Assembly (NCBI GenBank): GCA_020152595.1
Contig: JAIGNY010003176.1
Span: 696,237-760,236 of the forward strand
Source of the DNA: Chiridota heheva
Lineage: Eukaryota; Echinodermata; Holothuroidea; Apodida; Chiridotidae
Length of the DNA stretch: 64,000 nt
Direction of reading: 5' to 3'
Below are positions 1 through 64,000 of the stretch, one piece after another. Below the pieces are notes generated by a model. The model had not been told where the DNA came from. It made no database searches and saw only the letters and a program-made list of their open reading frames with translations. A program made the translations under genes and the position numbers. Numbering within the stretch: position 1 is the first letter of the stretch; every line of letters begins with the position of its first letter.

Positions 1-60
1 AATTAATGGAGGCACAGTATCACTTGCACCTACAGTGTTAGGAACATGTAACATACTGTA

Positions 61-192
61 CAGTACCGATGCGAGCAGTTTGACAATTGCGCCGGTAATT
101 TTAACGCCAGTAAGCCGCCAGTAAAGCGCTGATAAAGCGCCGATAAAACGCCAAAAAAACTCGCTGGTGTCAAACTGCTCGCATTGGTACTG
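61..192. mobile_element. 132-bp TA-flanked inverted-repeat element
   Basis: The ends CAGTACCGATGCGAGCAG and its near-perfect reverse complement at 170-192 enclose a GCGC-rich interior in which GCCAGTAA and AAAGCGC words repeat. TA lies directly outside both ends (59-60 and 193-194), as expected for a Tc1/mariner-type non-autonomous element. Confidence 0.72.
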
Positions 193-3028
193 TATGTATA
201 CTGGTGGGGTGTGCATAGTTCAAAGAGAAAGTAATATTACGAGTTTGCAAGTAAATAAAATAAGAGAGGACGATAACAAAGAGAGAAAGATACATCCTTA
301 ACACTCGCCTGAAGAATAAAGATTCAAAACTTTTGCATAATTTATTGTAACAATGCTGATAAATAGTCAATTTGTGACCGATTGTGATGTCACCTTTTGC
401 TATTTTCATGGTTTATAATACAAAAAAATCTTCCATTTAAACTCAGACTTGTTGCTAGCTGGTTATAGATCTTTGATAAACTGTATAAAAGGTAGCCCAG
501 AGCTTTTAGGATTACTGTAATTCTCTCCCATTTCTTGCCCTATTTTCAGTCTTTGTATGTATAATTAAGAATGTCTTTTTTATACTCTATTGTAGATTTG
601 GGTCATAAAGGTCGAGGACCTTTTTTGGATTAATCAGCTGCAGTGTTCCTTTTCTAAACACTACAGAAGCAATAATTGCGAAATCAGTTTGCCTTGATAA
701 CACACAAATAGTTTATTTTCCCTTTGGTTTTTTCCTATGGTTATTAAATATAATGTCTCCTTTACAACCTTGTGAGGAAAACATATTTTTGAATTACTGT
801 ATCTATCTGTCTGGAGATATATGTTTCACTTTTTTTGTTTTTCAGTATGAGTATCACCAGGGATGTATTTATTTGCTGAAGTAACATATCCCTGGTATCA
901 GAACTTCAGTCAGGCAAGTCGTGGATGATCTTGGCCTTTTAACCCCAATTTTCTCAAATAAAAGGTTAGAGAAAATGAGATTTGGATCTGAATCTACCAT
1001 AACAATAATATACCACGGTTTGCTCTAGCTTTGGATTTTTGGGAGAAGAAAATTCTCTCTTTCAAAAATTTTTGGTCGGGATGTCAGAACTTTTGTGGGG
1101 AATTTCAAAATTTTGGTAGGTAATTTCTCTCATGCATTTTCTCAATACCAAAGTTTACGAACACTATCTGTCAACAAACATAACCTCCTGGCCTCTGCAA
1201 GATGTTCATTAATAGAAATACACCCAATTTACAGTCGCTTTATAAATTTCTTTTCATCACTAATATATTGATTGTATACAGTGCTGGATATTGTAGTTAC
1301 AGAAAACGACTGTAGTTGGAGACTACTCACAAATTTCACCACCTACATCGAGGCCTCATTCACATTTCGTTACATACATTTAAGTACGTAAGAGATCCGT
1401 TCAAAACTTCAAAATTCATAAGAATTATTTTACCAATAAAGAATAATCTTTTACTTTTTAGTGTACTAAAAATATTTCAAGTTTAATCCCTAAAATTCAT
1501 ATCGTTAACTCAAGGCCTAATGTTATCGGTAACTCAAAGCCTAATGTTATTACTGAATGCTTAGCGCGAATTTGAACACACTTATTAGCCAGCAGCTCTT
1601 CTAATTTTGTGCTGGATTGTTAGAATCGCGCAATCAGGTCGCACAATCACACTGCTAATGCAAACCCTATAATATACTATGGGCCTAAATTTCCTCCCTT
1701 ACAGAAATTTGGGCTCACTACAGTGAGCTCGCTAACGGCTCATAATTGAGTCCTTTACAAAGTTAAAATTTCAATTGATGTTTGAATTCTTGCTGAAATT
1801 GTATGATGCAACCATGGATAAACGGTACATTACACTAGCTGTTTGCTAAACTTAACAAGACCCATACAACAGTAAAAAAGCTCATTTAAGCAGTGCTCGA
1901 AAAATGTTTTGGAATCTGGGTGCCTTCTGACCTATCAACATGTTCAGATTGGTAGCCTGACAAGGCAAGTTGGTAGCCTGAGATATTACATAAGATATGT
2001 TTAGAGCATAGCCTGTTAGGCTTCTGAGTTTGCCATTGCAGCAGGTCTTGACAACAACAACAAAAATCATTTAATATGAAAACAATAATAATAATTTGCC
2101 ACAACAGAAACTTTAAACTGTTAAAAACATCATATTCTCACCACACAAAATGTCCTCGGGGAGCTTGAAAGCAGTTCACTTCGACAGCATAAAACCATGC
2201 ATAGTAACAGCCACATAATATGTTCACACAACATTATTAATATACAGTTACACGTAAGTAACATATATAAATACCAAATCAAAACGGAATCGTTGCAATC
2301 GTAACTTCTAGTTACAGGTGTGCGTAAAAAGAAAGAATCAGGGGCACCCCCCACCATTCAGCTAATGATGTTTTGATTGGATAAGAGAGTTCACTCACTG
2401 CTCCGCCCCCGCAAGTACAAGGCAACTATACAGTGCATTGATTAAATGCTTTCTTCACTATGCGCACGTGGCAGGATTTTGGGCCGTTCTGTTGCAACTC
2501 ACTGGAAACCGTACAGCTCCATTCAACATGGTACAAGGTTGCTATACACATGTTTCAATTAGACAGTGATAGGGACAAATCAACACAGAGAGGTGTTGTT
2601 TCATGTGCTTTGTGCAGTGAGTGTGGGGTTTGAAACACCCCTTTCTCGGAAAAATATCTGGGCTTTGGCATTTGTTCAACAAAAGGTTATGTGTGCATTG
2701 CGTATTTGTATGAGTAACATACTGTGGCCTATGTTGTGTGTGTGTTTAGTCACATTTGTGACTAAGCTTGCTTACAGAGCATTTAAATTTTCTGGAAAGC
2801 AATTTCCCAACGCAATTTTTTGCCGGTCACCAAGATGGCTACAAGCAGTACAAATGCACTCACCAGATCAAAATTTTAAGTTGCCATTGGCAACTAGGCG
2901 ACTGTATTTGTTGGACCCTGCATTGCAGGTGCCTAAGTTTAATTCTTGGTATCCCCAGGCAACCGGCGCACAGGATTTTGTGAGCATTATAGCTAAAAAG
3001 ACATGATTATGGATACAAAGAGGCAACA

Positions 3029-3346
3029 TTATACACTTGTCAGTTGTATGACTCACCCCTACTACCACCGGCAATGTGAGTCAGAGGTGAGTCATTGACA
3101 TATGAAATAGTGACTCACATGTGCGTCATTGTACCAATTACCAGTCACCAGATTGACTCTGGGGTGGGTCAATTTACTTCAACCCATTGACTTTGTACAG
3201 AGGTGATTGATTTGGGGTAAGTCATTGTACAAAAAATGTCAGTCAGGGGTGCGTCAATGTACATGTGTTTTCCACCCACTTTGGTGCAATGACCCACTTG
3301 TCTGGAGGTGTAGGGGTGAGTCCCACAATTGACAAGTGCATTATAG
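3029..3346. mobile_element. Foldback element built of TGAGTCA-like words
   Basis: The left end near 3035-3064 (ACACTTGTCAGTTGTATGAC, then TCACCCCTAC) is the reverse complement of the right end near 3306-3345 (GTAGGGGTGA, CAATTGACAAGTGCATTAT). Between them the words GAGTCA, GACTCA and GGGTCA recur on both strands about a dozen times. Confidence 0.62.
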
Positions 3347-4369
3347 CTACATGTATTGCTTTAAAACCTAGCTTTCAAAAACCTTTCATGCTGTGGTGCA
3401 GTAGCAATATAGGGTCTTCATGTATTTCATCTAAAATCAAACATTGGCCATTTTATATACAGCATTTTTTAATCTCAGGCATCAATTTCCATATTTCTAA
3501 AAATCTCAGGCATCCAGATTTTATGCAAATTTTGTGATGTATGACTTTGGTAATTTCTTCTGTAAATCCTTTGTGTTTCATATGTCTATCACAACTATTT
3601 GAAATGGTGCAGCAAATTCTGACCAAAAAGTTTTGAGTCTTTACCATATACTCCTAATAAAATTATACAGTAGCAGGAATAGAGGGATTTATTACGCGAC
3701 TCTGAACTCAACTGGGTTCCATTTTGCAGGGCAGCTGCATCATTGCGTTTCACGCGTCTTCACACAGTTCAGTCACATCACATGTACAGCAAACATACTA
3801 CATGCTACCCTACCAGTACCAGTTCAGCGAATTATACTAATTGCAGTTTTTTGCTCACTTCCGATTTTTCTTCATATTTTTCATAAGTTATGTTTTCACC
3901 GAGTATATAAAGAGTGACTTAAATTTAACGTTAACGCCATCTGATTGTTTGTTATACTCGAAGCCTAAATATAAAGTGCTCGCTGCAAATCTTAGTGTGT
4001 ACCGTAGGTTCAAAGCCATTGCGTCATACAGTAGAAACCCACTTCGAATGTCAATGAGAATCCAATGGAAAAGTTGTATTTTTATTCCGCTGCACACATC
4101 TGTGAGTGCAACCAATGGCACAGCAAGATTTCAGCATAATTATGTTACAAAAATTATCTTATATAACATCATGCAAACGTATGTAAGTGTAATTAAGTAT
4201 GTAAAGGTAATTAAGTGTACAGCATACGACAACATGGCGATGTAAACAAAGTCACATGACCATTTTCAGTGACTACAATTTAGCATAGACATTGAAAGAA
4301 TGTCGACGACGACGACGAGTGAACACACAATTACAATGACGGGGTCGTCACCTGCGTAATCGGTTATGA

Positions 4370-4620
4370 TAGTAACAATGCTATCACGAAACGCTTATAC
4401 GACCCGGACGAGAACACACGCACGGAATGACTTGCCGACAACGAGAACACAGGTGCACTAGCGCACGTACGGACAGACATAACGTCGACAACCAAGTCAA
4501 TGTCCACGGCCTTTGATAACCAGTTGTGGTGCACTAGCGTGTCTACCCAACCCAGGCTTGAACCCAGGACCTCGTGGTCTGTAGACATGTATGATAACTG
4601 CTACACCACAGTAGGTAGAT
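4370..4620 (-). mobile_element. tRNA-derived SINE
   Basis: Read on the minus strand from about 4616, an A-box-like TGGTGTAGCAGTTA is followed about 40 nt later by a B-box GGTTCAAGCC, then an unrelated body rich in GTGCACTAGCG-like words. The T-arm and acceptor do not pair properly, so this is a SINE or tRNA pseudogene rather than a working tRNA. Confidence 0.6.
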
Positions 4621-5114
4621 AAGAATGTCATTTTGAGCTGCCTGCCTATATACAAATTTCGTCTGTATTTAAAACTGATCAACCATAACTCAAAAACTAC
4701 AGGTGCCTTTTTTTTCTTCAAAATTTGAAAGAAAGGAAGAAAAAAGACAACTACAGTTTTCATTCATACCCTTTCAACCAATATAGAAATTGCTATAGTA
4801 CATATCCATAGACCTTTAAAATCTATATATAGATCATAAAACTATTACATCATATGACCATTATCTCTCTGATATGATCCTCTGATTTTACAAAAACCCT
4901 GCAAGTTAAATTAACAACTTACTCGGTCAAAACCCAAGGTCAGTTTGGGTTTATCTGTTGTACTTGCCAAGACAGGAACACAGTATATCAGCTGGACAGG
5001 GAAATACTGACTTGGGAACAGGTGTTACATCCTGATCACTGACCTATATAAACTATACATGTGGAGTTGTGGGCCTTAACTAAAATCTTCTTGATGTACT
5101 TATTATATCAAAAC

Positions 5115-5745
5115 AGCATTATAGGGGTTAGTCCAGGGGTCAAACAAGTCTATCTTTTATAAAAGAGGACTTCAAAAGAAACAAAATAGTGAAGAAAGCA
5201 TCGACAAATATTTTTCCATTAAGGAGATATTTAAGTTCAAAGTTCGGTATCATTAGTGTAAAAAGGACTGAAATCAGACTAGTTGTGATATCATAGACTT
5301 CTCAAAAAATTCATGTTTTCTATCATATTTTATCCTGTAATTTTGTGGCTTAAAATCCATGGGATATGTCCAAAAAGTAGTAAAACCATGGAGTTAGAAG
5401 AGATCTTCATGGTAAAACTGAATCTAGGAAGGGTAATTATTAAATACCACCTGAAGAAAGTTTGCGGAAAAATTATTTAAATAGTGCAAAACTTACCTAA
5501 ACTTTACTTTTTTTAATATACATTAAAAATTGTTAAGAATGTGAGGATGCAGATGCCAACCTTTCATAGTAGACTTACTACACCAGTCACTTCTACACAG
5601 ATAAGACAAGAGCTTTAAACTTGAATACCTCCTTAACAGAATAAGATTTTTAATGCTTTTTTCACCATTTTGTTTCTTTTGAAGTCCTCTTTCATATAAA
5701 ATGGACAATTTTGACCACTGAACTAAATAAACTACTGTATGCAAT
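5115..5745. mobile_element. Foldback element with inverted repeats of about 115 bp
   Basis: The left arm (AAAAGAGGACTTCAAAAGAA at 5161, preceded by GGTCAAAC) is inverted at 5660-5725 (TTCTTTTGAAGTCCTCTTTC, followed by TTTTGACC). The pairing continues inward through GGAGATATTTAAGTTCAAAG and its counterpart. The interior has no coding potential. Confidence 0.68.
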
Positions 5746-6535
5746 TTATCAGTGTGTTTGTTGTTAGGAATGCAAATGCACCATGATGAAGTTACTGTAC
5801 ATTATACTGTGCTCTATTATGTAGGTATTTCACAATCAGGTGACATTTTGTTTTAGCGGGCAAACCATGGCAAATTAACACACAGACGTAAAGGAAAATA
5901 AAAAAATTCACGACAAAAAACGACAGAGAAAACATATTTTCATTTCATCACACAAAAATGATACAGGATAACTGTATGATGAAAAATAACCAAAAGGATA
6001 GTTACTCAACTGAAAGAAAACAAGGATAGTGTTTTTAAATACACGATGAACATATACGAGCAAACGATGTTTTTTTGCGAAAAACTGTTCTTCAAAATTT
6101 CAAATTAGCCGTGTGAGTGAAAGCTTGTGTGACGTCATGAGAAATACCTCCTCCATTGTACAGTATATACATGTACATTAAAATCTTAAGAGGGAGGCAA
6201 GTCTCATTAAAATATATTTAAATTGGGGGATGCGATATTTCGACGTCACTTCTGGTTGTGAAACGCAAGATCCGATCAATTGTCTGTTTGTACATGGAGT
6301 TAAAAGAGAACTCCATGGTTTGTACAGCCAGACACTAGCATGGACGTTGTGTGTGCCGACTTACATACACAGCGCATTACGTTACTGTGACAAGAAACTT
6401 GTTTGTGTTTTCAATACGTTTGTCAGAAAGCAAAAGATTAGTATTATAATACTACAATAATAGTCACTAAATAAAAATTACTGAGAAAGAAAAAAAAAGA
6501 AGAAGATGAAAGCAAAAGTCGCAATAAACAATTCT

Positions 6536-6615
6536 ACCGGGGTTCGAACTCACGACTGTTGATAAGAAAACAAAATTGCTCCCGATCGCCGTAACCTACT
6601 GGGCTAACTCGTGTA
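6536..6615 (-). mobile_element. tRNA-like SINE head
   Basis: On the minus strand an A-box TAGCCCAGTAGG is followed by a B-box GAGTTCGAACCCC. The T-stem has two mismatches and no acceptor stem forms. I therefore read it as a tRNA-derived promoter head, not a tRNA gene. Little body sequence can be assigned. Confidence 0.5.
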
Positions 6616-6940
6616 GTGACCTTCAAGGCGTTTTAAATAACTATATACCTTGCAGTACGAGACAACGAATCGCGTAGCAAAATTTCAATCAATCAACAAA
6701 TTTGTAAGGATTCTAAATATTGTGCACATATGACGATTTCGCTTCTTTAAACTGTTCTGTAGCTGTATATATTCTGTATATAATATCTATTAGCAGATCT
6801 TTCTGATTATGTTAGAATCCACAGGAATTTTCATACTTTCTTGCCATTCATGTTACCTGTATTCAATTGTGGCTAGAAAAGGGAATGCTTTGTCACCCAT
6901 GAACCCTTGAATGAATTAAAAAACACCCTGAAAGTTTTAA

Positions 6941-7512
6941 AAGAATATTCCCATGGATTTTTAATTTTTCATATATGATAGAGATTTGAAAAAAACAAAG
7001 TGGTAAAAAAGCTATGCACATATCTTATTCCATTTAGAAGTTATAACAATTTAAAGAGTATAAATTTTCTCATAAAAACACCTCGTACAGTATATGTCCT
7101 TCAGCTTGGTGATGTCATCAAGGCAATTTTAGCGCAGTTCTTATATATTTCTTATCAATTTAATCACACTTGTTTTACTTTATCGAACAGCATTTTTGGT
7201 TCAATATAGAGATAGGGTGGAATATATAATTTACAAGAAAACATTTTTTTTTCTTGGTGTACATCACATTTACAATGAGAAAAAAATCTTAATCATTTTT
7301 AAGGAGATACAAAAGACATTTTGTTGAAATTGTCTCTATGACATCACAGATGTTGCCAATCAGTTACTTTTGTCCAAATTCAAAAATACTTTAAAATTTT
7401 GTAACTTCTAAACGGAAATAAGATATTAACATAGTTTTTTCAACACTTTGTTTCTCAAAAAATTCTCTATCATATATGAAAAAATGAAAATCCATGGGAA
7501 TATTCCTTTAAA
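6941..7512. mobile_element. Foldback element with inverted repeats of about 110 bp
   Basis: GAATATTCCCATGGATTTTT at 6941 is mirrored by AAAATCCATGGGAATATTCC at 7487-7506. The arms continue with ATATATGATAGAGA and its counterpart TCTCTATCATATAT, then ACAAAGTG and CACTTTGT. Outside each end there is an A/T-rich TTAA-like junction. Confidence 0.66.
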
Positions 7513-7781
7513 CTGTCATTCATATTTACATGTACAGTTCCCAACTATGTGTGGGGAGGGGGTGGAGGAAGGGTCATCAGGGAAAAAAAATCACAACTTT
7601 TTACCCCCTCGTATTCATGACTGTACATGTCACATTTGGAATGCTAAACAGCTTATTTTGAAGTTAATGTATTCGGTATACCTACTTATGAATCAACATC
7701 TTTCACAAAAAAGAGAAAAGATGACCACAAAATTTGCAAACAAACAAACAAAATCATTTGAGCAAGACGACTAGAACTTAC

Positions 7782-8010
7782 AAATATATAGTCGGCCCAT
7801 TGGTCTCTGGCTTCTTTCAGTGCCTCCTCCCTCAGTTCAATTAATCGATTGAATCTTTCTTCTGGCCAATCAAAGGGTCCCTCTTCTCCCTCATAGCCAG
7901 CTGGTTCTTGTTTGTAAAAGAAACTGACCCTGTGGTATTTATCTTGATTGGCACTTGCCCACTCGTAGAGAATCCACGTTGTGTTATCAATGCAGTGGTC
8001 ACTTCGTATC
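7782..8010 (-). CDS. COLGALT: Procollagen galactosyltransferase, second coding exon
   Basis: This exon continues the COLGALT catalytic domain. On the minus strand a TTTTTATGTAG acceptor precedes position 8010, and a GTAAGT donor follows position 7782. The first base completes the Trp codon left open by exon 1, giving LWIRSDHCIDNTT, which matches the family's LWxxxDHNxDNT segment. Later come EEGPFDWPEERFNRLIELRE and EARDQWADYIF, the stretch just before the family's DxD metal-binding motif, which should start the next exon. The exon is 229 nt, ends in phase 0 and has no frame break. I found no further COLGALT exon between 1 and 7781, so the DxD motif and C-terminal half probably lie beyond the left edge. 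An inverted-repeat element flanked by TTAA begins only about 30 bp upstream of this exon. Confidence 0.88.
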
Positions 8011-8042
8011 CTACATAAAAACAAAAACAAAATACACCTTAA

Positions 8043-8622
8043 AGGACATAAAGTCTAACATAAAGTCTGATATACATGTAACCCTTATTCCATATGATAC
8101 AATTAAAAATGAAAAAAATCTTCTGACCAAGTTTCATACCTCCCAAAGCAATCTAACACATTTATTGCAAGCTACTGTACTACTAAATAGTACCATGGGA
8201 GCCACCATTTTGATTTGAAAACATGCAGATTATGATGTCATCAGCCCAGCAGGATGTTGGAATGTGCTTTGTATTTCTTTATAATCTACCCAAAGTTATG
8301 AAAAAAAGAACAATTTTGTGTACCCATAAAATTATCAAAACATACTCTTAAAACTTTGTGTCACATCATTTTGGAATAAAAACTTAAATCGTATTTATAA
8401 AGAAATACATTAAAATCCTTATGCTTATGTTCGGGAAATTATGTCATCATGCACAGTATTTCAATACAGAATTAAACAAAACAGCAGCCCCCATGTTGTT
8501 GACTTCAAACATGATTAACTTGAAATAGGAATAAGATTTTGACTTGCTGTTTTTGGTAGTTGGTCTAGATTTTTATCCTCTATCATATAGAATAATGATT
8601 GTATCAGACTCTATTGTCTCCT
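8043..8622. mobile_element. TTAA-flanked inverted-repeat element, copy 1
   Basis: It is flanked by TTAA at 8039-8042 and 8623-8626. The right end (CTATTGTCTCCTTTAA) and degraded left end (TTAAAGGACATAAAGTC) match the ends of the copy at 13.7 kb. It begins about 30 bp upstream of COLGALT exon 2. Confidence 0.6.
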
Positions 8623-9171
8623 TTAAGGTCTTTATTGAGGCATCATTAGCTACTCTGAACATTGATTTCAAACTAGGGCTGTCACGATATATGAACTATT
8701 GTGATATCATGAAATTGCCTTTTCCATGATATTAAAAAATCCCGACCAACATATCATGACATGTCATCATAGAGCGCATAGTCAAGCACCATATTTTTCA
8801 GAACTGTGTGACTGAATGAGAGAGAATACAATCGTGTACTGTGCATGCAGGTATAATTGTGTAATGACATCTCTATATCTTAAATGCTTTAAAAAAAAAA
8901 AAATTATAAAAATCTCATATTTCTGCAAAGTGTTTCTAAATTAGTGGTCATAAATCAAATATCACGATACGGTGATATATCCTAGTATTTTTGTCAATGA
9001 CGATTGATACCAAATTTACACATATCGTGACAGCCTTTATACAAACCCAATGAATATTATGAAAATAGCAAAACTGGACATTTGGTTTATCATGGCCCGT
9101 TTACATGGTCAATATTGTTTTTGTTTTTTTACATAAAATGCCATTTGGTGAACAATAGCACATGGTTTATA

Positions 9172-9966
9172 CTGTTTATTTGTTTGTTTGATGAGAGCTT
9201 AACGGCACCACAACAGCGAGGGTCAAAATGTGCCTGAGAGGTTAGATCATTCCCAGGTAAGAAGAAAAGAATAGGTAGATTAGTTTGTTTTGGGGTTTTT
9301 GGAGGGAGGGGGTGCATAAAAGCAGGTGGACGTTTGTTCTGCATATAAGACCTTTTATGTGTTATTTTTGCCATATCAGCAAAACGGCTTTAAAAAATTG
9401 GCTACGGCCTTGTGCGAGAAGACAACTAAATATGGTTGTAGAGGGAAGCATGATGACGGAAGGATATAATTTTATCCAGGTTTTTTTTCTGGAAAAGCTT
9501 GGCTATGGAGTAGTAAGGGGTGAGGGAAGCTCTGGGGAGGTTGTACAGGGGGCAGGCAAGGAGGACATGGTGGACTGTGAGGGGGAAATGGCAATTGTAG
9601 CAGAGGGGTGGGGAGCCAGTAAGGAGGTGGGAGTGGAGGAGGTGGGAGTGAGTGAGTGAGTGAGGTAGGTGTGACCTATTCTAAGGCGGGTATGTGGACG
9701 TTGTCGATATGGGAGAGATTGTGGATGGTGGATTTGGTCGGAATGGTGGGATGGATGTTGTGGAGTTTGTTCTCAACTTGAAAGTCCCATGAAGTTTGCC
9801 AACGGTCACGAACAAGGGAAGCGATAAGCGTTTTGATGTCAGAAAGGGTTGTGGGAAGTGGGTAGGGGGAGGTTGAGGGCAAGCTTAGCGGCTAAATCAT
9901 CTCTGCCATTGCCAGGGAAGCCAACATGGCTGGGTATCCAGAATAAAATAATACTTTTCCTGCAGA
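9172..9966 (-). mobile_element. RNase H-bearing LINE, copy A (3' end only)
   Basis: This is a minus-strand, 5'-truncated copy. Its 3' tail is (CAAA)n, visible as TTTGTTTGTTTG at 9177-9190. The body matches the C-terminal RNase H-to-tail part of copies B and C, including the GATCATTCC and TTGTCGATATGGG segments. It stops exactly where the tail of copy B begins. It has stop codons and is not functional. Confidence 0.8.
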
Positions 9967-12135
9967 GTTTGTTTGTTTGTTTGATGAGGTCTTAACGGCA
10001 CCACGACAACGAAGGTCAAATTGTGCCTGAGAGGTCAGATCATTTTAGAGGTAGTAAGGAAAGAGACCAGGGGAAGAATGAGAGAAATTCAAGAACAAAA
10101 GCCAGAAAGCTGTGATCGAGAGAGGAGGTGCATGGGTAAAACAAAAACAAAGTAGAGAGGGGGTGGAAGAGGAGAATTAAATATGGTTGTAGAGGGATGC
10201 ATGCTGAAGGAAGGAGACTATTTTATTTGGAGGATTTTTTTGGAAGAACTCAGCAATTGAGTTGTGGGGAGCGAGGAAGCTCTGGGAAGGTTGTACAGGG
10301 GCAAGCAAGGAGAACGTGTTGGATTGTGAGGATGCAGTGGCAATTGTTACAGAGGGGTTGGTGGGAACCAATAAGGAGGTGGGAGGAGTGAGGTGGGTGT
10401 GACCAATTCTAAGACGGGTAATATGAGCGTTGTCGATACGAGAAAGGTTGTTGATGGTGGATTTGATCGGGATTGTGGGCTGGATAACATGGAGTTTGTT
10501 ATCAATTTGGAACTTCCATAAGGTTTGCCAGCGGTCACGAACAAGAGAAGCGATAAGCGGTTTGATGTCAGAGAGGGTTTTGGGAAAAGGGGAAGGGAGG
10601 AGGTTAAGGGCAAGCTTAGCGGCTGTATCAGCCCTGTCATTGCCAGGGATGCCAACATGGCTGGGTATCCAGAAGAAAAGAACACTTTTCCTGCAGAGGG
10701 TGGGAGAAAAGAGTTTCCGCATGAGGAGGTGGCAGGTGAGGTTATCCCATTTAAGATTGAGTAATGAAGTAAGAACAGCCTTTGAGTCAGAGAAATGGCA
10801 AAGTGACTAAGAGGAGAGTATTCAATAAAGTTGAGGGCGAGGAGAATGGCCTTAGCCTCGGCTGAAAAGATGGATGAGTGGTCAGGAAGTCTGCTACTGA
10901 GGGTGATGTCTTGGATGATGGCAGCAGCAGCTGTCTTGTTGCCTTCCTTGGAGCCATCAGTATAGATGGAGGTGTAATTTGAGAGTCGGTCTTTGATTTG
11001 GTTGTGGAGATTGATGAAGAGATTAGGGTGAGTTTGAGTTTTGTTATAAGTGGAGAGGTCTAGGTGGACAGAAGGAAGGGGGGTGGCCCAAGGCGGAAAA
11101 GTGGGCCAGGAGTAGGTGCCGAGAGTGGCGGGGTTGATGCCAAGTTGAAAGAGGTCTGATTTAATGCGTAAGCTGAAGGGAGGCGATAGGGTTTTAGTCC
11201 TATCAAAGAGGGAGGAGAAATTGGGGTACCTAATGAGGTTGTAAACAGGGTTCTGGGTGTTGGTGAGGACTCTAAAAGCATAGGAGAGGCTAAGCTTTTA
11301 CATCTAAGTAGAAAGGGGGTTCGTTGGCTTCAACATGAAGGCTAGTGATTGGGAGGTCCTGTAGGCTCCTAGACAAAGCCTGAGGGCTTCATTTTGAATG
11401 GTGTTAATGTGGTTGAGGTATGAGTTGTGAGCGACACAGTAAACAATATTGCCATAGTCAAGCTTGGCACGAATGGTGAGCCTGAAAATTTTGAGGAGAG
11501 CATAGCGGTTCGCTCCCCAAGTAGTGTTGGAGAGCAGTCGGAGGATGTTGAGGGAGCTATTGCATTTTAGTTTCAGGTTGGTGATGTGTGGCTTGTAGGT
11601 GAGCTTGGGGTCTAGAGTTAGACCAAGGAACTTTGTGTTTTCAACTTTAGGGATGCGATTTCCATTGAGCACAAAGTTCGGGTTGGGGTGGAGGTTGTTG
11701 AAATGACAAAAGTGCATGCAGACTGTCTTGTGTTTGGAGAATTTAAAACCGTTATTGTTGCTCCAGACTTGCAGCTGATTGAGGCTGGTTTGGAGCCTAT
11801 TTTCAACAATAGGAAAGCTAGGGAGGAGTAGAAGATGGTGAAGTCATCCACGAGGGTACGTTTGATGCTGGGGTCAAGGTCATTCCCGATGTCATTAATG
11901 CTCAGGTTGAAGAGAGTGGGGAGAGGATGCTGCCTTGGGAACGCCCTCTTCTTGGGGGTACGGCTTGGAGAGGTGTGGCCAATCGAACTTGGAACTGCCT
12001 GGGTGAGAGGAAGTTTTGAATAAAGATGGGGAGGTGGCCTCTGAGGCCAATGGTGTGAAGTTTCCGGTAATGCCGATTTCCAAGTAGTGTCGAAAGCTTT
12101 CTCGAGGTCAAAAAATATAGCGGAGGGGGTAAAAG
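9967..12135 (-). mobile_element. RNase H-bearing LINE, copy B (I/Jockey-group-like, 5' truncated)
   Basis: The minus strand encodes, from 5' to 3', the end of a reverse transcriptase, its thumb, and an RNase H domain. Near 11900-12115 the frame reads LRGHLPIFIQNFLSPRQFQV. At 11304-11717 the thumb reads NTKFLGLTLDPKLTYKPHI and later IQNEALRLCLGAYRTS. At 10177-10722 RNase H appears as WIPSHVGIPGNDRADTAA, followed by the C-terminal segment RLRIGHTHLT. Stops and frame shifts separate these pieces, so the copy is dead. A (CAAA)n tail ends it at 9967-9981. The family is a non-LTR retrotransposon whose RT and RNase H are encoded in one ORF; placement in the I/Jockey group is from domain order only. 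Confidence 0.88.
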
Positions 12136-13716
12136 GAGTTTATGGAGGTGAGACATGGGGGTTAAACTGTACCCCATGCAGTGACTGTAAATTCTTTTCA
12201 ACATTGGGGGAGGATGAAGCCAGACATGGTGTAGCCAGCATATAGGCTTTATAATTTTCAAGGCTTTTTTAGGGGGACATAAGCATATTCGTTCCCCCCA
12301 ACAAAATTATTGGGTGGACATGCCCCCCCCCCTACCAGGATCTCTGCCTGACTCCCAAGACAAGCAAGCTCAAACCAGGAATGTGTTACTTACATACTGT
12401 AGAATAACAGATTCTTGCTCAAACACAGATACACTAAGCAGAAAAGTCACAATGTCTAATATAGACCAGTCAATGGTATACTGCACAGCATCAAAGATTT
12501 TAAAGAAAATTGAACATTTTAAACCCCCAGCATAGAGTCAGAAGAGGCAGGGAGCCAATGTCCAAAAAGACATATGCCAAGTTGCAAGTAATAATAAAAT
12601 TTGCCGCAGTTCTGAATAAAAGTGTGGAAAATCTTCGCACGAAATATCTTGAGAAAAATAATGCTAACATGCTTCCTCTTTTGCATTTTAATGTACTATA
12701 CTATTCATTGCATAAATTGGTGGACGTTTTTTGAGGCTAGAGCACATATTTACCACATATACTGTTGCTTACTTATGAAATTAAAAAAATCAAGTCATAA
12801 TTTTTTTTTTTTTTTGGGGAGGGAAAATTGAAAATTTTCCCCTGTGAATTCCTGTTTATTCCAGTGGAACCCTAGATGTTTTCCAATCTGAATACATGTA
12901 TACAGGGCAAGCTGGGTTTACTATTCAATTTAGGTGGCATAATTAATGTACAGACTTTCTTGCAGGGGGAGGGGAAACTATAAAGGGGTGACAATGCCTC
13001 CTCTCCCCCTTCCCCCCTCCACCACTACCACCGTACAGGAAAAGTTTTTAAGAAAAACTTCGGAAAATCAGGAAACACTTTGGATATTTTTGAGAAAAAC
13101 ATTCAATAATTTTAGGAAAACGTTAGATATTTTGAGGACAAACTTCAGAAAATTTAAGGAAAAACTTATGCTTTATTTTGAAGGAAACCTTGGGAATATT
13201 TTAGAAAGTCAGATATTTTGAGTAAAAAATTTAGAAATTTGCTTTACTCAGTGAACCTAAATTCATAATTTTATTTTCAGAAATTTTGTGATCTTTTTTC
13301 ACAAGATGGCTGGTGTACAACAGAACTCTTAACACCATTTGCTTTCATAAGGATAACCAAAATTTGCAAATTTCCGGGGCAATTGCCCCCTTTAGCTACG
13401 CCAGTGAGTACACCTGCATATTTTTGTGTTGGTGAACCAGCAAGAGTTAAAGAGTACAACAGTAAATCCCAAGGTAAAACTGTACAGTAATATATCTATG
13501 AATTCATGTCCAGTACATGTACAATTAACTGTAAGGCTGCATACTGTATACCTCTAGGAATAACAAGATAACTTTTGCTTCATCCTTAAAAGTCTCGTAT
13601 CTGTGGCCATTAATCTCACAAACTTAAAACTAATAATTTCATCAAAATCTATTCCCAGCAAACTAAGTTCAAAAATGTTTCCTCTGTATGAGGAAGTTAA
13701 TAAAGGGTTCATTTGA

Positions 13717-14094
13717 AAGGAGACAAAGTCTGATTCAATCCTTATTTCATATAATAGAGGATTAAAATCTAAACCAAACTACCAAAAACAGCGAGTCAAA
13801 ATCTTTGTTCCTATCACGTTATTCATGTTTGAAGTCAGCACATAGAGGCTGCCATTTTGTTCAATTCAAGGCATTCCAACACCCTGCTGGGTTGGTGACA
13901 TCATTTCCTGCATGTTTTAAAATCAAAATGGCAGCATTAAGGTTTCTGATACTTACAAAAATGTGTTAGAATGTTTTGGGTGGTACTGTATGAAAGTTGG
14001 TCAGACTGTCAGAAGATTTGTTATTTTTAATGCTATGTACAGTATCATTATCATATAGGGATTATGTCAGACTTTATGTCAGACTTTGTCTCCT
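13717..14094. mobile_element. TTAA-flanked inverted-repeat element, copy 2
   Basis: The ends AAAGGAGACAAAGTCTGA and TCAGACTTTGTCTCCTT are inverted. TTAA follows the right end (14095-14098) and a one-base variant TTGA precedes the left. Internal phrases such as CCAACACCCTGCTGGG and AAAATCAAAATGG also occur, inverted, in copy 1. Confidence 0.65.
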
Positions 14095-14237
14095 TTAAGC
14101 TAACAATGTTTCTACTTCCTTGAAAATTAATTGCCTCTTTCTTGATCATTGAGAACATTTTTGTTTAATTGTTGAGATGAACATGCTTTGCAAATCTGAT
14201 CATGAACCTGATACTCTATGGGCCACACTTGAAATGG

Positions 14238-14337
14238 CAACCATAGGGGTCATTAGTGTTAGGCTGCATAGCAACCATAGGGGTCATTAGTGTGAGGCTG
14301 CATAGCGACCATAGGGGTCATTAGTGTTAGGCTGCAT
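14238..14337. repeat. Three tandem copies of a 34-35 bp unit
   Basis: The unit GCAACCATAGGGGTCATTAG followed by TGTTAGGCTGCATA occurs three times with few changes. Confidence 0.85.
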
Positions 14338-17300
14338 CTATAAAAAAAAAAACCTCAACAGTTTGTAAATTTGTATTCTTATTTAAAAACTCTTGCATCC
14401 TTGGTCATGAAACTCTAGAAAAAGGAAAAATGGAATTTCTCAAGAAATCCATTTCCTGCAAAAAATGTTGAAAATCTTTCCTCCTTAGATGAAAATGTGG
14501 GAACATTTGAAGCTATTTTGAGAGCCATGTTATATTTAAAGAGCTGTTTGTTTGCAGCCTATACCAAATTCACTGATATTGATATAACCAATTAATAAAT
14601 GACTAAATAACAGTCAATATATTTTTCTTATGTTATTTTCACCTCAAATTTAAGACTTATGAACAGACAAAATGTGTGCTTTAGCTTGATTTTGGTTATA
14701 AACTAAACATCAATGATGTTAATAGTTCAACCCATGGAAGTGCAAAAACCAACTGACTGGTTTTATCTTAAAAGCAATTTTATTTTTGTCATATTTAATC
14801 TTTTCAAATGTAATTTAAAGATTTTCTTGAAGTCTACTCATTTTTAGCTTACATCTGTTTACCTTTAAGTTGTTGATGATCATTTCCATGACAACCAAAT
14901 TTGGCCAAATTTTGGTCCATTGTAAAGATTCAAACATATTGGAATCATAATAAATGTTTGGACATGTTACTTTACCACTGCTATCAAGTATTTTCTTGTT
15001 CTGCATAATATTCTCTTTCAAATTAAACAAAATAAATGATTGATAATATGACACCGTTAAAAAATTAATTGACATAGTAACAGTGTAAACAAACCATAAA
15101 ATACACTAAATTTGGAAAAGTGGGACAAATGTGTTGTAATGTAAAACTTGCTAAATTTGAGTTAAATGCACTTTTGAAACTAAATAAGCTGTGTTTTTAG
15201 AAAATGGTTTAACCATGTATAGAATTAACATTTAAGGACATATTAAACAAAAGGAAAGTCTAAATAATGACCTAAATAATTAATCAACATTGACAAAAAG
15301 TGGGACAATTCACTAATTGGGTCAGTGTACAAATCTGAAATTATTTCAGTGTGCTTTAAATAAATAATTAAGCTAACAGTTGTAAGTTTCTGGCTAAAAT
15401 GTGTGTATAGTTTAAATAATAAGACAAACAAACAAGAATATAAAAAAATCATTAATAATTATGTGAAATTAATTGGAATTCCCACGTTTTAGGTTATTTA
15501 CTTACTATGGCATTGTTTATAACTAGATGCATTTAATTTCATTAAAACCAATTTGTTAAATGAACTTGTAATATTCTATTAAAACATTGAAATAATACAA
15601 ACATTTAACTACTGAATACCTGTTAATGAATTAATTAATTATGAATATTAATCAAAATGTTTAAAGTATGTTAATGCATAATGTTTTGATGAAAAATGAA
15701 AAAAATAAAATGTTAATGAAATAAAAAAATATTTTATTTAAATAAAAGTTAAGTTTCTCTCAGCAAAATCATTACTAAACAAATTATACACATAGAGCAG
15801 GACAATTCATGATAGTACACACACAATAACAGTATAGTTGCAATGTTAGATAGATTGATAAATAATAAGTCTGGCACTTGCATGAAAACATGAATAAATA
15901 AAAGGCTATAGGCCATGGTGGCTGCAAGTGATTACGATGAAAGTTTAAAGTTACAAAAAAACACAGTAGCAGCATAGGCCTACCTGAAATATGTTCACTT
16001 CATCAAGAAATGTTTAACGTTCCTTAAAAAAAGATAGGCCCTAAACAGCTGCACAGCGATTGTTGAAAAATAAAGTAAATTTAATCATAAGTGGATTTAA
16101 TCAAAAGTTGATTTAATCAAAAGTTAATTTTCTTTCAACAATGATAGTATTTAACAAATAATAGATCAAGAAAATTCATGATAGTATGTACATCATACCC
16201 CCATGTTCAATTGATCAAGAAATGATAACTCCCAAAAAAAAAAAAAAAAAAAAAAAAAAAACAGGCCCTGAGCCTTAAAGAAGCTTAAAACAGCATCAGA
16301 GATTGTGCTTTTTTTTATTACAACAAAATCTTGATCTAGGCTAAGTAAAAGTAAATTTCCTTTCAGCAATATTTAAGAATTTTAATTCAAGATGGTTTGT
16401 ACACAATAACTTAACATAAATAGTTACTTAATCACAGTAGGCCTACACCACTACAGATTGCAGTTGAAAATGGCTGCTACAGTAACTGGTTAGTGCAGTA
16501 TTACCTGACTACACACAGTGTATTCATTTGTGTACACTACATTACATCAGTTACATTACAAAGGTACTGTACATTACTGCATCATGCATACTGAAATCCA
16601 GACGGACATCAGCTTAAAATTACTCCAAAGCCAGCTGATAAATCATTTAATTAAGCTTACCTTGATATAAGTAAGTTATGCTTAACATTACATAAGATTA
16701 GAAAAGGCAAATCTATACAAATTGCCCTCGAAATACAGGAATTCCAGCTTTAGTTCTAAGTTGTTTACAACTGGAACAATATGGATCAATTCACAAACAA
16801 GGCGCTTGCCGTGTAAATGGGGCATCGTGAAGAATTATATCTCATTTTAAAGAAAAAACAATTCTCTTTCAAAAAAAGTTTGAGTTTTTGCAGTTGTATT
16901 TAATAAACAAGCTTAAGAATAAAAAAGAAAATGGTTTTCAATTTTTTTCTGTGAAAAAATCAACGAAAACTTAAAACTCAAGGTATCAATTCGAAAGCTT
17001 GAAATATTTTTTTTATTTCTGGCAACATACAGTATTAGATTCAACAATTGCTTTTTGCAAACACATACCACAAAGTCATGTCTCAAAAATTTCACACGGC
17101 TTCAACTCTCTGATATAGAATTTTTTATCATCCTGTTATTCTCTCAAATTTTCATCAAATTGCATGATTTTGGTCTTACACTGTATATGAAAGATACTAC
17201 TACACAAATTAATAATATTATACAAGCTTTTAGATATGTTTGATAAAAGTAAAAATATCGCTAATAGGAAACACATGTACTGAATGCATGAGGACCTAGC

Positions 17301-18215
17301 CATGTACGGTACGTGAAGCATTATGTCTACCGCTAGCAATTTTTAGCACCATTGTGTATGAAATCTGATACTTTAGTAAAACCTTTCGAAGCTTTATTTA
17401 ATAAAATACACAGAATATCTTTTAGCAAAATACAAGCTATAGTATAGGAAGCATACAAACATCACGTTTGAGCCAGAATTTCAAGAACAAAACTGTTTAA
17501 ACCTAGGAGGAGATGCATTTTGAAGCAAACCATTGCACAGGCACATATGGGAGTTCATGTACGATTTGATAAGTTCCACCCATTACACTGTGTAATGGAT
17601 GGAACTAAAAAACCACCGGGATTTCATTTTTAAAGTCTCAAAAAGTGTCTCAAATTTTCCCTGATTTTGCACCCAAAGGAAGGAAATTTTTTAATATTTT
17701 TTTGCAGGGAATGGATTTTAAAGAATATATCTTGCAAACTTTAAAAGTTTCATGACCAGAAATGCAATAGCTTCAGAAAAAAAAAATTAAACAAAATTCC
17801 TATCCTGCCTAAAATACAGCCTTACATTACTGACCTCTATGCTTGCCATTTCAAGTGTGACTGTTCTACACGAAAATGAAAATTCACAGGAATAATTCCT
17901 TAAGTTTATTCCATTACTAGGTCCTAAAGACATGACAGCCTATCAAGTCGGTGCAAACGTTGGGATCAAAGCATCAAATGTTAATGGTTATCTTGCTTAC
18001 ACAATTGGCAGGTGTCTATTCCTGTTCATAAATGATGAGCGGCTGCGGTCTACTTAAGAACTTGAGAGTGAGGCTGAGAAGATGTGATAATTGTGATTTA
18101 AAAGTGCTCACAGTAGGCCTACATGAACATGATCGGTAAAGAGGGTAGGCTTTTGTAGCTAGTTGTTAGGGTCCACATGTGGTGATGCATCTTGCTAAAA
18201 GATTGAAAGCTTTAC
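14338..18215. other. Gene-free AT-rich intron sequence
   Basis: Apart from an A-run at 16236-16261 and scattered short TTAATTAA-rich stretches I see no gene, no RT-like frame and no clear element ends here. It is part of COLGALT intron 1. Confidence 0.6.
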
Positions 18216-18221
18216 CAGGTT

Positions 18222-20733
18222 TGTGTTTGTTTGTTTGATGAGAGTTTAACTGCACCACAACAGCAAGGGTCAAATTGTGCCTGAGAGGTTAGATCATTCC
18301 AGAGGTAGGAAGGAGAGTAAACAGTGGGAGAATTAAGAGCACACGAGAAATAAAAACCAGAAAGCTGGGATCGAGAGAGGTGTATGGATGAAAACATAAT
18401 GTAGAGAGAGAGGGGGTGGGGAAGAAGGACCAAATATGGTTGTAGAGGAAAGCATGATGAAGGAAGGAGATAATTTTCCCTGGAATTTTTTTTTTGAAGA
18501 GCTCGGCTACTGAATTGTGGGCAGCGAGGGAAGCTCTGGGAAGATTGTACAGAGGGCAAGCAAGGAGAATGTGATAGACTGTGAGGGTGCAGTGGCAATT
18601 GTTGCAGAAGGGGTGGGGGAGCCAGTAAGGAGGTGGGAGTGAGTGAGGTGGGTGTGACCTACAGTATTCTAAGGCGGGTAATGTGGACGTGGTCGACACT
18701 AGATAGGTTGTGAATAATGGGTTTGATCGGAATGGTGGGCTGGATGACGTGGAGTTTGTTATCAATTTGGGAGTCCCATGAGGTTTGCCAGCGGCCACGA
18801 ACAAGGGAAGTGATAAGCGGTTTGATGTCAGAAAGGGTTTTGAGAAAAGAGGTAGGGGAAGGGTGAGGGCAAGCTTAGCAGCTGCATCAGCACCTGTCAT
18901 TGCCAGGATGCCAACATAGCTGGGTATCCAGAAGAAAATAATATGTTTCTTACGGGAAAAGGGAGGGGGGACGAAAGGAGTTTACAAAGGATGAGGTGAG
19001 ATGTGGGGTTATCCCATTTAACATTGAGTAATGAAGTAAGGACAGCCTTGGAATCGGAGAAGATGGCAAAGTGGCTGAACGAAAAGTATTCAATAAACTT
19101 GAGGGCAAGGAGGATGGCCTTGGCCTCGGCCAAGATGATGGATGAGTAGTCGGGAAGCCTGCTACTGAGGGTGATGTCTTGAAAGATGGCAGCAGCTGTC
19201 TTGTCACCTTCCTTGGAGCCATCAGTATAGATGAAGGTAGAGTTTAGAGTTGGTTTTTGATTTGGTTGTGAAGGTTGATAAAGAGGTTAGGGTGGGTTTG
19301 GGTTTTGTGAAAGTAAAGAGGTCCAGCTGGATAGTAGGGAGGGGGGCCCAGGGAGGAAAAGTGGGCAGGAAAAAGTGCTGAGTGGTGGGATTGATGCCGA
19401 GATGGAGAAGGTCTGATTTGATGCGTGAGCTAAGAAAGGGGATAGGATTTTAGTCTTATCAAAGAGGGTGGAGAAATTGGGGTACCTAATGAGGTTGTAA
19501 ACAGGGTTCTGGGTGTTGGTGAGGGCTCTAAAAGCATAGGAGAGGCTAAGCTTTCTATACCTTAGCAGGAAGGAGGGTTCGTTGGCTTCAACATGAAGGC
19601 TGGTGATTGGGGAGGTCCTGTAGGCACCCAGACAAAGCCTGAGGGCTTCATTTTGGATGGTGTTGATGTGATTGAGGTTAGAATTGTGAGCGACACAGTA
19701 GACAATATTGCCGTAGTCAAGCTTGGCACAAATGTGAGTCTGAAGATTTTGAGGAGAGCATGTGGGTTAGCACCCCAAGAGGTATTGGAGAGGAGGGGGA
19801 GAATGTTGAGGGAGCTGTTGCAGTTCTGTTTCAGGTTGGTGATGTGTTGTTTGTAGGAGAGCTAGTGGTCTAGGGTTAAACCCAGGAACTTAGTGTGGTC
19901 AACTTTAGGGATGCGATTGCCATTAAGCACGAGGCTCAATTGGGGTGGAGGTTGTTGAAATGACAGAAGTGCATGCAGACTGTCTTGTCTTTGGAAAATC
20001 TAAAACCGTTGTTGTTGCACCAGGCTTGCAGCCAGTTATGGTTGAGTTAAAGCCTATTTTCGACAAGAGGAAAGCTTGGGGAGGAGTAGAAGATGGTGAA
20101 GTCGTCCACGTAGAGGGCATGTTTGATGTTGGGGCCAAGGTTGTCTGCTATGTCGTTAATGCTCAGGTTGAAGAGAGTGGGAGAGAGGATGCTGCCTTGG
20201 GGGATGCCCTCTTCTTAGGGATAGGGGTTGGAGAGGGTGTGGCCAATACAACTTGGAACTGCCTGGGTGAGAGGAAGTTTTGAATAAAGGTTTTTGAACA
20301 AAAGTTTTGAATAAAGTTTTGAATAAAGGAGAGGTGGCCTCTGAGGAAGATGGTGTGAAGTTTGTGGATAATGCTGTATTTCCAAGTAGTGTCAGAAGCT
20401 TTCTTGAGGTCAAAAAAGATGGCAATGAGGTGTTCCTTTTGTGCAAAGGTCTCCTCATAGCGGTGTCGAGTCTAATTAACTAATCCAGGGTATTGCAACG
20501 TTTCCAGAAGCCACTTTGGTGAGGGGAGAGGATTCTATTGGTCTCAAGGAACCAGTTTAGTGTCTGGTTAATGATCCTTTCCATAATTTGAAGAGACAGC
20601 AGGTGAGAACGATGGGGCGGTAGCTGGAGGGGTCGGTACTGTCCTTTCCCGGTTTGGGGACAGGGGTGATGATAGCTGTCCTCCAGATAGGGGGAAAGAG
20701 ATGTGAGGACCAGATGTGGTTGAGGATGGTGAG
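18222..20733 (-). mobile_element. RNase H-bearing LINE, copy C (longest copy, 5' truncated)
   Basis: Same family and strand as copies A and B. The most 5' part encodes early RT motifs: WRTAIITPVPKPGK and SSYRPIVLTCC at 20557-20769. Next come LSPHQSGFWKRCNTLD and a broken palm region. The RNase H part keeps IYTDGSK near 19220, then AEAKAILLALKFIEY and FSDSKAVLTSLL at 18897-19133. The C-terminus has the TVYHILLACP segment with CNNC cysteines. It ends in a (CAAA)n tail near 18222-18238 and is cut at 20733, where a SINE begins. It has several frame breaks and is not active. Confidence 0.88.
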
Positions 20734-21130
20734 TTGGGTAGCTCGGTTGGTAGAGCGCACAACTGACATGCTGGCGGTACCTCATTCAAGCCTCGGACAG
20801 GTCCAACCAGTTTTTCCACAGCTATGCAGACAGATGCGGCAATCATCAATGCAGAACTACGTCTTTGCAGCTCCTGCTCCTCATTTAGCTGTTGAGATAA
20901 GTGGCAATGGTTGAATGGCATTCGCCGTCCTTCGGAGGGGACGTTTAAGCCATTGGTGCTGATGGTAGGGCAGTCGTACCCTACCTGGTTCTCTGAACAC
21001 TTCTCGAAAAGAGTAGGGTGAAAACCCAGTGTTCATCCACTTCCATCCCGTTTGCATGAGACTGGCATCTGGCAGGCTTTAGTTTGGTGTGGAGTCTTGC
21101 TGAGTTCCCTTGAGGATCATGTACAAAACA
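20734..21130 (+). mobile_element. tRNA-derived SINE with a body shared with 38.2 kb
   Basis: The head has an A-box TAGCTCGGTTGGTAGAGC and a degenerate B-box CATTCAAGCCTC. The body includes CCTACCTGGTTCTCTGAACA and GTGTTCATCCACTTCC, which recur with changes at 38150-38330. It ends in a CAAAACAAAACAAAA tail at about 21126-21140. It starts exactly where LINE copy C is cut off. Confidence 0.7.
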
Positions 21131-21407
21131 AAACAAAACTCATTTCCTAACTAGTAGTACTAAATCCCTACATAACTTTTGTTATAAATTATTATCATTG
21201 TTTGAATATTACAATAAAAGAAATAAAATGAAATAATAACAATATTTACATATATTTTAATCAAATAGTAATTTATTGAAAATCAAATTTACATAATTTT
21301 GTTGTAAGTTGCAATCTTGAAAATAAACAGAACAATTTAGTTACAGTACCTAGGCCTAATGGGCAATTCCAGAAAATATGTGAAAAGGGGGAGGGGGTTT
21401 GGTTACC

Positions 21408-21960
21408 CCTAATCCCAGCAAGCTACATGTAACCCATCCACCCCCAATCCCAGCGAGCTAACCCACCCACCCATCCATCCCATGCAATCCCAGCAAGCTA
21501 ACCAATCCACCCACCCCATGCAATCCCAGCAAGCTAACCCACCCATCCACCCCATGCAATCCCAGCGAGCTAGCCCACCCACCCATTTAATGCAATTCCA
21601 GCGAGCTAACCCACCCACCCACTCCATGCAATCCCAGCGAGCTGACCCCCTTCTAACACCAGCGAGCTAACCCAACCACCCCAATCCCAGCAAGCTAACT
21701 CACCCACCAACCCCTAATTCCAGCGAGCTAACCTACTACCCACCCCTAATCCCAGCGAGCTAACCCACCCCTAATCCACCCCCCCAATCCTGGTCATTTT
21801 ACCCACCCAGTGCACCCACCCTAATCCCAATCCCAGTCATTTTCACCCACCCACCCACCCACCCTTTTCTTAATCCTGGTAATTTCACCAACCCACACCT
21901 AGTCCCAATCCCTGTCACCAAATTCCCCCCTCCCTTATCTTTCCCATAGTGCACCCTCAT
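21408..21960. repeat. Minisatellite, AATCCCAGCGAGCTAACCCA-type units
   Basis: About ten units of 25-37 bp run from 21408 to about 21780, each with CCCAGC(A/G)AGCTAACC and a variable CCCACCCAC tract. They decay rightwards into CCCACC-rich DNA. The array lies just inside the COLGALT intron, close to the exon 1 donor. Confidence 0.85.
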
Positions 21961-22000
21961 CTTCACCTATTTTCTGGAATAATTTGCCCAAAATACCTAC

Positions 22001-22254
22001 CATAATGATATACGGTCTTTCGGATAATTCAACTGTTCTAAATATCCAAAGAAAGTCGGTAAAGTGTGAGCTTTATTCCGAGCAAGAATAGGAATGAAAA
22101 CTGTTGGAAGTTTACGACCAACACTGTGTTGAGATGAATGGCTCAAGGTCGTGCTGTTTTCGTTAGCATTCGCGGAATTAATGAGTGGCAAATGCAGTTC
22201 CACGTAAACAAAAACTGCTGCAAAGAAACAAAGGCTAAATATATCGGTTTTCAT
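22001..22254 (-). CDS. COLGALT: Procollagen galactosyltransferase, first coding exon (signal peptide and start of catalytic domain)
   Basis: This exon encodes the N-terminus of a COLGALT/GLT25 collagen beta-galactosyltransferase, the ER-luminal enzyme that adds galactose to hydroxylysine in collagen. I chose the ATG at 22254-22252 because it is followed directly by a typical signal peptide: MKTD, then a hydrophobic run FSLCFFAAVFVYV, then a polar NSANANENS stretch. An in-frame ATG lies 21 codons upstream but would bury the signal sequence. Residues 54-84 carry the family's opening strand and helix: PTVFIPILARNKAHTLP, then FFGYLEQLNYPKDRISLW. The exon ends with 2 nt of a Trp codon before a GTAGGT donor at 22000-21995, and exon 2 supplies the matching third base. 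The family call rests on remembered COLGALT sequence; COLGALT1, COLGALT2 and CERCAM are not separated. The frame is intact. Confidence 0.86.
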
Positions 22255-23557
22255 TTTTCCAATATTCTGAAATTTGTCAGCTGAGTAGTAGTACCTTCGG
22301 CCATATGAAAATATCATCTACTGTTTAAGTTCTAGAACATTTGCTGCGTGTCAATCTGTCAAATTGTCAAATTGTCAAGACCAAATGATAACTCCTTCAA
22401 CAATTTATAGTGTACAGTTAGGCCTATCAGTGCAGCTGCAGGAACAGTAAATTTCACGCGTCAATATCATTGACTTTAAGCAAGGCACACTCGGTTTGCC
22501 CAGATCCTATAGTTGGCGCCATTCGTAAAAAATCTCAGCATAGAAAAAGTTATAAAGATCAATTTCAAAAGGAAAGAAAAGAATGCCAAAGCAAATAATG
22601 GCGAAACCTTCTTTAGCATGCACAGAACATTGAAGAGCAATGGGGAATATCGCCGCAAATGACCCCTCCTCCTCCCCACAATTTTTTTTTTTCAACAATG
22701 GTAGAAAAAGAAATTCAAGATGAATACATAAGTAAGAAAATTGCAATGATGCGGCTTTGAAATGATAAAAATTGTCAGGCTTGAATAATATATACATTTG
22801 GCATTAGTAAAGGATTTTGTTGTTGTCAATTTTGACTTAATCTAAGCTTTCATTTCGTTGTCAAACTGTTTTAATTGTTGTGCTACCGTGGGCCTCGCAC
22901 CGTGGACCTTACAAGGTATAGGATTATTGAATACCTAATTCCGCTTATTTTGATAACTTGACATTGGCTATTTCCTAGGTTTACAAATTTCGCTCGACTA
23001 GTTTAGCTGAATGGAAATCTTAAAATTTCGACCGAATCTGAACTTTTTTGTGACTCTTGAATGATAAAAATTGTAGGGCTTTCGGGGACTTCAGCATGTG
23101 GACCCCACCAGGTATCGAGTTTTGATGACACTTTTACCCTTAAATTCATATTTTCTCAAGTTTGTAAATTTCGCCTGAATTTATTCTTAGATTAATATTT
23201 GACCTTAGAAATGTTATGACTCTCAAAGGATTAAAGTCGTTTCGCTTCAATGGCATCGCCTCTGAGCCAGGGGCAGTTTTGTTTTAAGGCAAGGGTGAAG
23301 AATGTTATAAGCGGAAATACTCCGTGGAAGGATTTTACTTTCCCTATTGCATGTTTTCTTTCGATTGGGAAAATGGGGAAATACAAAAAATTGAAAGAAA
23401 TTTTGTTGATAATCATTGGAAATTTTGGTAAAATTTGATAAAATGTAACTGATGAAAAATTACCAAAAATCGAAGAAGAAGAAATTCCCACCAAATAAAG
23501 GAAGTTTTCCGAAAATTGCACGAGAATGAAAGAAATTTGAAACATTGAAAATGTATA
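22255..23557. other. Upstream flank of COLGALT, no gene seen
   Basis: This stretch lies 5' of the COLGALT start codon and should hold its promoter and 5' untranslated region, but I recognise no TATA box or conserved element. Four short TGTCAAAT-type direct repeats occur at 22347-22380. Confidence 0.4.
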
Positions 23558-24703
23558 CAGTGGCGTACTGGTAGAGGCAAGGGGGAGGGGGGAATTGGCT
23601 TATTATTATCCTCCCAAAAAAACAAAACAAAACAAAAAAAATCCCACAATAAAAATTGCGAAATGAAGCTTTAAATTTTACAATCTTCTTTTCTTACAAC
23701 AAATCTTAAAAATTTTATGACACATAACGATGAATGAGCCACGTCGACCTTCGTATCGATTGTTACCCTCGATGTCTCTCGAAGTCATTTTTCCAAGGCA
23801 TCATGCAAATCCACTGTAGTGGGGAAGGGGGGCTGAACTAACGCGCCGCTTTCAGATTTTATTTTTTACAATTGTGTACGATTGACTGCATGCACAACTA
23901 TACGGCATAGGTATGTGACATATATCAATATCTTCGATTTTCGGGAAGCTTGCTTCATTTTCATGAAGTTTTCTTCAATTTTTTAAAGTTTTTTCAATTT
24001 TAGGAAATTTTCTTTCTTTTGGGGGAAAATTTGCTCCATTTTTGTGAAATTTTCTTCAATTTTCGGGAATCTTGCTTCATTGTCATTAAGTTTTCTTCAA
24101 ATTTTTAAAGTTTTGGTACAATTTTGGGAAATATTTGTCATTTTCTTGGAAAATTTCTTCATTTTGGGGAAATTTTCTTCAATTTTTGGAAATTTTCCAC
24201 AATTTCCAATAATTTTACAAATTTTGGAATTTTTAAAATTTCCAAAATTTTAGTCTTCATAAATAGTTTTTGATATAAGAGACCTGTCTGCCTGTATATT
24301 TTCTAGGTTTGTTTAGACGAAAATCCCCCAAAAAAAAAAAAAAATTCACCTTAGCTCTGACCCCCCCTCCCCACCCCTCCCCTCACCCCTCCAATTTTGG
24401 AAAAATCTCATCAAAAATCTCATCTTGTATCATTGGAAAAATCTCAGGGCCATGCCCACTCTCCCCGCCCCTCTTGAATCCGTCCTTGCCCATCTGGTAT
24501 GTTGAATATAAATGGGTAGACAGAAACCTATAACAATAGAATGCCACTATAGCACGCGCGACTTGCATTCAACCGAACGCCGACAGATGATCAATAGAAT
24601 TTAAAAATTTCCGACAAGGAGTACAATTTTCCGACAAAACTCCCACTGAGGCTTGGTGGGGGGAGGGGGATTTCCCCCTGCACCCCCATTAGTTACGCCA
24701 CTG
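23558..24703. mobile_element. Possible hAT-like element with CAGTGGCGTA ends
   Basis: CAGTGGCGTACTGG at 23558 faces CAGTTACGCCACTG-type sequence (AGTTACGCCACTG at 24691-24703), and G-rich tracts sit just inside both ends. The interior is degenerate ATTTTCTTCAATTTT words. I see no matching 8-bp target duplication, so the two ends may belong to different copies. Confidence 0.4.
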
Positions 24704-26120
24704 GTTCCTATAGTGATTGGAGAATTGCTACTGTCACTCCTATTATTCAAAAAGAGTGACCACATTGTGCCCTCTAACTAGTGTTGTGTGCAAGCATGGT
24801 CATGGAGTCATGGATGTTAATCTAGATCATTTACTAATCGGTGGTTTGCTGAAATTGTCCTAGCATGGGTTTTTACCTATAATGTCTTGTGTCCCTGATT
24901 TATTGGAGTTTCTTGACGATGTAACTAAACTAGTTGATTTTGGTCATAATGTGGATGTCATCTACTTAGATTTCCAAAAAGCGTTTGATAAGTTTCCGTA
25001 GGAAAACAAAAGCGTTTGGTGGGAGGGAAAGTGCGCCAGTTGGATAAATTCTTGGCTAGTGGACAGGTCACAAAGAGTTGTTGTTAATGGTGAAGTATCT
25101 CCATGGAAGAAGGCTACAAGCTGTGTTCGTCTAGGTTCTGTATTGGGTCCGCCTCTTTTCTTAATTTTGATTAATAATGTTAACGTTTCCCTTGGCTCCA
25201 GGTTTTGTAAATTTGCTGATGACACTAAGCTCTACAGAATTGTAAATGATGCTAGTGATTCTTCACTGTTGCAAAGTGATCTGGATAAGTTAGTTTTTTT
25301 CATCCCAAACTTGGCAGATGTCATTCAATGTTGATAAATGCAAAATTATTCATTTTGGTAAGAGCAATTTGGCTTTTGATTACTACATGAACGATTCAAA
25401 TTTTGGTTGTGTTGATCAAGAAGGTATCTAAGTGTTGTCATTACTAGCAATCTAAAACCTACTAAGCAGTGTGCTTTAGCAGCTGTAAGGGCAAATAGAA
25501 TGCTTCGTTTGACCAGAAGGATTTTTTGTTTTCTTTGTAGGGGATTGTTCTTAATTTGTATAAGCAGTTAGTCAGGCCTCGCCTTGAGATGTTGAGTATG
25601 CTATTCAGGCTTGGAGTCCCTTTTATGAAAAGGATAAGTTATTTTGAAACAGGTTCAGTAAAGAGCCACTAGACTTATTCCGGCGTGGTAAGGAATTTCC
25701 CTTATGAATCTGGTTGCGAATTCTTGGTGACCAGAGTTGAGACGAGTACGTGGCGATATAATTCAGGTTTTTAGATTTCAATCTGGTAGTGATGCTATGA
25801 CTTCCTGTAATTTCTTGCATGTTTCAGCTAATCCTCATAAGACACGTGGTAACAGTTTGAAGTTGACCAAAGAGTTCTCACGAATAGGTATTCAGCGTTT
25901 TAGCTTTTTGCAAACAATTGTTAATGAGTGGAATGGTTTGCCTCAGTGGGTAGTACGGCTCCACTGAAGCTCTGTTCACAATTTCAAAGTCAACATTGAT
26001 ATGTTTTTTTTACTAACTCTGGGCATCTTTGATTTTTTTATGGTGGTGATGGTGTTCAAGTTATTTTCAGCTTTTTATGGGTGACTCATCCTTCTTAGCC
26101 CATTATCTTGTTATGTTATG
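24704..26120 (+). mobile_element. CR1/Jockey-like LINE reverse transcriptase, copy 1 (degraded)
   Basis: The plus strand reads, across several frame shifts, WRIATVTPI, then LLEFLDDVTKLVDFG, VIYLDFQKAFDK (palm motif with the catalytic Asp region), QRVVVNGEVSPWK, VLGPPLFLILINNVNVSLGS and FCKFADDTKLYRIV, which holds the FADD catalytic motif. It then runs through NLKPTKQCALAA and ends with IGIQRFSFLQTIVNEWNGLP. It is truncated at its 5' end, directly behind an element ending at 24703. The 3' end carries GTTATGTTATGT-like repeats. It lacks a detectable RNase H domain, unlike the 9-20 kb family. Confidence 0.85.
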
Positions 26121-26321
26121 TATGTTAATCAAACCAGGATTTTCCACCTCTCCGTGGGGAAGGAGTGGCAATGTCACACGATAACATTTGCCTACTTAAA
26201 CTCATAACATCACATGAAAGCAGAAATCTCCATACACAAGAATAAAAGTAAAATTGGAAACCCTAAATCCCGCCTGTAATTATGATTATAATTATAATAT
26301 GCCCATTCGGAGAGGGGTATT

Positions 26322-26832
26322 CCCAGAGGAAAATTCCAGTTGAGACCAGTTGGGATTCCCGGATAAACTGGTCCAAACTTGAAATGGATAGGCTATTGCT
26401 AACTAGGATTAACTGGTCCCAACCTGCATATGAAACCAACTTGGATTGAACAAATTACCAACTTAGATGGATTGGTCCCAACTACAGTGGATTTGATTAT
26501 ATTCCCAACTAAACTTGGACCAGTTCATCCAAGTTGAGATTTTATGAAATTCCAGTAAAAAAAAAAAAAATCGCAGTTGAGAAAACCCTGCTGAAAATTC
26601 CTGTCAAAATGGGTTGAACTGGGTTTCTTTAATCATGGAAGTAGAAGTGCTTTAATTAGGGTAATGTAAAAAATGGAACAACTGGGTTGAACCAGGGAGT
26701 GTCTATCAACTCCTGGTTTGTCGTTACTTTTCAACCGATCGAGTTCAAACCCAGTTTGGGCTTGTTGAAAACTTCAAATGGGTTGAACTGAATTTAGTAC
26801 AGCAGGGAATCCTCACTGAATTTTCTCCTGTG
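26322..26832. mobile_element. Inverted-repeat element with AACTTGGA words, outer of a nested pair
   Basis: CCCAGAGGAAAATTCCAGTT at 26322 faces CACTGAATTTTCTCCTGTG near 26815-26832. The left half is built of diverged AACTTGGA, ACTGGTCC and CCAACTTGGAT words on both strands. A second element occupies the right half. Confidence 0.52.
26586..26807. mobile_element. Inverted-repeat element with GTTGAACTGG words (inner)
   Basis: It begins CCCTGCTGAAAATTCC and ends GAATTTAGTACAGCAGGG, which are inverted relatives. TGGGTTGAACTGGG-type words recur inside. A close relative lies at 53470-53628. Confidence 0.66.
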
Positions 26833-26943
26833 TCGAAGCTTTGAAGCAAAGCCCTTGTAAAAATAAGCTGAAAAGTCTGCTTTGCAAAGGTTTAAAGTGC
26901 ATGTCTTTTTTTTTTTGCTGTACTACGCTTTGTTTGTTCAAAG

Positions 26944-27086
26944 AGCTTCTACATCACAGCTCTGTTTCATACGAATCAGCTGGTAACTGGAATTCCCCTT
27001 CAAAGCGGAGTAGGCCGCCTATATCTGACACTGACAGTGGAACGTTGTTACAACGACAAGAGCTTCAACTAAACTCACGTCGTTAG
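26944..27086 (+). CDS. Possible exon or terminal coding fragment, unrecognised
   Basis: After a weak acceptor (TTCAAAG) the frame reads ELLHHSSVSYESAGNWNSPS, then KRSRPPISDTDSGTLLQRQE, LQLNSRR and a stop at 27084-27086. The serine-rich, charged composition looks more like protein than the surrounding DNA. There is no recognised domain and no convincing donor. It lies just downstream of a nested inverted-repeat element and upstream of the kinase exons on the same strand. It may be an untranslated or N-terminal exon, the end of a small gene, or chance. Confidence 0.2.
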
Positions 27087-27269
27087 TGTAATTGCAAGTA
27101 ATTTATCTTTCGTGGAATAGAATTGTGAGAAATATCACAAGAAGGTAAATATGCAATTTAATTTCCATTATTACATTGCAACTATGATTCAAAAAAAAAA
27201 CATCTGTCATTGAGTTGATCGAAAATGTTCAAAGAACACCACCAAACTTATCTCACATTTGCGTAATCT

Positions 27270-27700
27270 GCCATATCCTGTGACACCCACATTTGCGTAA
27301 TCTGCCACAGGCCTACCTGTGACAGCCTTAATAATCTGAAACTACCAACAAAAATTTACAGAAGAGCAAGAGGTGATTTGATTAAAGTATATAAGATGGT
27401 CTCAGTTATATATGATACAAGAGTTACAAATTATTACCTATTCGTAAAAATACTAGAAGAAGGGGCTCTAAAAACAGGAAAATTATTCAATCCATTCATT
27501 CACCAGCGTTCGACATAATTTGTTCTCCAATCGGATTTGCAAGTTATGGCATAATTTACCTAAGGAGGTTGTGGAAGCATGCAATCTAAATTTGTTTAAG
27601 AACAGGTTGGATAAACACTGGTGTAATCAGGCTTTTCGAATTCACTTACTTCAAGGCCAAAAATTTTCTTCTTATCATTTTGTAAACTTAGGTTTTTAGA
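27270..27700 (+). mobile_element. 3' end of a different non-LTR retrotransposon
   Basis: The plus strand encodes, with a frame shift, KYRRARGDLIKVYKMV and, further on, LWHNLPKEVVEACNLNLFKN with RLDKHW. These phrases are typical of the C-terminal end of CR1/RTE-type ORF2 proteins. The copy is short, 5' truncated and of another family than the copies at 24.7 and 50 kb. Confidence 0.72.
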
Positions 27701-27763
27701 TTTGTTTCTGAGTGCAGAAAGGCCGGGTCATTCCAGTTTTAGTCATTCAGACATTTTTTAAGG

Positions 27764-27995
27764 TAAGATTTTTTCCTCACCCTATGGACGCCAATTTCCG
27801 AGGGGGAGAATTTTAATCCATTTTTTTTCTCCGATGGATTGAAAAACCATGGGGTTGCCCCCTTCCCCCTCTCCTTATGGACGACATTTTCCAAGGGGTA
27901 AGATTTTTTCCTTACCCTATGGACGCCAATTTTCGAGGGAGAGAAATTTAATCCATTTTTTTTCTTCGATGGATTGAAAAACCATGGGGTTATAT
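27764..27995. repeat. Direct duplication of a unit of about 131 bp
   Basis: GGTAAGATTTTTTCCTCACC and the following TATGGACGCCAATTT..GATGGATTGAAAAACCATGG recur with about 10 percent difference at 27764 and again at about 27895. Confidence 0.82.
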
Positions 27996-28277
27996 TTTAT
28001 ATTTTAGCCATTTTTCCCGAGTAGTTACGTTTTTGGCACTAGCCTTGTTCAGTTGAATAACTTATTTCAAACATGATGGTGAACGTTCTTAGTATAAATA
28101 TACCATTATCAGCAGATGCAAGTTAATATTAGCACAAGGTCATGACAGCTAGTTTTTTTGCCAAATTTGATAATCAGACTATGACGTAGACACAGATGTT
28201 TTTACTCATTCAAAATAAATACAGCCGCAATTTAAACGATTCTTCAAATAGCAGACGCATTCTATAGACGCTCGATC

Positions 28278-28398
28278 ATGGCAGGAAAAATCACCTTTAG
28301 TAAAAATACTAGTATCTGCACAGACAAATGTCAGGAGCTTAATGAAAAGTTATTGTGGTGTGCTGTAGAAAACAGTCCAGATTTTAGGCTAACTTTAG
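28278..28398 (+). CDS. Candidate first coding exon of the kinase gene
   Basis: An ATG at 28278 opens 40 codons beginning MAGKITFSKNTSICTDKCQE and running on through LNEKLLWCAVENSPDFRLTL. They end in phase 1 at a plausible GTAATT donor at 28399. The composition is protein-like and there is no stop, but I do not recognise the sequence. It lies on the kinase strand 2.5 kb upstream of the first better-supported exon. It cannot join that exon directly, because the 30944 exon needs a phase-0 partner, so at least one more exon would be required. It could equally be the start of an unrelated gene or a chance reading frame. Confidence 0.3.
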
Positions 28399-30943
28399 GT
28401 AATTCATATTGCAGTGTTATGTACAACAAATGTGCCTAAGCCCCCTATACGTTTTCCTCTTAAAAATCAAAGGTTCCAATTGTGTACTGAAATAATATTT
28501 TCATTGCAATTTTCTTTTTGTTCTCCTTGCAGGTAATGTGATAAGTATTTTCTTTACTTTTTTGGTTTTATTTGTTCTGTTTTGAAACTTGACGTTGACA
28601 CTTTTGCCACTTGTGGGCTGTATTTTCCAGCTTAACTTCTGAGATTGTCATACTGTTATAAGAAAACGAGAAAAGGAAATGCTGGTTTCCCTCATGTCAC
28701 CTTCCCCACCCCTATCAATCTTTAAAAGAAATTCCTTGCTTTTTCGGAAATGTTGGATGACTACAGGGGTGATGATATAATTTGTCCGACTGTTGACTAG
28801 TCTTTCTGGCAAGATGAAGTTTCCCTTTCTTGACTAATAAGCCTACATGTCCACAGTCTGTATTATATCTTCTCTTTCGAAAGTTATATTTTCTAGAAAA
28901 AAGGTGGTAACACGAGCCCATGCATGGCATGCTCTTTGTCTTTTCTTCAACTTTTTTAAGCATGCTAATTTTTTGATTAAAAGAAGATTTGTTTTGTGTT
29001 TCTGTTTTTCACTTTACTAAGAAACAAGCTACCACATGTTCATCAATTAAATTTGTACACACAAAGAGTTTCAAACACCTAGCTCATTGCATGCATGCAT
29101 TGAGCTGTTGCTCATGTGCATTTTCATGAAATCAGTTGTTTCAATTTTTTTTTTTCCTTTTACCTCATTCCATTTCAACTTAGAAATATATTTAGCACCA
29201 ACAAAATTATACCATATATCATTGCTATACTGTTCCCTTCAGAAATCAAAAGCAAATTATTGATATTCCTATTGTACATTGGAACCTCAAAATCTTTGGA
29301 TTTCTGGATTTGTATTAATATAAGTTACTGCTTTGGGTCCGTGGGATTTACCCACCCTGCTGTTTTGCCTCAGCGGGCATACTGTTAAGGTATTTGCCAA
29401 AGCTTGTGTTAAATCTAGGAGATAAAGCCCTGTGAAGCCCCCATAAGTCCTGCTTTTCTCGTGATTTTGTTAGCAAAAAATTGCTTAAAATTGTTTAAAA
29501 TCTATAGTAGGGCCAAATTCCTGGTACAGTAGTGGCACAGGGAGCGAAGAGACCTGAAGCTTAACGTTTCTTGTGATTTTCATTGCGGAAAATTGCTTAA
29601 TATTGTGTCAAATCCAGGGTTAAAGTCCTGGTGGACGTCCGGGGGGGCAATGCCTCCGAAAGCTCTTAGCATTTTGGCGTGATTGTGGTATCAGAAAACT
29701 TGCTTAAAATCGTGAGTCAATTCCACACTTATAAGTTAGTGAAAAAGAATATATAATTTGGCCCAAATGTTGAAATGTAGGATCCCATTGACTACAATGT
29801 GTCTTTAGTTCAAATTAGTTGGGGTCCAGGCATGATTTCCATGTTTTGATGTAAGAATAAAGCAATTGACAGAAATATTTAGAACATTGTTTTGTAATGC
29901 TTCAAATCGCAGAAGGTGAGAATTAAAATTATAAGAGGTATAATTTTCAGGACAGTTTTTTCACGTGAACATTTGGCGCTGTCTTCCCCGGCCACCATTC
30001 CACTGGGTATAGGAGTATTCAAAGGGCCGATTGAGAGAACATGGTTAGGAGTTTGTTTAGCTCAGAAGAAACAAATGCTTATGATGATCAATGTCATTCT
30101 TGATAAATAAAAATATTGGGAAACTTTTTTTAAGTAGGAAAATAGTCCACTTATGTAAACAGTTTATTGTGTGAGAATATCATAGACAGTGGAAGCAGAG
30201 AGACCCCTCCCCCCTATCAAAATGTTGGGGGCAAAAAAAAAAATAGTACATGTAGTTTGATTTGTACTATTGGCAGCTATGAGACTTTGGATTTCTGGAA
30301 ATTCCCTGTCAAAAACTTACCCAGGCCTGGGGATTTCTTGAGGAAAAGTAAGAATATAACAGTAAGCAGAGGTGGCTCTAGGGAGGTGGTACAAGGTAAA
30401 CATCATCAATCTGGTGCTATAAAATTTTGAAAAGAAAACACTCCCTCTTGATCTTCATTAAGAATTCTTATCCCTTGGGCCCCTCTTACCTGACACCCTC
30501 GGTTTTCTCAAAATCAGGGTAATCCACACCTTCTAACCCGAGAACCTCTTTACAGCTCAATTGCTGGCAATCAGCTATTGTTACACCATACACAACACAG
30601 GGGTAATCCAAACCTTTTAACCTGATAGCCTCTTAATCACGCTTCACTTGATAGCAACCAGCTACTGTAACACTGTACACAATAGGTCATTCATCTGGGG
30701 CTAAAACCACATGCCTGCTTTGCAGTGAATTGGAAGAGATTAGTCCTTGGCTGACCCTAAAAATAAATGATGCATTATTTTCAGTTTTTCAAATTGCAGG
30801 AATGAAGTTCCTTTTATATAAAAAAACGAACCCCCTTTCAAATTCATGGCTACAGACTTGCCTGTCTCCTCCTTCTCCCAACACTGGCTATCAAACTCAT
30901 GTTTCAGATACAACTAACAAGTAAATAATTTCTCTTTCTCCAG
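28399..30943. other. Intron or flank between candidate exon and first supported kinase exon
   Basis: No clear coding exon is visible. A three-unit repeat at 29390-29720 is annotated separately. An open frame at 30800-30920 was considered and not accepted. Confidence 0.4.
29390..29720. repeat. Three diverged units of about 120 bp
   Basis: Each unit holds GTGATTTT, then AAAATTGCTTAAAATTGT and CAAATCC-type words, spaced about 120 bp apart. Confidence 0.6.
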
Positions 30944-31108
30944 ACATTTGATACTCATTCAACTTTGATCTCATCAATTTCAATGGATTCACCTACCCGC
31001 TTATTCCAGAAGGACCAAAGGTCCATTTCTGATATAATGAATGTCAGTACTACTACAGCAAATATTATTTATCCTGGCGATGATATAGAGAATCGTGTTT
31101 CATCATTG
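30944..31108 (+). CDS. Kinase gene, N-terminal regulatory exon
   Basis: A polypyrimidine acceptor (TTTCTCTTTCTCCAG), with a CTAAC branch-point-like motif upstream, opens a 165-nt frame that ends at a GTATGT donor. The 55 codons read TFDTHSTLISSISMDSPTRL, then FQKDQRSISDIMNVSTTTAN and IIYPGDDIENRVSSL. This is a polar, serine/threonine-rich stretch typical of an unstructured regulatory N-terminus. Both boundaries are phase 0, so it joins the next exon at 32145 in frame. I infer membership of the kinase gene from strand, phase continuity and position. There is no domain to confirm it. Confidence 0.55.
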
Positions 31109-31139
31109 GTATGTATGGTCATATATATTTGCATAACCA

Positions 31140-31315
31140 TACCCGTGATTAGTGGCAGGGGGCATTTTCCCCCATGACATCACTTTGCTCTCCTACTTGC
31201 CCCCCCAGAATTTGTTTGTAGAGTGACATATTTTGTCCGATTTATAGGCTTTTGCCCACCCCCTCCCATGAGACAATTTTGTCTCCCCATGAGGGGGGGG
31301 GGCAGCAGCCCCCAA
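31140..31315. repeat. Dispersed repeat R3, copy 1
   Basis: It contains GTGACATATTTTGTCCGATT and C-rich tracts, then ends in a G-run. The same phrases recur at 55597-55760 and 57075-57275, all within introns or the 3' flank of the kinase gene. Confidence 0.65.
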
Positions 31316-31554
31316 AATGCAGTGTTACTTCTCAGACTAACATTGTTATCTGGGCTTGTGGGGTTGAGCTACCCTTTCCAACCTATTACTGCACCCCTAT
31401 TCCAGTAGTTTATGATTTTTGTGACTTTAATCAGACACCTGTTGGCTTCGCTCACTATCATGCACAGACTGAGACCAGTGGACCAAAGTACAGTACATGT
31501 ACATATTGACATGTTGGTAGTAAATATACTCAGGGGGAGGGGGCAGTTCCATAT

Positions 31555-31815
31555 GTGAGGTATATATTTTTCAGAATTTTCATAGTGCAGTTATTAAAAA
31601 TCCAATCTTTCATACTGCAGGTCTAAAAAAATTGCATATTTTCATACTGCAGGTCTCAATAATCATATAATTTTCTACTGCAGGTAACAAAAATCACTTA
31701 TTTTTTTACTGCAGGTATCAAAAATCACTTATTTTCATACTGCAGGTACATCAAAATTATATACTGTCATACTGCAGTTACCAAAAACAAAAAATCTCTC
31801 ATACTGCAGTCCACT
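31555..31815. repeat. Tandem CATACTGCAGGT repeat
   Basis: About eight irregular units of 27-35 bp each carry TTTCATACTGCAGGT followed by (A)AAAATCA. Unit length and interior vary. Confidence 0.8.
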
Positions 31816-32144
31816 TTTGAAATCCTGGGTGCACATGCCTACCACTTCAGTATGAAAGTGCCCCCCCCCCCCTGTAAATATAGTCAGAAGTTACATTCCC
31901 AAACCCCATTATAAAATCCATAGATTCACCACTCAAAGCAACTAAAAGTCTTAGATTGTAATTTAAGGCAAAGTGTGGCCATGCTCAAAACAAGTAAAAC
32001 CTGTCAATATTGCTGCCTTGATTGCTGCCTTGATGTAGCTAGCTCACATCTCCTGGCATTTGTTATTGTATGTACTGTAATATACAAACCTCTTCTCCGC
32101 AATTTGTCCACAAGATTATTTTTTCAAACTCTTCTTCTTCTCAG

Positions 32145-32300
32145 AATTTATCAGCTCCATCTTCGGTAACCACTAACAGGAGTTATGAGTTACCTATTAG
32201 TGACAGCTGTGCTGGCAGAGATACCATGGTTGGATCTAACAGGAATGAAAAGGGAATGAACTCTAGCTGTGCAAGAGATACCATTGTCTCTACCAAACAG
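32145..32300 (+). CDS. Kinase gene, second supported N-terminal exon
   Basis: A strong acceptor (CTTCTTCTTCTCAG) is followed by 52 in-frame codons: NLSAPSSVTTNRSYELPISD, then SCAGRDTMVGSNRNEKGMNS and SCARDTIVSTKQ. The exon ends at a weak GTTTAA donor. The stretch contains an imperfect internal repeat, SCAGRDTMV and SCARDTIV. It is polar and without recognised domains, consistent with a regulatory N-terminus. Phase 0 at both ends fits the exons at 30944 and 37756. The weak donor is the main doubt. Confidence 0.5.
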
Positions 32301-32574
32301 GTTTAAATTTGTCAGTTTTTTCCTCTTTTTTTTTTTTTTGTGGGTGCGGGGGAAGTGGGAGAGGGGAGTTGTGAGATGTTTAAGTGATCACAATTAATTT
32401 ATGTGGTTCATGTGCCAGTTTTGAGCAACTTTGCAACTCATTATGAAAAATAAGATACTTTTTCATATACAATTTTATAGAATATAGTTAAATAAAAAAT
32501 AAGCCCAGAGTCACCAAATTGTAAGACAGTTCCCTAGTTTTGCTTTTCAGAGAGGCTGGTGATCCACCCTTCCC

Positions 32575-32850
32575 TTCATTACCTCCACCCTGCCCTTCAT
32601 TGCCTCCACCCTGCCTTCATTGCCTCCACCCTGCTCTTCATGGCCTCCACCCTGCCCTTCATTGCCTCCACCCTGCCCTTCATTGCCTCCACCCTGCCCT
32701 TCATTGCCTCCACCCTGCCCTTCATTGCCTCCACCCTGCCCTTCATTGCCTCCACCCTGCCCTTCATTGCCTCCACCCTGCCCTTCATTGCCTCCACCCT
32801 TCCCTTCATTGCCTCCACCCTTCCCTTCATTGCCTCCACCCTCCCTCTTT
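32575..32850. repeat. 21-bp minisatellite
   Basis: About 13 units of CCTCCACCCTGCCCTTCATT plus one base repeat in tandem. Because 21 is a multiple of three, three forward frames and one reverse frame stay open with seven-residue repeats. These frames are not genes. Confidence 0.93.
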
Positions 32851-33664
32851 TCACTAAAACTCTACATTTTGTTCACAAAAACATACTTTTGAGACCTATT
32901 TTGCCTATTTTTATGCCGATTACAGTTCCCCAATATACAAAGATGCAGGCACACTACTTGTTATATTGATTACTCTTTTCTGGTTCGCATGCGAAGCATT
33001 ATGCTTTTGAGAATTCCTCAGAAAATGTTAAAGTTTCTTCAGAGTTCCCGAGAGAAACAAAAAGTTTCTTTAGATATCTTTATGGAAGGTTAGAATTTCC
33101 TTATAAAATGTTTAAATTTTTCAGAGATACTTAAAACAGGATTGAAGACTATTTTCCTTAAAAAGTACAAAACATTTGATATTTTTTTAGAAGATAAGTG
33201 TAAAATGATATAATTTTCCAATTTTCTTCAGAGATCCTCAAGTCTCTCTTGTAGCACTTGAGATTTAAAAGCCTTAAAATTCTTCAAAATATTTGGGCAC
33301 CAACAGTTGTATCAGGCATGATTATTAAAGTCCACCTTTATTATTGTGCTCATTTGCATAAAGTTGCTACAGTATATGAGCTGACCAGACTTTTTTATTT
33401 AGTATGCTTAGTCAGGGAGTGTGACAGGATGTGATTGCATATGGACATACAGAGGGATGCCATGTGGGACATGGATGGGGGCCATGAAGGACATATGATA
33501 TAATATTTACCATGTTGTATACACAAAGGGCTATATCAGGCATAATTATTTGACTCCACCTTTTTTTTCTTATTCACAACTCAATTGCATATAAGTTATT
33601 ATATGAACTGACACATTCATACATGGTATGCTCAATTAAGGACTGTGATAGCTAGGATGAGACT

Positions 33665-34620
33665 TCTTATGGAGCCTATGGGATGTCATGTGAGACATAG
33701 GGTGGGATGCCATGTGGGACATGGGGTGGGATGCCATGTGGAACAGGGTAGAATGCCATGTGGGACATGGGGTGGGATGCCATGTGGAACAGGGTAGAAT
33801 GCCATGTGGGACATGGTGGGATGCCACGAATAATACAGAGTGTGACATAGGTTGGGATGCCATGTGTGACATAAGGTAGGATGCCATGTGTGACATAAGG
33901 TAGGATGATATGTGTGACATAAGGTAGGAGGCTATGTGGGACGTAGGGTAGGAGGCCATGGGGACATGGGATGTGGGACATGGCATGTGATGCCATGTGG
34001 GACATAAAGTAGGATGTCATTGGGACATTGGGAGGGATACCATGTGGAACATATGGTGGGATGCTATGTGGAACATTAGGTGGGAAGCCACTGATGCGGA
34101 ACACAGGAAGGATACCATGTGGGACATAGGGAGGGATGTCATGTGGTACATATGGTTAGATTAATGTGGGACATACATGTACGATGGGATCCATATGGGT
34201 CATAGCGTGGGATGCCTTGTGGGACATATGGTGGAATGCTATGTGGGACATATGGTGGAATGCCATGTGAGACACTGTATGGTGGAATGCCATGTGGCAG
34301 ATATGGTGGAATGCCATATGGGATAAGGCATGGGATGTCATGTGGGACATGAGGTGGGATGTCATTTGAGACATGGGACGTGATCCATGTAGGACATATG
34401 ATGGAATGCCACGTGGGACATGGAATGTCATGTGGGACATGGGGTGGGATGTTATGTGGAAGATATGGTGGAATGCCTTGTAGGACATGAGATGGGATGT
34501 CAAGTGGGACATGGGGTGGGATGCCATGTGGGACATGGGGTGGGATGCCATGTGAAACATGGGGTGAGATGCCATGTGGTACATGGGATGCCATGTGGGA
34601 CTTAGTGTGAGATGCCATTT
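33665..34620. repeat. 24-bp minisatellite, ATGCCATGTGGGACATGGGG type
   Basis: About 40 diverged units of roughly 24 bp occupy nearly 1 kb. Some units lose bases, so the reading frame slips. The open frames on both strands (SHMASHPM-type repeats) are by-products. Confidence 0.92.
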
Positions 34621-34954
34621 TTATGATTAGCCGGGTCATATAATATGGGTGTCAATTTGCATGGCCATGCGAATCATGACGGTATTTACCGTTCTAGTTT
34701 ACATTTCAAGTGCCCTCAAAATGCCCTGGTGCCTTATAAATGCCCCTTGTGGTCAGTGACATTACCAGTGGTGTAGTCAGTGGGGGTCAGGGGGCAACCT
34801 GGCCCCCCTGGCTAAATTCTGTGTGTAAAATGTAAGTAGCGGGATATGCCAATAAACATTGTTCTATACTTACATATTAGAGAAATAAGTTGTAAAAATG
34901 AATATAAGGTCAAATATCGCCCAAATTTCATTAGTTGTTGTGCTTAAAGTTTTG

Positions 34955-35245
34955 AACAGTCAGACTTGATCTAATATATAAGCAGGTGGATTAAGCATAA
35001 GTGATTAGGATCAAATTTCCCTTATCAATAGCTCCATTGTATTCGATCTCCTGTTGGTCCTAGGTTGTTGTGGAAATTTGTGTAGAGTATCAAACTAGCA
35101 TTGGATGAAGTCCTTGCGTGGTTATTTTACTGTAATTAAGATAAGTGGTACGTCTCATTATTTGCTACAGTAAGTTTGTGGTTATGATTTCATGGAACAA
35201 ATTTTTAAGGAGAAGTACAAGTCATGTGGTTGTTAAATTGTTCCG
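34955..35245 (+). repeat. Dispersed repeat R4, copy 1
   Basis: It contains TTGGATGAAGTCCTTGCGTG, GGTTATTTTACTGTAATTA and ACAAATTTTTAAGGAGAA. Related copies lie at 46585-46790 (same strand) and 58120-58390 (opposite strand). Confidence 0.72.
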
Positions 35246-35430
35246 AGCAAAAGAAAATCTTCAGTTTTCAGTAAATTTCTTACAGTTTCTTTTAAATTTT
35301 TCAACAAATTATCTAATAATTTAACCAAATTTTCCAATAATTTTACCACAAGCTTCCTTTATTTTTGATTCCGATGCACATAAGGAACCTATGCAGTCAT
35401 GCTGGCGTATGTATGTGCATGTATGTATGC

Positions 35431-36164
35431 CAAGGAGAAAATTCCAGCTGCAGCTGGAAATTTTTACTCTGGGATTTGGCACAATTTCTGGCTGAAAAGA
35501 GCTTTTTCCAGCTTGAAATATAAGTTTACAAGTATCCTATGCTTTTGCCATATTGCGCAATTACAAATTTCCAAAGAGACTGAAAAAAAGTTTGCATAAA
35601 AAACCAACGTCCGTCCGTCAAGATGTGACATTGGTGAGCCAGTTTTATGAAAGACTTTTTTTTGTCCAACTAGTCACAAGTGAATGAGACAAAGTGTAAA
35701 TGATTAGTTAGAGTATGATCTATCTTTATATTTATTTATTTATTTCCTTAGTTTCATCAGGAAAAAAAAAAAAAATCAGCATAAATGATTAAATTTAAAT
35801 ATTAAGGAACAAACTACAAAGATTTTCAAAATCGAAATATTAATGCAGTTATCAGTCTCTATTTCTGCATGATCATTTCTTGGTATCAATAAATGTGCCT
35901 CCGCCCATTACATTATCATTATCTATAAAAAAAAATCAGCTGAAAATTATTATTCCCAGCTGGAAAATACCATTTCCAGCTGGAAACACTTACCAACCAG
36001 CTGGAACCAGTTAGGAATCTGAGCTGGTTCCAACTGGAACTTCTAATTTTCAGCTGGAAATTAAAATTCCTAGCTAAGAAATATTATTTCCAAGTGGAAA
36101 ACACTTCCCAGCTGGAACCAGCTGGGAATCTTATTTGGTTCCAACTGGAATTTTCTCCTGGGTG
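35431..36164. mobile_element. Inverted-repeat element with CAGCTGGAA words
   Basis: The left end CCAAGGAGAAAATTCCAGCT is inverted at 36140-36164 (ACTGGAATTTTCTCCTGGG). Both halves hold many CAGCTGGAAA and TTTCCAGCTGG words. TGTATGTATG stands outside both ends and may be a 10-bp target duplication, although it is simple sequence. Confidence 0.65.
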
Positions 36165-36229
36165 TATGTATGTGTGTCTGTGACAGCAAACTTGAAAACA
36201 TGATATTTTAATATACTGGATTTATGTCA

Positions 36230-37450
36230 TGTACACAGATAGCCCATGGTCTGTAGATGCGCCCTATTGTTTTTGATGGTGATGTCATGCATATTAAAGC
36301 AGGGCTTGAAAAAACAATCTTGAAATGTTCATATTTTAACAACAGAATTTCTGTTTTGTTTCATATTTGGTATAAATATGATGCTAGCTAGTGCACACAT
36401 ATTCATGATTTAAAAACATTGAATCTTATTAGTAGGTATATTTGGCAGGGCTTAATATGATTTTGCTGAAAAGAGCATGTAAGCACGGTATCTCAAGAAC
36501 CGCACCCTCGATTCATTTCACATTTGGTGAACAGATAGCGCATGATCTCTAGATGTGCCCTATTGTTTTTGGTGTTGATGTTATTCATATTAATGAGTAA
36601 GCGGGGCTTAAATGTAAAAATTGTCAAATGCTCATATTTTAAGAACCGAATGTCTGTTTTGTTTCATATTTGGCATAACTATGATGCTAGCTAGTGTGCA
36701 CATATTTGTGGTTTAAAAACATTGAAATTTATTAATATGTATATTGGGCAGGCTTAAATATGATTTTGTTGAAAAGAGGTTATAAGTAACTATATCTCAA
36801 GAATGATGCCCTTGATGCATCTCACATATTGTACACAGATAACCCGTTATCTGTAAATGTGCCTTGTTTTTGTTGGGATGTCATGCATATTAATGATTAG
36901 GCAGGGCTTGATTTTAAAATCTTGAAATGCTTATATTTTAACAATCACATGTCTGTTTTGTTATGTTGCTAGCTAGTGTGTATGTGTTCAAATGTTAAAT
37001 TTTATTAATATGCATAGTAAGCAGGGCTTAATATGAATTTGCTGAAAAGAGCTGGTAAACACGACATCTAAAGAACGATAAAATGGAATCATATTATATG
37101 TGGTGCACAAATAGCCCATGTTCCATATATGTGTCCTAGTGGTTTTGGTGGTGATTTCATGCATATCAATGAGTATGCGGGGCTTAATGTCAAATGCTCA
37201 TAATTTAACAATTTCATGTTTGTTTTCGTTCATACTTGGTTTATTTAAATTGTTAACAAGCGTATACATATTCATGGTATGAAATAGTTTAATAACATTA
37301 ATATATATAGTGGGCAAGGCTTAATTGGTTTTGCTGAAAAGAGCTTGTAAATACAGTAACTCAAGGACAATACATTGGATTACAGGTCATATGTGGTACA
37401 CAGATAACTCATTGTCTGCCCTATTGTTTATAGTGGTGATGCACATCGCT
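36230..37450. repeat. About four tandem units of 270-300 bp
   Basis: The phrase GCTGAAAAGAGC recurs near 36469, 36769, 37040 and 37332. Each unit also holds GATAGCCCATG, GCCCTATTGTTTTTGGTG, GGCAGGGCTTAATATGATT and TGATGCTAGCTAGTG. Units differ by many substitutions. Confidence 0.85.
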
Positions 37451-37755
37451 TAAATTGGGGTGGGGGCTTAATATATAATTAAACAAATCGTGAACAAATA
37501 TTGTCAACAGGTTCTATTTTATTGATTTTTATGATGTATCATGTACATGGCGGGCATGGCTTATATTTCATGATATGCAATGCCAGTTATAAATCAACAA
37601 TAATAAAAGAATGCATCGGAACCACTTAACATTTTGTTTTTCTGATTCAATGTCAGTGGGCTAGTACTTTTTCATTATTCTTTAATTAGATATTACTTAT
37701 CAGTATTGATCTCAATAAGATGAAACCTTAGAATTCAGTTTTCTGTGTTTTACAG

Positions 37756-38036
37756 GATGAAGATAACACAGCAACTGATTCGGCTGTGGACCGCTTTCTA
37801 AAACAAGATGGCGTTTTATCACCCTTTAGCCTACATGGAGCCTTATTTTCAAAAGACCTTGATATATCAGGCTTGATTGGCTTGCAATCTCGTTACCTCC
37901 TGAAGATGCAGATTTAATACCTTATGCAGTTAATAAAGGAGGTGTTATATTTTCCCATACTGATAAATCTTTTCAAGAGCTCAAAGATATTGTGAAGAAA
38001 TTATCAGAAGAAAATTGCGGAATAATTTTCAGTCAG
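37756..38036 (+). CDS. Kinase gene, exon before the kinase domain (single-base frame break)
   Basis: An acceptor (TTCTGTGTTTTACAG) opens DEDNTATDSAVDRFLKQDGV, then LSPFSLHGALFSKDLDISGL. This frame stops near 37915. From about 37875 the neighbouring frame takes over with DWLAISLPPEDADLIPYAVN, then KGGVIFSHTDKSFQELKDIV and KKLSEENCGIIFSQ, ending at a GTGAGA donor. Both halves look like protein and their handover is sharp, so one base appears to be missing around 37873-37877 next to a G. With that base counted, the exon is 94 codons and phase 0 at both ends, matching its neighbours. I do not recognise this region; it would sit just N-terminal to the kinase domain. Base-call error or a true frameshift are both possible. 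Confidence 0.6.
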
Positions 38037-38149
38037 GTGAGAAATTCTGAAGATTATATTAGTGATAGAATGACAATTGGTTTTCTTAAAAGGACAGGGA
38101 AGACAAATAAAGCGTGTTCTTCAAGAAAGTAATCTTCTTCATCTCATTG

Positions 38150-38390
38150 ATGAGGACGTTAAAAGGCGGTTCTGACGGTAGGACATTCACACCTGCCTGG
38201 TTCTTTGAACACTATCCGAGAAGAGAAGTGTGAAAATGCGGTGTTCATTCATTTCCAGTCCTGGTCGAGTCAAGTTCAGGGCACCGTCTTTATGTGCAGC
38301 CTGAAGGAGGTGACTAGGGCGCAATTAGACTTTGTGAAATTGCACGTTATTAGAAACTGATACGATCATTATTATTATTGTTGTTTTCTG
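38150..38390 (+). mobile_element. SINE body next to a kinase splice acceptor
   Basis: The body matches the SINE at 20.9 kb (CTGCCTGGTTCTTTGAACAC, GGTGTTCATTCATTTCC). It ends in an ATTATTATTATTG tail that runs directly into TTGTTTTCTGCAG, the acceptor of the kinase exon at 38394. The tRNA-like head is missing, so it is 5' truncated. Confidence 0.62.
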
Positions 38391-38393
38391 CAG

Positions 38394-38530
38394 GTCTTGG
38401 TGGTTTCTCGGGATGGTTTTTATAGGTCAGGAAAAGAGTATGAAGTCGTGAAAAGAGTTGGTTGGGAGAATATGGGATCGTTACACATTGCCAAGATAAT
38501 ATGCAGAAAACTGATTTTGCATGTAAAAAG
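38394..38530 (+). CDS. Kinase gene, small-lobe exon: glycine loop and beta3 lysine (single-base frame problem)
   Basis: An acceptor (TTGTTTTCTGCAG) leads into VLVVSRDGFYRSGKEYEVVK, then RVGWENMGSLHIAK and ILHVK, ending at GTACAT. The order fits a kinase beta1-beta3 region: the glycine loop is GWENMG (codons at 38460-38475) and the ATP-binding lysine is codon 38526. The middle glycine of GxGxxG is replaced by Glu at 38466, which is unusual. As given, the exon ends in phase 2 while the next begins in phase 0. One extra A in the A-run at 38525-38529 would make them agree and give VKK followed by IILKKF, the spacing seen in MAP3K14. The 5' splice site region lies directly behind a SINE. Confidence 0.65.
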
Positions 38531-38654
38531 GTACATAAACATTTTCTTACACTTTGTTCAATGCAGAATGCCCAAATGATATCTGATAATTAAATACTTA
38601 CAGTTCTGCCTTTTATTAATGACTGAAAGACCATGATTTTAATTTTAATATTAA

Positions 38655-38898
38655 ACAGCGTCTATTTTTAAAATGGATTTCTTTTGTCAAAATGGATTGG
38701 AACTGAGCCTTCACTTTACCATTACGCTCCTTTTTTGGTACTTAAAAAGACTCTGTACCAGAATAGCTAACAAATTTTTTGTTTGCTATTAATGGTACAT
38801 AGTTTATTAAGTACCAAAAAAGGAGTCTAATGATAATGTGTGAAGGCTGTATGATCCCATTTGACAATAGAAATCCATTTTAAAAATAGAAGCTGTTA
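38655..38898. mobile_element. 244-bp hairpin element flanked by TTAA
   Basis: Nearly the whole element folds on itself. TCTATTTTTAAAATGGATTT on the left matches AAATCCATTTTAAAAATAGA on the right, and GGTACTTAAAAAGACTC faces GTACCAAAAAAGGAGTC. TTAA stands at 38651-38654 and 38899-38902. It lies in a kinase intron. Confidence 0.75.
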
Positions 38899-39872
38899 TT
38901 AACCTATTTTATTTGTAGGCAGAATACATTGAAACATTCAGTTTAGGAGCAATAAATGTGAAATTCATGTTTTTAGAATTGAAGAAAACATACACCCAAG
39001 ATCAATTTCAGCTTGTGATTGAATGCGTGGACATAAAATGGGTTTGCCTGAAAATTTTGGGGGCCAGGTCGAGACCTCCATAAAAACTGTACTTTGTTTG
39101 CCTGCTCCACCCAAAGCATCTTCATTCACCACTGAGAATGTGATAGATTTGCTGGCATCGAAAGTATTAGAACATTTCGTGGAAGGAAGTAATTTCTCCC
39201 TTCCCATCTTGTACACTTACCGTGGTTTCAAAATTCTGAATATCCAAGGAGTACAGTGTGTCTTTTAGGTGCATCAACATTCTGACCTAATTTGGTTGTC
39301 AAAAAGGGTGGTCTAAGCGCTGCCTCGAGAATTGTGAAAAAGTAGAAAAAAAGTGCAGGCTGCAAATAAATTACCTTTAATATTTTTGTTTGTCATATAC
39401 CAATCTGACCATCTAATTGTTCAACTGAAAGTTAAATTTTCTTAGTATGGAAGAAAACAAGCTTAATTATTTTTTATATATTATGTTTATACATTATTAT
39501 TGAATTTTAATTTTCATTAATATGAAAATAATTATCAATCACTTGATAAAAAGTTGATATATTATGATTAGATACTTTATTATACCTATATTGACTTAGA
39601 GCTGAACCCCCCAAAATACAAATTGTAATGATAATTTTTAAGAATAAATAATATTTTACTCCAGGAAATCTTACTTTCCATTGTTTTCAAGAATGAAAAG
39701 GGAAAAAAATGGATATGACAAATACAAATCATTCAATATAAGCTTATTTGCAGTTCACCCCTTTTTACCGTGAGGATCACAAATGTGGCCTGAGCCTGTC
39801 TGCGTAAAAATTAAATAGCTTTTCACCGTCTGCCCTCTTTTCTTAATTAAATACTGTGACTTTTTTTTCCAG

Positions 39873-40143
39873 ATTATTTTGAAAAAATTTACAAAAAATG
39901 AAGTCCTTCTATTAGTCGAGGTGAATTCTCCCTACATTGTATCAATTCTTGGAGTTGTTAGTGAAGATGAAAATGTTAATATACTAATGGAACTGGTGGA
40001 AGGCGCTTCTCAACTTGAAAAAATCATCAATATGTCGACCCAGAGGATGTGGACCCAAGCAACAGTCATTCGAATCTTACTGCAAATTCTGGAAGCTTTA
40101 AAAGTACTCCATCAACATGGAATCATCCATCGAGACTTAGCAC
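39873..40143 (+). CDS. Protein kinase catalytic exon: alphaC, hinge and HRD motif (MAP3K14/NIK-like)
   Basis: This is the clearest kinase exon. A strong acceptor (CTTTTTTTTCCAG) opens IILKKFTKNEVLLLVEVNSP, which contains the alphaC glutamate at codon 39900. It is followed by YIVSILGVVSEDENVNILME, a hinge segment LVEGASQLEKII, and later VIRILLQILEALKVLHQHGI before IHRDLA at 40125-40142. The exon ends in phase 1 at GTAAAA, and the next exon completes HRDLAPKN. The wording around SP-IV, the Gly-Val/Ala turn and VNI-MEL-EG resembles MAP3K14 (NIK) and, less closely, MAP3K8. It should be a cytoplasmic Ser/Thr kinase, but subfamily placement is tentative without a tree. The exon has no frame break. 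Confidence 0.88.
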
Positions 40144-40715
40144 GTAAAACATTTTGTAACTCTTTATTATATCAATATTTGACTGCACTATTTTGAAATC
40201 TATTAGAAGATAAAACACATTTGGAGGGGATTGGGGATTGGATGTGATTGTTTCCAATAAGCATTGCAACCTGATTTTCTTTATTTTTTTATTTTTTTTG
40301 GGAAGAATTGCCACCAGAGCATAACTTTACCTGAACCTGCAAGTCTGCCCAATAATATACTACTAGGTAGGCAATTCCACCCCGGCTCCTATGAATTTTC
40401 ACTTTATTGTATTAAGTCACCAATACCATTTGATGAACAAAGCTTTTCAATATTACAAGCTGCAAGAAAATTAAAGAATTATAAAGAAGTGATTCAATCA
40501 TAGCACTAGCACATAGTTTTGAATACATAATGTGAGGATGGACCACTGGTACCTTTGCCATGTGCATCCATGCAACAAAAAAAGATTTCCATGCTGCAAT
40601 TTTGTAATTGTAAAGACTGTAATCTGTGACAATTATGTTAAATAAAATTTCCCCATTAAATTTATGGGTATATGGACAATTACCATATTATAAGGCCTCT
40701 TCTTAGTGACCTTAA

Positions 40716-40865
40716 CAAAGATGATTTCAATGAGTTATGGTTTTCTCCAAACTGTCTTATTCAGCACATTGGACATATATTCAGTTATATAATAACTTTC
40801 ACATTGCAGTAATTGCATTACAAAACATTAACTTCTATAAAATCACAAACAACTCTATTTTTCCT
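40716..40865 (+). repeat. Dispersed repeat R5, plus-strand copy
   Basis: GGACATATATTCAGTTATAT, ACTTTCACATTGCAG and ATAAAATCACAAACAA recur as the reverse complement at 42285-42440. A T-run of about 29 bases follows at 40869. Confidence 0.72.
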
Positions 40866-40897
<32 letters not shown>

Positions 40898-41333
40898 GAA
40901 ATCCAGACCTTATTTTTTGACATTGATTTTTTATTTATGTTGACATCCAAGACTGTTTTTCTTGCCATCTCAAATGTTTTTTGGCATCCAAAACTTGATC
41001 TATAAATAAACAGTAAAGGAACTTGATGTGGGATGAAAAGAGATTTTGTCACAGGATTTTTCCATATTTCTTGTTTTTTTAAGCTCATCACTTTAGGGTT
41101 AAGCTTAAAACTATGGATCAAACAGAATCTTCCCAAGACTACAACAAATTCAAATCTCAATAAGTCTGGAGAAAAGGAACATAAAAGGCACAAACATGGT
41201 AAATTGAAAGTTCCAAAAATTGTTTGTCAAGAGGATGTCCAAGTGTAGAGTTCTACAAGATTACATAGAATGATTCCTGTAAGTGATGCATTTCTGCCAT
41301 TTAATTTTTTTCTTGATCTTCATTGATTTACAG

Positions 41334-41459
41334 CTAAAAACATTCTGGTGACTGCATATAACAAAGTTAAAGTAATCGACTTTGGCCTCGCTGAAAGAGA
41401 ACCTTACTGTGTGGAGGATTTTGCTGGGGATCAATTTTTCATTGCACCAGAAATCGCTG
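41334..41459 (+). CDS. Protein kinase catalytic exon: catalytic-loop Asn, DFG and APE
   Basis: The exon starts after TTTACAG in phase 1, finishing the HRDLAPKN loop with PKNILV. It continues VTAYNKVKVIDFGLAERE, with the DFG aspartate codon at 41378, then the activation segment PYCVEDFAGDQFF and IAPEIAG, with the APE glutamate codon at 41450. It ends in phase 1 at GTAGGT. All residues needed for Mg-ATP binding and phosphotransfer in this segment are present. The activation segment has a Tyr but no Ser or Thr between DFG and APE, which is notable for a MAP3K-like enzyme. The exon is flanked at a distance by two inverted copies of one dispersed repeat. Confidence 0.88.
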
Positions 41460-41575
41460 GTAGGTTTATGATGTTATTCATGGCAAAGGAAAATTAACTA
41501 GGAAAAGTGAAAGCAATGTTTCTTTTCTTGAATTCTGAAAAGTAGAAGAATGTTATTGAAACTTTTGTCTATTTA

Positions 41576-41614
41576 ATAGTTTATTTAATAGTTTATTTAA
41601 TAGTTTATTTAATA

Positions 41615-41698
<84 letters not shown>

Positions 41699-41744
41699 TA
41701 GATATATATATATATATATATATATACATACGTATGTATGTAGG

Positions 41745-41837
<93 letters not shown>
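41576..41837. repeat. 13-bp repeat followed by a long (TA)n microsatellite
   Basis: Four copies of TAGTTTATTTAAT lead into about 220 bp of TA dinucleotides with a short ACATACGTATGTATG interruption. It is unstable sequence, and its length here may not be exact. Confidence 0.93.
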
Positions 41838-41840
<3 letters not shown>

Positions 41841-42284
41841 AGGGGTGTAGCCAGCCTTTCTGGTTGGGGTTGCCAAGGGAAAATGTCTGGACCTATTTTA
41901 GCATAAAGCCTATAATCTGGATCCGTTTTAATACATTTTTACTTTTTGGGGGGTTGTATGACCATTTTAACCCTCTGGCTACAAATATGGCCAGGGGTGT
42001 GGCCAGCCTTTCGGACGAGGGGAAGGGTCATCAAGAGAAAATATCTGGGACTTTTAGCATATTTTTTGTACCATTTTTACCTTAAATTCCTTTTTATGAT
42101 GGGGTCATACAACTCTTTCTGGCTCCTACATCCATTAAAAATTCAAACATCTAATTGACTCTCTGAAGGAGATGCATAAGCAAAATTTGGAAGTATTGCA
42201 AGAACCAATCAAATCTAAGGGAACAAAAACATGGCAAATGGAACATTAATTTATAACATAAATGTCAGACATATTGCTTAGAAA

Positions 42285-42440
42285 AATAAGATTGTTTGTG
42301 ATTTCATAGAAGTAAAATGTTTTTTTACTGCACTTCCTGCAATTTGAAAGTTATTATATAACTGAATATATGTCCAATGTGCAGAATGAAACAGTTTGGA
42401 GAAACCAATAACTGATTGAAAGCATTCTTTGTTAAAGGAG
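42285..42440 (-). repeat. Dispersed repeat R5, minus-strand copy
   Basis: It is the inverted partner of 40716-40865 (TTATATAACTGAATATATGT, TTTGTGATTTCATAGAAGT). The catalytic exon at 41334-41459 lies between the two copies. Confidence 0.72.
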
Positions 42441-43394
42441 CACTTGTCCGAAAAGTGATTGCACTTGATTTTGCAAATTTCATTAATATACCATCCACAA
42501 ATGATCGCCACTGAAACTTCATACCTCCATAGCCCACATGAAGGCAAAGGTAACTTGAATATTCATATTAACCAGAAATTTGCTATACCATTGTGTGCTA
42601 GATAAGCATTTGATTTTTTGGGGGACGCCTAAAAATACACCCTCACTTTTCGGTCTAGTGCTCTTTTAAGGTCGCTAAGAGGTCATAATTTGATTATTAT
42701 GCTAAACTTGTGATAAAAAAAAGTGGATTTTGTTTCTGTAAAATTTTGGCTGATTTACAGTTGTGGTTACATTTATGTAGGTCAGTAAAAGCCAATTGTA
42801 GCCAAATATAACTGATTAACTTTGTTTTGCTTTTTTCACTTTTAAACTCCTTGATTCTCTATAGTGGGCCCTCTGGGATTTAGGATGGCACAGGAAGGTT
42901 ACGGTCCTCTACACCCACCCCCTCCCATCAGGAAATCTTTTCATTCTGTTGTGGAATGACATGAAAATTTGTAATGTAAATAACCATGATGAACTTCCAA
43001 AGCTATTAAAAACTGGTCTTCCAACCCCTTCTCTTAAAACCACAATTAAAAATGAACACCCCTGAAATCCACTTAAGTTTTAGTAGCAAATCATCTGCAT
43101 GAATAGGCCTCATTCAGCACAATCTCATCCTCACTTTGCTTGAGTGCACTTTTTACACAAACTCCATGTATGCAGCAGGATAACTTGATAAGAGATCAAT
43201 TCACATAACACTGTGGCTTTGTGTATGACCTGCCAGTGTAGCAGTTGTGGTTTTGTGCTACCGATTTAAGGATATTGTATATCGGGGTTGGAAATATAAT
43301 CTCTCAATCAGAATGTAGTAAACACTTGGGACTTGTGGGGTAAAAGCAATAACATGATAAGTTTGTAATGAATGCATCTTTTACACCTCTGTTG
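42441..43394. other. Kinase intron sequence without assignable feature
   Basis: I see no exon, element end or tandem repeat here beyond C-rich tracts near 42910. Confidence 0.4.
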
Positions 43395-43810
43395 GAAAAT
43401 AGTGGGATGACCTGTACTCAAGAGCATGGTGTTTGGGGACATGAAGCGATATCTTTCCTCAGAAGAAATGCTCTGTCAAAGTGACAGTTAATGTACACAT
43501 CACGTCAGGCATAGCTATTTTTATCACAAGTTTGCAAACAAATTTTCTCCCACTAAAATACCTAATACAGATGAGTGGTTTCAATCTCAAAAGTGCCCTG
43601 ATTACTCATCACTGACTTTCTGTAATCTTCTACACACAAATAACCTTAGGCTACTTGGCTGTGGTATGCATGGGAATGGCAGATAAAGAATCATTGTTTG
43701 GAGTGGAAACACAATACACTGAACAGGAAGTCTGGTTGGTTAGTTTCCATACCTGAGTTTTCAGGATTAACTTGGGTGCCGGATGCGGGTAGGCTTAAAG
43801 AGAAACTCTT
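43395..43810 (+). repeat. Dispersed repeat R1, copy 1
   Basis: It holds ATGAAGCGATATCTTTCCTC, AAAAGTGCCCTGATTACTCA, ACACAATACACTGAACAGGA and GGGTAGGCTTAAAGAGAAAC. Three more copies occur at 47.9, 54.6 and 60.9 kb. Confidence 0.8.
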
Positions 43811-43939
43811 TGGCCTGGATTGCAATCCCCTTTCTCAGCAAAGATTAAAACATTTGGGCTTCCGGTTGATAATGAAAATACACCCAGAAAAGAGGATATA
43901 TCTCAAAGGTATCTACATTTTATATTCTTTTTCGTATAG

Positions 43940-44077
43940 AGTTCGATCCAGAATTGAGATGTGTTTCCGATATCTGGTCCTGGGGAGCCATTGGCCTTGC
44001 GATGCTGAGAGGACCTCCCTACTTGGACAAATGTGAAAAGGAGGCAGCGGGACCAGACTTCCATCCTTTGAAATGTG
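43940..44077 (+). CDS. Protein kinase catalytic exon: subdomain IX (DIWSWG) and following helix
   Basis: An acceptor (TTTTTCGTATAG) and phase-1 start complete a Glu codon from the previous exon. The frame reads EFDPELRCVSDIWSWGAIGL, then AMLRGPPYLDKCEKEA and AGPDFHPLKC. The Asp of DIWSWG is the conserved subdomain IX residue that braces the catalytic loop. GPPY corresponds to the G-xP-(W/Y) segment common in kinases. The exon ends in phase 1 at GTATGT. The next coding segment is 11 kb away at 55185 and joins in the same phase. Confidence 0.85.
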
Positions 44078-44227
44078 GTATGTTTTAGAGCATTGAACGG
44101 ACACTATACCAAAATTTGAGAGTGCAATTTTTTAATCCTAAACTATTCAGCAAAGCCAAATGGAGAGCTGCAACACTTCTTACACCAATATCTAAGCTAG
44201 CTAATATCATCGAGCCATTAGGCTTCT

Positions 44228-44465
44228 AGAGCTAGTGCTTATCCACGGTTTCTGTGGCGCAAGGGGATGAGTGTACATGACTGCCACTGGATGGGATGCC
44301 AGTCCATCATAGATTAAATCCCCAGCAGTGCTGTACTCATTTTACAGCCAGAGTCGACTGAAGCAAGTAAAGTATCTAGCTCAAGGACACATTGCAGAGC
44401 TCACGACGGGAATTGAACCTTTCGAATACAAGCATGACTCCTTCACCGCGGAGCCACTGCACCTT
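44228..44465 (-). mobile_element. tRNA-derived SINE with a conserved 3' domain
   Basis: On the minus strand: A-box-like GTGGCTCCGCGGTGAAGG, B-box GGTTCAATTCCCG, then a body ending in TGGACTGGCATCCCATCCAG. The last phrase resembles the conserved segment of SINE superfamilies known from many deuterostomes; this comparison is from memory. It lies in the kinase intron just after the exon at 43940. Confidence 0.65.
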
Positions 44466-46584
44466 ATAAATATCCAAACCCAGTAGTTATCTAAGATTAA
44501 CAATAACATTTGATTACTTTAGGAGGCAAAACAGGTCAACAAATATTTTAAAAATTTACAGACACCTTCATTTCTCTGTAGTTCTCCTTTAACCTACAAA
44601 TAATGTAAATACGAATGCTGGTCTTGTCGTCTTTCAGATTATTGTACACCATAATGTCCAGGATTTGACAAATTGTCAAAAGTTTATTTGTCCGTTGAGG
44701 AATTATTTTGAAACCCTGGGCAGGAATTTGATAAACCATGATATTGTAATGAACTGAGCCGGCCTAGGCTTAAAACACAGGACACTAAGAGGGAAATTTA
44801 AATTTCATATCCCTGGACGTTTATTAAGTACCAAAATAGAGCTATGGATTTCCAATAGTGCATACAATTTTACTTTCCCACGCTTCCTTCCAACAATTAT
44901 GGGAGATTATAATTCTGTTATTGTTTACAATGTCAGCACACCCAAGCTCTATCAGATTTCTTGCAATCTGCTAGCATCAAGACCTAAAACTAAACTGATA
45001 AGAACTCCAGATTGTCAATCTGTCCTGGTAATTGTTCTATGGTTTGGGTGGTTCCCCCAATTATGTGATTGAAATAGCCAACCAAATTCTAAAACCAAAA
45101 GTTCATACAGGTCATAGCATCACATGACATCAAATTAACCAATGACAAAATAACCACGACAAGTTATTACTCACTTTGCATAAGGCATGTAGCCTGGTAG
45201 CTATTTAACATAAATTCCTAGGTGTAAACAGGAAGGAAAGAAATGCAAATTGTAGAATGGGTATTATTAGAGCCCATAACCCATAAAATTAAGGTGAAGA
45301 TTCTTAGTTACAAAACCCACTAAATTTAAGTTGATCTCAAAAATAATGGGAGGAGGGTACAATTTATCTTTCCAAGTTAGATGATTGACAGGTTTTTTAA
45401 CCAATCACCGCATACATTTACCTAGCAACAAAATCTGCGTAACTTAGTGGGAAAACATCCTACATGGTACTGGTACAGTACAGCTAGCTAGCGGCGCGCT
45501 TATGCAATGAATATGATGTACAAAACAAATTTCTGCACACATAGACAAAGTGACGACAAAATGGTGAACAAAAATTTGCTTACTAGCCTGCTGCGTGCTT
45601 TGTAAATCCGATTCCTGTTACCCAGAATGATTAGCAAATAGAATTTTGTTTAATCCTTTTGCCAAAAACTTGAAAGACCAGAGAAGTGCTATAAGTGGAT
45701 TAAAACTTGTGGTAGGCCACATGAACATCTAAATAAATGTCAATGTATTGGTCATGCATAATTGCAGTTTTGAGGTTTGTTTGCCCCACCTTGTTACCGT
45801 GTTGCTATGGTGGGTGTGGCCTATTTGCGTACTTAGAAAACGGTGGTCCTTACAGACTGTCAGTCTGAAGCATCATCAGCTAGCAGGCCTGGTAACCAAG
45901 TTTGAGAGTGATGTGTTACACAGATAGGAGAATGTTTATCAAACTTAGTTGAACATATTTTGAACATCCATATTCATTAAACCCATAGGCATATGAGCCT
46001 GATTTTCTTTGGAGGAGCAAATGGATATTGCTCGAAACCTGAACATAACTGACATTCTTTCAAATATTACTTTGTTCAAATTTGTTCCATCAACTCTGCC
46101 TTTAATTACACAATTTGAGAGGAGATTGCTCCCCTGCACCCAGCTAACTCGTAATATGTCTATGATTAAATCTGATTGGTTATGTAGTAATTAAAGATTA
46201 ACGTTTTGAGGCAGATCTGTTTATATGCATACTTAATGCACGAGGCAAAGTATTTTGGCCCAAGTAAAATGACCCAGCTTTAGGAAGGTTATTCGTGGGT
46301 GCAAAGTCCTTTGAACTGTGTATTAAATACGCATATAAACATGATGCCAAAACATAAAGCTTTTTTAAAATGCATAAAAAACAACTAAAAAGAATGAGAA
46401 ACGAGAAAAGTTTACATATAATTTATCGCTTTATTGAAAAAATTACCTGTTTTGAAAATGGAATAAACCAAATAATTATTGTTGTGCATTAATGGTATGT
46501 AATGCATGGGTCATAAGAATGCAAATACTCCATAGAAAATGTATAACTATATTTAAGCCCTTAATTTTCTGAAAAGTCATGATG
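44466..46584. other. Kinase intron sequence without assignable feature
   Basis: No exon or clear repeat is visible. The longest open frames are about 60 codons and look random. Confidence 0.4.
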
Positions 46585-46790
46585 ACCTGATTGATACATA
46601 ACCAGGTCGGGTCAGACTTTTCCTCTTTATTTTCTTTATTCTTAAAACCTTAGTTGTTGTGGAATTTGGTCTTGAGTATCATATTAGCAATGGATGAAGT
46701 CCTTCTGTGGTTATTTTAATTAGGATAAACTTTTCAAAATATATGTTTTGAACAAATTTTTGTGACAAAATAGATTGTCCACTTAAAACT
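46585..46790 (+). repeat. Dispersed repeat R4, copy 2
   Basis: It contains ACCAGGTCGGGTCAGACTTT, then GCAATGGATGAAGTCCTTC. The GGTCGGGTCAGAC end is shared with the copy at 58.3 kb. Confidence 0.68.
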
Positions 46791-46974
46791 TCATTCAAAA
46801 TATAGCTTTTTTGAAGTGCTCAACAGTTTCTTAGGAAAAGTGGTAAATTATACATTTGGTATTACTGCATCTCTCTCACATGTTTTATTACTGGCTTTTA
46901 TCCCATCCACCCACCAACTGTTGCAATGCACAAATGCTTGGTTGGTGTGGTAGTTAGTTTGTTTGTCACTTGGT

Positions 46975-47688
46975 ACGTGTGTCATTTAATTGCTTGCTGT
47001 GTCACTTAATTGCTTGCTGTGTCACTTAATTGGCTGGTGTGTCACTAATTGCTTGCTCTTAATTGGTTGCTGTGTCACTTTGTAGCTAGGTGTGTCAGAT
47101 TTTTAGTGTGTCACTTAATTGGTTGGTGTGTCACTTAATTGTTTGGTGTGTTAATAATTGGCTGGTGTGTCACTTAATTGGTTGCTGTGCCACTTAATTG
47201 GTTGTTGTGTCACTTAATTGGTACGTGTGTCACTTAATTGGTTGCTGTGTCACTTAATTGGTTGCTGTGTCACTTAATTGGTTGGTGTGTCACTTAATTG
47301 GTTGTTGTGTCACTTAATTGGTACGTGTGTCACTTAATTGGTTGCTGTGTCACTTAATTGGTTGGTGTGTCACTTAATTGGTTGCTGTGTCACTTAATTG
47401 GTTGGTGTGTCACTTAATTGTTTGGTGTGTTAATAATTGGCTGGTGTGTCACTTAATTGGTTGCTGTGCCACTTAATTGGTTGTTGTGTCACTTAATTGG
47501 TTGGTGTGTCACTTAATTGTTTGGTGTGTTAATAATTGGCTGGTGTGTTACTTAATTGGTTGGTGTGTCAATAATTGGCTGGTGTGTCACTAATTGGTTG
47601 GTGTGTCACTAATTGGTTGGTGTGTCACTAATTGGTTGGTGTGTCACTAATTGGTTGGTGTGTCACTTAGTAGGTGTCATTTGGTAGC
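46975..47688. repeat. 20-bp satellite array, GTGTCACTTAATTGGTTGCT type
   Basis: About 35 units of 19-21 bp. Most are GTGTCACTTAATTGGTTG plus two variable bases. The array ends at the TA where the 47691 element begins. Compared with the array to its right, each unit has an extra AATT. Confidence 0.92.
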
Positions 47689-47690
47689 TA

Positions 47691-48704
47691 CAATCTTGGA
47701 CAAAACTCTTGAATTGGTAGCTACAATCTTGGACAAAACTCTTGGAATACTTAGTGAAAATATATGATGCTTTTGATGAACTTACTTTTCTATTGTAAAT
47801 TATCCTCCATTTAGAAATTATAAATGCTGGAAAAAAACTTCTTTTGCTTCTTCAGTCCCTCTTTTTTCAGTTGTAATTAATATTTTAGAATTTTAAGGAC
47901 ATTCTTATAACTTTAATGATGCTGCCAGTTCTCAGAGGAATGGGGTACCTAGCACCACCAATTAATGGTGGAGGTTAATGAGCTCTTGGTTAAAAAGAGA
48001 GGTTTTTATGCTAAGAGTCATGGGACTCATGAAATAACACACAAGTCTGATTTTTGATAGTAGTACCATTGAAAAATTACTTAAGTATTTACATGAAGCA
48101 ATATCTTTTCTTAGGAGAAATGGTCACCAATCATTCACAGCTAATGCACACATCACCTCAGGCGTATGATACACAGCTATTTTATCACCAGTTTGCAAGC
48201 AAATTTCTCCCACTAAGACATGGATGAGTGATTTCAATCACAAAAGTGCCCTGATTACTCAGCAGTGGCTTTCTGTAATAATATACACACAATAACCTTG
48301 GGCTACTTGTTGTGGTGTGCATTGGAATGGCAGACAAACAATCATTGTTTGGAATGGAAACACAATACACTGAACAGGAAGGAAGTCGGATTGGTAATTG
48401 TCATACCTGGATTTTCAGGATTTATTTAGGTGTCGGGTGCGGGTAGGCTTAAAGAGAAACTTTTCGGCATGTCCTCCCCGTCTTAACCTCACTATCTTAA
48501 CCATCCTCCCCTCCTGTTCCCCCCTGCATTTACTGTTGACCATTAATGGGTTTTTTTCTGGAAATTACATTAAAACAAAAAGAAATTTAATATTAAAAAA
48601 GGGGAGGGGGTAAGCAATTCTCAGAAAAATTATTGAAGAAATAATGCTCTAAAATATGTAGTTCTCATAACGCTGAATTGCCCCAACAATTTTGTCCAAG
48701 ATTG
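47691..48704. mobile_element. 1.0-kb TA-flanked inverted-repeat element splitting a satellite array
   Basis: The left end CAATCTTGGACAAAACTCTT is mirrored at the right by CAATTTTGTCCAAGATTG. TA stands outside at 47689-47690 and 48705-48706. The left end is present twice in tandem (again at about 47723). The ends resemble those of the 50388-52459 element. The interior is repeat R1 plus unassigned DNA and encodes nothing I recognise. Confidence 0.76.
47925..48470 (+). repeat. Dispersed repeat R1, copy 2, inside a TA-flanked element
   Basis: This is the longest copy, from AGTTCTCAGAGGAATGGGGT to GGGTAGGCTTAAAGAGAAAC. It forms most of the interior of the 47691-48704 element. Confidence 0.82.
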
Positions 48705-48706
48705 TA

Positions 48707-50070
48707 GGTGTGTCACTTGGTTGTTGTTCAGTTGGTTGCTGTGTCAGTTGGTTTGTGTATCGGTTGGTTGGTGTGTCACTTGGTTGTTGTGTCACTTGGT
48801 TGGTGTATCAGTTGGTTGGTGTGTCAGTTGGTTTGTGTATCAGTTGGTTGGTGTGTCACTTGGTTGTTGTGGTACTTGGTTGGTTTGTCACTTGGTTGTT
48901 GTGTCACTTGGTTGGTTTGTCACTTGGTTGTTGTGTCACTTGGTTGTTGTGTCACTTGGTTGTTGTGTCACTTGGTTGTTGTGTCACTTGGTTGGTTTGT
49001 CAGTTGGTTGGTGTGTCAGTTGGTTGGTGTGTCAGTTGGTTTGTGTATCAGTTGGTTGGTGTGTCACTTGGTTGTTGTGGTACTTGGTTGGTTTGTCACT
49101 TGGTTGTTGTGTCACTTGGTTGGTTTGTCAGTTGGTTGTTGTGTCACTTGGTTGGTTTGTCACTTGGTTGTTGTGTCACTTGGTTGGTTTGTCACTTGGT
49201 TGCTGTGTCACTTGGTTGGTGTGTCAGTTGGTTGGTGTGTCAGTTGGTTGTTGTGTCACTTGGTTGGTTTGTCACTTGGTTGCTGTGTCACTTGGTTGGT
49301 GTGTCAGTTGGTTGGTGTGTCAGTTGGTTGTTGTGTCACTTGGTTGGTTTGTCACTTGGTTGTTGTGTCACTTGGTTGTTGTGTCACTTGGTTGGTTTGT
49401 CACTTGGTTGGTGTGTCAGTTGGTTGGTGTGTCAGTTGGTTGGTGTGTCAGTTGGTTTGTGTGTCACTTGGTTGTTGTGGTACTTGGTTGGTTTGTCACT
49501 TGGTTGTTGTGTCACTTGGTTGGTTTGTCAGTTGGTTGTTGTGTCACTTGGTTGGTTTGTCACTTGGTTGTTGTGTCACTTGGTTGGTTTGTCACTTGGT
49601 TGGTTTGTCACTTGGTTGCTGTGTCACTTGGTTGGTGTGTCAGTTGGTTGTTGTGTCACTTGGTTGGTTTGTCAGTTGGTTGGTGTGTCAGTTGGTTGTT
49701 GTGTCACTTGGTTGGTTTGTCACTTGGTTGCTGTGTCACTTGGTTGGTGTGTCAGTTGGTTGGTGTGTCAGTTAATTGGTGTGTCAGTTGGTTGATGTGT
49801 CACTTGGTTGTTGTGTCACTTGGTCGTTTTGTCACTTAGTTGCTGTGTCACTTGGTTGGTGTGTCAGTTGGTCGGTGTGTCAGTTGGTGGTTGGTGTGTC
49901 AGTTGGTTTGTGTGTCACTAAGTTTGTGTGTTACTAGGTTGGTGTGTCACTTGGTTGGTGTGTCACACTCGGTTGGAACTGTACATGTGCCACACCTGGT
50001 TGGGGTGTTACACTTGGTTGGGGTGTCACACTTGGTTGGGATGTCACACTTGGTTGGTGTATGTTTTACT
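48707..50070. repeat. 16-bp satellite array, GTGTCACTTGGTTGTT type
   Basis: About 85 units of GTGTCA(C/G)TTGGTTG plus two variable bases. Units with CACTT and CAGTT are mixed in longer patterns. All three forward frames are open for over 350 codons, because 16 is not a multiple of three and no phase contains a stop. These frames are not genes. Confidence 0.94.
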
Positions 50071-50264
50071 CGATGTATGTTGTCAGCTGCTGTCATGATT
50101 CCATGGCATTGGTTTGAAGCACCATGTTAAAATTGTTTTTACTCCTTTGAAATTAAAAGACCCTTTTCAACTTTTTTGTCAAAAAGGTTTCCTCAAAAAA
50201 TTCTGGAATATTGATCTTATCAAATATTAAACTCAAATACTTTGAGTTAACCCTCGGTCCCTTC

Positions 50265-50387
50265 ACCAGAGACATTGGGTCCGCTTCTTTTTCATCATCT
50301 TCATTAATGATATTGATGTTTCACTTCGCTTCAAGATTTGTAAATTTGCTGATGACACTAAGCTCTGCAGGATTGTTGATGATGCTA
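50265..50387 (+). mobile_element. CR1/Jockey-like LINE, copy 2, left piece
   Basis: This short piece encodes FFIIFINDIDVSLRFKIC and FADDTKLCRIVDDAT, matching copy 1 at about 25160-25255. It is interrupted at the TA dinucleotide 50386-50387 by a TA-flanked inverted-repeat element, and resumes at 52462. Confidence 0.82.
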
Positions 50388-52459
50388 CAATCCCTGACAA
50401 AAGTAATGACACAAAACCTCCGCCTTCCTCAATATTTTCATTTTTGCAGCCAACATCAAAATAGGCCAGGGGTGGTGGGGGGTTGTGGGTGGCTTGCACT
50501 TGTAAATTTATGTGAATGAGACGCAAATTGAATGAGATGCAAATTGAATGAGATGCAAATTGAATGAGATGCAAATTGAATGAGATGCAAATTGAATGAG
50601 ATGCAAATTGAATGAGACGCAAATTGAATGAGATACAAATTGAATGAGACATAAATTGAATGAGCATAAATTAAATGAGATAAATTGAATGAGCATAAAT
50701 TGAAAGAGATAAATTGAAAGAGACACAAATTGAATGAGATCAAATTGAATGAGACATAAATTGAAAGAGACGCAAATTGAATGAGACATAAATTGAATGA
50801 GACATAAATTGAATGAGACGCATAAATTGAATGAGACGCATAAATTGAAAGAGACGCATAAATTGAATGAGATCAAATTGAATGAGACACAAATTGAAAG
50901 AATAAATTGAATGAGACATAAATTGAATGAGATGCAAATTGCATGAGCGCAAATTGAATGAGACGTAAATTGAATGAGATGCAAATTGAATGAGATGCAA
51001 ATTGAATGAGACGCAAATTGAATGAGACGCAAATTAAATGAGACGCAAATTGAATGAGATGCAAATTGCATGAGGCGCAAATTGAATGAGACGCAAATTG
51101 AATGAGATGCAAATTGAATGAGATGCAAATTGAATGAGACGCAAATTGAAAGAGACGCAAATTGAATGAGATGCAAATTGAATGAGACGCAAATTGAATG
51201 AGACGCAAATTGAATGAGATGCAAATTGAATGAGATGCAAATTGAATGAGACGCAAATTGAATGAGACGCAAATTGAATGAGATGCAAATTGCATGAGGC
51301 GCAAATTGAATGAGACGCAAATTGAATGAGATGCAAATTGAATGAGACGCAAATTGAATGAGACGCAAATTGAAAGAGACGCAAATTGAAAGAGACGCAA
51401 ATTGAATGAGATCAAATTGAATGAGCATAAATTGAAGGAGACGCATAAATTGAATGAGACATAAATTGAATGAGACGCATAAATTGAATGAGAGCATAAA
51501 TTGAATGAGACGCATAAATTGAATGAGACGCAAATTGAATGAGGCATAAATTGAATGAGACGCAAATTGAATGAGACATAAATTGAATGAGACGCAAATT
51601 GAATGAGGCATAAATTGAATGAGGCGCAAATTGAATGAGGCGCAAAAATTGAATGAATGAGGCGCAAATTGAATGAGGCATAAATTGAATGAGGCATAAA
51701 TTGAATGAGGCGCAAATTGAATGAGGCGTTAAATTGAATGAGCGCAAATTGAATGAGACGCAAATTGAATGAGACGAAATTGAATGAGACGAAATTGAAT
51801 GAGACGCAAATTGAATGAGATAAATTTGAATGAAGAGACGCAAATTGAAGAGCATAAATTGAATGAGATAAATTGCATGAGACAAATTGAATGAGACGAA
51901 ATTGAAAGAGACGCAAATTGAATGAGATCAAATTGAATGAGACGCAAATTGAATGAGACGCAAATTGAAGGAGACGCAAATTGAAGGAGAAATTGAACGA
52001 GACATAAATTGAACGAGCGAAATTGAACGAGACGCAAATTGAACGAGACGCAAATTGAACGAGACGCAAATTGAACGAGACGCAAATTGAACGAGACGCA
52101 AATTGAACGAGACGCAAATTGAACGAGACGCAAATTGAACGAGACGCAAATTGAAGGAGACGCAAATTGAATGAGACGCAAATTGAATGAGACGCAAATT
52201 GAAAGAGACGCAAATTGAATGAGATCAAATTGAATGAGACGCAAATTGAATGAGACGCAAATTGAAAGAGACGCAAATTGAATGAGACGCAAATTGAATG
52301 AGACGCAAATTGAATGAGACGCAAATTGAACGAGACGCAAATTGTATGAGACGCAAATTGAATGAGAAGCAAATTGAATGAGACGCAAATTGAATGAGAC
52401 GCAAATTGAATGAGACGTGAATCACTCATGTTTTGTGTCATTTATTTTGTCAGGGATTG
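50388..52459. mobile_element. 2.07-kb TA-flanked inverted-repeat element with a minisatellite core
   Basis: The ends CAATCCCTGACAAAAGTAAT and, inverted, CAATCCCTGACAAAATAAAT extend about 30 bp with few mismatches. TA stands outside (50386-50387 and 52460-52461). The LINE sequence is continuous once the element and one TA are removed, which proves insertion. Between the ends are about 90 bp of unique DNA and a 1.9-kb 16-bp array. It encodes no transposase, so it is non-autonomous, probably moved by a Tc1/mariner-type enzyme. Confidence 0.88.
50512..52425. repeat. 16-bp minisatellite, CAAATTGAATGAGACG type
   Basis: About 120 units of CAAATTGAATGAGA(C/T)G with variants (ATAAATTGAATGAG, AATTGAACGAGACG). 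Blocks of one variant cluster, for example AACGAG at 51990-52140. Long minus-strand frames of up to 522 codons arise from this repetition and are not genes. Confidence 0.94.
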
Positions 52460-53300
52460 TAGGCGTTCTTCACTGTTGCAAACTGATCTGGATAAGTTAG
52501 TTTCTTGGTCCTAAACATGACAGCTGTCATTCAATGTTTGATAAATACAAAGTTATTCATTTTGGTCAGAATAATTTGGCTTTTGATTTCTGCATGAATG
52601 ATTCAAGTTTTGGTTGTGTCGATCAAGAAAGGGATCTAGGTCTTGTCATTACTGGCAATCTGAAGCCTTCTAAGCAGTTTGCTTTAGCAGCTGCAAGGGC
52701 AAATGGATGCTTGGTTTGATTAGAAGAATTTTTTGTTTTCTAGGTAGAGAGGTTGTCCTTCATTTGTATAAGCAGTTAGTCAGGCCTCACCTTGAGTATG
52801 CTATTCATGCTTGGAGTCCTTTTATTAGAATGAAGTTCATTTTGGAGCAGGTTCACTAAAGAGCCACAAGACTTATTCCCAAAGTAAGGAATCTCTCTTA
52901 TAAATCTATGTTGCAAATTCTTGGTTTGATCACACACGAATTAAGAAGAATATGTGGCAATATGATTCAGGTTTTTAAATTCCTATCTGGTAGTGATGAT
53001 TTGACTTCCTGTTAATTCTTGCATGTTTGAGCTAATCCTTATGTGACACATAGTAACAGTTTGAAGTTGACCAAAGAGTTATCATGGATAGATATTCAGC
53101 CTTTTAGTTTTTGCAAAGAGTTGTTAATGTGTGGAATGGTTTGCCTGATTGGGTGGTTAGCTCCAATTCTGTTCACAATTTCAAAGTCAATGCAAGTTTT
53201 TACTAACTTTAATTTTTTGCTGTATTTTTCTTTTGTGGTGCTGGTGTTAGTTTGGGCTTTTTATGGGGTAACTAACCCTTCTTAGTATGTCATCTTGTTA
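52460..53300 (+). mobile_element. CR1/Jockey-like LINE, copy 2, right piece
   Basis: The sequence continues copy 2 exactly where the left piece stopped: SSLLQTDLDKLV, later IHFGQNNLAFDFCMND, QERDLGLVITGNLKPSKQFA, then ELSWIDIQPFSFCKELL and the same GTTATGTTAT 3' end as copy 1. It carries frame shifts and stops. The two pieces together show that the 50388-52459 element inserted into an existing LINE copy. Confidence 0.85.
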
Positions 53301-53469
53301 TGTTATCTTAAATACACCTAACCGAGGGCACACTTTGTTACATGTGAAGGAAAAAGTGGTGTGCAAAAAGTCCAATCACACGCAACTTCACCGCAGAAAA
53401 AAACAAAAAACAGTCTGAATAACATGCAAGCTCTGCACTGGTGATACCACTTGTTATAATTTCAATATG

Positions 53470-53628
53470 CCCTGCTGAAATTCCAGTTTAACCAGTTGAA
53501 CTGGGTTTTTTCCACTAGGTTAATATGGAAATTGGAACAACTGGGTTGAACTGTGTATCTACTTTCTTCAAACGCAGTTCAACCTTGTTAAAAACATCAA
53601 ATGGGTTGAACTGGAATTTACTGCAGGG
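53470..53628. mobile_element. 159-bp inverted-repeat element with GTTGAACTGG words
   Basis: CCCTGCTGAAATTCCAGTTT at 53470 is inverted at 53605-53628 (AACTGGAATTTACTGCAGGG). The interior repeats CAGTTGAACTGGG and its complement. It is the shortest and cleanest member of this type. Confidence 0.75.
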
Positions 53629-54549
53629 TGTTAAATTGTCTTGTTAACAAACTTGTCTCAAGCACTCACAGCTTGTTGTTGTGGAATGGGGTAAAAATGT
53701 GTGGAGGGGAGGCACACAAATTGGGCAATTCTACTACATATGAATGATTTGCCTGCAGGAATGATAAATAGGGACCTTTGCCTCTTTTTCCCTGCTCTAA
53801 GATCCCAGGCTGACTAAGTGGCAGCATTTTAAATCCACTAGACTTCCTTTGTAATTGTTTTGATATTTAGAAATATTGTGTTATCTGTAGCTCAAACAAT
53901 TATGATCATTCCAGGCCTAATTTATTGGAGGTATCAACTGTCATATCTGTCAAGTTGTTGAGCAAGTATGAACATTTCTTAGTCTGCATATTTTGATAAG
54001 AGTATGACAAAATAGCCACCACAGAAATAATCAGCACAAAATCTGCAGGATTGTTATGACATTGTTTCACTTGATGCTCTTTAAATTTCCCTAAATGCGC
54101 TTTAGATTTTTCATATAATTTCTTCTGCACAAAAAGATGTCGCACAGGATAAACACAAATTAAAGTTTGAAGCACTGCTTTCTACAATATGCAAACCACA
54201 TACTGTATTAATTGATTTTTTTGCAAGACAATTTTAAGCATAACACTCAATCACATTCTGCAAAGATTTAGTTCATTTCATTTATCAAAAGGCTTTGCAA
54301 AAGATTTCATTATCAATTATCATCTGCAAAATGATGGGAGTGGATAGGCACATAGGGTGGGGGTGGGAGGGAGGATGGCCCAAAAAGCTCAATGTTTTGA
54401 CCAAGATGCTAATCCTAAATCAAAAGTATTCCAACTTTTCCAACAAGTCCCAAAAATATTCAAACACACTGTTTGTGCACATGATGGTTTTAAAACTTTT
54501 AAGCAAATGTTCAATTAATGCATAACTATTTCTTATCATGCCAAAAAGT

Positions 54550-55090
54550 TTCTTTTAAGCCTACCAGCACTTGACACCTGAGTTAATCCTGCAAGCTCAG
54601 GTTTGGCAATTACCAACCCGACTTCCTTCCTGTTCAGTGTATTGTTTCCACTCTAAAAACAATGATTGTTTACCTGCCATTCCCATACACACCACAGCCA
54701 AGTAGCTCAAGGTTATTTGTGTGTATAAGATTGCACAAAGCCAGAGCTGAATAATCAAGGCACTTTTGTGATTACAATCACTCATTTGTGTGTCTTAGTG
54801 GGAGAAATTTGTTTGCAAACTCTTATTAAAATAGTTGTGTATTATATGCCTGAGGTAATGTGTACATTAACTGTGAATGTTTGATGGACCATTTCTCCTA
54901 AGGAAAGATATTGCTTCATTTAAATACCTAAGTAATTTTTCAATGACACTATACTATCAAAAATCAGACTTGTGTGTTATTTCATGAGTCTCATGACTCA
55001 TAGCATAAAAACCTCTCTTTTTAACCAAGAGCTCATTAACCTCCCACCATCAATTGGTAATGCTAGGTACCCCATTCCTCTGAGAACTAC
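54550..55090 (-). repeat. Dispersed repeat R1, copy 3
   Basis: It is a full-length reverse-complement copy, with GCACTTTTGTGATTACAATC and ACCCCATTCCTCTGAGAACT. It lies just upstream of the kinase exon at 55185. Confidence 0.82.
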
Positions 55091-55184
55091 AACCCTGATT
55101 TCATATAACCTCTTCCAAACAGATCCACCTTTTGAGATTGTTTGATAATAAGATTACAAGTGTACTCCCCATTTCTTCTTGTAG

Positions 55185-55306
55185 AGCATCTAAAGCACGT
55201 TGATAAGCAATTAATAGACTGGTTGAGTGAGCATTAAAGCCTGACCCACTGCAACGAGCATCAGCTGAGCAACTTCTTGAACATGCCATCTGCAATGAAT
55301 ACACAT
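55185..55306 (+). CDS. Protein kinase C-lobe exon: subdomain XI (single-base frame break)
   Basis: A polypyrimidine acceptor (CATTTCTTCTTGTAG) opens, in the phase left by the exon at 43940, EHLKHVDKQLIDWLSE. A stop would then follow at 55235. From the G at 55231 the adjacent frame gives ALKPDPLQRASAEQLLEHAI and CNEYT, the standard end of a kinase domain (L-x-P-D-P-x-Q-R-A-S-A-E-x-L-L). The Arg of QRAS is the conserved subdomain XI residue that pairs with the APE Glu. One G therefore appears missing at 55231. The exon closes on a consensus GTAAGT donor. A minus-strand open frame over the same interval is a shadow of this exon. Confidence 0.72.
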
Positions 55307-55352
55307 GTAAGTCTTTCTGTGGTTGAAATGAGTGAAAATTGTTTTTCTTCAG

Positions 55353-55401
55353 GGGTGGTATCAGCAGGTGGTGCCCCGCCAAATACCTTTAGTTCCATAT
55401 G
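55353..55401 (+). CDS. Possible short kinase-gene exon after the catalytic domain (end uncertain)
   Basis: After GTTTTTCTTCAG the phase expected from the preceding exon reads WVVSAGGAPPNTFSSI and then stops at 55399-55401. A second frame continues open to about 55565 as WYQQVVPRQIPLVPYEEKFL and onward, with a possible GTATTT donor near 55522. I cannot decide between a premature end, another one-base error, or a false exon. The acceptor is good and the position fits; the content is not diagnostic. Confidence 0.3.
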
Positions 55402-55596
55402 AGGAAAAGTTTTTAATCTGTCAGAGAGTGAAAGAAAACTTTAGCATGAAAATGATATATTTTCCAAATTTTAGCCAGCTGTCGGGCAAACCATTGGTAC
55501 ATGATACATGCCTACAACACAGGTATTTCCAATGCAGCTGGAATAAGATAACCAAAGTTCCTTGAATGCAAAATCAACAGGAATTTAAAGAACCTG

Positions 55597-55760
55597 CCAG
55601 TGGGAGCACCAGGAGGCATTTTCCAATCCCATCCCCATGATATCGCTCATAGGTGACATATTTTATCTGATCTGTAGCTCCTCTTGCCTCCCCCCTCCCC
55701 CATTAGACAGCCTCCCCCATAAGACAGCCTCCCCCATTAGACAAAGCTGCACACAAGTGC
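55597..55760. repeat. Dispersed repeat R3, copy 2
   Basis: It includes GTGACATATTTTATCTGATC and three CCTCCCCCATTAGACAG units. It lies in the intron before the 55997 exon. Confidence 0.6.
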
Positions 55761-55996
55761 AAGCCACTTGATAGTTATGCAAATGTATACTTATAAAGTG
55801 AGTCAAATGTTTTGACAAAAAGTTGAAATTTTAATTAGCACAAAATAGGCAAGACAGCATCCATATCACCATGCACAGAAGATAACATCAGAAAAGCTGT
55901 CAAATAAATCATTTTGAGCTCAAAATCCTGGAAAGATATTTACAATGGTTATCAATAAGCCTATGTTAAGTTTTGTGTTCTTTGCTTTCTCAATAG

Positions 55997-56693
55997 TGGC
56001 TGATTTGGCAACACTTTCAGCAAGACCACCCAATAACTTCGCTAACAGAAGTATGGCATCACAAACGACTGATTCTGAAAGATGGAACGAACAGCAAGAA
56101 CAGAGTATGGCAAAGATTGAAGGCTCCACAGATCTGGGTGATGACAGTAGGAAAATCATGCTACAAGATACAGTGAGCCCAGTAAAGATTCCAATAAATG
56201 ACTGCGTAAGCATATCAGCTGACAACCGGATTTACGTATGTCAAGAGACAGAAAGTACTAATAACACCTGTGTTAGCAATAAAAGACGCACATCGAGGAC
56301 AGTGAGAAACAGATGCAAAATTGCGGCAGTATTTGGTACTGATTCTGGCAGTTACTCTGAAAAGAGGAATTCTGATTTTGGTGGAGGCGATGGATCAAAA
56401 ATGCTACCAGGTAGGTGGTAATTTTTCTGTGACATCTCAGAATGTCTCTTTGCCTCACAATGTGAAGTCTCATATGCCTGGAGAGGTTTCACAATTGAAT
56501 GGGGATGAATCCCTGAAGGAGGATGAGGCCCCATCTCATGAATATGTAGGACCTTCTAGTATTGCTAATCTAAAAGGCACCTATGATGGTCAAATACAAT
56601 CTTCAGATGAGTTTTCTTTTGGACCTGCTGGTGATTGCTGTGTCAAGCCTCCTTGTAGTGAAGGTGGAGTGAAAGGCCAATCTCAAATTACAG
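55997..56693 (+). CDS. Kinase gene, large hydrophilic C-terminal exon (single-base frame break)
   Basis: An acceptor (TTTGCTTTCTCAATAG, or an alternative ending TTTCAG at 56020 in the same phase) opens ADLATLSARPPNNFANRSMA and a long Ser/Thr/Asn/Asp-rich stretch to DFGGGDGSK. At the five-A run 56397-56401 the frame is lost, and the neighbouring frame continues with CYQVGGNFSVTSQNVSLPHN, then a polar segment ending CSEGGVKGQSQIT. The exon ends in phase 1 at GTAAAA. One A too many would explain the break. The segment lacks a recognised domain; low complexity and many potential phosphosites suggest a regulatory tail. Its assignment to the kinase gene is by strand, phase and proximity only. Confidence 0.55.
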
Positions 56694-56784
56694 GTAAAAT
56701 TGAGTAAATTGATTGATTAAAGTGAACTTGCATCCTTTTTTTCATGAGTAGTTTACTTTTCTTGTTTGTTTTGAATTTCCTTAG

Positions 56785-56867
56785 GTAAAATATTAGCTGA
56801 AACTGATGATTTTGTTGCTTTAAGCAAAGGAATGCGTTTCGTATTTTACTTCCCCACAATCTCATGA
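56785..56867 (+). CDS. Possible terminal exon A of the kinase gene
   Basis: An acceptor (TTTTGAATTTCCTTAG) is followed, in the phase set by the previous exon, by GKILAETDDFVALSKGMRFV and FYFPTIS, then TGA at 56865. Just after the stop lies a GTGATA donor at 56871. If the GG at 56829-56830 lacked one G, the frame would instead read NAFRILLPHNLMK, run through to that donor in phase 1, and join the exon at 57605 in frame. So this is either an alternative last exon or another internal exon with a one-base error. Confidence 0.45.
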
Positions 56868-57074
56868 AAGGTGATACTGGCAATTGTAAACTGTAGTACT
56901 TTTTAGTTGATGTAAAATTTGTAGTTTTTATAAAATGTATGTGTTTAAGTTTAGGTTACATGTATTTATGCAATATGTGTACAACTATGCACCTTAATTG
57001 TTAGCTAGAGAATGAGAGAACAAATAATTCATTCTAGGGAGTTGCAATGCAGCATTCCATGAATTAATATCTTT

Positions 57075-57275
57075 TGATATGATCGGTGGTGGTGCTATGG
57101 GGAGAAGGGGAAATTTTTCCCCCCGTTATCGCTTTGCCCCTCACTTGCCCCCAGAAAATTTTATAACGTGACATATTTTGTCCAATTTATAGGCTTTTGT
57201 TCCCCTCCCCCCCCCCCCTCCCCATGTGACAAAAATTCCCCTCTTTTGCACCTTGTGACCAAAATCCTCGATATG
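57075..57275. repeat. Dispersed repeat R3, copy 3
   Basis: It includes GTGACATATTTTGTCCAATT, TATAGGCTTTTG and a long C-run, in the same order as at 31.2 kb. Confidence 0.65.
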
Positions 57276-57345
57276 GTTCTAGTTTTAGTAATTTTAAGTA
57301 TATAGAATGATAGTTATATATTTTATGTAGGGTTTAAATTACTTT
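57257..57345 (+). repeat. 95-bp direct repeat, left copy
   Basis: GACCAAAATCCTCGATATGG through ATGTAGGGTTTAAATTAC recurs at 57748-57832 in the same orientation. The two copies flank the short exon at 57605. Confidence 0.85.
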
Positions 57346-57604
57346 AAAAAAGGCCCACATTTTTAAACAAACCACAATGGCTTGATTGTAGCATGTCAGT
57401 AAGTAATGGTATATCAAAATCACATGAAAAGGCACAGAATTACCCATTTTTTCCTCTCGTTCATTCTTTTAGATTTGTTGGATAAATAACCCCACTCCCC
57501 TAATCAAAATTCATTCATTACTTAGCTCCTACCCCTCGCTACCCATTTCAAATATTTTGCAGTCTGTACTTACACTTTCTTTTTCGTTTTCACTGTCTTT
57601 GCAG

Positions 57605-57642
57605 GTCCTGATAATTCAAAAATAACTGTGGACCAAGAGTAA
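57605..57642 (+). CDS. Possible terminal exon B of the kinase gene
   Basis: After CACTGTCTTTGCAG the sequence gives, in phase 1, GPDNSKITVDQE and TAA at 57640. It can be joined directly to the exon ending at 56693 or to the one ending at 56870, since both donors are phase 1. It could therefore encode an alternative, very short C-terminus. A 95-bp direct repeat flanks this exon on both sides. No polyadenylation site is assigned with confidence. Confidence 0.4.
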
Positions 57643-57747
57643 ACACCACTGCTAACATTCCTTTTCCCTCCAAGAATAGTGAAACAATTTGCAGTTTGCC
57701 TTTCCATTTATTCTTTATGATTTAGGTTTTGTTTGAAACAAAAATTG

Positions 57748-57832
57748 ACCAAAATCCTCGATGTGGTTTTAATCTTAGTAATTTAAAGTATATAGAATGT
57801 TATTTATATATTTTATGTAGGGTTTAAATTAC
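57748..57832 (+). repeat. 95-bp direct repeat, right copy
   Basis: GACCAAAATCCTCGATGTGG through ATGTAGGGTTTAAATTAC, about 90 percent like the left copy. Confidence 0.85.
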
Positions 57833-58119
57833 GTGACGACATTAAAGGACAACAGATCTAGTGAAAAAAAAAAAAACAATCTGTGCTTCATGTGATCAAC
57901 TCGCCTTAGATTTAATACTAGTATAATGATGACAGAAAAAGCTGTTGATGTAGATTTATTAGTCATCTATAGTTTAAGAGTTTAAGCCCCATAAATATTT
58001 TATTAGCCTATCACCAATAGGCCCCAGTTGGAAAAGTGATGCGGGTGTGCATATATTTTCCCAAGCCAATTAATTTTGGTGATTTGCAGCATTCCAGATC
58101 AGGCCAACCACATCAGGAG

Positions 58120-58390
58120 TAATAAATATTGAACATGACGTGTTCTTCTCCTTAAAAATTTGTTCCAGCAAATCATAACCACAAACTTACTGTAGCAAAT
58201 AGTGAGACCACTTTATTGTAATTAAAATAACCACACAATAAGGACTTCATCCATTGCTAATATGATATTCAGCACCAACTTCCACAACAACTAAGGTTTT
58301 CAGATTAAAGAAAATAAAGAGGAAAAATTGACCCGACCTGGTTATTTATCACGTCGGGTCTGACTGTTTGAAACTTTAAGGAGCAGAACA
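58120..58390 (-). repeat. Dispersed repeat R4, copy 3
   Basis: It is the reverse complement of the 35.1 and 46.6 kb copies: TCTCCTTAAAAATTTGTTCC, AAGGACTTCATCCATTGC, and the end GACCCGACCTGGTTA. Confidence 0.72.
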
Positions 58391-60684
58391 ACTAATGAAA
58401 CTAACGGAAGCAATTGTTTGTATTTTGGTAGAAAGGAACAGTAGTTCGTGGATATGCTGAATGACTGATCGGAACGGGAAATATGGTACTTTTAAAAATA
58501 AAAACCTGGGATACCCTCAAAGCATATGCGCACCAAGAATGATAAGCTAATATTATTTTTTTAGCCTTATGAGCTGCTTCAGACTGTGATATACATTGGT
58601 GTTAATTTTATATAATAAATGATGGTATGATATTAAGAATCATTTCACTTTGGGATTGAGAGTAAAATTTTGGTGTTAAAGAATGTGATATTTATCAATT
58701 TTGTTATGCATAATATAGGGGAGTATCCAAAATTTAATTCAATACATTTAAATGCTTAAGAATTTTAAATTTTTGAAATTCAAATTTATTCTGCTGTATA
58801 CTTCTGAAATACTCCTCAAATGAAATTAGTTTTAAATTTTGGGGGGACATTACATTGCTATGTCTGGCATGATATGATCATCTTTCTTGAAAGATTGAAG
58901 GAAACTTGTGTAACTCTGAAATACAAAATAATTTATTAAACGGTGGTGTATTTTAATCATGTAAAAGAAATTGGAAATAGTAATTAAGTGTTTAATGTAA
59001 GTTGTCACTGATCTTATTTGAGAATAATGATTTTAACTTTTTGTAGTATTTAATCCATAAGATTTATGAAAGCATTCTTGGTATTTTTTTCAATAGTAAA
59101 AATTATATGTGTATTGTTGCAGTTCTAAACAAAACCTTTTGCATTTTGTTCTGTGAAATTATATTCTGAAAAATGCTTTTTAGAAATTTAATATCAATGC
59201 AAGTAGAGAGATTTATTACTTTCAATTTTATTTTATAAGAAATATCAAATAGCTATATTCTTGCAGAAAGTAGAGCTTTTAGAAATATTAGTAGTCATGC
59301 CTGGTTTATGGACTTATTTCAATCAAATGTGATGTATGCCAATCCAAAATCTATTTGTAATATTTTGTTTTCTTTTGAAAATAAGCTTTTAGATGATGGG
59401 GTAGGGTGAAGATCACGAAACATGGATGGTTGTAAGTAAATTTAGTGCAGGGAAATTAATATTATACATGTAATTTATGCATATGTAAAAGGTTATTTAG
59501 AAAATGTTTAGGGACCCTCCTCCTTCACCTCTAAGATTCATTCATTCTCCAAAATATCTTTTCTGGAATCAGTGTCTAGTTTCCTTCTAAAGCCTCCTCT
59601 CCACCCCTTTTATTCACAGCTACACCAACATTGCACACATAATTATTCCTCTCTATTTTTAGCACAATTTGCCCAATGCTGTTGTGACATTAATGAACTC
59701 ACGAACTAACCGTGACCAAAAAATTGCAATTGAAGATTAGAAGAGTTATTAGTAGACCAGCCAAACATAAAGTTTGAAAAAATCATATTTTTGTTAAGAA
59801 AAGGCATCCATGCTAGATGTACTGGTCATGAGTGTTCAATTCCATCGTTGATACTGCATTTCAATGTCATTTTGAAGCTCCAATGAGGTCAACCTGGATA
59901 TTTTGCATGAATAAGAATCTTCAAAGATTTATTTCAAACCTATTTGTTTGTGATCATGCAAATGTTTCTAACCCAAATACATGACAACATTTTATATTAC
60001 TGCACAAACATATGTGTAGCATACGTGTATAATTATTATTTCCTTTTAATTCTTGATTCCATAATTATATTGTGCCCTACTTCTTAGAAGTGATTCACTG
60101 GTCCATGACCTTCTTAGTTCTCGGGTGTTACCACATAAACCCATTGAGAGGAGCCAAGACATGGATCTTGTCTCTATGTGGTCAATACCAGTTCACATGA
60201 TTGTGAGTCACTTTTCCAGGAATGGGGACATGTTCTTTTGTCACCATCATATGTATCCAAAATGAAGATATAATCAGTTGTAATCATGAGCTTATAGAGT
60301 AGAGTTGCTGTAGTGTATTGCTAGAATGAAGACCGTTTTATCTGTTTCATTATAATTGTATCCCGAATATATATCAACGGAATTCATAGCCATTGTTTGT
60401 GTATTTATGGTTACACTAAAGCCTTTACGTCACCCACTCGGACCTACGTTACATATGGAAAGACAAAAAAATGTGATTTTCTCCACATAAGTACAATGTT
60501 TTGTAAACCAAATTTATTCATATCCAACATTTTTTGCCTGGGAGAATGCCTTGAAGACTTGCTATGTCATATTTGTGTTGTTTTATATATAGTACTCATA
60601 CATAGTAAATTACGCCATTAGCTTTCCGAATGGTTGAACTCCATTCAAAAGTACCTGTCTTCAAATCAATTTTTCTGCTGCAGT
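58391..60684. other. Gene-free flank downstream of the kinase gene
   Basis: The sequence is AT-rich with no coding exon, tandem array or element end that I can support. Confidence 0.45.
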
Positions 60685-60800
60685 CAGAGTTGTAACCAGG
60701 TCATACTTTTGCAAGTTAAGTCACTTGTTAGCAAGTTAAGTCACAATTCAAAATGTGACTAGCCTTGAGTCCAAGTCAGTGACTCAAGTCAACAACTCTG
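60685..60800. mobile_element. 116-bp element with CAGAGTTG ends and AAGTCA words
   Basis: CAGAGTTGTAACC at the left faces TCAACAACTCTG at the right. The inside repeats AAGTTAAGTCAC, GTGACT and GACTCAAGTC. The ends are of hAT type, but I find no clear 8-bp duplication. Confidence 0.5.
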
Positions 60801-60861
60801 TTATGAGTTCAGAATGAGTTGCATGATTTTTTTGACACTTACCGTTCCACGTGGCCTACCC

Positions 60862-61200
60862 GCATTTGACACCTGAGTTAATCCTGAAAACTCAATATGA
60901 CAATTACCAACCTGACTTCCTGTTCAGTGTATTGTTTCCACTCCAAACGATGATTATTTATCTGCAATTCCCATGCACACCACAGCCAAGTAGCCCAAGG
61001 TTATTTGTGTGTATAAGATTACAGAAAGGCAGTGCTGAGTAATCAGGGCACTTTTGTGATTAAAATCACTCATTCGTGTTAAAGTTCTTCGTAAACTGGT
61101 GATAAAATAGTTGTGTATTATATGCCTGAGGTGATGTGTGCATTGACTGTGAATGATTGATGAACCATTTCTCCTAAGGAAAGATATTGCTTCATGTTTT
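60862..61200 (-). repeat. Dispersed repeat R1, copy 4
   Basis: It is a shorter reverse-complement copy, from GACACCTGAGTTAATCCTG to AAAGATATTGCTTCATG. Confidence 0.8.
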
Positions 61201-61769
61201 TGTTTACACTGAAGCCAGGGAGATAGGATTCCCGCTGAACCACAAAACGTTTCATTTGTGGTTTTAATGCCGAAAATGAAATACCGCCATGAAATGAATC
61301 AAAATAGTTTTGCAATATGGGTTCCACCCGGCTAATTATTATAAATATCAATAATAATAGAGTATGTTACCATACAGATCATATACTACATCCATGTGTT
61401 TATGTTGCTCAATTACCAAAAGCCTCATCATAAACTCATAATAAACCCACCTAACTTTAAATACAGATGAACCATTTACTGGTTTGTGTCTACACAAGCA
61501 GACCTTTTACATATGTACTGGTCGTGGCTACCAGTCACTTCATTTAGCCCACCACTTTTTCAAAAATTATAGGACTGATGGGCCAGTCAAGGGTCTTCTC
61601 TCCAATTTGTTGTCTATTTTTTATCTTGTTGAGAAAAAAATGCAGGTCCTATACCTCCCACCACCTCCCTCCCCCCCCCTCCTTCCTCCCCCATCCCCAA
61701 TTTGGTAGTGGATGCAATGTTTATAGCGATGCCACTTCTTGTCAACAATTGGCCCACCCCTTAACACAA

Positions 61770-62200
61770 GTCCAGATCTGTCTTTATTCAAGTTTATATC
61801 TGGTTGAATAAAATATCTGGACAGATAAACTTTATATAAAAAAAAAGCTTGGTAAACAAATAAAGTTTAATCTGCCCAGATATAACCGTGATTAACGTCA
61901 ATTTGATACACAAATAAAGTTTGATCAAGCCAGATATAATGTGGATTTAATGCTACGTTTGATATACAAATGAAGTTTGATCTGACCAGATCAAGCTAGA
62001 TATAATGTGGATAATGCTACATTTGATATACAAATGAAGTTTGATCTGGTCAGATCAAACCAGATATAACCTTGATTAAGGCAATTTGATAAACAATTAA
62101 AGTTTGATCTGGCCAGATGTAAAAGTGGATTTAATGCTACATTAGATAAACAAATAAAGTTGGATCTGGCCAGATCAATCCAGATATTACCTTAATTTAA
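61770..62200. repeat. GATCTGG(C)CAGAT word repeat, first block
   Basis: About six units of 60-80 bp hold ACAAATAAAGTTTGATCTGG, CCAGATATAA and GTGGATTTAATGCTACATTT. The GATCTGGCCAGATC words are palindromic. Confidence 0.75.
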
Positions 62201-62499
62201 GGCTACATTTAAAGGAAATTTACATATATGTAAATTTGTAGTAAATTATTGAAAAAGTAATTTCAAGATAAACAAGCGGATGCATGCAGATATAAAGGCT
62301 CTGTCCTTTTGTGTGGCTCTGTATTGACTAAAGTGCTTCCTCAAGCATGCTTTTTTAAGCATCTACCAATAAAGTATCAAAAATGTGATGGCAGGGACCG
62401 CAGAGACAGGGAGGGGGTTACCCTCACTTTTTCGCTGGGCCAAAAAAAATAATAATAATAATAATAATAACAACAATATGAGGTAAAACTAGGATAATA

Positions 62500-62990
62500 C
62501 TAACATAAAATTAATTAGTGAAGGAAAAGTTTTGAAATTTGTAGTCAAATTTCCCAAAAATTACCTACAAATAAACGAAAATTGCCTACAAATAAACGAA
62601 ATTTCTTGAAAATTAACTAATAGTTCACCGAAGAAAAGCGCCCTAAAATAACAAATATTCCCTGAAATCAAACAAAATTTCCTGAAAATGTAAGTAAAAT
62701 TGAAGGCAGATTTGGTAAATTTATTTGAATTTTTGGTCAAATTTTAAAATTGACAAATATTTTCCTCAATATTCCCCCAAAATGTAAAAAGATTAAAGGA
62801 AATTTTATGAAAATTGAGAAATTGGGAAAAAATAAAGGAAATTCCCAAAAAAATTCGATAAATGAACAAAAATCCACAAAAATTGTCAATAAATGAACGA
62901 AGATTGTCGGTGAATTCTTAGGAAAAAGCCTAAAATTTCCAGAAAATATATTGCAAAAACAAAATTTCAGTTAAATTGACAAAAATTCAA
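62500..62990. repeat. Degenerate AAATTTCC/GGAAATTT-rich tract
   Basis: AAATTTCC, GAAAATT and AAAATTTCC words recur irregularly after an (AAT)n run at 62445. Similar tracts occur near 13030-13210, 23940-24260 and 33000-33300. No unit length or ends can be fixed. Confidence 0.4.
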
Positions 62991-63509
62991 CGAAATAAAA
63001 TTTCATATTTGTTTAGTTCTTGCCCCTCCTTTCCTTGGTACACCCATGCCTACCAATATAAGCAAAGACAGTGTACAAATATGAATGTGATGACGCTTTT
63101 TTATTCTTCATTTACTTCTTCAGCCCCCTCCCCCACTTCAAAATTTGAGTCACAATAATTGACACCAATAAATGTTCATGCAAAATGGAGATTGATAACT
63201 GCATTAATATTTCTGTTTTTCAAATTCATACCATCATCAGTCTAGTGTATGTACTTATCCTGAGGTTTAATTCGTAAAATATTTTGTTTCAAACATTTGT
63301 TTTGAATTTTCAGGAAATTTTTGTTCTCATAATGAAACAAAGCTCATGCTCAATTTGATTAAGTACTAGTCTCATTCAGTTGTGACTAGACAATTTGTAC
63401 AAATGAAAGTCTTTCATATACTTTAGAGCTAGCTCACCAATACTACAAATTAGTAAAGGGCTCCAATATTTATGAAAATAACAGATTTTTGGCAGAATTC
63501 TCAGATCTT

Positions 63510-64000
63510 GGCATTATATCAAACCCAGATATGGAATTTATATCTGGCCCAGACATAAATCTGGGCCAGATCTAGGATTTATATCAAACCCAGATCTGGA
63601 CTTTATATCCGGGCCAGATCTGGTCAGATAAAGTATTGCACAGATATAAATTCAAACTTGACCTGGCTCAGATCAAACTTGATCTGGAATTTCCAGATCA
63701 AGTTTGATCTGAGTCAGATCAAGTTTGATCTGGGCCAGATCAGGTTTGATCTGGCCAGATCAAGTTTGATCTGGGCCAGATATAATATCCAGATCTGGAA
63801 ATTCCAGATCAAGTTTGATCTGAGCCAGATCAAGGTTGATCTGGACCAGATATAATATCCAGTTCTGGAAACTCCAAATCAAGTTTGATCTGGTCAGATC
63901 AAATTTAAATGTATATCTTCCTAATTCTTTAAGTGGCCAGATCTGGATTTGATATAAAACCCAGATCTGGAATTTATATCTGGGCCAGATCTGGAATTTT
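63510..64000. repeat. CCAGATCTGG word repeat, second block, cut by the window end
   Basis: Dense CCAGATC, GATCTGG, AAGTTTGATCTG and GGAATTTATATCTGGG words lie on both strands. TGGAAATTCCAG occurs twice. The block runs off the right edge, so its other end is unseen. Confidence 0.8.

Follow-up and report, generated by a model that had tools for sequence, protein, structure and literature searches.

The insert at 50388-52459 of the window, i.e. of the whole 64,000-nucleotide stretch of Chiridota heheva DNA analysed here, is likely to be a MITE of ~190 bp with 30-bp ends, TA as target and probably of the Tc1/mariner type, that hit an old LINE and in which a pair of 16-bp units grew to ~119 units, most likely after the insertion.

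A TA-flanked insert in a LINE

The insert is 2,072 bp long, has 30-bp inverted ends with a TA outside each of them, and contains ~119 units of 16 bp. The inverted arms, 50385-50417 and 52430-52462, are 94% complementary with 2,012 nt between them. Between the two TAs (50386-50387 on the left and 52460-52461 on the right, neither assigned to a strand) 28 of the 30 end positions match, in agreement with the initial annotation, which had described inverted ends with a TA on each side; the ends are, however, ~30 bp in extent and not limited to CAATCCCTGACAAAA, as it had given them. The left terminal inverted repeat (50388-50417, plus strand) lies on the side away from the unit pair discussed below and is followed by the left arm of the MITE, which extends up to the array (50418-50512, minus strand); region 50386-50511 matches 107 of 120 aligned positions of the family consensus, with eight gap columns, and is collinear with it in blastn. 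The right arm (52418-52459, minus strand) includes the seed-side terminal inverted repeat (52430-52459, minus strand), as identified by comparison of the inverted ends, and 42 of 47 aligned consensus positions are matched by 52415-52461. Without the array, 125 bp remain on the left and 42 bp on the right. The array itself (50513-52417, plus strand) has the modal unit AAATTGAATGAGACGC and a period of 16 with 119.7 copies according to Tandem Repeats Finder, or 117 to 118 units by motif counts, so that the ~120 units originally reported to fill most of the insert are indeed present.

The host LINE is found on the plus strand on both sides, its left part at 50274-50387, as delimited by the reading frame and by alignment to a relative within the window (25142-26119, plus strand), and its right part at 52460-53306, where the main alignment to this relative ends. 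The LINE frame, KFADDTKLCRIVDDA / RRSSLLQTDLDKL (FADDTKL region), is unbroken once one TA is kept, confirming that it resumes across the insert, and this continuity, together with the empty relatives, also defines the right TA. The interrupted LINE copy, which the initial annotation had described as CR1-like and which is a candidate for this type, is decayed, with stops further on. The relative at 25142-26119, which has a weak RVT_1 match (E 2.9e-4, below the curated cut-off), is identical to the host LINE in 807 of 996 aligned columns (81%) and has no gap and one TA at the junction. Eight LINE-side matches were obtained in the genome (L001-L008), the first being the window itself; six of the seven others align across the junction with one TA and no gap, among them L007, which has a gap some 17 bp past it, and L002 has TATATA there. 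The empty sites with a single TA that had been proposed as a check are thus seen in seven of eight LINE relatives, which makes TA the fixed-length target-site duplication of the window copy. Taken together, these data support a TA-flanked, non-autonomous transposon inserted in a LINE.

The insert belongs to a MITE family

We searched the window's own assembly (1.10 Gb, 3,744 contigs) and obtained 146 matches to the array-side end at up to three mismatches (74 forward and 72 reverse; reversed control 0+0). Further copies with the same ends, which the initial annotation had suggested looking for, consequently exist, and the arrays read at other loci lie inside the same MITE, i.e. we encountered neither an isolated element nor a family whose arrays are never enclosed by the ends. 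One hundred of the 146 end sites were listed and 92 of these fetched, two of which belong to the window; the other 90 and a second end in L010 make up the 91 sites that were scored by script. This assigned about two units to 51 sites, fewer to 14, three to one and four or more to two, the remainder being of a sister type (11), without a junction (9) or read from the other end (3). Most of the 91 sites therefore represent a MITE of ~190 bp, the ordinary copies having two 16-bp units near one end. Hand reading changed some of the assignments: L043 has five real units and is the sole genuine case among the two scored as four or more, as L013 has no array; L019 and L095, scored as sister copies, hold two units each, L059 and L068, likewise scored, start like the main family and then break off, and the first end in L082, scored as two-unit, holds about one unit.

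A consensus built from 29 two-unit copies measures 193 bp, both TAs counted, and these copies are 74.6-92.7% identical to it (median 85.4%). Where the far end was found (n = 28), two-unit copies span 172-257 bp (median 197.5). The family is thus short, has terminal inverted repeats and comprises many copies of similar length, as expected of a MITE, and a sequence of 193 bp would be too short to encode a transposase.

The superfamily is probably Tc1/mariner. The window copy has the TA target duplication of this superfamily, and the ends begin with CAATCCCYGACAAAA, which may resemble Tc1-like ends. DDE_3 (PF13358) was detected at 34 places in the genome, none of them within 10 kb of the 100 listed end sites of the 146 when the lists were compared by reading. 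The search for PF01359 gave no matches and its control was equally silent, so nothing follows from it. No transposase frame was recognised by eye among open frames of at least 70 residues in the 13 end loci in which the script had found no far end. None of these searches linked a transposase to the MITE ends, a point against the reading that we prefer.

Several observations on the family may be added. Seven of the eleven sister copies were left after hand reading (L031, L054, L079, L083, L092, L093, L097); they have nearly the same ends, a different interior and no 16-bp units. L067, L026 and L074 have repeats at or near a C-rich tract in place of a grown 16-bp unit. Three MITE ends 11.8 kb apart and in the same orientation (G000:C3679:8036, 19836 and 31638) look like a large tandem duplication, and two identical ends 9.3 kb apart in opposite orientation (G000:C875:835536 and 844884) may mark an inverted duplication. 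The MITE end has no match in viral contigs.

Ordinary copies carry a two-unit seed

In the direction of the window's array the consensus reads ATTTATG, TGAATGAGACGCGAAT, TGAATAAGACGTGAAT, CTCTAGTG and then the end. With up to three mismatches allowed, the two-unit seed occurs 74 times in the genome (control 0), two of the places being inside the C3439 array and one inside the C1751 array described below; three others, at C3679, give the impression of a single insertion that was duplicated. Most of the ordinary copies read have the unit pair in an equivalent position. Comparison of the window copy with the consensus shows that both arms are collinear and that the unit stretch alone is multiplied. 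The GAGACGCAAA form of the window also occurs in ordinary copies, e.g. L016 and L018, and the window array could thus come from the seed of its own copy.

Arrays grew in several copies

Two pattern searches for tandem units, both allowing few mismatches so that more diverged arrays would be missed, gave 96+12 matches, of which 100 were listed (the other eight are forward hits from C3439 onwards in list order), and 54+19 matches, all listed; the controls gave none. Long arrays among the listed matches are those of the window, C3439, C1751, C661, C939 and C2790. By motif count there are 31 units in C3439 (279010-279508), 15 in C661 (644045-644286), five in C939 (576408-576474) and 17 in C1751 (near 1379090-1379358), the last count missing some diverged units (~20 by eye); C2790 (56038-56264) has six pattern matches over ~227 bp. 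Each of the remaining listed places has just one match, as copies of two or three units would give, and the one at C2066 (L120), which was read, has one pair followed by other sequence.

All five arrays read, i.e. those of the window, C939, C1751, C661 and C3439, sit inside the MITE. In the window and C939 the array is enclosed by both MITE ends, and this also holds for C1751, where the left end is shortened. In C661 a diverged far end can still be recognised, and the array-side end lacks its outer portion or has other sequence in its place. For C3439 the stretch read covers the array-side end and a portion of the other arm and stops before the far end. The array junctions correspond between the five copies, and the arrays share a common register. 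The modal units are GAGACGCA in the window (118 units by motif count), AAGACGCG in C3439, GAGACGCG and GAGGCGTG in C1751, and AAGACGTG in C661. As the modal units differ among the longer arrays, growth looks independent. The C3439 unit merges features of both seed units, suggesting a different starting phase. The units of C939 are mixed and include GACGCAAA units that are also found in the window, which makes independent growth of these two arrays less certain.

As ordinary copies already hold two units and several copies have expanded with different modal units, the MITE is well supported as the cradle of the array. The initial annotation had seen the element as both cradle and carrier of satellite DNA; the seed in ordinary copies and the several expanded copies bear out the former role, but not that satellite DNA is carried about.

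Proposed growth of the window array

Based on these findings we suggest that the founder of the family already carried two tandem 16-bp units, TGAATGAGACGCGAAT TGAATAAGACGTGAAT, beside one end and that the MITE spread this seed through the genome. The window copy landed in the old LINE, where slippage or unequal exchange may have extended the pair to ~119 units, most likely after insertion, and other copies grew with other unit variants.

Within the window array adjacent units are more alike than in shuffled arrays at lags 1-3 (0 of 2000 shuffles gave a distance as low). This likeness is gone by lag 10 (833 of 2000), and at lag 20 the units differ more from each other than after shuffling (1998 of 2000 shuffles gave a distance no greater than the observed one). 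The array thus shows local duplication plus some larger-scale block order, and the unlikeness at lag 20 goes beyond what simple local growth by itself explains and counts against the scenario that we prefer.

The initial annotation had assumed that the whole 2-kb unit may have moved as one, i.e. that the array arose by growth in a parent at another locus, from which the complete element was then transposed into the LINE as cradle and carrier. The well-preserved ends and TAs and the position of the array wholly between the ends would fit such a move, and an earlier-grown copy moving by cut-and-paste would leave neither a parent nor a sister array, which counts against growth in place. However, the listed matches of the two pattern searches (100 of 108, and 73 of 73) include no further array built from the window's type of unit, and the modal units of the remaining long arrays are different ones. 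With no sister array among these matches, growth after insertion is the simpler reading, and we regard transposition of the grown element as rather unlikely.

It is highly improbable that the MITE took up a minisatellite which already existed at another place in the genome. Capture of tandem repeats has been proposed for miDNA4 in the account given in PMC12628747, and further 16- and 20-bp arrays lie near the insert in the window, but these nearby arrays have a different unit, GGTGTGTCACTTGGTT, the position of the pair is constant in most of the ordinary copies read, and the five arrays read are all inside the MITE; the pair of the founder may itself be an ancient capture. Although the 1.9-kb array is known from the assembly sequence alone, it is scarcely conceivable that it is a product of chance or artefact, e.g. 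an ordinary minisatellite that happens to lie within a palindrome, or a misassembly, given 146 family ends versus none in the control, the empty LINE sites and expanded arrays at other loci. We thus favour growth of the pair in the window copy itself, following insertion.

Comparison with known systems and implications

Repetitive DNA born inside a transposon is a process already known, of which the insert is a clear example. According to the descriptions in PMC9659126 and PMC12628747, miDNA4 from Xenopus tropicalis (Scalvenzi and Pollet 2014) is a Tc1/mariner MITE with a satellite unit present as monomer or variable array. Compared by description, the two share a MITE, in our case probably of the Tc1/mariner type, with a satellite unit, but ordinary copies of the Chiridota heheva MITE already hold the 16-bp pair, and no free unit arrays are found here among the listed matches of the two pattern searches. 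MITE-derived tandem repeats are likewise described for Xstir / Xmix of Xenopus (Hikosaka and Kawahara 2004), which occurs as a MITE, as an array and as a composite of both (PMC9659126, PMC12628747). Together with miDNA4 and the bacterial BrickBuilt it is the nearest precedent for our case. The repeat source is given as the inverted repeats in a review table (PMC9659126), and internal sequences and a hybrid-element route are given in the other review (PMC12628747), whereas the multiplied part in our case is a 16-bp pair beside one end. BrickBuilt of Porphyromonas gingivalis, as described in PMC4596501, is a minisatellite in a MITE with a 23 bp unit and 19 copies in one strain; by this description it also has a tandem unit between small inverted-repeat ends and several copies, but is bacterial. 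Tetris, a foldback transposon of Drosophila virilis, is another DNA transposon described as a satellite source, in that it supplied the building blocks of a satellite (PMC4079207), which according to the review table were its terminal inverted repeats (PMC9659126), and not a pair beside one short end as found here.

The two-unit state, three- and five-unit steps and arrays of 15, ~17-20, 31 and ~119 units coexist in one genome, and as the seed is traceable, copies of this one element can be set side by side to follow how a minisatellite begins to grow. We are inclined to regard the family as a natural replicate experiment, in which ~70 places share a near-identical seed and at least five copies that were read, and probably a sixth copy, grew to between five and ~119 units, with what look like different seed units or phases as starting points. 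If this is true, a single genome may allow growth rate, phase choice and context dependence to be measured. On this evidence a transposon that spreads seeds, a few of them growing at their landing sites, is preferred to a carrier of grown arrays.

Other repeats in the window

A second TA-flanked element (47722-48706) with the ends TACAATCTTGGACAAAACTCTTG lies inside a minisatellite (46938-50060). By eye, its ends and those of the MITE are alike in 12 of the first 15 positions, and its end has 1046+1026 matches in the genome at up to two mismatches (control 0). The minisatellite site GTAGCTAGGTGTGTCA at 47082 resembles the joined flanks of this element, whose left end is doubled as a 33-bp tandem duplication (47681-47744). 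Rfam and tRNA searches gave no hits within the window. A dispersed repeat of ~340-550 bp is present four times in the window (43439-43817, 47927-48471, 54537-55088 and 60854-61197); one copy is nested inside the second element, and its identity to the remaining three is 80-87%.
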